From contig JAJZPO010000020.1 of assembly GCA_021811155.1 (NCBI GenBank), forward strand, positions 1 through 39,680: a stretch of DNA of 39,680 nt, written 5' to 3'. The translations under genes and the position numbers were made by a program. How positions within the stretch are numbered: position 1 is the stretch's first letter; every line of letters begins with the position of its first letter. The notes under the pieces were generated by a model. The model had not been told where the DNA came from, ran no database searches, and worked only from the letters and a program-made list of their open reading frames with translations. The DNA is from Bacillota bacterium (GTDB taxonomy: Bacteria; Bacillota; Desulfitobacteriia; Desulfitobacteriales; JAJXUE01). Positions 1 through 39,680 of this stretch are shown here, in pieces.

Positions 1-13
1 CGCTATAACGCGC

Positions 14-40
14 AAAAAACCCCCGGCAGAACCGGGGGTT
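14..40 (-). terminator. Rho-independent terminator of the nuo operon
   Basis: A perfect 9-bp stem (arms 18-26 and 32-40) with a 5-nt loop. On the minus strand it is followed directly by six T residues (19 down to 14). It lies just downstream of the nuoN stop codon and closes the eleven-gene operon. Confidence 0.92.
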
Positions 41-55
41 GCGAAAAAACATACA

Positions 56-1495
56 TTAACGGAACAAGCTTGCCGCGGCGATGGTTGCCATTTTGGCCAG
101 CGGGGAAGGGTAAATACCGAGGAACAGAGTCACCAGCATTGTAACCAGCAAGGTGAATTTCGTAGCCCCGCTCACGCCGATCTTGGGCAAGTCCGCCCCT
201 TCTTCCATGTACATGGTCCGGGTAACCAACAGGTAGTAATACACGGAAACCATGCTCATAACGAAGGCTATGAACACCAGGGGCACCCACCCCTGATCCA
301 GGAGGGCCTTGAACAGGTAGAACTTACCGACGAAACCTGCCAAGGGCGGTATCCCTGCCATAGACAAGAGGCTTACCGTCATAACAACCGCTGCAAGCGG
401 CGAACGCCGGGCCAGGCCGGCGAAATCTTTGATCTCGTCGCTGCCCTGGGCGGTTGAAACAACGGTTGCCACCGTAAAAGCGCCCATGTTGGCAAAGACG
501 TAAATCATTGAATAGAAGAGGACGCCCTTGACCCCGTCCGGTGTGCCGGCTAAGAGGCCCACAGCGATATACCCGGCCTGGGAGATGCTGGAGTAGGCCA
601 TCATGCGTTTAAAGTTTTTCTGAGGAATGGCCATCAGGTTTCCGGCAATCATGGTTAACCCGATCAGCACAGCCAGGGCCACTGCTACATTGCCGTCCAG
701 AGCCTGAGCTTTCAGTCCGACCAGCATCACCCGCACCAGGGCAGCGAAGCCCGCTGCTTTGGAAGCGACCGCCAGGTAAGCGGTGATCGGGACGGGAGCG
801 CCTTCATAGATGTCAGGCGCCCACATGTGGAAAGGAATCAGGGAAATCTTGAAGGAAAATCCTGCCAGAACCAAGAGCAAGGCGAGGATAGTTGCCGGGC
901 TCATGCCCGAACCCAGCTTGGCCGCAATCTCGGTGATTACGGTTGAGCCGGTAAGGCCGTACAGGAAACTCACACCATAAAGGAGTACCGCCGAAGAGAC
1001 AGCGCCAAGAATCAGGTATTTCAGGCCTGCCTCACCGGATTTTCCGTCTTCGGAAAGATAGGCAACCAGGACGTAAAAGGATATGGTCATCAGTTCCAGA
1101 CCGACATAAAGGGTGATGAGGTCACCGGATCCGGCCATAACCATCATGCCCAAAGCGGCAAACAGAATCAGGCCGTAAAACTCACCCCGGTGGGCAGGCA
1201 GTTTCTGCACATACTCGGTGGAAGACAGCACTACCAGGAGAGCTGCCGCCAGAAAGAGCAGTTTAAAGAAGCTGGCGTAGTTATCTGCCAGGTACATGCC
1301 GTCAAGGAAAGAACCGTTGACATTGCTGAAAAACTGGGCGCCGGCCACTGCCATTGTAACCAGGATTCCCAGCACGGTAAGAGGCACCATTCCCTGGCGC
1401 GAACCCTTCGGGATCAAGAGGCCGACAGAAAATATCACCAAACCGACTACGGCCAAAGTAATCTCAGGGGCCAGCAGCGCATACTGTGCATTCAT
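56..1495 (-). CDS. nuoN: NADH-quinone oxidoreductase subunit N (complex I antiporter-like subunit)
   Basis: Polytopic membrane protein of 479 aa, the usual NuoN length, and one of the three antiporter-like proton-channel subunits of complex I. The proton-antiporter core is visible, including the segment SFKISLIPFHMWAPDIYEGA with the conserved lysine and the helix-breaking HMWAPD motif, and KRMMAYSSISQAGYI. It is the last gene of the operon. Its ATG shares its A with the nuoM stop codon (TAATG), so translation is probably coupled; a GGGAGGAA ribosome binding site lies inside the end of nuoM. A terminator follows. Confidence 0.95.
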   Translation of the reverse strand: MNAQYALLAPEITLAVVGLVIFSVGLLIPKGSRQGMVPLTVLGILVTMAVAGAQFFSNVNGSFLDGMYLADNYASFFKLLFLAAALLVVLSSTEYVQKLPAHRGEFYGLILFAALGMMVMAGSGDLITLYVGLELMTISFYVLVAYLSEDGKSGEAGLKYLILGAVSSAVLLYGVSFLYGLTGSTVITEIAAKLGSGMSPATILALLLVLAGFSFKISLIPFHMWAPDIYEGAPVPITAYLAVASKAAGFAALVRVMLVGLKAQALDGNVAVALAVLIGLTMIAGNLMAIPQKNFKRMMAYSSISQAGYIAVGLLAGTPDGVKGVLFYSMIYVFANMGAFTVATVVSTAQGSDEIKDFAGLARRSPLAAVVMTVSLLSMAGIPPLAGFVGKFYLFKALLDQGWVPLVFIAFVMSMVSVYYYLLVTRTMYMEEGADLPKIGVSGATKFTLLVTMLVTLFLGIYPSPLAKMATIAAASLFR

Positions 1496-3009
1496 TAGAA
1501 TATTCCTCCCTTCGCCTGGCCGAGGGCCTGAATTACTGCGGCAATTCCGGAGGAATGGACGCCAGAGTTAACCATGTCCATCAGCAGGTTAGGGATGACA
1601 CCGCCAATGATTACTACAAAGGCCAAGACAAACAGCGGCACCAGTTCAGGTCCTTTGATGTCCTGCAGGTGGTCCCATTCAGGCCGGCGCGGCCCGAAGA
1701 GCACGTTAGCCAGGACCCGCAAATTGTATGTTGCGGTGAAGATAATCCCGGCAATCCCCAGAATCGCGGGAATGAGAAACACCTTGATTGAACCCAGGAA
1801 GATAGTAAATTCTCCGATGAAGTTGACAGTTCCCGGCAGACCCAGAGAAGCCATGCCGGCAATCATGAAGCCTGTGGCCAGGCGGGGCATTTGGTGAGCC
1901 AGCCCGCCCAGGTCGGGTATGTAGCGGGTATGGGACTTCTCATAAATGAACCCGATCATGGAGAAGAACAGGGCCGCCATCACACCGTGGGCAAACATTT
2001 GAGCCACCGCCCCGTCAACACTGACCATGTTCAAGGCAAACATGCCAATCAGAACATAGCCCATGTGGCTCACCGAAGAGTATCCAACCACGTACTTGAG
2101 GTCTTTCTGGGCCAAGGCGATGAAAGCTGCATAAAGCACGTTGGCTATGGCCAGAATTGCAATCACCGGCGCCCAGAACTTGGCTCCGAGGGGCAGCACA
2201 TAAATCCCGACCCTGATAAGACCGTAGCCCCCGATTTTCTTCAGGACCCCGGCGTGGATCATGCTGACCGCTGTAGGAGCGCCGGCATAACCGTCGGGTG
2301 ACCAGGAGTGGAAGGGGAACATGGAAATCAGGGAACCGAAACCCAGGAGCATCAAGCCGAACACGATGATTTGGAAGTCCTTCGGCAGCATTGTGGCCGA
2401 ACGCTTGGCGAGTTCGGTAATCATGAAGGTGTCAGCCCCGGACTGCAGGTAAAGCGCCACCAAGCCGACAAGCAGGAAGGCCGATCCCATCAGGAGGTAA
2501 ATCGTCAGCTTCATGCCGGCGTACTCTTTGGTAACCCGCTTCGAGCTGCCCCAGATTACGACCATAATGTAAATCGGGATAACCACCACTTCGTAGAACA
2601 GGAAGAAGATAAACAGGTCCTTGGCTACAAAAGTCCCCATCACACCGGTGATCAGAATCATCAGCAGGATGAAAAACTCTTTGGGCCGTTTGTCGATGTT
2701 CCAGGAGGCAAACACCGCAGAGAAGCCGATCAGGTTGGTCAGAAGCAGCATGGGCAGGCTGATCCCGTCAACCCCCAGCGCGTAAGTGACCCCCAAATCT
2801 TTCGTCCAGGCGATTGTTTCATTGAACTGGAACCCGCCCACCTGCTTGTTGTAGGCAAAGTACACAAAAAGGCTGAGGGCCAATGAGGTAAAGGTTCCGA
2901 GAGCCGCCGTAATTTTAACGGTCTTGGGTTCATCCTGGGGGAGGAAGACAATGACCAGAGCGGCGATAATCGGGGCCAGTAGGGTAAGAGTTAGAACCGG
3001 AAAGGTCAT
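1495..3009 (-). CDS. nuoM: NADH-quinone oxidoreductase subunit M
   Basis: Antiporter-like membrane subunit of complex I, about 504 aa. Family signatures include FPFHSWSPDGYAGAP, with the conserved lysine-containing helix nearby (HAGVLKKIGGYG), and KDLKYVVGYSSVSHMGYV. A GTG at 3021 is possible, but it abuts the GGGAGGTG ribosome binding site. The ATG at 3009 has proper spacing and lies one base after the nuoL stop, so it is preferred. Confidence 0.94.
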   Translation of the reverse strand: MTFPVLTLTLLAPIIAALVIVFLPQDEPKTVKITAALGTFTSLALSLFVYFAYNKQVGGFQFNETIAWTKDLGVTYALGVDGISLPMLLLTNLIGFSAVFASWNIDKRPKEFFILLMILITGVMGTFVAKDLFIFFLFYEVVVIPIYIMVVIWGSSKRVTKEYAGMKLTIYLLMGSAFLLVGLVALYLQSGADTFMITELAKRSATMLPKDFQIIVFGLMLLGFGSLISMFPFHSWSPDGYAGAPTAVSMIHAGVLKKIGGYGLIRVGIYVLPLGAKFWAPVIAILAIANVLYAAFIALAQKDLKYVVGYSSVSHMGYVLIGMFALNMVSVDGAVAQMFAHGVMAALFFSMIGFIYEKSHTRYIPDLGGLAHQMPRLATGFMIAGMASLGLPGTVNFIGEFTIFLGSIKVFLIPAILGIAGIIFTATYNLRVLANVLFGPRRPEWDHLQDIKGPELVPLFVLAFVVIIGGVIPNLLMDMVNSGVHSSGIAAVIQALGQAKGGIF

Positions 3010-3010
3010 C

Positions 3011-4975
3011 TTATTTTCCACCTCCCAATGCCAGCGGGTTTAAGGCATGCAGTTGTCCTTCCCCGTAGGTGACCGCCAGGAAGAGAACAATCAGCGCAAC
3101 GAAGAAGATGATGGCATACACCTGAAGTTGTCCGGTCTGCGCCCTGCGGAACAGACTGCCAAGGCTGCGTGCAATCCAGGCCAGCCCATCGACAATACCA
3201 TCCACAATGTAGATGTCAAACCAGTACAGCACCTTGCCGATACCGTCGACGATGTGCTTGATAATCCAGAGATAGAACTCATCCACGTAATACTTGTTTT
3301 TCAGCACTTTGTAAACCCTGGGGAAAGCAGCTTCCACGGGGTCGCTCGCTTTGCCGTAATAAACAATGTAGGACAGGATTATGCCGGCTAGGCCTACGAT
3401 AATGGACGGTCCGGCGACCAGCCAGTTCATCGCCTCCGGCTCAAATTCCGAACCCCAGGGCCGCACGAAATAGGCGAAACCGTGCTCAGGAATACCTGCC
3501 CAGCCACCGACGATGGAGAAGAAGGCCAGGATAACCAGCGGCAGGGTCATTACCCAGGGAGATTCGTGGGGATGATTTTCCGCCTTTTCAGGCCCCATGA
3601 AGGCGATTACGAAGAGTCTGGTCATATAGAAGGCGGTCAGCATAGCGGTAAACAGGCCGATGCCAAAGAGTACCGGGTGTCCGTTATGCAGAGCGGCAGA
3701 CAAAATTTCGTCCTTGCTGAAAAAGCCGGCAAGGGGCGGCACGCCCGCTATAGCCAGGACCCCGATGGCAAAGGTCGTTCCCGTGATTCTCATCTTCTTC
3801 CACAGGCCGCCCATCTCCCAGATGTCCTGCTTCTCATGCAGGGCATGGATGACAGAACCGGCGCCGAGGAACATCAGGGCTTTGAAGAAAGCGTGGGTCA
3901 TCAGATGGAACATGCCTGCGGTCAGGGAACCGACACCCAGGGCCATGACCATGTAACCCAACTGGCTCAGAGTCGAGTAGGCCAAAATCCGCTTAATGTC
4001 ATTTTGCGCGATCGCAATTGAGGCCGCAAAAATAGCGGTAAAGCCGCCCAGGCTGGCCACAAACTCCAGCGCAGCCGGAGAAGCGCCCTGGAACAGGAAA
4101 TAGATCCGGGCGATCAGGTACACACCGGCAACAACCATGGTAGCGGCGTGAATCAGGGCGCTGACAGGGGTCGGACCCTCCATGGCGTCAGGCAGCCAGA
4201 CGTGCAGTGGGAACTGGCCGGATTTGCCGATGGGTCCGATAAAGACCAGAAAGGCTGTCAGAGTCAGGTAGGAAACCCCTCCGACGGCAACCATAGCCTT
4301 GACCTCGGGGGTCATCATGTGGAACAGCTGGACAAAGTTCAGGGTGCCAAATTTGTTGAGCAGGAACAGGATGCCCAACAACAGACCGAAGTCGCCCACC
4401 CTGGTAGTCATGAAGGCCTTCTTGGCAGCCTCACGCGCCGACGGCTTGAAGAACCAGAAGCCGATCAGCAGGTAAGAACAGAGGCCGACAAGCTCCCAGA
4501 AAATGAACAACTGCAAGAGGTTAGTTGAGAGCACCAGGCCCAGCATAGACATGGCAAACAGGGACTGGTAGGCGAAATACCTGGAGTAACCCTTGTCTCC
4601 GTGCATGTAACCCACTGAATAAATTTGTACCAGGGAAGCTACCAGGGTTACCACAAACAGCATCATGGCGCTGAGAGGATCTATCAGGGTACCGAATTCA
4701 ATGTTTAAGGGCGCCGCACTCAGGCCCCACGGCACACCGCTAAAAGTGAGCCAGTTAACAACATGTTGGTAAGGCTTCTCTACCAGTTCTGCCCCAACGC
4801 CGCTGGCAAATACGCCGAAATCTACCCACACTGCCAGCACAAAGGAAGTCAGGATGGCTGCAATGGAAATGGTAGAGGACAGCTTGGGCCATTTTTTGGT
4901 GATAAAGCCAATAATCAGGAAGGACAGCAGCGGTAAGGCCGGAATCAGCCACGCCCACTGAAAACTTGCTTCCAT
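3011..4975 (-). CDS. nuoL: NADH-quinone oxidoreductase subunit L
   Basis: The largest antiporter-like subunit (about 654 aa). It should carry the long lateral helix that couples the distal antiporters. Motifs seen are GKSGQFPLHVWLPDAMEGPT and NDIKRILAYSTLSQLGYM. The C-terminal part holds further hydrophobic segments, a helix-rich stretch beginning KVLKNKYYVDEFY, and a last membrane anchor, as expected. The extreme upstream start is a GTG at 4987, but the ATG at 4975 is better placed behind AGGTAGGTG. It is followed at once by nuoM. Confidence 0.95.
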   Translation of the reverse strand: MEASFQWAWLIPALPLLSFLIIGFITKKWPKLSSTISIAAILTSFVLAVWVDFGVFASGVGAELVEKPYQHVVNWLTFSGVPWGLSAAPLNIEFGTLIDPLSAMMLFVVTLVASLVQIYSVGYMHGDKGYSRYFAYQSLFAMSMLGLVLSTNLLQLFIFWELVGLCSYLLIGFWFFKPSAREAAKKAFMTTRVGDFGLLLGILFLLNKFGTLNFVQLFHMMTPEVKAMVAVGGVSYLTLTAFLVFIGPIGKSGQFPLHVWLPDAMEGPTPVSALIHAATMVVAGVYLIARIYFLFQGASPAALEFVASLGGFTAIFAASIAIAQNDIKRILAYSTLSQLGYMVMALGVGSLTAGMFHLMTHAFFKALMFLGAGSVIHALHEKQDIWEMGGLWKKMRITGTTFAIGVLAIAGVPPLAGFFSKDEILSAALHNGHPVLFGIGLFTAMLTAFYMTRLFVIAFMGPEKAENHPHESPWVMTLPLVILAFFSIVGGWAGIPEHGFAYFVRPWGSEFEPEAMNWLVAGPSIIVGLAGIILSYIVYYGKASDPVEAAFPRVYKVLKNKYYVDEFYLWIIKHIVDGIGKVLYWFDIYIVDGIVDGLAWIARSLGSLFRRAQTGQLQVYAIIFFVALIVLFLAVTYGEGQLHALNPLALGGGK

Positions 4976-5007
4976 GCGAATCAACACCTACCTTCTTCCT
5001 CAACTCT

Positions 5008-5355
5008 CTACCATTTAAGCCAGTCAAGCTCGTCCACGTTAGCGGACAGGCGGCTGCGGTAAATCGAAATAACCAGCGCAAGACCCACAGCTACTTCAGC
5101 TGCCGCCACAACGATGACGAAGATAGCTGATACATGACCGTTTAACAGGAGATGCTTGGTTCCTTCAACCGGATTGTTCCAGAGGAAACGGTTAAAAGCA
5201 ATCAGGTTGATATTAACCGCATTCAGCATCAGTTCCAACGACATCAGGACAGCAATGGCGTTTTTCTTGGAAAACACGCCATAAAGGCCGAAACAGAAAA
5301 GCATTGCGCCAACCAGAAGGTAGTGGGGTAAACCGACAGTCAAACTGAAGTTCAT
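5008..5355 (-). CDS. nuoK: NADH-quinone oxidoreductase subunit K
   Basis: Small membrane subunit (115 aa, three predicted helices) with the conserved membrane glutamate in the second helix ([13 protein letters not shown]). It sits between NuoJ and NuoL in the proton-translocating arm. Its start overlaps the nuoJ stop by 4 bases (ATGA), indicating translational coupling. The N-terminus is slightly longer than the roughly 100 aa of many NuoK proteins, but the first ATG is well supported by its position. Confidence 0.93.
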
Positions 5356-5870
5356 TTGCTATCATTCACTCCCTTCGCCAGGATGATTGCCCCTACCATC
5401 GCTACCAAAAGCAGGACAGCGGCCACCTCGAAGGGTACCACATATTTGGTCAGCATCAGCCAGGAAATATCCCCTGTAGTGGTGCCCGTGGCTGAAAGAT
5501 CAACCGTTTTGCGCCAGGGTTCGGTGGTAAACACCACCAGTCCAAGCGTCGCAAATGTCAGGAGGGAAACTATTGCTCCCGCCAAAGCATTGCGGCTGTC
5601 AAGGTTGCTGTTTTGGGCATTGCCTGACCGCAGGGTTAACATGACGCCAAAAACGATCATAATGGCCACTGCGCCGCCATAAACCAGGAGTTGGACCGCA
5701 GCCAAAAAGTCCGCATTCATCAGTACATATAAGGCTGCAACCCCTACAAATGTCAGGGCCAGAAACAAAGCGCTGTGGACGATGTTTTTGGAGCTTACAA
5801 CCAGGTAGGCAGAAAACACAGTCAATAGAGCAAAGACCAGGAAGATCAGACCGCTTGCGATATCACCCAT
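5352..5870 (-). CDS. nuoJ: NADH-quinone oxidoreductase subunit J
   Basis: Membrane subunit of complex I (172 aa) with five predicted helices and the typical first-helix pattern followed by [19 protein letters not shown]. The third helix ([17 protein letters not shown]) corresponds to the pi-bulge helix of NuoJ. It overlaps the nuoI end by 8 bases and the nuoK start by 4, so it lies inside a tightly packed operon. Confidence 0.93.
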
Positions 5871-6285
5871 TGTCTTTCCCCTCCTCCTGCTTGGACGCGT
5901 CCGCCTTGTATTTCTTCATCATGTCCCACAGCAGCTCGTCTTTGACATACACGGCATTTTCAAACTCTGTCGTAGTATGCAGAGCCTTGCTGGGACAAGC
6001 TTCTGTACAGAGACCGCAGAACAGGCAGCGGCCTGTGTCCATGGTGTACCCTGTCAAAACCCGCTTGTTGTTTTCATCCTTGCCGGAGGTGATCGTAATC
6101 ACGTTATTCGGGCAAGTATTGGCGCAAATGCCGCAGGCGGTGCATTTGGGCACATCCAGGTACATGGAACTGCGGGTCCTGGGCGGCAAGACCGGCTTTT
6201 GCTCCGGGTAGAACTCGGTAACCTTTCTGTTAAACAAGTGCTTGCCTGTAATTCCCAGACCTTTGATTAAACCTTTTCCGAACAC
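5863..6285 (-). CDS. nuoI: NADH-quinone oxidoreductase subunit I (2x[4Fe-4S] ferredoxin-like)
   Basis: Peripheral-arm subunit (140 aa) that passes electrons to NuoB. Two classical cluster motifs are visible, CTACGICANTCP and CLFCGLCTEACP, each CxxCxxCxxxCP. The N-terminus has the family pattern GLGITGKHLFNRKVTEFYP. It starts at a GTG preceded by GGAGGG in the intergenic trinucleotide region after nuoH. In an enzyme without NuoEFG, this subunit is the likely entry or relay point for ferredoxin-type electrons; that role is inferred. Confidence 0.94.
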   Translation of the reverse strand: MFGKGLIKGLGITGKHLFNRKVTEFYPEQKPVLPPRTRSSMYLDVPKCTACGICANTCPNNVITITSGKDENNKRVLTGYTMDTGRCLFCGLCTEACPSKALHTTTEFENAVYVKDELLWDMMKKYKADASKQEEGKDNG

Positions 6286-6288
6286 TGC

Positions 6289-7341
6289 TTACCCTCCAAT
6301 CCCTGGGAAGATGAGCTGGTAGACGTAAATGCCCACACCCGTCAAAACTATGTTTGCCAGGGACAGGGGCAGGAGCACCTTCCAGCCAAAATGCATCAAC
6401 TGGTCTACCCTGAAACGGGGGAAGGTCCAGCGGAACCACATTATCAGGAACACCATGAACAAGACTTTGATGGCAAACCACAACCAGCCAGGGAGGAACG
6501 GGCCCTGCCAGCCGCCCAGGAAGACGGTAGCTGCAACCGCCGAAATCAAGAACAGGTTTGCATACTCAGCCAGGTAAAATAAGCCAAAGCGCAGGCCCGA
6601 GTACTCGGTGAAATAACCGCAACCGAACTCGGACTCAGCTTCAATCAGGTCGAAAGGAGCCCGGTTAATCTCCGCCATGGCCGCGATGACATATACCACA
6701 AACCCGATGGGCTGCAGCAAAACAAACCAGACATGCTGCTGGGCCTCCACGATTGCGGAGGTCTTGAAAGTCTGGGTGATCATCACCACACCCAAGAGTG
6801 AGAAAACCAAAGGGATTTCATAACTGATCATCTGGGCCACTGAGCGCATGCCGCCAAGCAGTGAATACTTGTTGTTCGAAGCCCAGCCGGCAGTCACTAC
6901 CGGCAGGACGGACAGGGCAGAGATGGCCAGGATATAGAAAATACCCAGATCCAAATCCACCGGAACCATGCCCCGGCCAAAAGGCAGCACCGCAAAAACC
7001 ATGATAGTTATGCCCAGGAAAAACATTGGCGCCAGGGCCCAGGGCCACTTGTCCACGTTGTCCGGACGGAAATCTTCTTTACCCATGAGCTTGATCATGT
7101 CGCCTATGATCTGGCCCCAGCCCCGGGGTCCAAGCCTGTTAGGGCCTACCCGCAGCTGCATCCAGGCACAAACTTTGCGTTCGAGCATAACAAAGACCAT
7201 AACTGCCAAAACCAGCACCACGTAGATCATGATAAATTTGACAATGTCCATGACCACGTCGGCAGCATAGGTGTTGGCGCCAAACAGCCCCCGTATCCAA
7301 TTCGCTATTAATAAAAATATGTCGCTTCCAAATTGTGGCAT
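6289..7341 (-). CDS. nuoH: NADH-quinone oxidoreductase subunit H
   Basis: Membrane subunit (350 aa) forming much of the quinone-binding cavity at the junction with the peripheral arm. Conserved features include LERKVCAWMQLRVGPNRLGP, the segment EINRAPFDLIEAESEFGCG with its acidic cluster, and the following TEYSGLRFGLFYLAEYAN. It has eight or more hydrophobic segments. The first ATG is used; the gene lies between nuoD and nuoI in standard order. Confidence 0.95.
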   Translation of the reverse strand: MPQFGSDIFLLIANWIRGLFGANTYAADVVMDIVKFIMIYVVLVLAVMVFVMLERKVCAWMQLRVGPNRLGPRGWGQIIGDMIKLMGKEDFRPDNVDKWPWALAPMFFLGITIMVFAVLPFGRGMVPVDLDLGIFYILAISALSVLPVVTAGWASNNKYSLLGGMRSVAQMISYEIPLVFSLLGVVMITQTFKTSAIVEAQQHVWFVLLQPIGFVVYVIAAMAEINRAPFDLIEAESEFGCGYFTEYSGLRFGLFYLAEYANLFLISAVAATVFLGGWQGPFLPGWLWFAIKVLFMVFLIMWFRWTFPRFRVDQLMHFGWKVLLPLSLANIVLTGVGIYVYQLIFPGIGG

Positions 7342-7371
7342 GTTCTTCTCCCCTATCAGCCCGTATTTTGC

Positions 7372-8466
7372 TTACCGGTCACATTCCGGGAGCACTATGT
7401 CGAGACTGGCCAGGATCGCAATCAAGTCTGCGAACTTCCAGCCAGGGACCACGTGGTGAAGCATTTGGATATTGATGAAGGAGCCTCCCCGCAGCCTCAG
7501 CCGGTAAGGTTTCGTACTGCCGTCGCTAACCACATAGTAAGCAATTTCACCGCGCACACCCTCAACCCGGTGGAAGATTTCACCGACGGGGGGTTTGACC
7601 ACCTTGGCAACTTTGGCAAAGGTAGGCCCTTCCGGAATATCCCTCATTGCCTGCCTGATGATCTTGCCGCTCTCCTCCATCTCCCGCAGGCGCACCACGA
7701 ACCGGTCAAAGCAGTCCCCGTTTTCACCAGTCGGCACTTCAAAGTCAAAACGGTCATAGATGCCGTATGGGGCGTTTTTCCGCACATCCCATTTCACACC
7801 TGAAGCCCTGAGCACCGGACCGGTAATACTGAGTCCCTCAGCCAGTTCCTTGGAAAGAACCCCGACTCCTTTGGTACGGGCCTGAAAAATCTCATTGCCG
7901 GTGATGATTCCGTTGAATTCGTCGATCATGCCCGGCAGATCGTCGACAAATTTCTTCAGGGCAGGCCAGAACTCTTCCGGCGGTTCGATGATGCCGCCGA
8001 TGCGCGGCAGGTTGACCGTAAGGCGGCCGCCAATGGTCATTTCAAACATGTCCAAAATCCGTTCCCGGTCAGCCATGGCATACAGGAACGGGGTCATTCC
8101 GCCTAAGTCAGAACTGTTGGTGCCTGCCGCAATCAAGTGGCTGGCAATCCGCTGCAGTTCAAAGAAAATGACACGCAGGTACTCAGCCCGTTCGGGGATT
8201 TCCACACCCATAAGCTTTTCCACAGTCTGGACATAACCGATGTTGGCAGCAATCGCAGCCAGGTAATCCAAACGGTCGGTATATGGGATGAATTGTGGAT
8301 ATGTACGTGATTCAGCCAGTTTTTCCATCCCCCGGTGCAGGTAACCGACCTTGGATTCAACCTTGGTCACTACCTCCCCGTCCAGGTTGGCCAGCATACG
8401 AAAGACCCCGTGGGTACTGGGGTGCTGGGGTCCTATGTTTATTTGTATTTCGTCTGTTCTCAGCAT
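7372..8466 (-). CDS. nuoD: NADH-quinone oxidoreductase subunit D (quinone-site 49-kDa homologue)
   Basis: Peripheral-arm subunit of 364 aa, homologous to the large subunit of NiFe hydrogenases and part of the quinone-binding site. It begins with the quinone-loop signature INIGPQHPSTHGVFRM and ends with the typical LASLDIVLPECDR. It is a separate gene, not fused to nuoC. Its start is an ATG 10 bases after the nuoC stop. Confidence 0.96.
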   Translation of the reverse strand: MLRTDEIQINIGPQHPSTHGVFRMLANLDGEVVTKVESKVGYLHRGMEKLAESRTYPQFIPYTDRLDYLAAIAANIGYVQTVEKLMGVEIPERAEYLRVIFFELQRIASHLIAAGTNSSDLGGMTPFLYAMADRERILDMFEMTIGGRLTVNLPRIGGIIEPPEEFWPALKKFVDDLPGMIDEFNGIITGNEIFQARTKGVGVLSKELAEGLSITGPVLRASGVKWDVRKNAPYGIYDRFDFEVPTGENGDCFDRFVVRLREMEESGKIIRQAMRDIPEGPTFAKVAKVVKPPVGEIFHRVEGVRGEIAYYVVSDGSTKPYRLRLRGGSFINIQMLHHVVPGWKFADLIAILASLDIVLPECDR

Positions 8467-8476
8467 CGCGGACCTC

Positions 8477-8971
8477 CTACTCCCCGGGTTGCATAATCCG
8501 GAGACGTTTGCGCTCTTCCACGCTTGGGGTTACATAATCTTTTCTTAAGGGATGGCCCTCGAAGTCGTCCCATAGCAAAATCCGTCTCAAATCTGGATGC
8601 CCGTTAAATTTTACACCCATGAGGTCGAAGCATTCCCGCTCCATAAAATCTGCTCCGGGCCAAATTCTTACCGCAGTATCAATTACAGGATTATTCCTGT
8701 CTACCACAGCTTTGATTCTGATCATTTGCGGTCCTCGCAGGCTGGTCAGGTGATAGACCACCTCAATTTCATTGCGGTCCGGGTAGTCAACAGCTGTAAG
8801 GTCGTGCAGGAACTCGCACGGGGTCCCGGAGAAATTTCTGGCGGCCTGCAAAGCCTCAGTGGTTCTGGCGCCTTTAATCTTCAACACCGGTGTTCCGAGG
8901 CTTGCCTCGAATTCACCGTCAAGCTTCTGGGCCAGCTCCTCTACTAGTTTCAGCAACACACTATTTTCCAT
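8477..8971 (-). CDS. nuoC: NADH-quinone oxidoreductase subunit C
   Basis: Peripheral-arm subunit (164 aa) of the 30-kDa family. The diagnostic C-terminal part is present: [20 protein letters not shown], then [20 protein letters not shown]. The N-terminal half is the variable alpha-beta domain. It overlaps the nuoB end by 11 bases and starts at ATG. Confidence 0.93.
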
Positions 8972-9479
8972 GCTTTGCCAACCTCACCTTAGCAGGATTT
9001 TGCACTTTCTGCTTCAGCTGCAACAGCCCATAAAACAAAGATTCCGGACGCGGCGGGCAGCCGGGAATGTACACATCCACAGGTATAATCGAATCAACCC
9101 CGGGCAGCACCGCGTAGGAATCCACGAAAGGCCCGCCGGAGTTAGCGCAGCTGCCCATGGAGATAACCCACTTAGGTTCAGCCATTTGGTCATAAATCTT
9201 CTTCACCGCGGGAGCCATCTTACGGGTTACCGTACCGGCTACAATCATCAGGTCCGCCTGGCGCGGTGTGGGACGGAACACCTCATAACCAAACCTGGAT
9301 ATGTCAAAACGAGGTCCGCCCGCAGCCATCATTTCAATGGCACAGCAGGCCAAGCCGAAACTTACCGGCCAAAAAGACCAACCCCTGCCCCAATTGAGCA
9401 CATCATCCAGCTTAGCTAAAATAATGTTCTTTTTGACCATCTCATCCGCTTCGTGCTGCTTCTCGTTATCTACTTCCAC
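8961..9479 (-). CDS. nuoB: NADH-quinone oxidoreductase subunit B (N2 cluster)
   Basis: Carries the terminal [4Fe-4S] cluster N2. The tandem cysteines ([11 protein letters not shown]) plus the later GSCANSGG and GCPPRPE cysteines give all four ligands. The open frame extends upstream to a TTG at 9500, but the GTG at 9479 lies about 8 bases behind AAGGAAGG. It gives a normal 172-aa protein overlapping the nuoA end by 10 bases, so it is chosen. Confidence 0.94.
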
Positions 9480-9826
9480 TCTAAAGCACCTTCCTTCCAA
9501 GCGTACCAGAAGCCGACCAGTAAAATCGCAATAAAGATAAACATCTCAATAAAGGCAAAGGTTCCTAGTTTGCGGAATTGTACGGCCCACGGGTACAGAA
9601 AAACTGTTTCAACGTCGAAGGCTACAAAAACCAAAGCATAGAGGAAGTAGTTGGTTTTAAATTGGACCCATGTTTCCCCTCTGGTTTCCATACCGCATTC
9701 GTAAACTGTACCTTTTTCTTTGCTGTATTTGCGGGGAGCCAGCAGCTTTGGTACGGTGACCAGTATTACCGGCAGAGCGATGGCAAAAATAAGTAAAATA
9801 CCAATAGCTCCGAAATTATTTAGCAA
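9470..9826 (-). CDS. nuoA: NADH-quinone oxidoreductase subunit A
   Basis: Membrane subunit (118 aa, three helices). It has the conserved loop [20 protein letters not shown], with the functionally important cysteine region, and the acidic [14 protein letters not shown]. It is the first gene of the nuo operon. The start codon is TTG, strongly supported by AAAGGAGGGG six bases upstream. The rare start may modulate expression of the first cistron. Confidence 0.93.
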
Positions 9827-9889
9827 GGATAACCCCTCCTTTCTCCCAAAATATTACCTAAAAAATGTGAACAGAATGACACCTATTTT

Positions 9890-9918
9890 ATTGTGCCATA
9901 CCAGTCCAGTCGCGTCAA
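9890..9918 (-). promoter_or_regulatory. Promoter of the nuo operon (sigma-A type)
   Basis: On the minus strand, TTGACG (9918-9913), a 17-bp spacer, then CACAAT (9895-9890). It lies about 65 bases upstream of nuoA, between it and the rnhB stop. The -35 box matches consensus at 5 of 6 positions and the -10 at 4 of 6. Confidence 0.65.
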
Positions 9919-9953
9919 GAAAATTGAAAACCCCCAATGGGAATAAGAAAGGG

Positions 9954-10745
9954 TTAAACGGTAGGTTTTTCCGCCCCAGCCGTCCTGACCGGAGCAAAGG
10001 AAGTTCTGTGGGCCGCACACGGTCCGTAAAGCCCCAGGGCCCGGGCATGTTCAGCGGTGGGATACCCTTTGTTTGCGGCAAAATTGTAATAGGGGTAGTC
10101 CAGGTGTAATCTATTCATCAGGTTATCCCTGTATACCTTGGCCAGGATTGAGGCGGCGGCAATGGAAGCGCTCAGGGCGTCACCGTTAATCACCGCTTTA
10201 TAGGGTATATTTACATTGCTCAATTTTACAGCGTCTACCAACAGGTAACCGGGTTTCACTCCCAGCCCTTCCACCGCCCTGGCCATGGCCAGTTTTGTGG
10301 CTACCAGGATGTTTAGTTCATCTATTTCTTTGACGCTGGCAACTCCTATGGACCAGGCAAATGACTTCTGCCTGATTTCCCGCGCCAGTTCCGTCCTTCT
10401 CGCCTCAGGTACCAGTTTGGAATCGTTTAGGCCTGGCAGCTTCAGCTTACCGGGCAAAATTACCGCACCGGCAACCACCGGGCCGGCCAAAGGACCCCTC
10501 CCGGCTTCATCTATTCCGGCAAGATTAGTGTACCCCTGCTGCCATAATTCTTCCTCAAAGCAAAAAAGTTTTTCCAAACGGGCATCTTCAGCCGCTCTGC
10601 GGTCTGACTGCCTCAGGTACACAGCAATCAGTGAACGCACGCCCTGGCGCTGATCCCCCTTGCAGAGCTCAACAAACCCCTCGTCTGCATTTCCCCCGGC
10701 AAGGAAATCACGCACCTGGGCCACCGTCAAACTTTCCGGCAGCAT
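9954..10745 (-). CDS. rnhB: Ribonuclease HII
   Basis: Cleaves RNA in RNA-DNA hybrids and removes misincorporated ribonucleotides. The RNase HII signature AGIDEAGRGPLAGPVVAGAV holds the first Asp-Glu pair, and later metal-binding acids lie in LLVDAV. The Bacillus-type N-terminal extension of about 80 residues before the catalytic domain is present. The frame opens at a TTG at 10769, but the ATG at 10745 has an AGGGGGG ribosome binding site 9 bases upstream (263 aa). It follows the rbgA terminator and precedes the nuo promoter. Confidence 0.93.
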   Translation of the reverse strand: MLPESLTVAQVRDFLAGGNADEGFVELCKGDQRQGVRSLIAVYLRQSDRRAAEDARLEKLFCFEEELWQQGYTNLAGIDEAGRGPLAGPVVAGAVILPGKLKLPGLNDSKLVPEARRTELAREIRQKSFAWSIGVASVKEIDELNILVATKLAMARAVEGLGVKPGYLLVDAVKLSNVNIPYKAVINGDALSASIAAASILAKVYRDNLMNRLHLDYPYYNFAANKGYPTAEHARALGLYGPCAAHRTSFAPVRTAGAEKPTV

Positions 10746-10839
10746 ACTTTTCAGCCCCCCTGAATCCAAAATCCAGAAAGGGAATTCGACATAAAACCCC
10801 CTCTTCCTCTTTCTAACAAAAATGTTTTATTTTTTTAGA

Positions 10840-10871
10840 AATTAAAAAGCCACTCCTCTCCAGAGTGGCTT
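10840..10871 (-). terminator. Terminator downstream of rbgA
   Basis: A perfect 9-bp stem, AAGCCACTC (10847-10855) with GAGTGGCTT (10863-10871) and a 7-nt loop. On the minus strand a TTTTTAATTT run follows. It ends the ylqD-to-rbgA transcription unit before rnhB. Confidence 0.85.
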
Positions 10872-10916
10872 TCTTACTACCCCATAAAATCCTGGGGTAT
10901 TTCAGTCAATTTGGGA

Positions 10917-10943
10917 GTGTCAAGGGGACTGTCCCCGTGACAT
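10917..10943. repeat. REP-like palindromic element, copy 1
   Basis: An imperfect palindrome beginning GTGTCAAGGGGACTGTCCCC and ending TGACAT. The first 19 bases are identical to a second copy at 15569-15595. Such short GGGAC-centred palindromes are known as dispersed repeats in Firmicutes; whether this is one of those families is not testable here. Confidence 0.7.
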
Positions 10944-10966
10944 TTTTCTAACAAAAATGTTTTATC

Positions 10967-11809
10967 TTACGGGTGATCAAGGGTGATCCGGCCCAGCAAA
11001 CCTTCCCGGTATTCCCTGAGTACCAGTACAGCGGCTTTGCTCAAATCCACTTCACCGCCGTGGACCAATAAGCCCCGTCGCCGCCCGACCAGCGCCAAAG
11101 TCTCTGTCCCCTCGCCCGGTAGGGAATCCAGCTTATACCTCTGCTGCAGAGCCTCAGGTTTTAATGCAGTCACCAATTCCAGCAGTTTGGCGGCCAAATC
11201 CTCGATATTAACCACCAAATCACTGATGGCCCCGGTAAGAGCAAGTTTCACTCCTACTTCGGGATCTTCAAACTTAGGCCAGAGAATGCCCGGGGTATCC
11301 AGCAGTTCGAAATCAGGGTTGACTTTGACCCACTGCGGCCCCCTGGTCACCCCGGGTTTGTCACCCGTTTTGGCCCGGTTCCCTCCCGTCAGACGGTTAA
11401 TGAACGAAGACTTGCCCACGTTGGGAATCCCGACAATCATTGCCCTGACAGCCCGGGGCCTGATTCCTTTGGCGGCCCTGGCAGCCATCACAGGCGCGGC
11501 CAGTTCCCTTGCGGCCTTGGGCACCTGGTTCATGCCCTGGCCCTGGACAGAGTTGATTGCCAGGGCGCGTGTACCCCCTGTTCCCAGCTTGGCTGCCCAC
11601 TCCCGGGTGGCCTGCTCGTCAGCCAAATCAGCCTTGTTCAGGACTATCAGGCGCGGCTTGCTGCCCAAAATCTCATTAATCATGGGATTGCGGCTGCTGG
11701 CAGGTATCCTGGCGTCAAGCAGCTCTACCACCACATCCACCAGTTTCAGACTTTCCGCCACCTGCCGCCGCGCCTTGGCCATATGGCCGGGAAACCATTG
11801 AATCGACAT
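10967..11809 (-). CDS. rbgA: Ribosome biogenesis GTPase RbgA (YlqF)
   Basis: Circularly permuted GTPase needed for a late step of 50S subunit assembly. The permuted motif order is visible: G4 NKAD at residues 58-61, then the P-loop GIPNVGKSS at 127-135, then G3 DTPG at 171-174. The N-terminus IQWFPGHMAKARRQ is the family hallmark, and the histidine after FPG is the probable catalytic residue. Length 280 aa is normal. It lies directly downstream of lepB, as in Bacillus. Confidence 0.95.
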   Translation of the reverse strand: MSIQWFPGHMAKARRQVAESLKLVDVVVELLDARIPASSRNPMINEILGSKPRLIVLNKADLADEQATREWAAKLGTGGTRALAINSVQGQGMNQVPKAARELAAPVMAARAAKGIRPRAVRAMIVGIPNVGKSSFINRLTGGNRAKTGDKPGVTRGPQWVKVNPDFELLDTPGILWPKFEDPEVGVKLALTGAISDLVVNIEDLAAKLLELVTALKPEALQQRYKLDSLPGEGTETLALVGRRRGLLVHGGEVDLSKAAVLVLREYREGLLGRITLDHP

Positions 11810-11824
11810 TCAAACACCCCGAAA

Positions 11825-12346
11825 TCACTGGATAAGTTGCCTTCTGCTGCCGGGCCAGTAGATGTAGAAGGCTTTGCCCAGCAAATATTGTTTGGGCAGC
11901 AGGCCCCAGTCCCTGCTGTCCTTGCTCTTATTGCGGTTATCACCCAGCACCAGGATTTGCCCCTGGGGAATCACTTGAGCCGGAAAAGGCGGAAACAGCC
12001 CTTCTTTTAAATAGGGCTCATTCATCGGTTGGCCGTTGATCAGGACCTTGCTGTCCTTAATTTCCACCTTTTCACCCTCCAGCCCTATCACTCGCTTGAT
12101 GAACACCCTGTCAGGGTCCTTGGGATATTGAAATACCACAACATCGCCGCGATTGGGGGCCCAAAGCCTGTAGGAAAACTTATTAACCAGAACCCGGTCG
12201 CCTGGAATCAGGGTGGGTTCCATCGAGTTGGAGGGAATTTCATAAGGTTTTACCAAGGCAAACCGGGCAAATAAGACCAATGCCACCAGGCCCCCGGCAA
12301 TCCAGGCAGCAGTCACCAACCGGCGTCTCTTCTTGTTTCCGTTCAC
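11825..12346 (-). CDS. lepB: Signal peptidase I
   Basis: Membrane-bound serine protease (173 aa) that removes signal peptides from secreted proteins. A single N-terminal transmembrane helix (about residues 11-31) is followed by PSNSMEPTL with catalytic Ser41, then RVFIKRVIG with catalytic Lys84, and the conserved GDNRNKSKDSRDWG box. It starts at GTG behind AAAGGAGAGG. It lies in the conserved rplS-lepB-rbgA order. Confidence 0.95.
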   Translation of the reverse strand: MNGNKKRRRLVTAAWIAGGLVALVLFARFALVKPYEIPSNSMEPTLIPGDRVLVNKFSYRLWAPNRGDVVVFQYPKDPDRVFIKRVIGLEGEKVEIKDSKVLINGQPMNEPYLKEGLFPPFPAQVIPQGQILVLGDNRNKSKDSRDWGLLPKQYLLGKAFYIYWPGSRRQLIQ

Positions 12347-12430
12347 TTTAACCTCTCCTTTAACCGAAAAAGCGGCTTATGCAAAGCCAGTCTTTTCATA
12401 TTATTGGACGGTAAAGCGAAAAGAATGCCT

Positions 12431-12463
12431 TAAAATTTAAGGACCGGTAGTTCCTACCGGTCC
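12431..12463 (-). terminator. Possible terminator or attenuator after rplS
   Basis: A perfect 10-bp stem GGACCGGTAG/CTACCGGTCC (12441-12463, 3-nt loop). On the minus strand it is followed by a TTAAATTTT stretch. The T-tract is interrupted, so this may be a partial terminator or a processing site between rplS and lepB. Confidence 0.55.
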
Positions 12464-12471
12464 GAAAACAA

Positions 12472-12813
12472 CTATCTTTTCTCGCGAATCCGGGCAGCTT
12501 TGCCTGACAGTTCACGCAGGTAGTAAAGCTTGGCCCGCCGTACCACGCCGCGGCGGACAATTTCAATCTTGTCCACCCTGGGGGAGTGCAGGGGAAAAGT
12601 GCGTTCAACCCCGACACCGTAAGTTACCCGGCGAACAGTAAAGTTTTCCTTCAGGCCGCCGCCTTTGCGCTTGATGACCACACCTTCAAAAACCTGAATC
12701 CGTTCCCGGTTTCCTTCAACAACCTTCACGTGTACTCTCACGGTGTCGCCTGGTTGGAAGTTGGGGATATCCTTTTTCAGCTGTTCATCCTCAATCATCT
12801 TAATCAAATCCAT
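12472..12813 (-). CDS. rplS: 50S ribosomal protein L19
   Basis: Ribosomal protein of 113 aa, the normal length, placed at the 30S-50S interface. Family segments are [31 protein letters not shown], then [20 protein letters not shown] and [14 protein letters not shown]. The open frame runs 40 codons further upstream, but the ATG at 12813 follows GGAAGGAGGG and matches the known L19 start. It has its own promoter inside the operon. Confidence 0.97.
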
Positions 12814-12884
12814 TAATATTCCCTCCTTCCCGCCTAGACGTTCATACACTGCAAACAGCCAGAGGACCGTCCGTGATCGCACTT
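12814..12884 (-). promoter_or_regulatory. Possible L19 (rplS) mRNA leader
   Basis: The 5' untranslated leader between the predicted transcription start and rplS. It contains GGACGGTCC and, just before the ribosome binding site, CTAGGCGGGAAGGAGGG. Firmicutes rplS genes are known to carry a small autoregulatory leader at this position. The match is by position and general appearance only; no covariance model could be run. Confidence 0.4.
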
Positions 12885-12889
12885 CAAAT

Positions 12890-12918
12890 ATTTTAGCACA
12901 ATAAGTTAAAAAACACAA
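12890..12918 (-). promoter_or_regulatory. Promoter of rplS
   Basis: On the minus strand, TTGTGT (12918-12913), a 17-bp spacer, then TAAAAT (12895-12890) preceded by TGC, an extended -10. The region is AT-rich compared with its surroundings. Confidence 0.65.
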
Positions 12919-12945
12919 TATTTTTGCCAACACACTCCGCTTAAC

Positions 12946-13524
12946 TTAAGTGCGGTACCACTCTTCCCCGAGCAGGCGGTCCAGAATAATGGCCACAGCG
13001 CTGCGAACAGAAAGGTGGTTGTATTCCCCCTGGCCGTAAACCGGCTCCAGGATGTAGTCTGCCTGCTCCATCACTTCCTTAATAATGCCCCAGCCAGTGC
13101 CAAACAGCACAAAGAAAGGCCTTGTTTCACTGGAGATTCTTTGCCGCAGTTCGAGGTAGCTGACAGTATTTGGATAGGTACGGGCATCGGTAGTGACTAA
13201 AACCGGTTTTGTTCCCCACTCCTGCTCAATCTCGTTCAGGGCTTCTGCCAACTCCGGAACCAGGCTCAGCACCCGGAAAGCCTGTTGGCGGTCGGGGTTG
13301 TATTCCGCCCCAAATCCTCCGGTCCAATATCCCAGAATGCGCCGGGCCAACTCCTGCTGGACCTCTACAGGATGAATGACATAATAGCGCGCTACACCGT
13401 AAGTCGATGCGCTGCGGGCGATGTCATGCAGGTCCAGGTTAGTAATTGAAGTGGTGATTACATCCATGTTTTTGTTATAAACGGGAGCATGCACCAGACC
13501 TATATAGACATTTCTTTTACTCAA
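12946..13524 (-). CDS. SPOUT-family RNA methyltransferase (trmD-associated)
   Basis: A 192-aa protein that I assign to the family of trmD-linked SAM-dependent RNA methyltransferases. The SPOUT-type trefoil-knot features are FVLFGTGWGI and the C-terminal YNHLSVRSAVAIILDRLLG. These correspond to the SAM-binding loops of this superfamily. The N-terminus (VYIGLVHAPVYNKNMDVITT) is the conserved start of this group. It overlaps the trmD end by 8 bases, which suggests coupled expression and an RNA-modification role. The exact target RNA position is unknown. Confidence 0.8.
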   Translation of the reverse strand: MSKRNVYIGLVHAPVYNKNMDVITTSITNLDLHDIARSASTYGVARYYVIHPVEVQQELARRILGYWTGGFGAEYNPDRQQAFRVLSLVPELAEALNEIEQEWGTKPVLVTTDARTYPNTVSYLELRQRISSETRPFFVLFGTGWGIIKEVMEQADYILEPVYGQGEYNHLSVRSAVAIILDRLLGEEWYRT

Positions 13525-14323
13525 GCTCTAGCCTCCTGCTTCGCTTTGATCTGGGCAAAGGTTCAAAACTCAGCCAGCGGACACTCAGCTGCCGGATTCG
13601 TTCATCCTCTGCCATCAGCTCCCGCAGCAGGGGGAAGTCGGCCGCTGCCAGGCGCTCGGGCCGGAAAATTTCCGGCCTTTTAAGCAGCGTCCTGCGCAGA
13701 GCGGCTTGCCGGCTCCAGGCAGCTACCCGGGCATGGTCACCCGAGAGCAAAACCGCCGGAACCTCCATGCCTTCAAACTCAGGCGGCCGGGTGTACTGAG
13801 GATATTCCAGAAATCCCGCCGCAAAGGAATCGTCCTCGCTGGACTCCGCTTCGCCCAACACCCCCGGCAGCAGGCGCACTGTGGAGTCAATCACCACCAT
13901 GGCTGCCAATTCACCACCGGTAAGGACGTAATCTCCAATGGAGATTTCCATGTCGGCCAAGGTCCGGATGCGCTCATCAAAACCTTCGTAATGGCCGCAA
14001 ATGAAAACAAGTTCTTCTTCCCGGGCCAGCTCCTGGGCAGTTTCCTGGCTGAACACAGCGCCTTGGGGTGACATCAGGACTATCTTGGGCTGGGCTTTGA
14101 GAGAAAGATTCCTGACAGCCGCGAAAATGGGTTCGGGCTTGAGCACCATCCCCGCTCCCCCGCCATAGGGATAATCATCCACATTCTTGTGCTTGCTGGC
14201 TGTGTAGTCGCGAAAATTGACCAGGTCAATTTCGATCAGTCCCTTTTCCCTGGCCTTTTTAATGATGCTCTCATTTAATGGGCTAAACATCTCCGGAAAA
14301 ATCGACAGGATATGTATGCGCAT
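13517..14323 (-). CDS. trmD: tRNA (guanine-N1-)-methyltransferase TrmD
   Basis: Makes m1G37 in tRNAs to prevent frameshifting; a SPOUT knot enzyme acting as a dimer. Conserved parts: RIHILSIFPEMF at the start, DDYPYGGGAGMVLKPEPI, the SAM-binding region FICGHYEGFDERI, then DYVLTGGELA and the catalytic-loop acids. At 268 aa it is longer than the usual 240-250 because of a charged C-terminal tail. The frame opens at 14335, but GGAG six bases before the ATG at 14323 supports MRIHIL as the start. Confidence 0.95.
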   Translation of the reverse strand: MRIHILSIFPEMFSPLNESIIKKAREKGLIEIDLVNFRDYTASKHKNVDDYPYGGGAGMVLKPEPIFAAVRNLSLKAQPKIVLMSPQGAVFSQETAQELAREEELVFICGHYEGFDERIRTLADMEISIGDYVLTGGELAAMVVIDSTVRLLPGVLGEAESSEDDSFAAGFLEYPQYTRPPEFEGMEVPAVLLSGDHARVAAWSRQAALRRTLLKRPEIFRPERLAAADFPLLRELMAEDERIRQLSVRWLSFEPLPRSKRSRRLELE

Positions 14324-14339
14324 CATAGTCTCCATTTGG

Positions 14340-14549
14340 GGTCAGAATTCAGACTTGCATGCCGCTTCACGGCACCACTGATGAATGAAACAGACCTGTA
14401 AGCTTAAGGGTGAATTTTCTTTCTGCGCAGAGAAGCATTACGGAGGAGCCGTTAGCATACTCGGTGAGCGCCCTTCCGATTACCCCACAAAATACTGGTG
14501 AATACATGCCGCCCAGCGGCATCCAATTCCGACTCCTGACTCCTGGTTC
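14340..14549. repeat. Short heptanucleotide repeat runs flanking the rimM-trmD gap
   Basis: At 14340-14353 two 7-mers (GGTCAGA, ATTCAGA) lie just upstream of trmD. At 14529-14549 three 7-mers (CCGACTC, CTGACTC, CTGGTTC) lie at the rimM stop; in complement these read GAGTCGG and GAGTCAG. The gap between the two runs (about 200 bases) has no recognisable gene; small hairpins such as GCCGCCCAGCGGC are present. Confidence 0.5.
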
Positions 14550-15057
14550 ATTCCAACAGCCCCGGCATCGGCTCTACCAGCATCTCCCGGTTGCCTGTGT
14601 CCACTTTCTTGACCACACTTTTCAAGGCTGGAATCAAAAATTCCCGGCCTTCAGGGCTCTTGACCACATAGACATCATTGGCCCCGGTCTGAAGCACGTC
14701 TGTCAGCACTCCCAGGGGAGTGCCGTCAACTTTGAAAACTTTAAGCCCAATCAGCTGAAAAATATAGTAACGACCTCCGGGCAATGGCAGAAGGTCTTTA
14801 TGCTCAATTTCAACGGTCCAGTCTTTGACCGCTTCCGCTTCGCTGGCGCCGGTGATTTCCTGCAAGCCCAACACCACCACATTCTTGTGGGGCCGGGCCG
14901 AGATGATGTGCACGGGACGGACGACTTCCCCTTTGCGGAGAAAAACCTCGTGCAGGAGGCTGAATCTTTCTGGACTATCGCTCCAGGGCAAGACTCTGAC
15001 CTCTCCTTTGATACCATGGGCAGCAACAATTTTGCCAATTTCTACACGATCACTCAT
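14548..15057 (-). CDS. rimM: Ribosome maturation factor RimM
   Basis: Assists assembly of the 30S head by binding ribosomal protein S19. The N-terminal RimM domain has the signature IGKIVAAHGIKGEVRV. The C-terminal PRC-barrel part contains YIFQLIGLKVF, then TDVLQTGANDVYVVK with the conserved GANDVY. Length 169 aa is typical. It overlaps the ylqD end by 8 bases. Confidence 0.95.
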   Translation of the reverse strand: MSDRVEIGKIVAAHGIKGEVRVLPWSDSPERFSLLHEVFLRKGEVVRPVHIISARPHKNVVVLGLQEITGASEAEAVKDWTVEIEHKDLLPLPGGRYYIFQLIGLKVFKVDGTPLGVLTDVLQTGANDVYVVKSPEGREFLIPALKSVVKKVDTGNREMLVEPMPGLLE

Positions 15058-15454
15058 GCCGGATTTCCACCACCTGGCCGTCCCTTACCACAATCTTTGC
15101 CGACCTGACTATATTCCAATTGTCCCCAACCCCGATTTCCATCATACCTTCCACATTGCCCTGCAAAACCTCATCCCCAGGCTGCAGGCGGGCAACAACC
15201 TTAAGCTGATCTACCAGCTGCTGCCAGTTCGCTAACTTTTGCTGCCTTTCCGCCTCTACCTGCTTCTGCACCTGGGTCAGCTGGCCCTGGCGCTCAGCTT
15301 CCATCAGAGTACGGCGGGACGTAAAATCGAGCTGCTGCAGCTCCAATTCCAGCTTCCTGATTTTGTCCTGCAGCTCATAGCTCAGTTTCAGCTTAAACTG
15401 TTCCGTTATAATCACAATCACCGGGATTTCCGTCTTAATCGTTATCTTCTCCAC
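15050..15454 (-). CDS. ylqD: YlqD family protein
   Basis: A 134-aa protein of the YlqD family, identified mainly from its length, its place between the KH-domain gene and rimM, and its layout. The layout is a short beta-rich start, a charged coiled-coil-like middle (about residues 25-85, rich in Glu, Gln and Arg), and a C-terminal beta segment (QPGDEVLQGN...EIGVGDNW). Function is unknown. It starts at GTG with GGAGGGG upstream, immediately after a heptanucleotide repeat run. Confidence 0.8.
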   Translation of the reverse strand: MEKITIKTEIPVIVIITEQFKLKLSYELQDKIRKLELELQQLDFTSRRTLMEAERQGQLTQVQKQVEAERQQKLANWQQLVDQLKVVARLQPGDEVLQGNVEGMMEIGVGDNWNIVRSAKIVVRDGQVVEIRHE

Positions 15455-15468
15455 CCCAACCCCTCCGA

Positions 15469-15517
15469 AACAGAAGTCCGAGATCAGAGGTCCGAGGTCA
15501 GAGACCGGGGACCAGAC
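15469..15517. repeat. Heptanucleotide tandem repeat (GTCCGAG type)
   Basis: Seven consecutive 7-base units, AACAGAA, GTCCGAG, ATCAGAG, GTCCGAG, GTCAGAG, ACCGGGG and ACCAGAC. They lie directly upstream of the ylqD ribosome binding site. Related units occur at 17977-18004. Confidence 0.75.
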
Positions 15518-15568
15518 TCTTGCTACTGCTTAATTTTTTCATGGGGTCCCCGCACGTAGGCAGGACCC

Positions 15569-15595
15569 GTGTCAAGGGGACTGTCCCTTTGACAC
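15569..15595. repeat. REP-like palindromic element, copy 2
   Basis: A palindrome with arms GTGTCAA (15569-15575) and TTGACAC (15589-15595) and an inner GGGA/TCCC stem. It shares its first 19 bases with the copy at 10917-10943. It lies in the gap between the KH-gene terminator and ylqD. Confidence 0.75.
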
Positions 15596-15652
15596 TCCAT
15601 GACCCCGGATAAGCGTTTTTCATCCCCACTCAATCGCCAAAGTGCTGGGGTG

Positions 15653-15679
15653 AAAAAAGGGCTGAGGCTCAGCCCTTTT
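15653..15679 (-). terminator. Terminator of the ylxM-ffh-rpsP-KH unit
   Basis: Stem AAAAGGGCTG/CAGCCCTTTT with a short loop, followed on the minus strand by T6. It begins at the stop codon of the KH-domain gene. Confidence 0.85.
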
Positions 15680-15908
15680 ACTGATCGATATCCACATTCA
15701 CCCTGCGGCCGTCTTTAACTGCGGCAGCCTTGACCACAGTCCTGATGGCCTTGGCAATTTTGCCCTGCTTGCCGATAACTTTACCCATATCCTCGGGCGC
15801 CACACGCAAAAAAATATCCACGGAGCGCTCATCATCTTTCTGGGTAACTTGGACCTGGTCCGGATTATCCACTAAGGCTTTGGCGAGAATTTCTACAAGG
15901 TCCCTCAT
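15678..15908 (-). CDS. khpA: KH-domain RNA-binding protein (YlqC/KhpA)
   Basis: A small (76 aa) single KH-domain protein. The GxxG loop is visible in MGKVIGKQGKIAKAIR, the signature of RNA-binding KH folds. It lies between rpsP and ylqD, the standard Firmicutes position for YlqC/KhpA, which pairs with KhpB/Jag in several species. Its role here is inferred from family and position. Confidence 0.92.
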   Translation of the reverse strand: MRDLVEILAKALVDNPDQVQVTQKDDERSVDIFLRVAPEDMGKVIGKQGKIAKAIRTVVKAAAVKDGRRVNVDIDQ

Positions 15909-15934
15909 TCAATCACCCCCAGGTGTCCAAGGGA

Positions 15935-16198
15935 TTATTTGGCCTCGTTGAGTTTAGCCAGAATACCGGCTTTGTTGAAAATGGAACGGACGGTTTCGGA
16001 AGTTTGAGCGCCTTCTTTCAACCATTTCAAAGCCTTTTCTTCGTCAAGCTTTAATTCGGCCGGCTCCTTGGTCGGGTCATAATATCCAATTTCTTCGATA
16101 AAACGACCATCCCGCGGCGAACGGCTGTCAGCCACCACCAAGCGATAGAACGGGGCTTTTTTGGCGCCCATCCGGCGCATACGGATTTTGGTTGCCAT
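15935..16198 (-). CDS. rpsP: 30S ribosomal protein S16
   Basis: Ribosomal protein of 87 aa. Family signatures are [20 protein letters not shown] and [19 protein letters not shown]. The ATG at 16198 is preceded by GGAGGTGACATAT; an in-frame ATG three codons upstream lacks such a site. It lies between ffh and the KH gene in the conserved order. Confidence 0.97.
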
Positions 16199-16248
16199 AT
16201 ATGTCACCTCCTTAACAGAATTCCTCTATGAAATCGGTCTGCCCAAAA

Positions 16249-17598
16249 CTAGAAGGGCAAACGGAATCCGCCTTTTTTCTTCCCTTTTTTCATCATATTC
16301 GCACCGCTAAACTGCTTCATCATTTTCTTTGTGTCTTCAAATTGTTTCAGGAGCCTGCCGACTTCAGGAATACTGGCGCCGCTTCCCCGCGCGATGCGCT
16401 TCTTGCGGCTGTCCTTGATGATTGCGGGGTTCCGCCTCTCCTCCGGGGTCATGGCCTTGATAATAGCTTCCACCCTGCCCATCTGTTTGTCATCAATTTG
16501 CAGGCTTTTCAGCTGCTTGTTGTTGCCAAGGCCAGGTATCATCTCCAGTAATGAGCTTAAAGGCCCCATAGACTTAAGCTGCTGCATCTGGTCCAGAAAA
16601 TCCTCCAGGGTCAGCTCCTGCTTGCGGATTTTCCGCTCCATCTCCTTCGTCTTTTCGGCGTCGAAGGCCTCCTGGGCCTTTTCTATCAGGCTCAGCACAT
16701 CACCCATGCCCAGAATCCGGGAAGCCAGGCGGTCTGGATGGAAAGGCTCGATTGCATCCAGTTTCTCGCCCGTACCGGCGAACTTGATCGGACACCCCGT
16801 AACCGCCTTGACGGAAATCGCCGCCCCGCCCCGGGTATCGCCGTCCAGTTTGGTCAAAATCACCCCGTCCAGCCCCAGTTCCCGGTTAAAGGATTCGGCC
16901 ACATTCACCGCATCCTGGCCCGTCATGGCGTCAACGACCAACAGGATTTCATGCGGCCTTACCCGTTCCTTGATTTCCCGCAGTTCCCCCATCAGCTCTT
17001 CGTTGATATGCAGGCGTCCCGCAGTATCGATGATGACCAGGTCATTGCCGTGGGAAAGGGCATGGGTTAAAGCGGCATTGGCGATATCCACCGGACTCTC
17101 TTGGCTGCCCATTTCAAACACGGGGATTTTTAGCTGCTCGCCCAGCACCTGCAGTTGCTTAATAGCAGCAGGGCGGTAAATATCACAGGCAACCAGCAAA
17201 GGCCGCTTGCCCTGTTTGCGCAGCAGATTTGCCAGCTTTCCGGCATGGGTAGTCTTACCTGCACCCTGCAGCCCAACCAAAAGCACCACCGTTGGCGGTT
17301 TTGAGGCAATTTGTATCTTGCTTTGGGTGCCTCCCAGGAGTGCGACCATTTCTTCATGCACTATCTTTATCACTTGTTGTCCCGGGGTCAGGCTGTGAAA
17401 AATTTCCTCTCCAACGGCCCGTTCCTTGACCCGGCTGACAAAATCCTTAACCACCTTAATATTTACATCGGCCTGGAGCAGAGCCATTCGAACTTCCCGC
17501 ATGGCCTCACTGACGTCGGCCTCGGACAGTTTGCCTTTGCCGCGCAATTTTTTGAACGTGGCCTGCAGTTTTTCTGCCAAACCTTCGAACATTGCCAT
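16249..17598 (-). CDS. ffh: Signal recognition particle protein Ffh
   Basis: SRP54-type GTPase (449 aa) that targets nascent membrane and secreted proteins with 4.5S/6S RNA and FtsY. The N-domain is followed by the P-loop GLQGAGKTT (residues 109-117), then DTAGRLHINEELM and TKLDGDTRGGA. The C-terminal M domain is methionine-rich, with the RNA-binding segment SRKKRIARGSGASIPEV. It is cotranscribed with ylxM upstream. Confidence 0.97.
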   Translation of the reverse strand: MAMFEGLAEKLQATFKKLRGKGKLSEADVSEAMREVRMALLQADVNIKVVKDFVSRVKERAVGEEIFHSLTPGQQVIKIVHEEMVALLGGTQSKIQIASKPPTVVLLVGLQGAGKTTHAGKLANLLRKQGKRPLLVACDIYRPAAIKQLQVLGEQLKIPVFEMGSQESPVDIANAALTHALSHGNDLVIIDTAGRLHINEELMGELREIKERVRPHEILLVVDAMTGQDAVNVAESFNRELGLDGVILTKLDGDTRGGAAISVKAVTGCPIKFAGTGEKLDAIEPFHPDRLASRILGMGDVLSLIEKAQEAFDAEKTKEMERKIRKQELTLEDFLDQMQQLKSMGPLSSLLEMIPGLGNNKQLKSLQIDDKQMGRVEAIIKAMTPEERRNPAIIKDSRKKRIARGSGASIPEVGRLLKQFEDTKKMMKQFSGANMMKKGKKKGGFRLPF

Positions 17599-17624
17599 CC
17601 AGCGTCCCTCATTTCTTCCCTTGC

Positions 17625-17963
17625 CTATTCTTTAGTCAGCAATTCATCCACCAGAGCAACGGCCGATTTCACCCGGGAGTCGGGCCGGGGTATCAGACCC
17701 AAGAGATTTTTGACCTCTGCAAGCTTTTTCTGCTGGTCCAAATGCCTCTCTACCAGATGCAGCTTGCTTTCATACTCCAACAAAATCTGCTCCGAGCGCT
17801 TTAGCAGGTCATAGACTGCCTGGCGGCTGGTCCCACCCTCCTCGGCAATCTCCCCCAGGGATAAATCCTGTTGGTAATAGAAGTCCAGGCTGTCCCTTTG
17901 TTTGGGAGTTAACAGAGGACTATAAAAATCATAAAGCAGAGCCATCCTGGCAAATTTGTCCAC
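17625..17963 (-). CDS. ylxM: YlxM family DNA-binding protein (ffh partner)
   Basis: A 112-aa helix-turn-helix protein of the YlxM (UPF0122) family. It has the sigma-70 region-4-like pattern [20 protein letters not shown], then [19 protein letters not shown]. In Firmicutes it is encoded directly upstream of ffh and is thought to act with the SRP. It starts at GTG behind GGAGGTG. It is the first gene of the unit. Confidence 0.94.
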
Positions 17964-17976
17964 TCGAGCACCTCCA

Positions 17977-18004
17977 GATCGAGGTACGAAGTCCGATGTC
18001 CGAA
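17977..18004. repeat. Heptanucleotide tandem repeat (GTCCGAA type)
   Basis: Four 7-base units, GATCGAG, GTACGAA, GTCCGAT and GTCCGAA, in the 5' leader of ylxM just upstream of its ribosome binding site. They match the units at 15469-15517. Confidence 0.7.
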
Positions 18005-18035
18005 CCTGTTGGGACTTTAAGCTTAGGTTTGAAGA

Positions 18036-18059
18036 CTGTAAAGGAAAAATGCTTTACAG
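18036..18059 (-). promoter_or_regulatory. Hairpin at the 5' end of the ylxM-ffh mRNA
   Basis: A perfect 8-bp stem CTGTAAAG/CTTTACAG with an 8-nt loop, at or immediately after the predicted transcription start. It may stabilise the mRNA 5' end. No T-tract follows, so it is not a terminator. Confidence 0.5.
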
Positions 18060-18063
18060 AATG

Positions 18064-18092
18064 ATTTTACTGAAAAAATGTATAAAAGTCAA
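18064..18092 (-). promoter_or_regulatory. Promoter of the ylxM-ffh operon
   Basis: On the minus strand, TTGACT (18092-18087), exactly 17 bases, then TAAAAT (18069-18064). Each box matches the sigma-A consensus at 5 of 6 positions; it is the best promoter in this part of the window. Confidence 0.8.
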
Positions 18093-18114
18093 GTTTAGCT
18101 GCCGCGGGTATATG

Positions 18115-18149
18115 CGAAAAAAGACGGAGGCGTACCGCATCACCGTCTT
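18115..18149 (-). terminator. Terminator-like hairpin facing ylxM
   Basis: Stem AAGACGG (18121-18127) with CCGTCTT (18143-18149) and a small inner GCG/CGC stem. On the minus strand it is followed by T6. No minus-strand gene ends here, so it may insulate the ylxM promoter from read-through. Confidence 0.55.
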
Positions 18150-18190
18150 CACCAATTCTTCAACAGAATATACTTATGCGTACCAAGAAC

Positions 18191-18199
18191 TGGTATACT
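18191..18199 (+). promoter_or_regulatory. Extended -10 promoter of the nucleotidyltransferase gene
   Basis: TGGTATACT, an extended -10 element (TGnTATAAT-like, one mismatch), with no clear -35 box. It points to the plus-strand gene and gives a leader of about 110 bases if the start at 18316 is used. Confidence 0.5.
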
Positions 18200-18315
18200 A
18201 TAGGCAAGGTGGTGTTGAGCCTATGTCCATTGTTCGCCAACAGATGCTTGGCCTAGTTAAGCGAAGGGTTAAACCCGGTACGGGATCTTTGCATCTTGAT
18301 TGGAGGAGACTGCAG

Positions 18316-18834
18316 ATGAGAAAACATTCATTACAGGAGTGGACCTTATTAGTCGATAAACTGCGTCCTCTTTATTACGCAGTTGCCGGCGGCTTAGCAG
18401 TAGGTGTGTATTCACCGGAAAGAGCCACTCAAGATTTGGACCTCGTAATCATCACCCGTTCCCTCGTGGAGAAGCGTTTGCTCGAATTAGGTTATACCAA
18501 AGTCGGCGAACTGAGTATTGGTGGTTCCACTTGGAGACTCCCTGACGGGCGGGAAATCGACGTGATAGATATCTCTGACAAAGCATGGGCAGAGGAAGCA
18601 TTACAGGAAGCCTCCAAAACGATTTTTCATGATTTCCCTATTTTACCCTTGCCTTATCTCATTCTGATGAAGCTGGAATCCTCCAGAATGCAAGACATCG
18701 CTGATATAGGCAGAATGCTCAAATATGCTGACCGCTCACAGCGACAGCGTATCCGCTCAATTGTGGCATCTTACCGACCTCAAGATCTCGAGGATTATGA
18801 GCAAATCCTGTTGCTCGGAGATTTGGAATCGTAA
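18316..18834 (+). CDS. Nucleotidyltransferase-fold protein (minimal/AbiEii-like)
   Basis: A 172-aa protein with the nucleotidyltransferase superfamily core. It has VAGGLAVGVY (the GG motif), then TQDLDLV with the paired Asp residues, and a third Asp in REIDVIDIS. The C-terminal helix pattern ILMKLESSRMQDIADIGRML resembles AbiEii/DUF6036-type proteins. The start at 18316 follows GGAGGAG with ideal spacing; an in-frame ATG at 18223 behind AAGGTGG would add 31 residues of no family character. The gene stands alone, opposite to its neighbours, with its own promoter and terminator. The substrate is unknown. No obvious antitoxin partner is adjacent. Confidence 0.8.
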   Translation: MRKHSLQEWTLLVDKLRPLYYAVAGGLAVGVYSPERATQDLDLVIITRSLVEKRLLELGYTKVGELSIGGSTWRLPDGREIDVIDISDKAWAEEALQEASKTIFHDFPILPLPYLILMKLESSRMQDIADIGRMLKYADRSQRQRIRSIVASYRPQDLEDYEQILLLGDLES

Positions 18835-18865
18835 AAAACCGTCTCGCCTCGCGAGACGGTTTTTC
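18833..18865. terminator. Bidirectional terminator between the nucleotidyltransferase gene and nagB
   Basis: A 14-bp perfect stem (18834-18847 with 18851-18864) and a 3-nt loop, with A-tract and T-tract at opposite ends. It can stop plus-strand transcription of the nucleotidyltransferase gene and minus-strand transcription past nagB. Confidence 0.92.
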
Positions 18866-18932
18866 TAACCAGAGGCAATAGGTTCACGTACTGTTATGGA
18901 CTTCCATCTTCATTCCCGGTATTATGGCCGGG

Positions 18933-19661
18933 TCAGATTCCCTGCTCCTCGAGCAAAATATCGGCGAGGACCGTTAGGTCTGCATGCAGTTGCAGAATAC
19001 TTGCCGGAACTTCCGTAGTGACAGGGCCAAAGAGGGTTTTGGTCAAGATCTCCTTTTTGTTTTCGCCGCTGACCAGAAGCAGAATCTTTCGTGCCTGCAT
19101 GATGCTGCCGATCCCCATGGTGATAGCCTGGCTTGGGACAGAGGCAATGTCCGGGAAAAAATGGGCGTTCGCCTTAATGGTCTCTGGAGTTAGGTCCACC
19201 ACATGGGTGCGGATTTCCAGATTATGCGATGGCTCATTGAACCCGATGTGGCCGTTTAAGCCCAGGCCAAGAACCTGAACATCGATGCCTCCCGCTTGCT
19301 CCAAGGCTGCATCATATCTACTGCATTCCGCCTCCATGTCAGCCGCATCGCCGCGTTGAATATGGGCTGAACCGGCAGGCAGATCGACTTTACCCCAAAA
19401 ATGTTCCCGCATAAAGGACGCATAGCTTTGGGGGTGCCCGGGGGCAAGTCCCACGTACTCATCGAGATTGAATGTTTGCGCCTTGGTAAAGCTCACAAGT
19501 CCTTCTTGGGTCAGACGAGCCAGGTGGTGATACATGCCGATTGGAGTGCTTCCGGTTGGCAGGCCCAACACCAATTCCGGCTGCAGCAGGATTTCGCGGG
19601 CAACCCAGCGGGCAGCCATCTGTCCAAGCTGTTGGGGATCCGTTGCGAAAAGGTACTCCAT
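18933..19661 (-). CDS. nagB: Glucosamine-6-phosphate deaminase
   Basis: Converts glucosamine 6-phosphate to fructose 6-phosphate and ammonia in the cytoplasm. Seen motifs are LGLPTGSTPIGMYHHL (phosphate loop), TFNLDEYVGLAPGHPQSY with the catalytic Asp, and LGLGLNGHIGFNEP with the catalytic His region. Length 242 aa is usual for Firmicutes NagB. ATG is preceded by AAAGGAG. No nagA lies next to it, and it follows the aldehyde dehydrogenase in the same direction with a 117-base gap, so it may be a separate unit. Confidence 0.93.
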   Translation of the reverse strand: MEYLFATDPQQLGQMAARWVAREILLQPELVLGLPTGSTPIGMYHHLARLTQEGLVSFTKAQTFNLDEYVGLAPGHPQSYASFMREHFWGKVDLPAGSAHIQRGDAADMEAECSRYDAALEQAGGIDVQVLGLGLNGHIGFNEPSHNLEIRTHVVDLTPETIKANAHFFPDIASVPSQAITMGIGSIMQARKILLLVSGENKKEILTKTLFGPVTTEVPASILQLHADLTVLADILLEEQGI

Positions 19662-19778
19662 GCTTTAATCTCCTTTCTATGGTTAAGAGGCTGCGGCTAG
19701 ACTTGACGTTTTTGCACGGCCTCCGTTCAGCAATTATTTCAACACTCTCCTAGAATTCCCTTTCAGTGAGGTTTTTCT

Positions 19779-21296
19779 TTAACTGTAGAGAAAATTCGCC
19801 AAACGTTTTAGCCATTTCAGCCGCTTCTCAGAATACGGATACCACTGCAGCTCGGTCTTAACAGGATAGTACCCCTCATTAAGATGGCGAACATGGCAGA
19901 ATTCGCGCAAGCCCAAAGCCGCGTGGGTGCGGCCAATCCCGCTCTCCTTAAACCCGCCCCACGGAGTTGCAGCCAGACCATAGGTGTAGATGACATCATT
20001 GATCCACACCGTGCCCGCTTCCAGGCGCCGGGCTGCAGTCCGGGCCTTGGAGCGGTCCCGCGACCAAACGCTGGCCGAAAGAGCGTAGCGGCTGGAATTG
20101 GCCAGTTTCACAGCTTCTTCTACGGAATCGACCAGCGTGATGGGCAGAACCGGCCCGAAGGTCTCTTCCTGCATGAGCTTCGCTTCAGGCGGCACATCCC
20201 TCAGAACGGTCGGCTGATAAAAATATCCCGGCAGGTCGCGGCGGGGAGCGCCGCCACAGAGGAGTTCCCCCCCAAGCCTGGATGCCTCCAGGACCTGTTC
20301 ATGCACTTTCTCCAGTTGGGCCTCACCGATCATGGCGCCCACATCCACCTGCCTGACTGCCAGTTCCCCTGTGGCTAGGCGTTCTACGGGAATCCCCTGG
20401 CGCAATGCGCGTGTCTTGGCCACTACCAGTTCGATGAACTCAGAGGCTGCCGCGCGTTCCACATAACAGCGTTCAACCGAAGCACAGACTTGCCCGGCAT
20501 TGGTGAATGCGCCCCAGACCGCGCCGTTGGCCGCCCTGTCCAGATCGGCGTCCTTAAACACCAGCATCGGGTCTTTCCCCCCCAATTCCAAAGTCACAGG
20601 CTTTAGGGTCCGGGCGGCCTCGGCCATGACGCGTTTGCCGGTGGCTACACTGCCAGTGAACAGTACCTTGTCGATATCTGCTGCTACCAGGGCTGCTCCG
20701 GTAGCTCCATCTCCCTGCAGCACCTGCAGGAGATCCGGGTCCAGTCCCGCCCGGCGGAAAACTTCAGCCAGACGCTCCCCAGTGAGAGGAGTGAGCTCTG
20801 AGGGCTTGAGCAGTACAGCGTTTCCAGCTACCAGGGCAGAGACAACGCTTGTAAACGGTATGCCAAAGGGGAAATTCCAGGGGGAAATAATCCCAACCAC
20901 CCCGAGGGGAAGGTATTCAAGCACGCTCCGCTTATGGACAAACCAGCCGAGGCCGATCCGCTCCGGTCCCAGAACCCGGGCAGCGTGATGTTCCAGAAAC
21001 TTGAGCATATCCAGACTGGGAAGCAGTTCCACCGTAAAGGCTTCCACAAAGGGTTTTCCCGCTTCCAGGCTGACGAGCCGGGCAACGTCATCCCTTTCAG
21101 CCTGCAGCGCCCGGCGGAGCTCAGGCAGGATCCGGAGCCGTTTCTCCAGCGGTACGCTCCCCCAGCGCCGCTGCGCTTCCCGGGCCCGGCTGACATAGTC
21201 GGGGACCTCTTCCGGCGCAGTGGTGCGTACTGATCCGATTAACTTCAAGGTAGCGGGCGAATTGCTTTTCAGCTCCATTGCTTTCACTTCCATCAA
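19779..21296 (-). CDS. Aldehyde dehydrogenase (NAD(P)-dependent, non-acylating type)
   Basis: A 505-aa member of the classical ALDH superfamily, oxidising an aldehyde to a carboxylate. Visible are SPWNFPFG with the oxyanion Asn141, FTGSVATGKRVM (cofactor binding), LELGGKDP with general base Glu237, and NAGQVCASVERCY with nucleophile Cys271. It resembles the succinate-semialdehyde/broad-range branch rather than the CoA-acylating type. It lies downstream of the glycyl-radical activase gene in the same direction (35-base gap), so its aldehyde may come from that pathway; this is inference. Confidence 0.92.
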   Translation of the reverse strand: MMEVKAMELKSNSPATLKLIGSVRTTAPEEVPDYVSRAREAQRRWGSVPLEKRLRILPELRRALQAERDDVARLVSLEAGKPFVEAFTVELLPSLDMLKFLEHHAARVLGPERIGLGWFVHKRSVLEYLPLGVVGIISPWNFPFGIPFTSVVSALVAGNAVLLKPSELTPLTGERLAEVFRRAGLDPDLLQVLQGDGATGAALVAADIDKVLFTGSVATGKRVMAEAARTLKPVTLELGGKDPMLVFKDADLDRAANGAVWGAFTNAGQVCASVERCYVERAAASEFIELVVAKTRALRQGIPVERLATGELAVRQVDVGAMIGEAQLEKVHEQVLEASRLGGELLCGGAPRRDLPGYFYQPTVLRDVPPEAKLMQEETFGPVLPITLVDSVEEAVKLANSSRYALSASVWSRDRSKARTAARRLEAGTVWINDVIYTYGLAATPWGGFKESGIGRTHAALGLREFCHVRHLNEGYYPVKTELQWYPYSEKRLKWLKRLANFLYS

Positions 21297-21331
21297 TCAA
21301 TTATGCCTATGGGTGGTTTCCTATTCCTGGG

Positions 21332-22225
21332 TCAACAGAGTTCAAGTCCGGCAAAATAGAGGCTGCACTGCCTGATTTCTTCAGGGGCCATCCATTCCCG
21401 CTGACGGTATGGAGTATTACGGCCCAGGTTGTCCGCTTTTGTCACCCACATGGGGTTATAAGGCAGCAAAGCTACTTCTCCCACTCCCGTCTCCCGTAGA
21501 AAAGCCGCAATCGCGCCCAAGTTTTCCGGGGTGGCCGTAAGGCCGGGAATCAGCGGCACCCGGGGAAGCACAGACACCCGGGCGGCCTCCACCAGGGCCC
21601 GGAAATTGTTAAGAATTATCTGGTTGTCTTTCCCGGTGTGGCGCCGGTGCAGCTCCGGGTCGAGGAACTTGATGTCAAAATAGATCAGGTCAAGATAGGG
21701 GAGAATCTTTTGGTCGAAGACCGGCTGGTGGTAATAGCCGCAGGTCTCCAGGGTGACGTGGATCCCCTGCGCTTTCAGGGCCGTAAGTAACGATTTCAGG
21801 TACTCGGGATGGAGAGTTGCTTCCCCGCCGGATAAAGTCACACCCCCGCCCGAGTTGCGGTAAAAAGATGCGTCTCGCAGCACTGCCTGCACCAGTTCTT
21901 CGACCGGATAATACTTGCCTATAGGCCGCAGGCCCTGGCCCGGGCAGTTTTCAACGCATGCCCCGCAAGCCTGGCAGCGCTCCCGGTCGATAGGCGAAGG
22001 GTGCCGCTGCAGATCCACTGCCCCCTTGGGGCAGACCTCTTGGCAGGCGCCGCAGGCCAGGCAGTCGCCGGGAGAAAACATGATTTCCGGGAGCGGGCTG
22101 ATGGCCTCGGGATTCTGACACCACACACAGGCAAGCGGACAGCCCTTGAAAAACACCACACTCCGGATCCCTGGCCCGTCGTCCAGTGCATTCCGCTTGA
22201 TGTCAACAATTAACGGTTGGCACAC
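21332..22225 (-). CDS. Glycyl-radical enzyme activating enzyme (radical SAM)
   Basis: Uses S-adenosylmethionine and an iron-sulphur cluster to put a radical on the C-terminal glycine of the partner enzyme encoded upstream. The radical SAM motif is CPLACVWC (CxxxCxxC). An inserted ferredoxin-like domain carries CLACGACQEVCP and CQACGACVENCP. GGVTLSGGEAT is the SAM-binding GGE-type motif. The frame opens at 22315, but the GTG at 22225 follows AGAGGAGC and begins near the conserved VDIKRNALDDGPGIRS, giving 297 aa. 5'-Deoxyadenosine is its by-product. Confidence 0.93.
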   Translation of the reverse strand: MCQPLIVDIKRNALDDGPGIRSVVFFKGCPLACVWCQNPEAISPLPEIMFSPGDCLACGACQEVCPKGAVDLQRHPSPIDRERCQACGACVENCPGQGLRPIGKYYPVEELVQAVLRDASFYRNSGGGVTLSGGEATLHPEYLKSLLTALKAQGIHVTLETCGYYHQPVFDQKILPYLDLIYFDIKFLDPELHRRHTGKDNQIILNNFRALVEAARVSVLPRVPLIPGLTATPENLGAIAAFLRETGVGEVALLPYNPMWVTKADNLGRNTPYRQREWMAPEEIRQCSLYFAGLELC

Positions 22226-22322
22226 AGTAACTGCCGCTCCTCTCAATATACCGCCCGAAGGTCGCCGCTCAAAAACACGTATAGCACGAAGCCGGTGCTG
22301 CCGGCACCGGCTCAACGGCCTC

Positions 22323-25315
22323 CTAGACGAGGTTGTACTCGGTCCGCCGGATGATCTCCCTCTGCATGTCCTCGTTCAGTTCCACAAAGTAAGCATTATA
22401 ACCTGAGATGCGGACCAGGAGCCAGCGGTAGTTTTCCGGGTGGGCCATGGCGTCTTTGAGCATCTCCGTGGTCACGATATTGAACTGTATCTGCATGCCG
22501 CCCAGCTCGAAATAGGTCTTGGTATAAGCCGTTACCCGCTCCACAAATTCGCTGTGCGTATCCCGGGGCCCCGGAGTCACTTTAACGTTAAAAGCGATGT
22601 TGTTGGGCATTTTCAGCGGATTGAGGCCTGCGATGGTGTGAATATTGGCCAAAAGCTCATCGCCAACCCCGGGGGAAGGTGTAATCCCCGGCGTGAATGG
22701 CTGCCCTTTTTTCCTGCCGCTGGGTATGGCCCCGGACAAGGTGCCAAAAGCTACATGGTTGGACATGCTCCAAAATCCGCTGGTGTACTTGCCGCCGCGG
22801 TAATTGTCGTGGCGCTGGTACTCTGCATAGATAAAGTCAATCAGTTCCTGGGCCAGTTTCCCGGGCTCCTCAGCCTCGCTGCCGAACTTGGGCACCTTGG
22901 TCAGAATCCGGGCGTGGAGAATTTCATAACCCTGAAAATCCCTGGCCAGGGCCTGCAAAAGGGTCTGCCATGCTACTGTTTTTTCCTCGTAAACCAGCTG
23001 TTTGATCGCTATCAGGCTGTCGATGACATCGGTAATGGACACCAGGGCAGCTCCCGAAGTGTTGTAACGCGCTCCTCCTGCGATGACGTCCCGGCCCCGC
23101 TCCATAGGGCCCTCAAAAAAGGATGACAGCAGTGGCGTAGGATGAAGGTACTGGTGCGAAGTTCCCAGCAGGTTGTTGTACTCGACAGCCTGGTCGATGA
23201 GCCAGCTCAGCTGCTGTTTATAGGCTGCTTTAAAATCGTCAAAGGTCGGAAAGCTCTCCGGGTCTGCCGGGTCGCCGGTCCTGGGACCGATCTGCTCCCC
23301 CATTAGAGGGTGGACACCATTATAGAGGGCCATCTCCAGCGGGGCTACCGTGTTGAGGAGCATGCTGTTGGTGTGGCCAAAATGCCGTCCGGCGCTCGTG
23401 GGTTCCACACAACCCGTGGCGGCCCAGTCCCGGGCGTCTGCCAGGCTGAACCCCTGGTTTACCAGGGCCGGAATCACCGCTGCGTCGTTGTGCAAAGACG
23501 GGGTCGCTGCGGTTACGGTATTCACTTCAATCAGCCGTTTCAGGTACTCAGCGGAGGTTACCCCGGGGTAATAGCGGGCATTTACATTGGGGTCCCGCAG
23601 GGCCAACATCTCTGTGACCTTGAGAAAGACATAGGTCATGTCGCAGACCACGCTTTCCCCCTGCCGTCCACTCCGCCCAGGGTGAGCGCCTGGTCGGAAG
23701 AACTGCCGCCAAAGAGCCGGTTGCCGATATCGGGAGATGCCGGCAGGTGGTCGGCGCATTTCAGAAAAAAGCTGCCCACCAGTTCTATAGATTGCCGGAT
23801 AACCTCTTCCTTTTCCGCTTCGCTGTTGGCTTTGGCCATATCTTGCAGAAAATAAGGCTGCAGCCACTGGTCCAGACGCCCCAAAGACAGCCCGGCGTTC
23901 ATGTTTTCCATGTGCAGCGCCACCCAGGAGAGCCAGATTGAATTTACGGCTTCCCGCAAGGTACGGGCCGGATAAGCAGGCACCCGGGCCAACGCAGCCG
24001 CCATTTCCTCCAGTTCCCGCTTGCGCCGGGCCTCTCCCGGATTGGCGTCAGACAAGGCCGCGGCCATCTGGCCAGCCTTTTCCTTCAGGTTCGCGGCGTA
24101 GGCCAAGACACCCTGCTGAGCGATCTGCATGGCCCGGTAGAAGTTGCGCTTCTCTTCCGTTTTAGCCTGTTTTTCCTTTTCCCCGGCCTCCGAGATGATA
24201 TCCCGCAGGCCGCGGCTGAGGATCATGGGGAAATTGGGGATGGTGTGGGATACGGCATGGGGTTTCCAGGAGAAGTAGAGCACCCAGCGGTCGTCCAGCT
24301 GCTGGCAGCGGGGATTGCCGTACTTCTTGCGGGTATACTCCATCACGTTGCGCCCGGTCCAGAAGGGAAACACTTCATAGTTTAGTATGTCAATATCCTC
24401 TGCCGCAATGCGGTAAGGGTTTAACGGGCGCTCGTCGATGTTCAGCAGCTCCGGCCAGAGCAGTCCGGCGCCAAATTCCGGAAAGAGCAGCACGCCGACT
24501 TCCTTGCTGGTGCTGGTGCCTGCAAGGAGGTCCGAGTCCCGGATCACCGGCTGGCGGTGGGAAAGGATGTAATGCAAAGCCTCAGCCTGGCGGATTTCCG
24601 GATCCCGCTCCCGGCCGTCCGCATCACGCTCAAAGCCATGTTTGAGGAAGTATTCTGTGAGGAGTCGCGGCCTTTCCGTGCAGATTTCCCCTGGGTTGAC
24701 ATAAAGTCTCTCCCGCACTGACTTCAGGCGGGGGAAATCTTCCAGGCTGTACCGGCTCAAAAAGGGTTCGGTCAAAACCTGCACCTGGTCATGAGGCCGG
24801 GACTCCAGGCTGGCCCGGTGGGAAAGGGGATGGGCTGAGCGGGCTTCCGGGTTGTACCTGATAGTTAGATTGGGGTTAGTTTTATTTTGGGCCAGTAGCT
24901 TGCGTTTTTTCTTACCTGCCGACATCTCTTTGGAGAAATGGCCGAACTTGGCCAGGTACATCACATTTCCCTCGATGGACAGCTCATTCTCCAGCATCAT
25001 GATCAGCGGATCGCCTGGCCGGGTCGGAGAAAAAAGTTTACGCATCCCCTGGGGACTTTTAAAGGTAAAAGTCAGGTCCGGATTCGCCAGCATACCCCGG
25101 CCAACCTGCATTTTGCCGCCGGCAAAGATAACATGGATTTGGATCGAATCATCCCTGGTACGGAAGATAAACCTGGCGTTAAACACATATTTATAATGAC
25201 CGGGCTTTTCATCGGCAAGGTTGCGCCGGAATTCCGGGCTAAGGCGAAAATAAAGGGACATGGCTCGCAGGATCGCACTCACATATGCGGTTGTAGCCAA
25301 TTTGCCGGTTTTCAT
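22323..25315 (-). CDS. Glycyl radical enzyme with N-terminal SCP2-like domain (frameshifted)
   Basis: Reads as one 997-aa protein if one G is restored at 23657-23661. Without it, the first frame ends shortly after TLGGVDGRG (559 codons), and the rest continues in the next frame from GESVVCDMTY. The C-terminal part has the active-site ATGCVEPTSAG with Cys636 and the radical-site LVRISGYNAYF with Gly972, as in dehydratase/lyase-type radical enzymes rather than pyruvate formate-lyase (no Cys-Cys). Residues about 42-135 look like an SCP2 lipid-binding domain (GKMQVGRGMLANPDLTFTF...SIEGNVMYLAKFG), an unusual fusion. It starts at ATG behind AAGGGGGAG. The substrate is unknown. The break may be a sequencing error or a real mutation. 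Confidence 0.85.
23657..23661 (-). other. Frameshift site (G5 run) in the glycyl radical enzyme gene
   Basis: On the coding strand the sequence AGG GGG AAA GCG must become AGG GGG GAA AGC to keep the conserved reading GGVDGRGESVVCDMTY. So one base is missing from the G-run, or a -1 slip would be needed. Confidence 0.85.
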
Positions 25316-25351
25316 CCCAAACTCCCCCTTTGCACATTAAGAACCAAGGCT

Positions 25352-26497
25352 CTATGAAGAGAATTCCGTGGAGGAAAACTTTACCTGGTGATACACATCA
25401 GGCAGGTATTTTTTGTACAGTTCCGGGTTTTGATCGCTGAAATAAGTGTCTGCATAGGAGTCCAGCCTGGTCAGGTCTATACTGGCGCAGACCAGTTCGT
25501 TCCGATCAAAACTTGCTGTCTCGGCAATCACCCCGTCCCTGGCCGGGGTAAGACCCAAAGGGGCAAATATCCCGGCTTTCCCGCTGAACCTGATGCCGTA
25601 CAGCTCGCCCACCAGGGAGGACTTGAGGCCGAATACGCCGCTTTCCTGCACCCGCGGCCAGATGCCGCGCAGCGCCAGATAATAATTGTATTCTTCCATA
25701 TTCGCAATCGGGATGATGACTATCTGTGCACCCTGCTGTTTGAGGATCTTGAAGGTTTCAAAATAGGTGGCATCCATGCACACCGGAAAGGCGATCTTGC
25801 CCAGCTTTGTAGCAAAAACCTGCAGCCTTTCACCGGCAGACAGGCCCAGATCCATTTCCATTTCCACCAGGTGGGTTTTGTCCTGGGTACCAACAATCTC
25901 GCCATCTGGTCCGAACAGGTAAGCCCTGTTCACCAATTTGCCCTTATCTTCGATAATCACGCTCCCGGCCATGATATAAACGCCAAAGCTTCTTGCCAGT
26001 TCGCTGAAGGTGGTTTCAAACACACTCGTGATAAAAGGCGTCAGAAAGGAGAACACATAAGCAAGGTTGATGCCGGTCTTCTTTTTCTCGCTTTCGCCGA
26101 GATCCATTCCCGCAGGTGTTTCAGCCCTACTCCGGCTTTCAGGCGGTTTGTCGGCGCTTTTTCTATTGAGTATCTGCGCAACCCTTAAAATAGGCTTAAT
26201 CAGAGGCAGCATGCCCAGAACCAGGGTCCCGTTTTCTTCCGGGAAGGAGATCAACTGCGCGCCTTTGTCCACAGCCTTCCGGGTAAAACCGTACATCGTG
26301 TCCACATATTGCTTGTAGTTCTCCATAATGGCCGCTTTTTCCTGGACCACTGCCACCACAATATTCCTTTTGTCTATCTCACTTAGATTCCGGCTCCGCG
26401 CAATGTTCTTACTGCGTACGTAGTCCCTGATCTTTTCCCTTTTGCCTTTTCGGTAAAGATATTTTTGCAGGAGCCTAAGCAGAAACTCGCTCTTCAT
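25352..26497 (-). CDS. Carbon-nitrogen hydrolase (nitrilase superfamily), intact triad
   Basis: A nitrilase-fold protein of 381 aa, hydrolysing an amide or nitrile of unknown identity. The catalytic triad is visible: Glu87 in SFPEENG, Lys207 in TQDKTHL, and Cys240 in FPVCMDATYFE. It is longer than most because of a basic N-terminal extension (residues 1-43) and an insertion with hydrophobic stretches at about 91-165. Its start overlaps the end of a second nitrilase-like gene by 4 bases, suggesting translational coupling and perhaps a complex. The radical enzyme gene follows 36 bases downstream. Confidence 0.88.
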   Translation of the reverse strand: MKSEFLLRLLQKYLYRKGKREKIRDYVRSKNIARSRNLSEIDKRNIVVAVVQEKAAIMENYKQYVDTMYGFTRKAVDKGAQLISFPEENGTLVLGMLPLIKPILRVAQILNRKSADKPPESRSRAETPAGMDLGESEKKKTGINLAYVFSFLTPFITSVFETTFSELARSFGVYIMAGSVIIEDKGKLVNRAYLFGPDGEIVGTQDKTHLVEMEMDLGLSAGERLQVFATKLGKIAFPVCMDATYFETFKILKQQGAQIVIIPIANMEEYNYYLALRGIWPRVQESGVFGLKSSLVGELYGIRFSGKAGIFAPLGLTPARDGVIAETASFDRNELVCASIDLTRLDSYADTYFSDQNPELYKKYLPDVYHQVKFSSTEFSS

Positions 26498-27249
26498 CTC
26501 TCCCTACCCTTTTCACCCTGTAATTCCTGCCGGTGGTGCTGATACAATTCCAGGTTCAGGCTCTTGAACACCGGGAACTCGTTATATGCTTCCTGCCTCT
26601 TTGCGGCCGAAAGCTGCGCATAGAGAGGAGCCTCTCCTCTGGCCAAAAACCCGCTCAAATCATCCGTCACAGCGCAGGGGCCGATGATGTGTCCGCCGCA
26701 GTTGGTGGAATTAAGCACATAAAGACAGTTTTGCTGCGACTCTTGCCAGGCTCCGGCGAGGACCATGGCCTCATTGAAATCACTCTCCCTGATATACTGG
26801 CTGCTGACAACTATTTCCGCCCCAAGCAAGGCGGCAATGCGCAGCGCTTCCGGCTTGAAGATGTCGATGTCGACGCACAGGAACAATCTGGCAAAGGGCG
26901 TGTCAATGACCTTAATCTCCGGGCTTCTCTCTAAATCCCCAAACCACGCCGTGTTCAGGTGTGTCGCCTGTTGTTCACCGGCGACCCTTCCCTGGTTATC
27001 CAGGACGCACAGGCACAGATGATTATCCTTGATATATAGACCCGGTACCAGATAAACATTGTTTCTAACGGCGAATTCGGCAGCCTCCTGCATAAATTCG
27101 CTGTAGCTGCGGTTATTGATAACACTGAGGCCGTCCTGCGGGAACACCGCCAGCTGCACCCCAGGCTTAAGATCCGTTCTCTTCCCGGTCAGAGCCACAT
27201 TAACAGTTTCCACCTTGTCACACCCTGCTTCCCGCAAAGCCGTGCCCAA
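26494..27249 (-). CDS. Nitrilase-fold protein with degenerate catalytic triad
   Basis: A 251-aa protein resembling the nitrilase superfamily along its length (VFPQDGLS, QQATHLN, LFLCVDIDIFKPEALRIAALLGA). Only the cysteine remains (Cys125): the Glu is Gln38 and the Lys position is Ala95. The N-terminal helix normally found before the Glu is shortened. It is probably a non-catalytic partner or regulator of the next protein. The start is uncertain: the TTG at 27249 has GGAG ten bases upstream, and later GTG codons are alternatives. Confidence 0.75.
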   Translation of the reverse strand: MGTALREAGCDKVETVNVALTGKRTDLKPGVQLAVFPQDGLSVINNRSYSEFMQEAAEFAVRNNVYLVPGLYIKDNHLCLCVLDNQGRVAGEQQATHLNTAWFGDLERSPEIKVIDTPFARLFLCVDIDIFKPEALRIAALLGAEIVVSSQYIRESDFNEAMVLAGAWQESQQNCLYVLNSTNCGGHIIGPCAVTDDLSGFLARGEAPLYAQLSAAKRQEAYNEFPVFKSLNLELYQHHRQELQGEKGRER

Positions 27250-27278
27250 TTTTGCCCGGCTCCGTTTGATATTGTCGC

Positions 27279-28505
27279 CTAACGTGATCCTTTAATTTTG
27301 AAGACCAGCAAGCTGCCAATGACCAGATAGGCAATAACCAGAACATAAAGCAGGCTGTAGCCGTATGCCAGGTTGGTCTCGTGGTAAACGGCGAGCAGGT
27401 AGCCGCCGATTTTGGGGCCCAACACCTGGGGCAGGGTGGCCGAAACCGTCCACAGGCCCAAATCCTTGGCCGAACCCTCGGCATCCGGCAGGCAGTCGGT
27501 AACCAGGGCCCAGTGAACGCTGGTAAATCCCCCATACCCCAGTCCAAAAATGACCCCCATGACCAGAATGACCTGGAAGGAGGGCCGGAACAAAAGGGCA
27601 AAAGCCATGGTCGCCATAAACAGGGCGGAAAAAGAGGCGACCTTCTTCCTGCCGATCTTGTCGGATAAGACGCCGGCAACGACCGAAATCAGCGTGGCGC
27701 CGACGAGGACCACAGCACTGACCAGGGTGGTGTCCTGGGCAGGGTGAGTCGAGCCCATGATGTCTTCCAAATAGTACTGCTGGAAATTGAACAGGGTATA
27801 AAAACCGATCATGATAAAGAAAGAAGCAACCAGCAGCCAGATAAAGTCAGGGTGTTTTTTCGGGCTGACATAAAAAGTCTTCAGGAAAGTTGTCAGGTTG
27901 AACTTCTCCTGGTTGAAGTGCGGCTTCTCCTTGATCCCGAAGGCAGTGACAGCCATTGTTGCCAGAATAACAACCCCGATCAGTACGTTGATCAGTCCGT
28001 AGCGGTGCTGGTCGGCCAGGCTTCCTGACAAGACCACGGCGCTGATGGTGCCCAGGAAGGTCATAATGCCCAAAAAACTGGCCGCAATTCCCCTCTCTGC
28101 CGGCGTCACTGTATCAGGTATCAGGCCCTGGTACCCGGCGGTACTGATATTGACAAAAAGCTGCAGCAGCAAGAAACCTCCGGAATAGACAATTATGTTG
28201 CTGGTTGTACCCATGATGTAAAGAGGGATTGTGGTCAATAAGGCGCCAAGGACCATCATAGGTCTCCGCCTGCCGAAGGAAAGAGTGCTCCTGTCGCTCA
28301 AGGCGCCAAAGACCGGCTGGGAAATCATCGCCACCAAGGCCCCGACCGCAATCACGCTCCCCAAAACAGCCGACTTGGCATTGTTGCCGACAATGAATTG
28401 AACCTGAGACGGGATGACGATAGCCAGCATCGCCCCCCAGAGAAAATTGATGGCAAACCAGTAGGCGGAAAGTTTGAAGAAGAAAAAGAAAGAAGCTCTT
28501 TTCAC
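27279..28505 (-). CDS. MFS transporter
   Basis: An integral membrane protein of about 408 aa with twelve predicted helices. It has the major-facilitator loop signature GALSDRSTLSFGRRRPM between helices 2 and 3, and a repeat of it in GVLSDKIGRKK. The pattern around FGRRRP recalls sugar/glycoside carriers of the SLC45/GPH-like type; the substrate is not known. The ATG at 28511 touches the AGGGGG ribosome binding site, so the GTG at 28505 is the better start. A 329-base hairpin-rich gap lies upstream. Confidence 0.87.
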   Translation of the reverse strand: MKRASFFFFFKLSAYWFAINFLWGAMLAIVIPSQVQFIVGNNAKSAVLGSVIAVGALVAMISQPVFGALSDRSTLSFGRRRPMMVLGALLTTIPLYIMGTTSNIIVYSGGFLLLQLFVNISTAGYQGLIPDTVTPAERGIAASFLGIMTFLGTISAVVLSGSLADQHRYGLINVLIGVVILATMAVTAFGIKEKPHFNQEKFNLTTFLKTFYVSPKKHPDFIWLLVASFFIMIGFYTLFNFQQYYLEDIMGSTHPAQDTTLVSAVVLVGATLISVVAGVLSDKIGRKKVASFSALFMATMAFALLFRPSFQVILVMGVIFGLGYGGFTSVHWALVTDCLPDAEGSAKDLGLWTVSATLPQVLGPKIGGYLLAVYHETNLAYGYSLLYVLVIAYLVIGSLLVFKIKGSR

Positions 28506-28511
28506 TGCCAT

Positions 28512-28840
28512 CCCCCTAAATTTAGCCCTTAACGGGCATCTTTACAGTATTTCTCTACCAAGAAACGCGCGCTTCGTTTTTCCTTCATAGCCTGCGCGTT
28601 TCCCTGCCGAGGCGAGACATGCATGTTTAGTCTCAGCCTCTTTAGGACTAGGACCGCGCTAGCCCCGGCCCTTCTTTTGGGTTTGCGCGGTCCGTCGCAG
28701 CACCCCGTGTTCGATATGCTCGGCAAAAGTTGCCGAGTATATACTTTCTTGAGGTACAAGTCAGGCACAACTCCTTTGTGCCTGCAAAAAGATGTCCTTA
28801 CTGTGCACCCCACGTTTGCCGGCTTTACAGCCGGACCGCT
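28512..28840. other. Intergenic region with six consecutive perfect-stem hairpins
   Basis: No convincing gene. A 94-codon open frame on the minus strand has no family character and is made mostly of hairpin sequence. Six stems are present: GAAACGCGC/GCGCGTTTC (28562-28602), GAGGCGAGAC/GTCTC-A-GCCTC (28609-28640), GGACCGCGC/GCGCGGTCC (28651-28693), CTCGGCAA/TTGCCGAG (28719-28737), CAGGCACAA/TTGTGCCTG (28762-28784) and CCGGCT/AGCCGG (28819-28834). None has a proper T-tract. It may be a structured RNA, part of an mRNA leader for the MFS gene, or DNA hairpins for a protein. Confidence 0.65.
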
Positions 28841-30631
28841 TCACTGCCTTTCTTCAAATAAGGCCTGGTGCAGGGCAAAAGCCAGGTACCCGGCGCCCGT
28901 GGCAAAGCCAACTCCCGTTCTGGCTTCACCCGTATTCCTGTCAAAGCTTTCCGCCAGAAGGCCGTGGTCCATGCCGGCTTTTTTCAGCCATGCCAGGGCC
29001 TGTTGCCGCATCAGGGGGTTTAAGATGCTGCCGCACAACCCCAGCCCTGACGGGGTATTGGGGTAGTGGTCACAGGCCAGTTCCCTGATCTCGGCAGCGG
29101 CAAAGTAATAGTGATAGTTTGCCGAATAATAGTAATCCATGGTGTGCCTGAATACCGGATCCTCTTCCCCGACAAACCCGTAAAAACAGAGCAGGCCCAG
29201 ATTGCCGGGTGGATCATTGTACAACTGGTAATTTCCCTGCCCGTCGCCTGCCCAGATAAACATTTCTTTCCCTTGTACTTCCCGCGTGAGGTATTTATGG
29301 ATTCCCTGCTCGATTCCTTCGATTCTTCCCTGCAAGAATTTAACATTTTCCGTCTCCCCGCTGCGGGAAAAGACCTGCATTAGGTTCTTAAGCCCTCGCC
29401 AAAGGATGACATTGTCGATGGTGACCAGCGGATATTCCGCCGGGTCATCAGAAGGGAGCAAAAATGTACGATACAGCCCTGTTGCCGGATCGTATTCCTG
29501 TTCGATGCGCTCAAGCACCTTTTCCAGTTCCTGTAGAAGCGGTGCCGGGACGGGGTCGTCCTCCCATTCAGCCAAAAGGATAAAGTAACTGGCCGCTTCG
29601 TCCAGCTCGAACCCCGGGTACAAAACAGTGCCGTCAAGATAATGGGCATGGTCGCCGGCGTTTCTGGCGTGCAGCATGATCATTTCCTCCGCCAGCTTGC
29701 GGTGCAGCTTCCGGTCCACCAGCCTGATGGCAGGAAATGACCACAAAAAGCTGTCCCGCTCCCAAAAGGCCCCGGAAACGTAATAGCGCGGGCTGCGCGA
29801 GGTCAAAGCCAGGTACCTGTCGCTCTCCAGGTCTTTGGCTGCGGCAAAGAAATAATTGAAAAACAGATTTTCATTAAGAATCCTTTCCAGCAGTGGGTCG
29901 CCGCTGTATGAAATGGTTTTTTGGCTTAACCAGGCCTCAAACTCAGCGTAGATGCGCTGATAGCCCTTCCGCCTTAGGTGGATCAGGGTGGTGGAAGCGC
30001 CGTCCGGATCTGAATTTACGCTCACATAAAAACAGTTTCTGTTATTACAGGGTAATGTCAGATTGAGCAGCCGGCTTTTCCCGCTGTAGCTGAAAGCGAA
30101 GTCCGTCTCACCCCCAAAAGCCAGGGCAAAAGAAACCTGGGGAGAGACAATATCAACCACAGGGTTGCCCAGCCATTTGTCCGTCTTAACAGTCATCTCT
30201 GCCGCCACGCGATGGGAGTTAAAGCGCAGCAGGTTGACATGTTCGAGATTGCAGGCCAGCCTGATATCTATTGCTGCAGAACTAGCAAACTCGTAGACGA
30301 ACCCTTTCTCCTGCAAGTCGGCATAGATTCTCCCCGTAACCGTGGTGCCGTCTTCCAGGAAAAAGGACAGGCGGGGCAAGTAATAGTGTTCTTTAACCGT
30401 CTCTGTTTGTGTTATTGCCAGCTGTTTTCCTTCCCGGTAGAAGAAAGGCTGCAGCAGGTTATTCTCCCCCTCCAGTTCCACCAAAGCTTTGTTGGCCAGG
30501 GAGACAATGTTTGCGTTTCTGATTGAACCATCCTGGCAATCAATAACCGGTATGCCGATATAGTGGTTTCCCGCGTACAAAACCTTTTCGTTCTTTTCCA
30601 GTTCCTTAGGGCGCGTCAAAATCTTGTTCAT
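28841..30631 (-). CDS. Six-hairpin glycosidase-like protein
   Basis: A 596-aa cytoplasmic protein (no signal peptide). The N-terminal third is beta-rich. The remainder resembles the (alpha/alpha)6 barrel of six-hairpin glycosidases, with SGAFWERDSFLWSFPAIR, LDGTVLYPGFELDEAASYFI and ATGLYRTFLLPSDDPAEYP. These acids could be catalytic. The exact GH family is not clear to me. ATG at 30631 follows CGGAGG; an earlier in-frame start at 30655 lacks support. Between an amino-acid-type permease and an MFS carrier, it may process an imported or intracellular glycoside. Confidence 0.7.
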   Translation of the reverse strand: MNKILTRPKELEKNEKVLYAGNHYIGIPVIDCQDGSIRNANIVSLANKALVELEGENNLLQPFFYREGKQLAITQTETVKEHYYLPRLSFFLEDGTTVTGRIYADLQEKGFVYEFASSAAIDIRLACNLEHVNLLRFNSHRVAAEMTVKTDKWLGNPVVDIVSPQVSFALAFGGETDFAFSYSGKSRLLNLTLPCNNRNCFYVSVNSDPDGASTTLIHLRRKGYQRIYAEFEAWLSQKTISYSGDPLLERILNENLFFNYFFAAAKDLESDRYLALTSRSPRYYVSGAFWERDSFLWSFPAIRLVDRKLHRKLAEEMIMLHARNAGDHAHYLDGTVLYPGFELDEAASYFILLAEWEDDPVPAPLLQELEKVLERIEQEYDPATGLYRTFLLPSDDPAEYPLVTIDNVILWRGLKNLMQVFSRSGETENVKFLQGRIEGIEQGIHKYLTREVQGKEMFIWAGDGQGNYQLYNDPPGNLGLLCFYGFVGEEDPVFRHTMDYYYSANYHYYFAAAEIRELACDHYPNTPSGLGLCGSILNPLMRQQALAWLKKAGMDHGLLAESFDRNTGEARTGVGFATGAGYLAFALHQALFEERQ

Positions 30632-30725
30632 GTCTAGCCTCCGGTAGTGCTGCAATTTTAGTAAACATTCTTTCCTTCGCCTTAATTACCTGCTCTTAAC
30701 GGGATTTTTTAGTTTAATCCTTAAC

Positions 30726-32012
30726 TTACCTGGCAAGCCTTGGAACTATGAACACACTGTAGGCCAGGGCCAGGATCAGCCCGCCCGCCAGCAGGATGAC
30801 TACCGCAGGCGGTGTTGGCGGCAGGAGCATCAGGACTGTGAGAGCGCCGAAGACCAACGCGGTAAACCCCGGCGCCAGGACATTTTTCCAGCCGCGCAGT
30901 TTCAGGACAGCCAGGGAAACAAGGGTATAGATGATGCACTCCACAGAAGCCGCCAGAAAGATCGGGGTCTTAAAGCTCCCCGTGCCGATGACAAAAAGGG
31001 TGAGCAGGAGCTGCAGCAGGAAAATGAACATCAGCGAGGACCAGGGGGTAAAGAAGCGCAGGTGAACTTTCGCCAGAAAACCCGGCAGCACGCCCTCCCG
31101 GGCCATAGCGTACATCAAACGGGACGTACCCATGATTCCCGCATTAAAAGCCGTGAAAGTGGCGATGACACTAATCACTCCCATGATCATAATTCCCGCC
31201 TTGCCCGCCAACAGCCGGGCAAATTCCATGTGGGGAGTGGTGGAATTGAGCAGGGAAGCGGTATCCACGTGTTTGACCACGGCCGTGCCGAACAGGGAAT
31301 AGGCAATGCCCAGGGTAACAATGGCCAGGGTCATAGCTTTGCCCAGGGAATTCACGTCTTCCGCTTCTTCCGCCAGGGGTGTAATCCACTCAAACCCGAT
31401 AAACAGGTAAATGGCGTAGGCCACCGCTTGGGTAAACATCAGTCCGTCAACCCGGGCAGACTGGGAAACGGCGTGTGACGATGGTTGAAACAGGGCGTAA
31501 ACCGACAAGCTCACCAACAGGACCAACAAAGTAAATGTCAACAATTCCTGAACTTTTCCCGCCACACTGACTCCAACCAGATTAATACCCAAAAATGTGA
31601 GCAGCACCAAAAAAATCCATGCTTCCAAGGGAAATGAGGCAAGAAGAGTCAGGTTGAAGGTCTTAAAGATTATGCGGAGTACACTGGCAAAGACATACGC
31701 TTCCGCCGCCCCGGCCGCTACCGCCAGGATGATGTACATCAGGGAAACCGTATTGCTCGCTCTTTCGCCGAAGGCGTTTCTCACATACACCTGCACACCT
31801 CCGGCATTGGGAAACCTGCGCGCCAGCTCTGAAAAGTTGCGGGCGGCCATGATGCAGACAAAGGCGGCCAATAGGATAGCCGCCCAGATATACCTGTCGC
31901 CTGCTGTATGCCCCACTTGCACCACAGCGGCATATACGCTGGACGCCAGCCCCAGGCCGATGCTGGTGGCTGCCAGCGTCCTCAGTCTTAACACCTTCTG
32001 CAGGGTTGACAT
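30726..32012 (-). CDS. Amino acid/amine permease (APC superfamily)
   Basis: A membrane protein of 428 aa with about twelve hydrophobic segments. Helix 1 has the unwound GLGLASSVYA region, followed by ARNFSELARRFPNAGGVQVYVRNAFG, a hallmark of APC carriers, and FIGFEWITPLAEEAEDV in the sixth-helix region. The substrate is probably an amino acid, amine or related compound. It starts 5 bases after the SCP2 gene stop, so it belongs to the TetR-linked operon. Confidence 0.9.
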   Translation of the reverse strand: MSTLQKVLRLRTLAATSIGLGLASSVYAAVVQVGHTAGDRYIWAAILLAAFVCIMAARNFSELARRFPNAGGVQVYVRNAFGERASNTVSLMYIILAVAAGAAEAYVFASVLRIIFKTFNLTLLASFPLEAWIFLVLLTFLGINLVGVSVAGKVQELLTFTLLVLLVSLSVYALFQPSSHAVSQSARVDGLMFTQAVAYAIYLFIGFEWITPLAEEAEDVNSLGKAMTLAIVTLGIAYSLFGTAVVKHVDTASLLNSTTPHMEFARLLAGKAGIMIMGVISVIATFTAFNAGIMGTSRLMYAMAREGVLPGFLAKVHLRFFTPWSSLMFIFLLQLLLTLFVIGTGSFKTPIFLAASVECIIYTLVSLAVLKLRGWKNVLAPGFTALVFGALTVLMLLPPTPPAVVILLAGGLILALAYSVFIVPRLAR

Positions 32013-32016
32013 TGTA

Positions 32017-32370
32017 TCAACTCCATAAATACTGAATTATGGCATCCACCTTCATCTCATCTTTGGGAGAACCGACGAACTTCACATTACCCTTGGCATA
32101 CTCTTTGGCCGGGTTCAATTTGCCGGTAAAGATGCCAATGATGACATCGGCGGGTGCGATGATGCTGATATCTTTCTTGCCGCTTTCACCTGGGACGAGT
32201 TCCTTGATTGCATCGTCTGCCACCACTACCGTACTGGCAAGTTCGAGGTCGGTAACCGAGATGAAAATATGCCTGTCCCAGTCCCTGACCATTTTTTTGA
32301 CCAATTTGTTGGCATTGAAACGCTGGACAAACTGCTCCAGGGCCATGAACAAGTCTTCCGCAGTAGCCAT
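32017..32370 (-). CDS. SCP2 sterol-binding-domain protein
   Basis: A stand-alone SCP2-like domain of 117 aa, a fold with a hydrophobic tunnel that binds lipids, sterols or acyl chains. The end pattern APADVIIGIFTGKLNPAKEY, then GNVKFVGSPKDEMKVDAII, is the usual SCP2 C-terminal half. The frame opens at 32394, but the ATG at 32370 follows AAGGAGAG with good spacing. A second, diverged SCP2-like domain is fused to the radical enzyme further down the cluster. Confidence 0.87.
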   Translation of the reverse strand: MATAEDLFMALEQFVQRFNANKLVKKMVRDWDRHIFISVTDLELASTVVVADDAIKELVPGESGKKDISIIAPADVIIGIFTGKLNPAKEYAKGNVKFVGSPKDEMKVDAIIQYLWS

Positions 32371-32405
32371 ATATCCACTCTCCTTTTTCTTCATCCCTGC
32401 CTGAG

Positions 32406-33521
32406 CTATTCTGCTCCGAGTTCTTCGATCTCGATGTTTCTTTTAGCCAGTTCAGCGAAAAACACCTCCGGCTCCAGGCATCCTTCAGGCGCGTAAACCC
32501 CGGGAGGAACAGTAATCTTGCCCTCGGCCAGGAGCAGGGCTGCCACCGCGGGCGGAATCCCGGTTAACCGGTCCATGCTGTCGACGGCGCAATAACTCTT
32601 GCTCACAGGCTTGCCGTCTTTCTTGCCGCTCACATCAACCCTGATACCCGAGAGGGGCGGAGCTGCCTTGTCGCCGAGATTGCTCAGGGCCGGCAGAAAG
32701 GTTTGCATCATATCCGCCAGAGCATCGAGTTTTTGCTGGCTGTTGAGCATGTCCATGGCAATCATGCTTTTGGTCAGTTGATTCAGTTCTTTTGGCACCA
32801 GGTAGCCCCTGAGGGCAACATTCTTTAACCCGTCCACAAACCTGGGGAAAGTGACCGGCTCCGGATGGCCGCAATAGTATGCCGGTACGGTGCCAAAGGG
32901 TTCCGGGAATCTGACTGCTTTTACACCGCTTAAAGCAGGCACATCGACCCAGCGGGAATTCTCGAACATAGGCGTGTTGCGGGTAACGGCATGGAAAACG
33001 TGTTTGATTACGGCAAGCCCCTCGCTGTCGGAGGCGCTCCCCACCCAGGTCATCTCCACGTCTTCGGCTGCATCCATCTGCTTCACGCCGTGCAGAGCCA
33101 AGAGGTTGCTTATTCCCGGGGTCCAGCCTATGCCGATTAAGAGACCGACATTTTTTCTCCTGGCCAGTCCGTCCAGGGAGAGGAGAGCAACAGTGGCATC
33201 ATCGTCATCACAGATGTCTATGTAATTCACACCTGCTTCTATGGCCGTGCTGGCGATGCTGAAAGCGTATTTGTAAAAAGGCCCGATGCAGTTTACCGTT
33301 GCGAACGCGCCGGCAAGCGCTTCCAGGAGGGATTCCCGCAAATTAGCGTCGACAAATTTCACCGCAATGTCCCCACCTAGTTCCTGGGCCAGTTTCTGGG
33401 CCCGGTCCACCCTGAAATCCGCCACGGTTACCTGGACCTGGCCGCTTTTGTGCAGCTCCCTTACCACCCGGCCGCCCATATCACCGGCTCCGCCGAGCAC
33501 CACGATGTTTTTCTTGTCCAC
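32406..33521 (-). CDS. Saccharopine dehydrogenase-like NAD(P)-dependent oxidoreductase
   Basis: A 371-aa protein of the saccharopine dehydrogenase-like superfamily. The N-terminal Rossmann motif is IVVLGGAGDMGGRVVREL, then VADFRVDRAQKLAQ, and ATVNCIGPFYKY follows. The middle has GIGWTPGISNLLALHG. The reaction is unknown; relatives act on lysine- and polyamine-type conjugates, or reduce lipid intermediates. It starts at GTG behind AAAGGAGG and is the first gene after the promoter and operator facing the TetR gene. Confidence 0.87.
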   Translation of the reverse strand: MDKKNIVVLGGAGDMGGRVVRELHKSGQVQVTVADFRVDRAQKLAQELGGDIAVKFVDANLRESLLEALAGAFATVNCIGPFYKYAFSIASTAIEAGVNYIDICDDDDATVALLSLDGLARRKNVGLLIGIGWTPGISNLLALHGVKQMDAAEDVEMTWVGSASDSEGLAVIKHVFHAVTRNTPMFENSRWVDVPALSGVKAVRFPEPFGTVPAYYCGHPEPVTFPRFVDGLKNVALRGYLVPKELNQLTKSMIAMDMLNSQQKLDALADMMQTFLPALSNLGDKAAPPLSGIRVDVSGKKDGKPVSKSYCAVDSMDRLTGIPPAVAALLLAEGKITVPPGVYAPEGCLEPEVFFAELAKRNIEIEELGAE

Positions 33522-33573
33522 ACTTTTTCCTCCTTTACATTTTAAGTAAAATCTGTTAGACTCTAATCGTTCG

Positions 33574-33591
33574 GTCGGTCGGCCGACCGAC
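33574..33591. promoter_or_regulatory. Probable TetR operator (18-bp perfect palindrome)
   Basis: GTCGGTCGG followed by its exact complement CCGACCGAC. It lies in the divergent region between the oxidoreductase and TetR genes, just downstream of the predicted transcription start of the oxidoreductase. Repeated CGGT/ACCG half-sites are typical of TetR-family operators. Confidence 0.75.
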
Positions 33592-33602
33592 TCTTTAAAG
33601 CA

Positions 33603-33631
33603 ATCATATATCGACTTTTCTCTTCAGTCAA
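33603..33631 (-). promoter_or_regulatory. Promoter of the oxidoreductase-SCP2-permease operon
   Basis: On the minus strand, TTGACT (33631-33626), a 17-bp spacer, then TATGAT (33608-33603). Each box is 5 of 6 to consensus. The predicted start (about 33596) is 5 bases before the palindrome, so a bound repressor would block transcription. Confidence 0.75.
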
Positions 33632-33729
33632 TATCTAAAGTTCAGAATACTCAGATTTTTTTAAATCCGTTGCTATTTGTTCCCGGACTGGGAGAATAAT
33701 TAACGGTTACAGGCATAGGGGGAATAGTT

Positions 33730-34281
33730 TTGCAGGAGAACAAGAAAAAAATCCTTGAAAGCTCGATCAGGATTTTTTCCGAAAAAGGGATACACCAAGC
33801 CACCCTTGCAGATATAGCCGCGTCTGCCGGGATAAGCAAGGGCACCCTATTCTACTATTACAAGTCTAAGGACGACCTGCTTTACGATATTCTTGAGATC
33901 AGCACCAATGAAATCACCGCGCTGATCGCCAACGTAATTCAGGCAAGCAACGGCCAGGTGAGCAAGGAGACGTTCCTGCTGGTTTTCAACAGCTTGCTCA
34001 AATATGACTTCCTGATGAAGATAAATTACTATATAGTGGAACAAGCCTTGCTTGAAAATGAAATGTTTAAGGATAAATTCAGGCTCAAATATCAGAATTG
34101 GCGGGACGACATTGCCACGCTGATCGACAAGCTGAAGCTGGAACTAAACGTGGCCAAAAGAGACGCAAGAGCCGCCATTATGCTGGCGGCTATAGACGGG
34201 CTCTCTTTACAGTACCTGCTGGACCCTGCTGCCTGGGACATGGATGCTGTCTGCCGCGAATTGGCGGAGATGTTTGCTTAA
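33730..34281 (+). CDS. TetR/AcrR family transcriptional regulator
   Basis: A 183-aa regulator. The N-terminal helix-turn-helix is IRIFSEKGIHQATLADIAA, then SAGISKGTLFYYYKSKDDLL, the classical TetR signature. The C-terminal ligand-binding part is variable and ends in a helical segment with WRDDIATLIDKLK. It starts at TTG behind AGGGGGAA. It is divergent from the oxidoreductase operon, with an 18-bp palindrome between them, so it probably represses that operon and perhaps itself. Its own promoter is not clear. It converges on the M23 peptidase gene with only a few bases between. Confidence 0.92.
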   Translation: MQENKKKILESSIRIFSEKGIHQATLADIAASAGISKGTLFYYYKSKDDLLYDILEISTNEITALIANVIQASNGQVSKETFLLVFNSLLKYDFLMKINYYIVEQALLENEMFKDKFRLKYQNWRDDIATLIDKLKLELNVAKRDARAAIMLAAIDGLSLQYLLDPAAWDMDAVCRELAEMFA

Positions 34282-34285
34282 TCAG

Positions 34286-35173
34286 TTACCTTGCTTCTGC
34301 CTGATTCTCAGTCAAAAAATTCAAAGGGTTGGTGCTTTGTCCGAACAGGGTCGCCCCCCAGTGGACATGAACCCCGGTACTCCTGCCGGTGCTGCCGGCC
34401 AGGGCAATAACTTCGCCCCGCTTGACTGTTTGGCCCAACTGGGCTTCAAGCTTTGAATTGTGGCCGTAAAAGGTCTGAATCCCGTAACCGTGGTCTATGG
34501 TTATTTTTAGGCCGTACCCGGCGTCCCAGCCCGCAAAAACCACTACCCCGCCCCCAGGAGCGTAAACGTGATTGCCTAAATCAGCTTCAATATCAATCCC
34601 ATCATGAAATTCCGTGCCACCGCCGGTGGGATTGGAACGTTCACCGTAAGCTGAGCTGATTTTACCGGTTTTGGGCAGCATGGCAGGCCGGTGACCCAGA
34701 TAATCGACATACTGTTCCGCCGGTTGAAGCAGTGCATCTAACGTCTCTCTCTGCTGGTCCGCCTCTTTGGCAAGATCGGGAAAAATTGCGCCTTGGGGGA
34801 CGATGCCCAGACCACGGCTGGGTTCGTTGCGATCAATGTTCAGGATGCAGCTGATCTTTCCCGCCAGGGAGTTAATTGCAGCCAACTTCTCCCGTACCTC
34901 TGCCGCTTCCCGGTCCAAGGCAGATAATTTAGCCTTCTGTTCTTCATTTTGGGCCTCCAAAGCCTGTAACTTGACAAGTTTATCGGTTTGCTCAGCCAGT
35001 TCCTGGTTGAGGCGGACGTATCTGACTGTGAGGACGCCCAGCAATACCAGCAAGAGACCCAATACCCCCAGGACACGAAGCACATTGGCATGGCTGATTT
35101 TGACCGAACGCATTCTTGACCCTCGGCGTGGCACCAACAGCAGGCTGAAGGAAAAGTCTCTCTTTTTCTCCAA
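34286..35173 (-). CDS. M23-family (LytM) peptidase, membrane-anchored
   Basis: A cell-wall endopeptidase-like protein of 295 aa. A basic N-terminus is followed by one transmembrane helix (about residues 30-50), then a coiled coil (about 55-105), then a C-terminal LytM domain. Metal ligands are visible in TEFHDGIDIEA (His and Asp) and GVHVHWGATL (HxH), so it should be active. The frame extends to a TTG at 35227 without a ribosome binding site; the TTG at 35173 follows GGGGGGGCGGAG and is preferred. The substrate is peptidoglycan cross-bridges by family. Confidence 0.88.
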   Translation of the reverse strand: MEKKRDFSFSLLLVPRRGSRMRSVKISHANVLRVLGVLGLLLVLLGVLTVRYVRLNQELAEQTDKLVKLQALEAQNEEQKAKLSALDREAAEVREKLAAINSLAGKISCILNIDRNEPSRGLGIVPQGAIFPDLAKEADQQRETLDALLQPAEQYVDYLGHRPAMLPKTGKISSAYGERSNPTGGGTEFHDGIDIEADLGNHVYAPGGGVVVFAGWDAGYGLKITIDHGYGIQTFYGHNSKLEAQLGQTVKRGEVIALAGSTGRSTGVHVHWGATLFGQSTNPLNFLTENQAEAR

Positions 35174-35251
35174 CTCCGCCCCCCCTCTCAGCAAAAATGG
35201 GAGCTTGCGTACATATTTCGCAGCCAATTAGCTGAGACTTGTACTATAAAT

Positions 35252-35281
35252 ATGTTACCCAATTCTGGTATAATTTGTCAA
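35252..35281 (-). promoter_or_regulatory. Probable promoter of the M23 peptidase gene
   Basis: On the minus strand, TTGACA (35281-35276), an 18-bp spacer, then TAACAT (35257-35252). The -35 is perfect and the -10 is 4 of 6. Confidence 0.5.
35266..35274 (+). promoter_or_regulatory. Extended -10 element on the plus strand
   Basis: TGGTATAAT is a perfect extended -10, pointing away from the M23 gene, with no good -35. No plus-strand gene follows before the terminator at 35353, so a short noncoding RNA of about 120 bases could be made, or the match may be chance. Confidence 0.35.
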
Positions 35282-35352
35282 CCCAGCCATCTGCCTATGT
35301 CTTGCCAAGTCCATACACCCCCTGCTAAAAGCCTATGAACAGGGGACTCTTT

Positions 35353-35398
35353 CTAACATCAAAAAGGAGCTGTTTTTACAGCCCCTTTTTGATGTTAG
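35353..35398. terminator. Long palindromic bidirectional terminator
   Basis: A 15-bp outer stem (35353-35367 with 35384-35398), one A-C mismatch, then a 5-bp inner stem and a TTTT loop. The inner GC part is flanked by an A-tract and a T-tract on either strand, so it can end the minus-strand salvage operon (last stop at 35426) and any plus-strand transcript. Confidence 0.85.
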
Positions 35399-35425
35399 GA
35401 TTTTTATTATCGGTGAGAAGGCGGG

Positions 35426-36748
35426 TTAAGACTGTTCAGTGCCTGCGGTCAGCCTCTCTTTGATCTGTTCCGCCCTGCTCTGCACCTCAGCCATGATCTT
35501 TTCACTGTCTATGGTAAGTACCTGGCGGTTCTCCATGACCACATTGCCATCAATGATTACTGTCTGCACGTCGGAACCATGGGCTGCATAGACCAGGTGG
35601 GCCACCACGTCGTGCCGCGGATAAAGGTGGGGCTGGTGCATGTTCAAGAGGATGACATCAGCTTTAAACCCGGGCTTCAACTGGCCCAGATTTTCCAGGC
35701 CCAAAGCCTTTGCCCCCTGCACGGTAGCCAGTTCTAACGCCTGATAAGCCGGCAGGGCGGTGCTGCCGCAGCTCACTTTCTGCAAGAAGGCCGCGCTGCG
35801 CATCTCACCGAACAGATCCAGATTGTTATTGGAACAGGCGCTGTCCGTGCCGAGACCCACCGTTACCCCCGCCTCCAGCATTCTGGTCACCGGGCTCACC
35901 CCGCTGGCGAGCTTCAGGTTGCTCTCGGGGTTATGAATTACCCCAACCTTGTACTTGGCCAGGAGCTCGATTTCCTGCTCATCCACGTGGACACAGTGAG
36001 CAGCCACCACCGGACGCGTGAACAAGCCCACCTCCTCCATCAGCCTGATGGGGGACTTGCCGTACTGCTTGGTAATATCATCAACTTCCACCTTGGTCTC
36101 AGCCAGGTGGGTATTAATGCCAACCCCGTATTCCTCCGCAAGCTTAATGGCCCGTTTGAGGAAATCAGGCGGGCAGGTGTAGGGGGCATGGGGAGCTACC
36201 ATCACCTTGATGCGCCCATCTGCCTTGCCGTGCCAGTTTTCAATCAGTTCTTTGCTCTGATTGTAGGCAAGCTCCGTTGCCGGACCCGTACCTACCATGC
36301 CCCGGGAAAGCACAGCCCTAAACCCGCTCTCATCCACAGCCTTTGCCACTTTGTGCATGGCAAAATACATATCCACCAGTGTGGTAGTCCCTGACAAAAT
36401 CATTTCCAGAATGCAAAGTTTTGTGCCCCAATATATGTCGTCCGAAGTAAGTTTGGCCTCAAAAGGCCAAACTTTCTCCTGCAGCCATTCCATCAATGGC
36501 AGGTCATCGGCGTAACTGCGCAGCAAAGTCATTCCCGCATGCGTGTGGCCGTTAATCAGTCCCGGCATGATCAGAAAGTCCGGCCCGCCGTATTCCGCGT
36601 CAGGCACCCAACCCTGGGGCGCAGAACCTTCCGGGCCCACGCTCAGGATTTTTCCGGCTTCAATCGCAACTTCACCCCGGGCAAAAAAATCTTTCGGCCC
36701 GGTCATGGGCAGAACCATGCCCTTCAGCAAGATCTTGTTTTTGTCCAC
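35426..36748 (-). CDS. mtaD: Adenosine-derivative deaminase (MTA/SAH/5'-deoxyadenosine type)
   Basis: Amidohydrolase of 440 aa that deaminates the adenine ring of methylthioadenosine, S-adenosylhomocysteine or 5'-deoxyadenosine to the inosine form. Metal ligands are His68 and His70 (NGHTHAGMT), His214 (NTHLAETK) and Asp302 (GLGTDSACSNNNLDL), with His251 (AAHCVHVDEQE) also conserved. The start is GTG behind GAGGAGGG. It is last in the operon with the phosphorylase, isomerase and aldolase; the neighbours suggest MTA and/or 5'-deoxyadenosine as the main substrate. The exact preference cannot be read from the sequence. Confidence 0.88.
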   Translation of the reverse strand: MDKNKILLKGMVLPMTGPKDFFARGEVAIEAGKILSVGPEGSAPQGWVPDAEYGGPDFLIMPGLINGHTHAGMTLLRSYADDLPLMEWLQEKVWPFEAKLTSDDIYWGTKLCILEMILSGTTTLVDMYFAMHKVAKAVDESGFRAVLSRGMVGTGPATELAYNQSKELIENWHGKADGRIKVMVAPHAPYTCPPDFLKRAIKLAEEYGVGINTHLAETKVEVDDITKQYGKSPIRLMEEVGLFTRPVVAAHCVHVDEQEIELLAKYKVGVIHNPESNLKLASGVSPVTRMLEAGVTVGLGTDSACSNNNLDLFGEMRSAAFLQKVSCGSTALPAYQALELATVQGAKALGLENLGQLKPGFKADVILLNMHQPHLYPRHDVVAHLVYAAHGSDVQTVIIDGNVVMENRQVLTIDSEKIMAEVQSRAEQIKERLTAGTEQS

Positions 36749-36775
36749 TTGCTCACCCTCCTCAAACCATAGATA

Positions 36776-37429
36776 TCAAACTATCTGGCTTTCGCCATAG
36801 CTTGCCAGGTAATTGCGCCGCATCTGTTCTGCATCTTCCCTGTCAAGTTCAAAGGGCTGGCCCAGGCTCCGCGCCATCAGGTTGATGTGGGCAGATTTCT
36901 CCACCATCTGGCAGACCAGCATGGCTTCTCTTACACTGCGCCCGCCGCCAACCACACCATGGTTGGCCAATAGCACCGCCCAGCGGTCTGACATGCTCAT
37001 TACCACATTCCTGGCCAATTCCTCCGTTCCCGGCAGGGCGTATGCGGCAACCTCCACCGCCCCTCCGACAACCATGGCCAGGTCTTCAATGCTCGCAGGG
37101 ATGCGAACCCGGGCAGCGGCATGGGCGGAAGCGTAGACGCTGTGGGTATGAATGACCGCCTCGATGTCAGCCCTGGCCCTGTAAACCTGGAGGTGGAGGT
37201 GGTATTCGGAAGAAGGTTTGCTGCCCTCAAGCACCTGGCCCTCCAAATCCATTAAGACCAAATCACCGGTCTCAAGCTCCAGGTAGTTCTTGCCGCTGGG
37301 GGTGATGACAAATCCGCCGGGAACCCTGGCGCTGATGTTGCCCCACGTCCCAACCACCAGGCCGTTCCGGAGCATTTCCCTCCCCGCCTGCACAACCATT
37401 TCTTTAACCGCATGTACATCGTTCGCCAT
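36776..37429 (-). CDS. Class II aldolase (fuculose-phosphate-aldolase type; shunt aldolase)
   Basis: Zn-dependent aldolase of 217 aa. Key residues are GNIS and TPSG (substrate phosphate), Glu75 (catalytic, KPSSEYHLH), His94 and His96 (VIHTHSV), and His157 (LLANHGVV). Next to mtnA and the phosphorylase, it most likely cleaves methylthioribulose 1-phosphate and/or 5-deoxyribulose 1-phosphate to dihydroxyacetone phosphate and an aldehyde, as known for shunt aldolases with this gene order. Fuculose phosphate is a less likely substrate, as no fucose genes are present. Confidence 0.88.
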   Translation of the reverse strand: MANDVHAVKEMVVQAGREMLRNGLVVGTWGNISARVPGGFVITPSGKNYLELETGDLVLMDLEGQVLEGSKPSSEYHLHLQVYRARADIEAVIHTHSVYASAHAAARVRIPASIEDLAMVVGGAVEVAAYALPGTEELARNVVMSMSDRWAVLLANHGVVGGGRSVREAMLVCQMVEKSAHINLMARSLGQPFELDREDAEQMRRNYLASYGESQIV

Positions 37430-37434
37430 AAATT

Positions 37435-38472
37435 CTACCTGACCATAACTTTCAAGAGATTCGATGCATAAGGGGGAGCCACAATCCCCTTCTCGGTAAT
37501 AATCCCTGTAATATACTTTGCCGGGGTAACGTCAAAAGCCGGGTTAAAGACCTCTACCTCCTCAGGGGCCACCTTACACCCGTAGAGTTCCCTGACCTCA
37601 ACCTTATTCCGCTCTTCAATGGGAATTTCCTCACCGTTAGCAAGTTTAATGTCAATAGTTGAAGTCGGCGCCGCCACATAGAAAGGTATCTCGTGGGCCT
37701 GAGCCAGAACAGCCAGGGAGTAAGTACCGATTTTGTTGGCGGTGTCCCCGTTGGCGGCTATGCGGTCCGCTCCCACCACCACCACATCTACCTGCCCCTT
37801 TTGCATCAAGTACCCGGCCATGCTGTCTGTGATCAGGGTAACCGGTATGCCATCCTGCAGGAGTTCCCAGGCTGTTAACCTGGCTCCCTGCAGTAAAGGT
37901 CTCGTTTCGTCCGCGAAGACTTTGATGTTTTTGCCTGAGTCGTGGGCCGCGCGGATAACCCCCAGGGCCGTGCCGTAGCCGACCGTAGCCAAAGCTCCTG
38001 CATTGCAGTGCGTAAGTATTCTTGCTCCATCACCTATGACACCATTGCCATGCTCGCCGATTTTGCGGTTAATCGCTACGTCTTCCGCCGCTATGTCATG
38101 GGCCTCCGCCAAAAGGCCTTGCTTGATTTCATCCAGGCTCTCGTCTTTGAGTTCCCGCAGCCTGTCTTCCATTCTCCGCAAAGCCCAAAACAGATTGACG
38201 GCGGTGGGCCTGGTAGCTGCCAGAGCAGAGGAAACCGCCTCCATATGGCCGATAAACTCAGCTTTGTCCTGGCCCTGGTACTCCATAGCTCCGAGTACAA
38301 ACCCGTAAGCGGCAGCTGCGCCAATTGCAGGAGCCCCCCGCACCACCATAGTGGTGATTGCCTCCGCTACGCCGCGGTATCCTGTATATTCCCTGAATTC
38401 CAATGCTCCAGGCAGTTTGGTCTGGTCAAGTAGTTTTAACCTATGGTCTGTCCATTCAATTGACTTATGCAT
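37435..38472 (-). CDS. mtnA: S-methyl-5-thioribose-1-phosphate isomerase
   Basis: Isomerises methylthioribose 1-phosphate (or the 5-deoxyribose analogue) to the ribulose form. It is 345 aa and related to eIF2B subunits. Signatures are VVRGAPAIGAAAAYG, ILTHCNAG with catalytic Cys156, and VGADRIAANGDTANKIGTY with catalytic Asp236. It is 5 bases upstream of the aldolase gene and follows the phosphorylase with a 17-base gap, so it is in one operon. Confidence 0.95.
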   Translation of the reverse strand: MHKSIEWTDHRLKLLDQTKLPGALEFREYTGYRGVAEAITTMVVRGAPAIGAAAAYGFVLGAMEYQGQDKAEFIGHMEAVSSALAATRPTAVNLFWALRRMEDRLRELKDESLDEIKQGLLAEAHDIAAEDVAINRKIGEHGNGVIGDGARILTHCNAGALATVGYGTALGVIRAAHDSGKNIKVFADETRPLLQGARLTAWELLQDGIPVTLITDSMAGYLMQKGQVDVVVVGADRIAANGDTANKIGTYSLAVLAQAHEIPFYVAAPTSTIDIKLANGEEIPIEERNKVEVRELYGCKVAPEEVEVFNPAFDVTPAKYITGIITEKGIVAPPYASNLLKVMVR

Positions 38473-38489
38473 TTTTTAACCGTCCCCTG

Positions 38490-39278
38490 TCAGAATTTGC
38501 CCAGCTCGGCCGGAGCTTGTGGGCAAGCGCAGCTGCGCTCCGGAGTCAGGACTTTCAGAACTGCCGTTATTAGTTCCCTCAACGCTACACCCATTAAAGC
38601 CATATTTGCCACCACTTCCTGATGGCTCAGGGCTGTTGCAGAGATTCCGGCGGCATAATTTGTTATCATGGCAATGGCTGCATAACACATGCCGCACTCT
38701 TTAGCCAATACCACCTCGGGCACGCTGGTCATGCCGACCACTTCTCCCCCCAGAGCCCGGAACATGCGAATTTCTGCAGGGGTCTCAAAGCGGGGACCCT
38801 CAGTGCATACATAAACACCGCCGTTTTTAACCACAACTCCCGCTTCAACCGCTTTTTCTGCTATGACTCCACGCAATTCCCTGCAGTAAGGGTCGGTCAT
38901 ATCTACGTGCAGCACACCCTGTTCCCCGGTAAAAAAGGTTGCCGGGCGGCTCTTGGTAAAATCGAGAAACTGGTCGACCAGGACAAACTCGCCTGGGGCG
39001 AACTTACTCTCCAGCGAGCCCACCGCTGCCGTGGAGATAACCTTCTTGACGCCCAGTTCTTTCAGGGCCCAAATATTCGCCCGGTAATTTACCAGGTGAG
39101 GCGGGACGGAGTGCTCCTCGCCGTGACGCGCTACAAAAGCCACTTTGGCTGCAGAGACCTCCCCGACTGTTAACCTGACCATGCCGTAAGGTGTGTCCAC
39201 CCGTTCCCTGCTCAGTTTACTGAGCAACTCCGGGTGGTCAACTCCTGTGCCGCCGATGACCGCAAAATCAATCCCCAC
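38490..39278 (-). CDS. mtnP: Methylthioadenosine/methylthioinosine-type nucleoside phosphorylase
   Basis: Phosphorylase of the MTAP/PNP family, 262 aa, producing a sugar 1-phosphate and a free base. Seen are IGGTGVDHPELL (phosphate loop), ARHGEEHSVPPHLVNYRANI, CTEGPRFETPAEIRM and GMTSVPEVVLAKE. The base-contact site reads ITNYAAG, with Asn207 where adenine-specific MTAPs have Asp; by family knowledge Asn favours 6-oxopurines. With a deaminase in the operon, methylthioinosine or 5'-deoxyinosine is the probable substrate. Starts at GTG behind AAGGGTG. First gene of the operon. Confidence 0.9.
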   Translation of the reverse strand: MGIDFAVIGGTGVDHPELLSKLSRERVDTPYGMVRLTVGEVSAAKVAFVARHGEEHSVPPHLVNYRANIWALKELGVKKVISTAAVGSLESKFAPGEFVLVDQFLDFTKSRPATFFTGEQGVLHVDMTDPYCRELRGVIAEKAVEAGVVVKNGGVYVCTEGPRFETPAEIRMFRALGGEVVGMTSVPEVVLAKECGMCYAAIAMITNYAAGISATALSHQEVVANMALMGVALRELITAVLKVLTPERSCACPQAPAELGKF

Positions 39279-39365
39279 AAAACCACACCCTTTTTAGGAC
39301 GTAAGGGAAAGAATCCTCCCCATTTCAATGGGGAGATGAATTGCCCAACATACTTTCCCAAAATA

Positions 39366-39374
39366 TGGTATAAT
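39366..39374 (+). promoter_or_regulatory. Extended -10 promoter of the candidate RNA
   Basis: TGGTATAAT, a perfect extended -10 element. It predicts a transcript beginning at about 39381 and running to the right through the hairpin-rich region. No convincing -35 at the standard distance. Confidence 0.55.
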
Positions 39375-39380
39375 ATCCAT

Positions 39381-39680
39381 ACAGAGTTCTTTGAAAACTT
39401 CGGTATGGGGTTGCAACGAATAAATGGGTCGTTGCGTAAAACTAAGTCCCAAAAATCGTAGCCCAGTCGCCTGTGTGCAGGTGCTTCTGCTATGAATTGG
39501 TACACCATATATTCATAGTCAGGCTAAATGACTGGTAACTATGGATGGAACAAAGTATCTGGAAACTCTTAACGAGCAACCAGTAGTGGTGTTGGGCACG
39601 CCAAAGATGTACAGGTTTGGCGGGTGTTCATTCGTCGCCTAGAATCTTGAAGCTCTCCATTTTAATGGAGAGTAGTTCAC
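39381..39680 (+). ncRNA. Candidate multibranched structured RNA (omega-RNA/HEARO-like)
   Basis: About 300 bases without an open frame on this strand but full of nested stems. GCAACGA/TCGTTGC lies at 39413-39435. A closing stem CCAGTC/GACTGG (39463-39535) encloses CCTG/CAGG (39470-39481) and CTATGAAT/ATTCATAG (39490-39518). Then come CAACCA/TGGTGTTG (39577-39594), CGCCAAA/TTTGGCG (39599-39622), and the 3' hairpin 39653-39672 followed by TAGTTCAC. A terminal hairpin followed by a short conserved tail is seen in guide RNAs of TnpB and IscB. The assignment is by architecture only; a riboswitch-like or other RNA is not excluded. Confidence 0.45.

Follow-up and report, generated by a model that had tools for sequence, protein, structure and literature searches.

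Sequence comparison indicates that the fusion of an SCP2-like domain to a glycyl radical enzyme (GRE) is a real and recurrent architecture, and that the fused proteins, termed SCP2-GREs here, represent an uncharacterised GRE subfamily. The gene was encountered in a 39,680-nucleotide stretch of DNA from a Bacillota bacterium (hereafter, the window), where it occupies positions 22323..25315 of the minus strand and encodes, in this order, an N-terminal SCP2-like domain, a linker, a PFL-like barrel and a Gly_radical domain, with one frameshift near 23636-23669. The original prediction, made from the window alone, had proposed looking for the same fusion elsewhere; it is present in 12 genomes, that of the window included. 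A search of open-licence PMC literature found no report of a GRE-SCP2 architecture. GREs perform demanding anaerobic reactions and, to our knowledge, the characterised GRE eliminases act on small soluble substrates; the SCP2-GRE subfamily, fused or split, offers a direct way to study how awkward substrates reach a radical enzyme in anaerobes.

The GRE core (22383..24730, minus strand) consists of a PFL-like region (PF02901, E 3e-64 and 2e-88) followed by Gly_radical (PF01228, E 3.7e-21), and its Gly_radical match is the only one in the 3.22 Mb window genome (E 0.001). The glycyl radical residue lies in RISGY (22401..22403, minus strand; Gly codon 22403..22401) and the catalytic CXE motif in GCVEP (23403..23411, minus strand; Cys codon 23411..23409, Glu codon 23405..23403). 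Directly following is a gene for a radical SAM activase (21332..22315, minus strand) with CX3CX2C and an extra 4Fe-4S domain, scoring 292.6 bits against TIGR02494 (cut-off 174.35). The hallmarks of the GRE superfamily, namely the barrel, the Gly_radical domain with its Gly loop and the activase, are all present, and the Cys and Glu of the CXE motif are found in 11/11 aligned clade members. This motif marks GRE eliminases, according to PMC7077986. The enzyme had been predicted to be of the dehydratase/lyase type with a catalytic Cys and a glycyl loop, which the located domains and motifs bear out. It shares the barrel, Gly loop, CXE motif and TIGR02494-type activase (extra 4Fe-4S domain included) with glycerol and propanediol dehydratase, CutC, HypD and IslA, and differs from them in the added N-terminal domain and in the sequence of the glycyl loop (R[IV]SGY in place of RVAGY or RVAGW); for IslA and the diol dehydratases this comparison consisted of a PDB search.

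Its scores are also under the cut-offs of all the characterised NCBIfam GRE families listed. For CutC (TIGR04394, cut-off 1050), the two window pieces reached 132.2 and 260.8 bits and the intact homologue from G003 (L012) 396.8 bits; for HypD (NF043068, cut-off 1100), L012 reached 366.4 bits. For PFL2/glycerol dehydratase (TIGR01774, cut-off 678.2), the scores were 517 bits for L012, 541.2 for L065, 603.8 for L067 and 426.9 for L122. These four also stayed below the cut-offs for HpsG, HpfG, PflD and the arylacetate decarboxylases, as well as for CutC and HypD. Among solved structures, AfPFL2 (2f3o) was the top match of L012 over the GRE core (399.7 bits); with 776 residues it is too short to hold an extra domain. 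X-succinate synthases ranked below the eliminases (MasD 206.3 bits, TutD 149 bits), and 8iof (793 residues; a benzylsuccinate synthase alpha subunit by its title alone) scored 307.1 bits, below AfPFL2, CutC, PflD and glycerol dehydratase. The CXE motif and this ranking make a hydrocarbon-activating succinate-synthase role of the BSS or MasD kind unlikely.

On profile evidence, the first ~135 residues (24911..25315, minus strand) are firmly related to the SCP2 superfamily, in agreement with the original description of about 130 SCP2-like N-terminal residues. The Pfam model PF02036 scored the window domain at 18.0 bits (E 0.0038), under its gathering score of 21.3. SCP2 was nevertheless the commonest Pfam match among 11 homologous domains (8/11 at E up to 1, best E 0.0037), followed by WWE_1 (2/11). 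A profile of the 11 GRE-linked domains aligned colinearly with bona fide SCP2 proteins (hhalign 96.0%, E 3.8e-9), with a score of 56.7 against a maximum of 18.0 when the columns of the target were shuffled 200 times and 9.5 when the target was reversed. The window domain as a single sequence had no PDB match up to E 10. With the profile of 11 domains, three SCP2 chains came first at non-significant E values of 0.04-0.06, and with a broader profile (A6) an unrelated chloroplast protein came first (E 0.0019), the SCP2 chains being next. AlphaFold, run on residues 1-150 as a single sequence without an alignment, gave a pLDDT of 52, and a PF02036-positive control from the window gave 45. Foldseek found no match to the former model at E 0.001, and its top rows were unrelated proteins, many of them C2 domains. 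The CutC structure 9f3w (1150 residues) is also a GRE with a long N-terminal addition, its match starting at residue 402, and it was absent from the PDB matches of the SCP2-like domain obtained with the single sequence and with the profiles. A search of viral contigs for further homologues of the domain found none.

Beyond the window genome (G000, with its frameshift), fused SCP2-GREs were detected in G002, G003, G236, G480-G485, G495 and G504; those of G495 and G485 are diverged (~39% identity) yet carry the SCP2-like domain. The gene of G482 is cut at its 5' end and that of G483 at its 3' end. The genome sets searched, which overlap, comprised 73 genomes of the order, 82 of the class, a phylum sample of 398 and 97 of the class of G236. 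In the phylum sample, profile A3 identified the fusion in two genomes, G000 and G236; diverged forms may have been missed there, since GRE matches occurred in 112 genomes and just 30 of these matches were covered by locus DNA. A split form occurs in G123 (L067), where the GRE (834 aa, 41% identity to L012 over 821 aa) is followed by a separate SCP2-like gene (173 aa, 29% identity to the window domain, E 1e-14) and then by the activase. That the two parts are split in one lineage and fused in others is good evidence for a working link between GRE and SCP2-like domain.

A tree of 25 GREs placed the 11 SCP2-linked enzymes in one clade with a support of 100/100, and a 31-row tree that included four of them gave the same grouping. 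Among 27 other GRE loci, examined as ORFs of at least 60 aa with ~1.5 kb flanks where the contig allowed, none had an SCP2-like domain even at E 10. The clade also has its own glycyl loop: R[IV]SGY is present in 10/10 members covering that region, whereas the 14 other GREs of the tree have RVAGY (10), RVAGW (1) or no match to the pattern (3). The His equivalent to HypD His160 is retained in 9/11 members and is Glu in the diverged fused enzymes L122 and L123. Most HypD substrate residues are replaced: Asp278 by Ala (Met in L067), Thr645 by Met, Tyr450 mostly by Leu (also Met or Glu), Ser334 mostly by Phe, and Asp339 by Ser, Thr or Pro. The positions of Asp278, Ser334, Tyr450 and Thr645, polar in HypD, are mostly non-polar in the clade, and others turn polar. 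Several other uncharacterised GREs are non-polar at the same pocket positions, so this pattern argues only weakly for a hydrophobic substrate. The position of HypD Phe340 is mostly Asp (also Asn or Ala), an observation that speaks against the presentation of a hydrophobic or amphiphilic substrate. Of the CutC residues, Thr502 and Phe389 are kept in L012 and L065, and Tyr208, Asp216, Phe395 and Tyr506 are replaced.

In the window, the GRE gene belongs to a minus-strand gene run that spans 33521 to 19779; spacing within it is mostly close, apart from 329 bases that separate the GH125-like gene from the MFS gene. The run begins with a saccharopine-dehydrogenase-like oxidoreductase (32406..33521) and continues with a stand-alone SCP2 protein (32017..32394; PF02036, above cut-off), an amino acid permease family transporter (30726..32012), a GH125-like glycosidase homologue (28841..30655), an MFS transporter (27279..28511) and nitrilase-superfamily proteins 1 (26494..27249) and 2 (25352..26497). 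After the GRE and directly downstream of its activase comes an aldehyde dehydrogenase (ALDH; PF00171, 19779..21296) that is under all NCBIfam equivalog cut-offs listed. A TetR-type regulator (33730..34281, plus strand) is divergent from the run. By eye, the Glu-Lys-Cys nitrilase triad is intact in protein 2, and its Glu and Lys are absent from protein 1 both here and in G003, which makes protein 1 a probable non-catalytic partner. The G003 locus contains a TetR gene, the SCP2-GRE and the activase, together with an aldehyde ferredoxin oxidoreductase-type gene (AFOR), both nitrilases and an N-terminal fragment of the GH125-like protein, arranged in a different order.

Across the loci with downstream sequence, the activase follows the GRE in 9/11 (the window, L012, L065, L117, L118, L121, L122, L123 and, after the SCP2-like gene, L067), and none follows it in L116 and L120. 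A TetR gene of one family lies upstream of the GRE in L012, L065, L118 and L119 (48-70% identity for the pairs compared). The stand-alone SCP2 protein of the window was considered as a conserved partner and discarded, having one weak match in eight genomes.

Our preferred reading, advanced tentatively, is that SCP2-GREs are glycyl radical eliminases whose SCP2-type domain presents a hydrophobic or amphiphilic substrate. The activase would generate a radical on the glycine of RISGY, from which it would pass to the cysteine of GCVEP; the resulting thiyl would take a hydrogen from a hydroxyl-bearing substrate, assisted by the CXE glutamate together with the histidine kept in most members. A neighbouring group would then be eliminated to leave an aldehyde, which ALDH in the window or AFOR in G003 could oxidise. 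The SCP2-like domain may hold the substrate, or the reactive aldehyde, and present it to the barrel, the fused domain replacing a separate carrier of the kind still seen in G123. In GRE eliminases except HypD, the aldehyde-forming hydroxyl is oriented towards the CXE glutamate, with the leaving group directed away from it, as described in PMC7077986.

An aldehyde product would be consistent with the window having ALDH where G003 has AFOR, and these are the only two loci in which an aldehyde oxidiser adjoins. At E 1e-3, neither the window ALDH nor the G003 AFOR has a relative in the ten further loci L065, L067 and L116-L123, several being short. These ten loci give no support to an aldehyde oxidiser being a general partner, which lowers our confidence in the preferred reading and raises it for a module that does not serve lipids.

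Known SCP2 proteins offer partial parallels for such a carrier. The alkylsulfatases SdsA1 and SdsAP, enzymes acting on alkyl sulfates, have an SCP2-like domain (PMC5426288); there the domain is C-terminal and the catalytic domain is unrelated to GREs. In ubiquinone synthesis, the SCP2 domain of UbiJ binds hydrophobic intermediates, and UbiT is proposed to hold such intermediates likewise in the O2-independent pathway, according to PMC6747719. UbiJ and UbiT are separate SCP2 proteins, as in G123 and unlike the fused SCP2-GREs.

A serious rival, quite possible though in our view somewhat less probable than hydrophobic substrate presentation, is that the SCP2-like module is a recurrent non-lipid accessory of anaerobic enzymes, with a role in assembly, radical protection or the binding of a small aromatic or polyphenol, and that the GRE substrate is small and soluble. 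A related SCP2-type domain forms the N-terminus of molybdopterin enzymes that carry the AhtL-like domain of pyrogallol hydroxytransferase. Such AhtL-type fusions were found as seven ORFs in six genomes, three of them typed by Pfam and the rest by sequence likeness, and as five further ORFs in three genomes by sequence likeness. Weak domain matches in ORFs of ~1000 aa, considered as additional SCP2-GREs, proved to be molybdopterin enzymes.

In L072, an AhtL-type enzyme (core assigned by sequence likeness) is accompanied by BKACE, CoA transferase, cyclase, 3HCDH and SDR genes, and in L031 another lies with an SDR, a cyclase and a 4Fe-4S subunit. The phloroglucinol cluster of PMC10470551 has a cyclase, a 3HCDH, an SDR and a cleavage enzyme. 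The cleavage enzyme being of the BKACE family, these four kinds match the BKACE, cyclase, 3HCDH and SDR of L072. G070 and G072 have a further fusion, in which the related domain is joined to a 6PGDH-like dehydrogenase. Together, the AhtL-type and 6PGDH-like fusions make a structural role of the domain, or a ligand that is soluble or aromatic, a serious contender, and the presence of the domain on transhydroxylase-type enzymes, one of them in a phloroglucinol-type cluster with small soluble phenols as substrates, means that an SCP2 domain is insufficient evidence for the lipid-like substrate originally put forward. Against an overly direct transfer, the window domain is only 16-23% identical to the transhydroxylase-type domains, so the ligands of the two may differ. 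Because three unrelated anaerobic enzymes carry a related module, the role of SCP2-type domains in oxygen-free catabolism becomes testable.

A more specific version of lipid handling, which we consider unlikely, is that the enzyme acts on what is left of a glycerolipid, namely an alkyl- or acylglycerol released by GDPD together with a phosphatase in other genomes or by a glycosidase in the window, with the GRE dehydrating its vicinal diol and the SCP2 domain holding the chain. A divergent MFS-GDPD-HAD phosphatase set (MFS_2; HAD-IIA) lies near the GRE in G480 and G483, in G504 the GDPD and HAD genes are three and four genes downstream of it, and GH125-like and MFS genes are near the window GRE. 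GDPD was however found in 20/22 genomes and near the GRE in only 3/13 SCP2-GRE genomes, two of them of one genus, so it was rejected as a general partner and its proximity is suggestive only. Moreover, in G236 the MFS-GDPD-HAD triad and the GRE are on different contigs, the triad is also present in G486, where no SCP2-GRE was found, and the nitrilases and amino acid permease stay unexplained. Doubtful to a similar degree is the broader proposal that SCP2-GREs constitute a missing O2-free route in which an alkyl- or acylglycerol, or an amphiphilic diol or amide, is taken from the enzyme's own SCP2 pocket and converted to an aldehyde, serving poorly soluble glycerolipid or ether-lipid fragments. 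If the substrate were lipid-like, the reaction would be an oxygen-independent counterpart to oxygenase-type reactions.

A substrate of the N-acyl amino alcohol kind, or a similar amide, is far less probable; the GRE would expel the amide from it to give acetaldehyde, and the intact nitrilase-family amidase would then hydrolyse that amide. Choline lyase, a GRE that cleaves HO-C-C-N, provides a chemical precedent, and nitrilase 2 has an intact triad and, although the gene order of G003 is rearranged, is again close to the GRE there. Yet no relative of nitrilase 2 was found at E 1e-8 in L065, L067 and L116-L123, some of them short, and its absence from these ten loci indicates that it is not part of a universal pathway.

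The original prediction overlooked the frameshift: a single continuous ORF is ruled out, as the gene is divided between two ORFs in different frames (25315..23636 and 23867..22323), with a one-base frameshift near 23636-23669, where homology crosses from the first to the second. A reading of the gene as a pseudogene in decay, or as an artefact of assembly, without functional meaning is hardly credible, since, although the window copy is frameshifted, the catalytic residues are conserved, 81% identity to G003 persists in the downstream half, and frameshift-free homologues exist at 61-82% identity to the G236 protein (L116-L118, L120, L121) and at ~39% (L122, L123). The frameshift most likely arose from an error in sequencing or assembly, or from a mutation of very recent date. 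The G003 homologue (1035 aa) is intact and reads through the frameshift site. The protein of the sister genome G002 (L015) is 99% identical to that of the window over the first 555 residues, and its frame is open across the site as far as the contig end, L015 being a 3117-base contig of MAG DBS2-4.bin25.

Several loci encode AhtL-type molybdopterin oxidoreductases, of the pyrogallol transhydroxylase kind, that carry a fused N-terminal SCP2-like domain, among them L031:9732-12713, L034:9375-12359, L029:3350-6340 and L072:7396-10440, the last adjoined by phloroglucinol-type genes. The same kind of domain is fused to a 6PGDH/3-hydroxyisobutyrate-dehydrogenase-like enzyme (L013:5774-7051, minus strand; L036:8649-9992, plus strand). 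In genome G378, a 797-aa glycyl radical enzyme that lacks the SCP2-like domain (L073:3561-5951, minus strand), and that has an activase, is encoded next to an SCP2-transhydroxylase-type gene. Five proteins of 260-292 aa each appear to comprise two SCP2-like domains (L066:7989-8864, L068:8636-9427, L069:8081-8866, L070:5006-5797, L071:8643-9422); several of their genes adjoin putative class III aminotransferase and split transketolase genes, whose N-termini were read by eye.

Two features are shared with G003, a related genome whose locus L012 carries an intact SCP2-glycyl radical enzyme. The nitrilase-family protein at window 26494-27249 and its counterpart at L012:16384-17091 lack two triad residues, and their pairing with an adjoining intact paralogue is kept in two genera; the triad-deficient protein is probably a pseudoenzyme partner. 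The GH125-like gene of G003 (L012:15175-16423) is shortened to its N-terminal part, yet across 266 aa it still shares 84% identity with its window counterpart; it is taken to be decayed or re-purposed.

Elsewhere in the window, consecutive minus-strand genes (35426-39278) encode an amidohydrolase, class II aldolase, IF-2B-type isomerase and nucleoside phosphorylase, a row that we take to resemble an aldolase-type methylthioadenosine salvage operon.

Follow-up and report, generated by a model that had tools for sequence, protein, structure and literature searches.

The omegaRNA (reRNA) of TnpB derives from the 3' end of the tnpB gene together with the right end of the element that carries it, and its guide is the sequence flanking the element on the 3' side (PMC8612924). 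TnpB itself is known to excise this RNA from the mRNA of its own gene (PMC10278001). A gene-free IS605 sequence resembling a PATE (palindrome-associated transposable element) has been described in Halanaerobium, where it consists of 28 nt of left end, the last 58 nt of tnpB and the right end (PMC7290912). HEARO, the omegaRNA of IscB, also has stand-alone, multi-copy guide RNA genes that lack a nuclease gene; the guide occupies its 5' end, and iscB comes after it. The boxA site of rRNA operons binds NusB/NusE and can shield untranslated RNA from Rho (PMC4807359). This site is reported to occur upstream of CRISPR arrays, and its addition to a synthetic array raised precursor-crRNA about 10-fold; the boxA of the Legionella CRISPR array reads GTTCTTTAAAA (PMC7862264).

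The window, which is the whole 39,680-nt stretch of DNA analysed here, has at its right edge a complete non-autonomous IS200/IS605-type element of 383 bp (39298-39680) without a protein gene. Its parts follow one another in the order TTTAG target, left-end hairpin, TGGTATAAT promoter, structured RNA of about 300 nt, right-end hairpin and TTCAC end. The features are listed below; lineage A is that of the window, lineage B is that of genomes G349, G326, G155 and G491, and lineages C and D are those of G248 and G267. G000 is the draft genome to which the window belongs.

39293..39297, + strand: target pentanucleotide TTTAG, in the flank and outside the element; the expected TnpA target and TnpB TAM
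39298..39680, + strand: whole non-autonomous IS200/IS605-type element, 383 bp, delimited by an empty site, a copy in an RHS gene and partial copies at contig ends
39316..39335, + strand: left-end subterminal hairpin CTCCCCATTTCAATGGGGAG, read from the sequence; in G000:C65 a Y1 transposase gene (tnpA) follows a left end of this kind
39346..39357, + strand: promoter-spacer dyad CAACATACTTTC, operator-like; (A/C)AAC-N4-(G/A/T)TT(T/C) in relatives
39366..39374, + strand: extended -10 promoter element TGGTATAAT, read from the sequence and also found in lineage A, B and C copies
39385..39398, + strand: boxA-like sequence AGTTCTTTGAAAAC, assigned by likeness to rRNA-leader and CRISPR boxA
39398..39446, + strand: two-helix module, with P1 (39398-39404 / 39441-39446) enclosing P2 (GCAACGA 39413-39419 / TCGTTGC 39429-39435), supported by covariation in 44 copies
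39447..39551, + strand: lineage-specific multibranched domain, CCAGTC/GACTGG closing two hairpins, from the RNAalifold consensus of the window, G001 and G023
39552..39680, + strand: probable TnpB-type omegaRNA scaffold and right end, with a hairpin at 39652-39672 and then TAGTTCAC; the guide is expected directly after 39680

The start of the element at GACG is set by an empty site in a genome of the same genus (G001:C204), which reads CCACACCCTTTTTAG followed directly by TTACCGGC where the window reads CCACACCCTTTTTAG followed by GACGTAAGG; the site that is unoccupied in G001 lies between the 3' end of ftsY and the start of mtnP. A second copy lies antisense in an RHS-repeat gene and is split between two contigs, one (C109) with the left flank and one (C138) with the right, and when these flanks are joined after TTTAG the sequence reads as an uninterrupted frame, DPLGNTTKFTYN. 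The right flank of the window copy lies beyond the contig, and the evidence for clean insertion consists of the G001 empty site and the RHS copy. TTTAG lies immediately 5' of GACG or GAAG in every left flank read. Insertion 3' of TTTAG, without target duplication and with an end in TTCAC, is the behaviour of IS200/IS605 elements, and has been described for ISDra2 and IS608 (PMC8612924). Further copies in the same draft genome lie at contig ends (both ends of C109, C138 and C44), and shortened forms, very short and consisting only of left and right ends, occur on C1 and C69 and likewise on G001:C129; no copies were found in the plasmids, phages and IMG/VR sequences searched. The boundaries, the empty site and the copies are shown. 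The tests for a PATE are also met, in that the subterminal hairpins are common to an element with a Y1 transposase, the 5' target is fixed, the empty site is clean, neither tnpA nor tnpB lies within the 383 bp, and the longest stop-free stretches in the copies are short. In another copy (L009, G000:C109, 18293-18419), the element has inserted where a codY-like gene finishes, and the stop codon of that gene comes from the element end (GTGA).

The initial annotation, made from the sequence alone, had described an RNA-like feature at 39381-39680, led by an extended -10 promoter and devoid of plus-strand open frames. The extent held only in part, since the true unit is 39298-39680 and the IS605-type left end had been left out; the feature appeared to lie at the edge because the contig of the window stops exactly at the right end of the element. 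The unit is a repeated mobile element and not a single locus, and the other genomic copies that the annotation had proposed to look for exist. The promoter element is confirmed at 39366-39374, just to the left of 39381. The absence of plus-strand frames essentially held, the exceptions being a frame of 75 aa (39234-39461) that enters the element from outside and, within the RNA, a short stretch left over in frame from the C-terminus of TnpB.

Over 61 nt, the left end shares 95% identity with the start of a copy at G000:C65:1-223 (minus strand), which continues into a Y1 transposase gene (tnpA). The promoter-spacer dyad was found in 22 of 39 distinct upstream regions, against 0.8% expected from shuffling; the copies share descent, so this count is not a test of function. 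Lineages A and B have promoter-proximal sequence with the operator-like dyad in common. As a separate observation, the form AAAC-N4-GTTY lies between -35 and -10, upstream of TATAAT, in most lineage B copies (L142, L143, L162, L165, L176, L179 and others), and the complete element L203 has it too, in the promoter region of its tnpA. By resemblance only, this dyad may correspond to the LexA (SOS) operator of Bacillota, in which case the guide RNA and the transposase would be inducible by DNA damage.

At the opposite end of the element, homology to the C-terminal and right-end region of tnpB in G060 and G071 covers the last 104-127 nt, with identities over the last 120 nt of 82% (G060) and 77% (G071). 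The frames that run into this sequence in the two genomes encode TnpB C-termini (Pfam PF07282, E 2e-19 and 1e-19, respectively). This homology is shown, and the element thereby passes the sequence test for an omegaRNA, which asks for a scaffold with homology to the 3' end of tnpB and the right end. The 3' part of the element is therefore likely to be an orphaned TnpB omegaRNA scaffold; its binding by TnpB and guided cleavage next to the TAM are inferred. A search of the draft assembly G000 with PF01385 and PF07282 found no tnpB, which does not prove absence, since the contigs break inside repeats; the position of tnpA at the edge of a contig is evidence that not all repeats are fully assembled. 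A tnpB with matching ends is present in G326 and G267, both of which carry the 5' module described below, and a remnant is present in G248.

These results support the earlier inference of a guide-type RNA, and among the options that had been offered for it, the right end of a TnpB element and an orphaned RNA fit best. The option of a following iscB or tnpB gene failed, the unit ending in TTCAC at 39680 with no tnpB in its own assembly. The option of HEARO/IscB is unsupported: the covariance-model check that had been proposed found nothing in Rfam even at E<=5, and the element is built as a right end with the guide expected on the 3' side.

The 5' part of the RNA, comprising the boxA-like sequence and two helices, had been missed in the initial annotation. 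Within the boxA-like sequence, GTTCTTTGAAAACT is a 14-nt identity to a site 104 nt upstream of the 16S rRNA of Mesobacillus foraminis (L217), which meets the sequence test for a boxA, and the boxA of the B. subtilis rRNA leader, GATCTTTGAAAACT, differs by one base. The stretch that follows the promoter reads GTTCTTTGAAAAC in lineages A and C, GATCTTTGAAAAC in D and GCTCTTTGACAATC in B, and TCTTTGA is present in most copies of the module. The assignment as boxA is an inference that rests on sequence resemblance, without comparison to the rRNA leaders of the same genomes, and there are no data on NusB-S10 binding or Rho resistance. The evidence for the two helices is of a different kind. In 44 aligned copies, standard pairs occupy 95.6% of the cells of P1 and P2, 10 of the 12 pairs show double changes, and the double-change cells number 56, compared to 12.8 +/- 2.8 in shuffled alignments and at most 12 when the structure is slid. 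These counts are biased towards the structure, because the alignment is fitted to the model and the copies are related, but the contrast with the slid versions remains large. In lineage D both helices are retained although their bases differ, and the covariation across lineages is strong. The module has no Rfam match, and none of 54 tnpA/tnpB loci carries it; it probably stands in place of tnpA-tnpB and is not a remnant of either.

Between this module and the scaffold lies the lineage-specific domain. The stems quoted in the initial annotation are real: GCAACGA/TCGTTGC, CCAGTC/GACTGG around both GCCTG/CAGGT and CTATGAAT/ATTCATAG, and at the 3' side the hairpin GCTCTCC..GGAGAG with TAGTTCAC after it. 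The minimum free energy is -91 kcal/mol, compared to -77.8 +/- 4.5 for dinucleotide shuffles (z -2.9), and none of 200 shuffles is as good. Compensatory changes among the window, G001 (94% identical to the window) and G023 occur in the CCAGTC/GACTGG and CTATGAAT/ATTCATAG stems. Pattern and model scans found the middle domain only in these three genomes, and its pattern was found in only 2 records in 84,980 species, a Bacillota MAG and a Desulfosporosinus MAG. Three peculiarities of individual copies may be recorded here. The domain of the G023 element is interrupted by a 250-bp IS605-like non-autonomous element with hairpin ends of its own (L045, G023:C12, ...GTTCAGCTTTAGCTGAACGAGTTCAC), inserted at TTTAT in a loop of the CTATGAAT/ATTCATAG-type hairpin. 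Some lineage B copies (L163, L164 and L175, in G517 and G514) have a long extra hairpin, CCCAGCACTCAACACCC...GGGTGTTGAGTGCTGGG, in the 3' part of the RNA. In G001, the element of lineage A has a hairpin that begins with the same CCCAGCACTC, where the window has a short stem.

The wider distribution of the 5' module was mapped with covariance models. A first model, built from the window, G001 and G023, found distant copies in other Bacillota families, and a second (R2) comprised the promoter -10, the boxA-like stretch and the two helices. The R2 module was found in 9 of 398 genomes sampled across Bacillota and in 16 of 113 from the class of G349, often in several copies and with up to 8 per genome. 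Those copies whose full sequence was read are non-coding and have hairpins at the left and right ends; some matches have no recognisable right end and are possibly decayed. The module (58-64 nt) is 59-80% identical between lineages A to D, compared to a mean of 45 and a maximum of 58 for shuffles, whereas the last 120 nt are 42-60% identical between lineages, a range at the level of shuffled sequences (mean 47, maximum 58). Compared to the tnpB end of its own lineage, the same 120 nt are 95% identical in G326, 92% in G267 and 77-82% in lineage A. The right ends differ by lineage (TAGTTCAC, GGTTCAC, GTCGTCAC and GTGTCAA), and G523, G556 and G495 seem to bring further types. In G326, the non-autonomous copies match the genome's own tnpA-tnpB element at 74-76% in the left end and promoter and 95% in the right end, with the module replacing the genes. 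In G267 the right ends likewise match at 87%. In G248 both ends match a relative in the same genome, and a relative consisting of left end, tnpB tail and right end is present. One leader module is therefore common to at least four element lineages with unrelated right ends in Bacillota. Two observations concern particular loci: the right ends GGAGGCTTCAC, GGGGTAGTTCAC and GGTGGTCCAC occur with the module at L169 and L180 (G523, which has 8 copies), L173 (G556) and L182 (G495), and in the complete tnpA-tnpB relative L203 (G326:C20) the tnpB frame seems to be broken near the middle into two overlapping frames.

Most probably, these results reflect an omegaRNA gene that stands alone behind a boxA leader and acts in trans with TnpA and TnpB from genes located elsewhere. 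The RNA gene would have replaced tnpA and tnpB within the 383-bp element. Transcription from the extended -10 promoter would open with the boxA-like site and the two-helix leader, and the RNA would then pass through the lineage-specific domain into the omegaRNA scaffold, which in the parent element lies at the tnpB 3' end. The transcript would cross the right end into the flank, the first 16-20 nt of which would become the guide. TnpA in trans would mobilise the element via both ends, as is inferred from the conserved ends, the target and the empty site, and TnpB in trans, once bound to the RNA, would cleave the emptied donor site (TAM TTTAG plus flank), thereby favouring retention of the element. 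The leader would most likely recruit Nus factors, so that an untranslated transcript, like those of rRNA and CRISPR arrays, would escape termination by Rho, and the element would be retained as well as a copy with tnpB while being only a fraction as long. Transcription, processing, Nus factor binding, antitermination, TnpB loading, guiding and cleavage are all inferred, without RNA data. The lack of a TnpB gene in the assembly of the window counts against this explanation, as the partner there is not shown and may be either unassembled or truly absent. In a bolder reading, for which the evidence is evenly balanced, the leader is a transferable guide-RNA expression cassette: different IS605 lineages would have joined one boxA/P1/P2 leader to their own TnpB omegaRNA, giving nuclease-free elements that use TnpB in trans via rRNA-like antiterminated transcription. 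Since the leader is common to at least four unrelated lineages, guide RNAs may have been uncoupled from the nuclease gene in a standard way.

One alternative is a plain PATE or MITE, an IS605 element that has lost its interior and relies on TnpA from elsewhere to move it, its right-end RNA being a passive leftover without function. TnpA needs only the left and right ends, hairpins and target, very short ends-only copies are present in the same genomes, and PATE-like elements that retain a tnpB tail and right end are known (PMC7290912). This reading is nevertheless unlikely, because the module is no remnant of tnpA or tnpB and is absent from all 54 of their loci, its helices are preserved by many compensatory changes across lineages, and it occurs with at least four unrelated right ends. 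Less probable again is that the structured RNA has some role besides guiding TnpB; it could be a decoy or regulator, binding TnpB, TnpA mRNA or Nus factors and so damping autonomous copies. In favour of this, the scaffold is retained even though the RNA is uncoupled from tnpB, the long 5' extension is unusual in an omegaRNA, and inhibition of cleavage by part of the tnpB mRNA has been described (PMC10278001); against it, the scaffold reaches the right-end hairpin and the element end, so that each copy presents its flank as a guide.

An origin as a HEARO/IscB omegaRNA, or as a fragment of an IStron group I intron, has only length and branching in its favour and can be all but dismissed. The HEARO model (RF02033) gave no match at E<=5 in this stretch of the window or at E<=1 in four distant relatives, no Rfam group I core was matched in the same sequences, and the homology is instead to tnpB right ends. 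An intron that splices is also difficult to reconcile with a promoter inside the element and with insertions antisense in coding genes, as in the RHS copy. Rfam scans at curated and permissive thresholds returned nothing relevant, the one weak match (sRNA-Xcc1, E 0.28) falling on the left-end hairpin, and no tRNA or tmRNA was found.

If the preferred reading of a boxA-led omegaRNA gene is correct, it describes a recurrent, conserved route to an omegaRNA without tnpB. Guide and nuclease would then be encoded apart within transposons, as is the case in CRISPR, by means of a leader signal also used by CRISPR arrays. The use of TnpB in trans by nuclease-free elements then becomes directly testable in genomes that have both. 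The module is in addition a defined RNA motif, absent from Rfam, that marks candidate trans-acting guide genes in many Bacillota. Neither stand-alone TnpB guide RNAs nor the association of boxA with TnpB was found described in the open-access literature searched.

Among known systems, the ISDra2-type TnpB omegaRNA (reRNA) has the same 3' scaffold homology to the tnpB 3' end and right end, the same hairpin followed by the element end, a guide expected from the 3' flank and a target motif 5' of the element; the element described here differs in having no tnpB, its own promoter and about 190 nt of additional structured 5' leader with a boxA-like site. A PATE has in common with it a left end, a tnpB tail and a right end, the lack of genes and presumed mobilisation in trans, but whereas the Halanaerobium PATE is described as an ends-only deletion, the present elements add a conserved RNA module and keep or gain a promoter. 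The boxA sites of rRNA operons and CRISPR arrays (PMC4807359, PMC7862264) similarly lie near the start of a long untranslated transcript, of the guide type in the present case as in CRISPR, while here the P1/P2 module follows the boxA-like site directly and the whole is borne by a transposon. The element is accordingly best classed as a non-autonomous IS605 element carrying a TnpB omegaRNA; what is new is the conserved module with boxA, found repeatedly on IS605 ends that are unrelated to one another.
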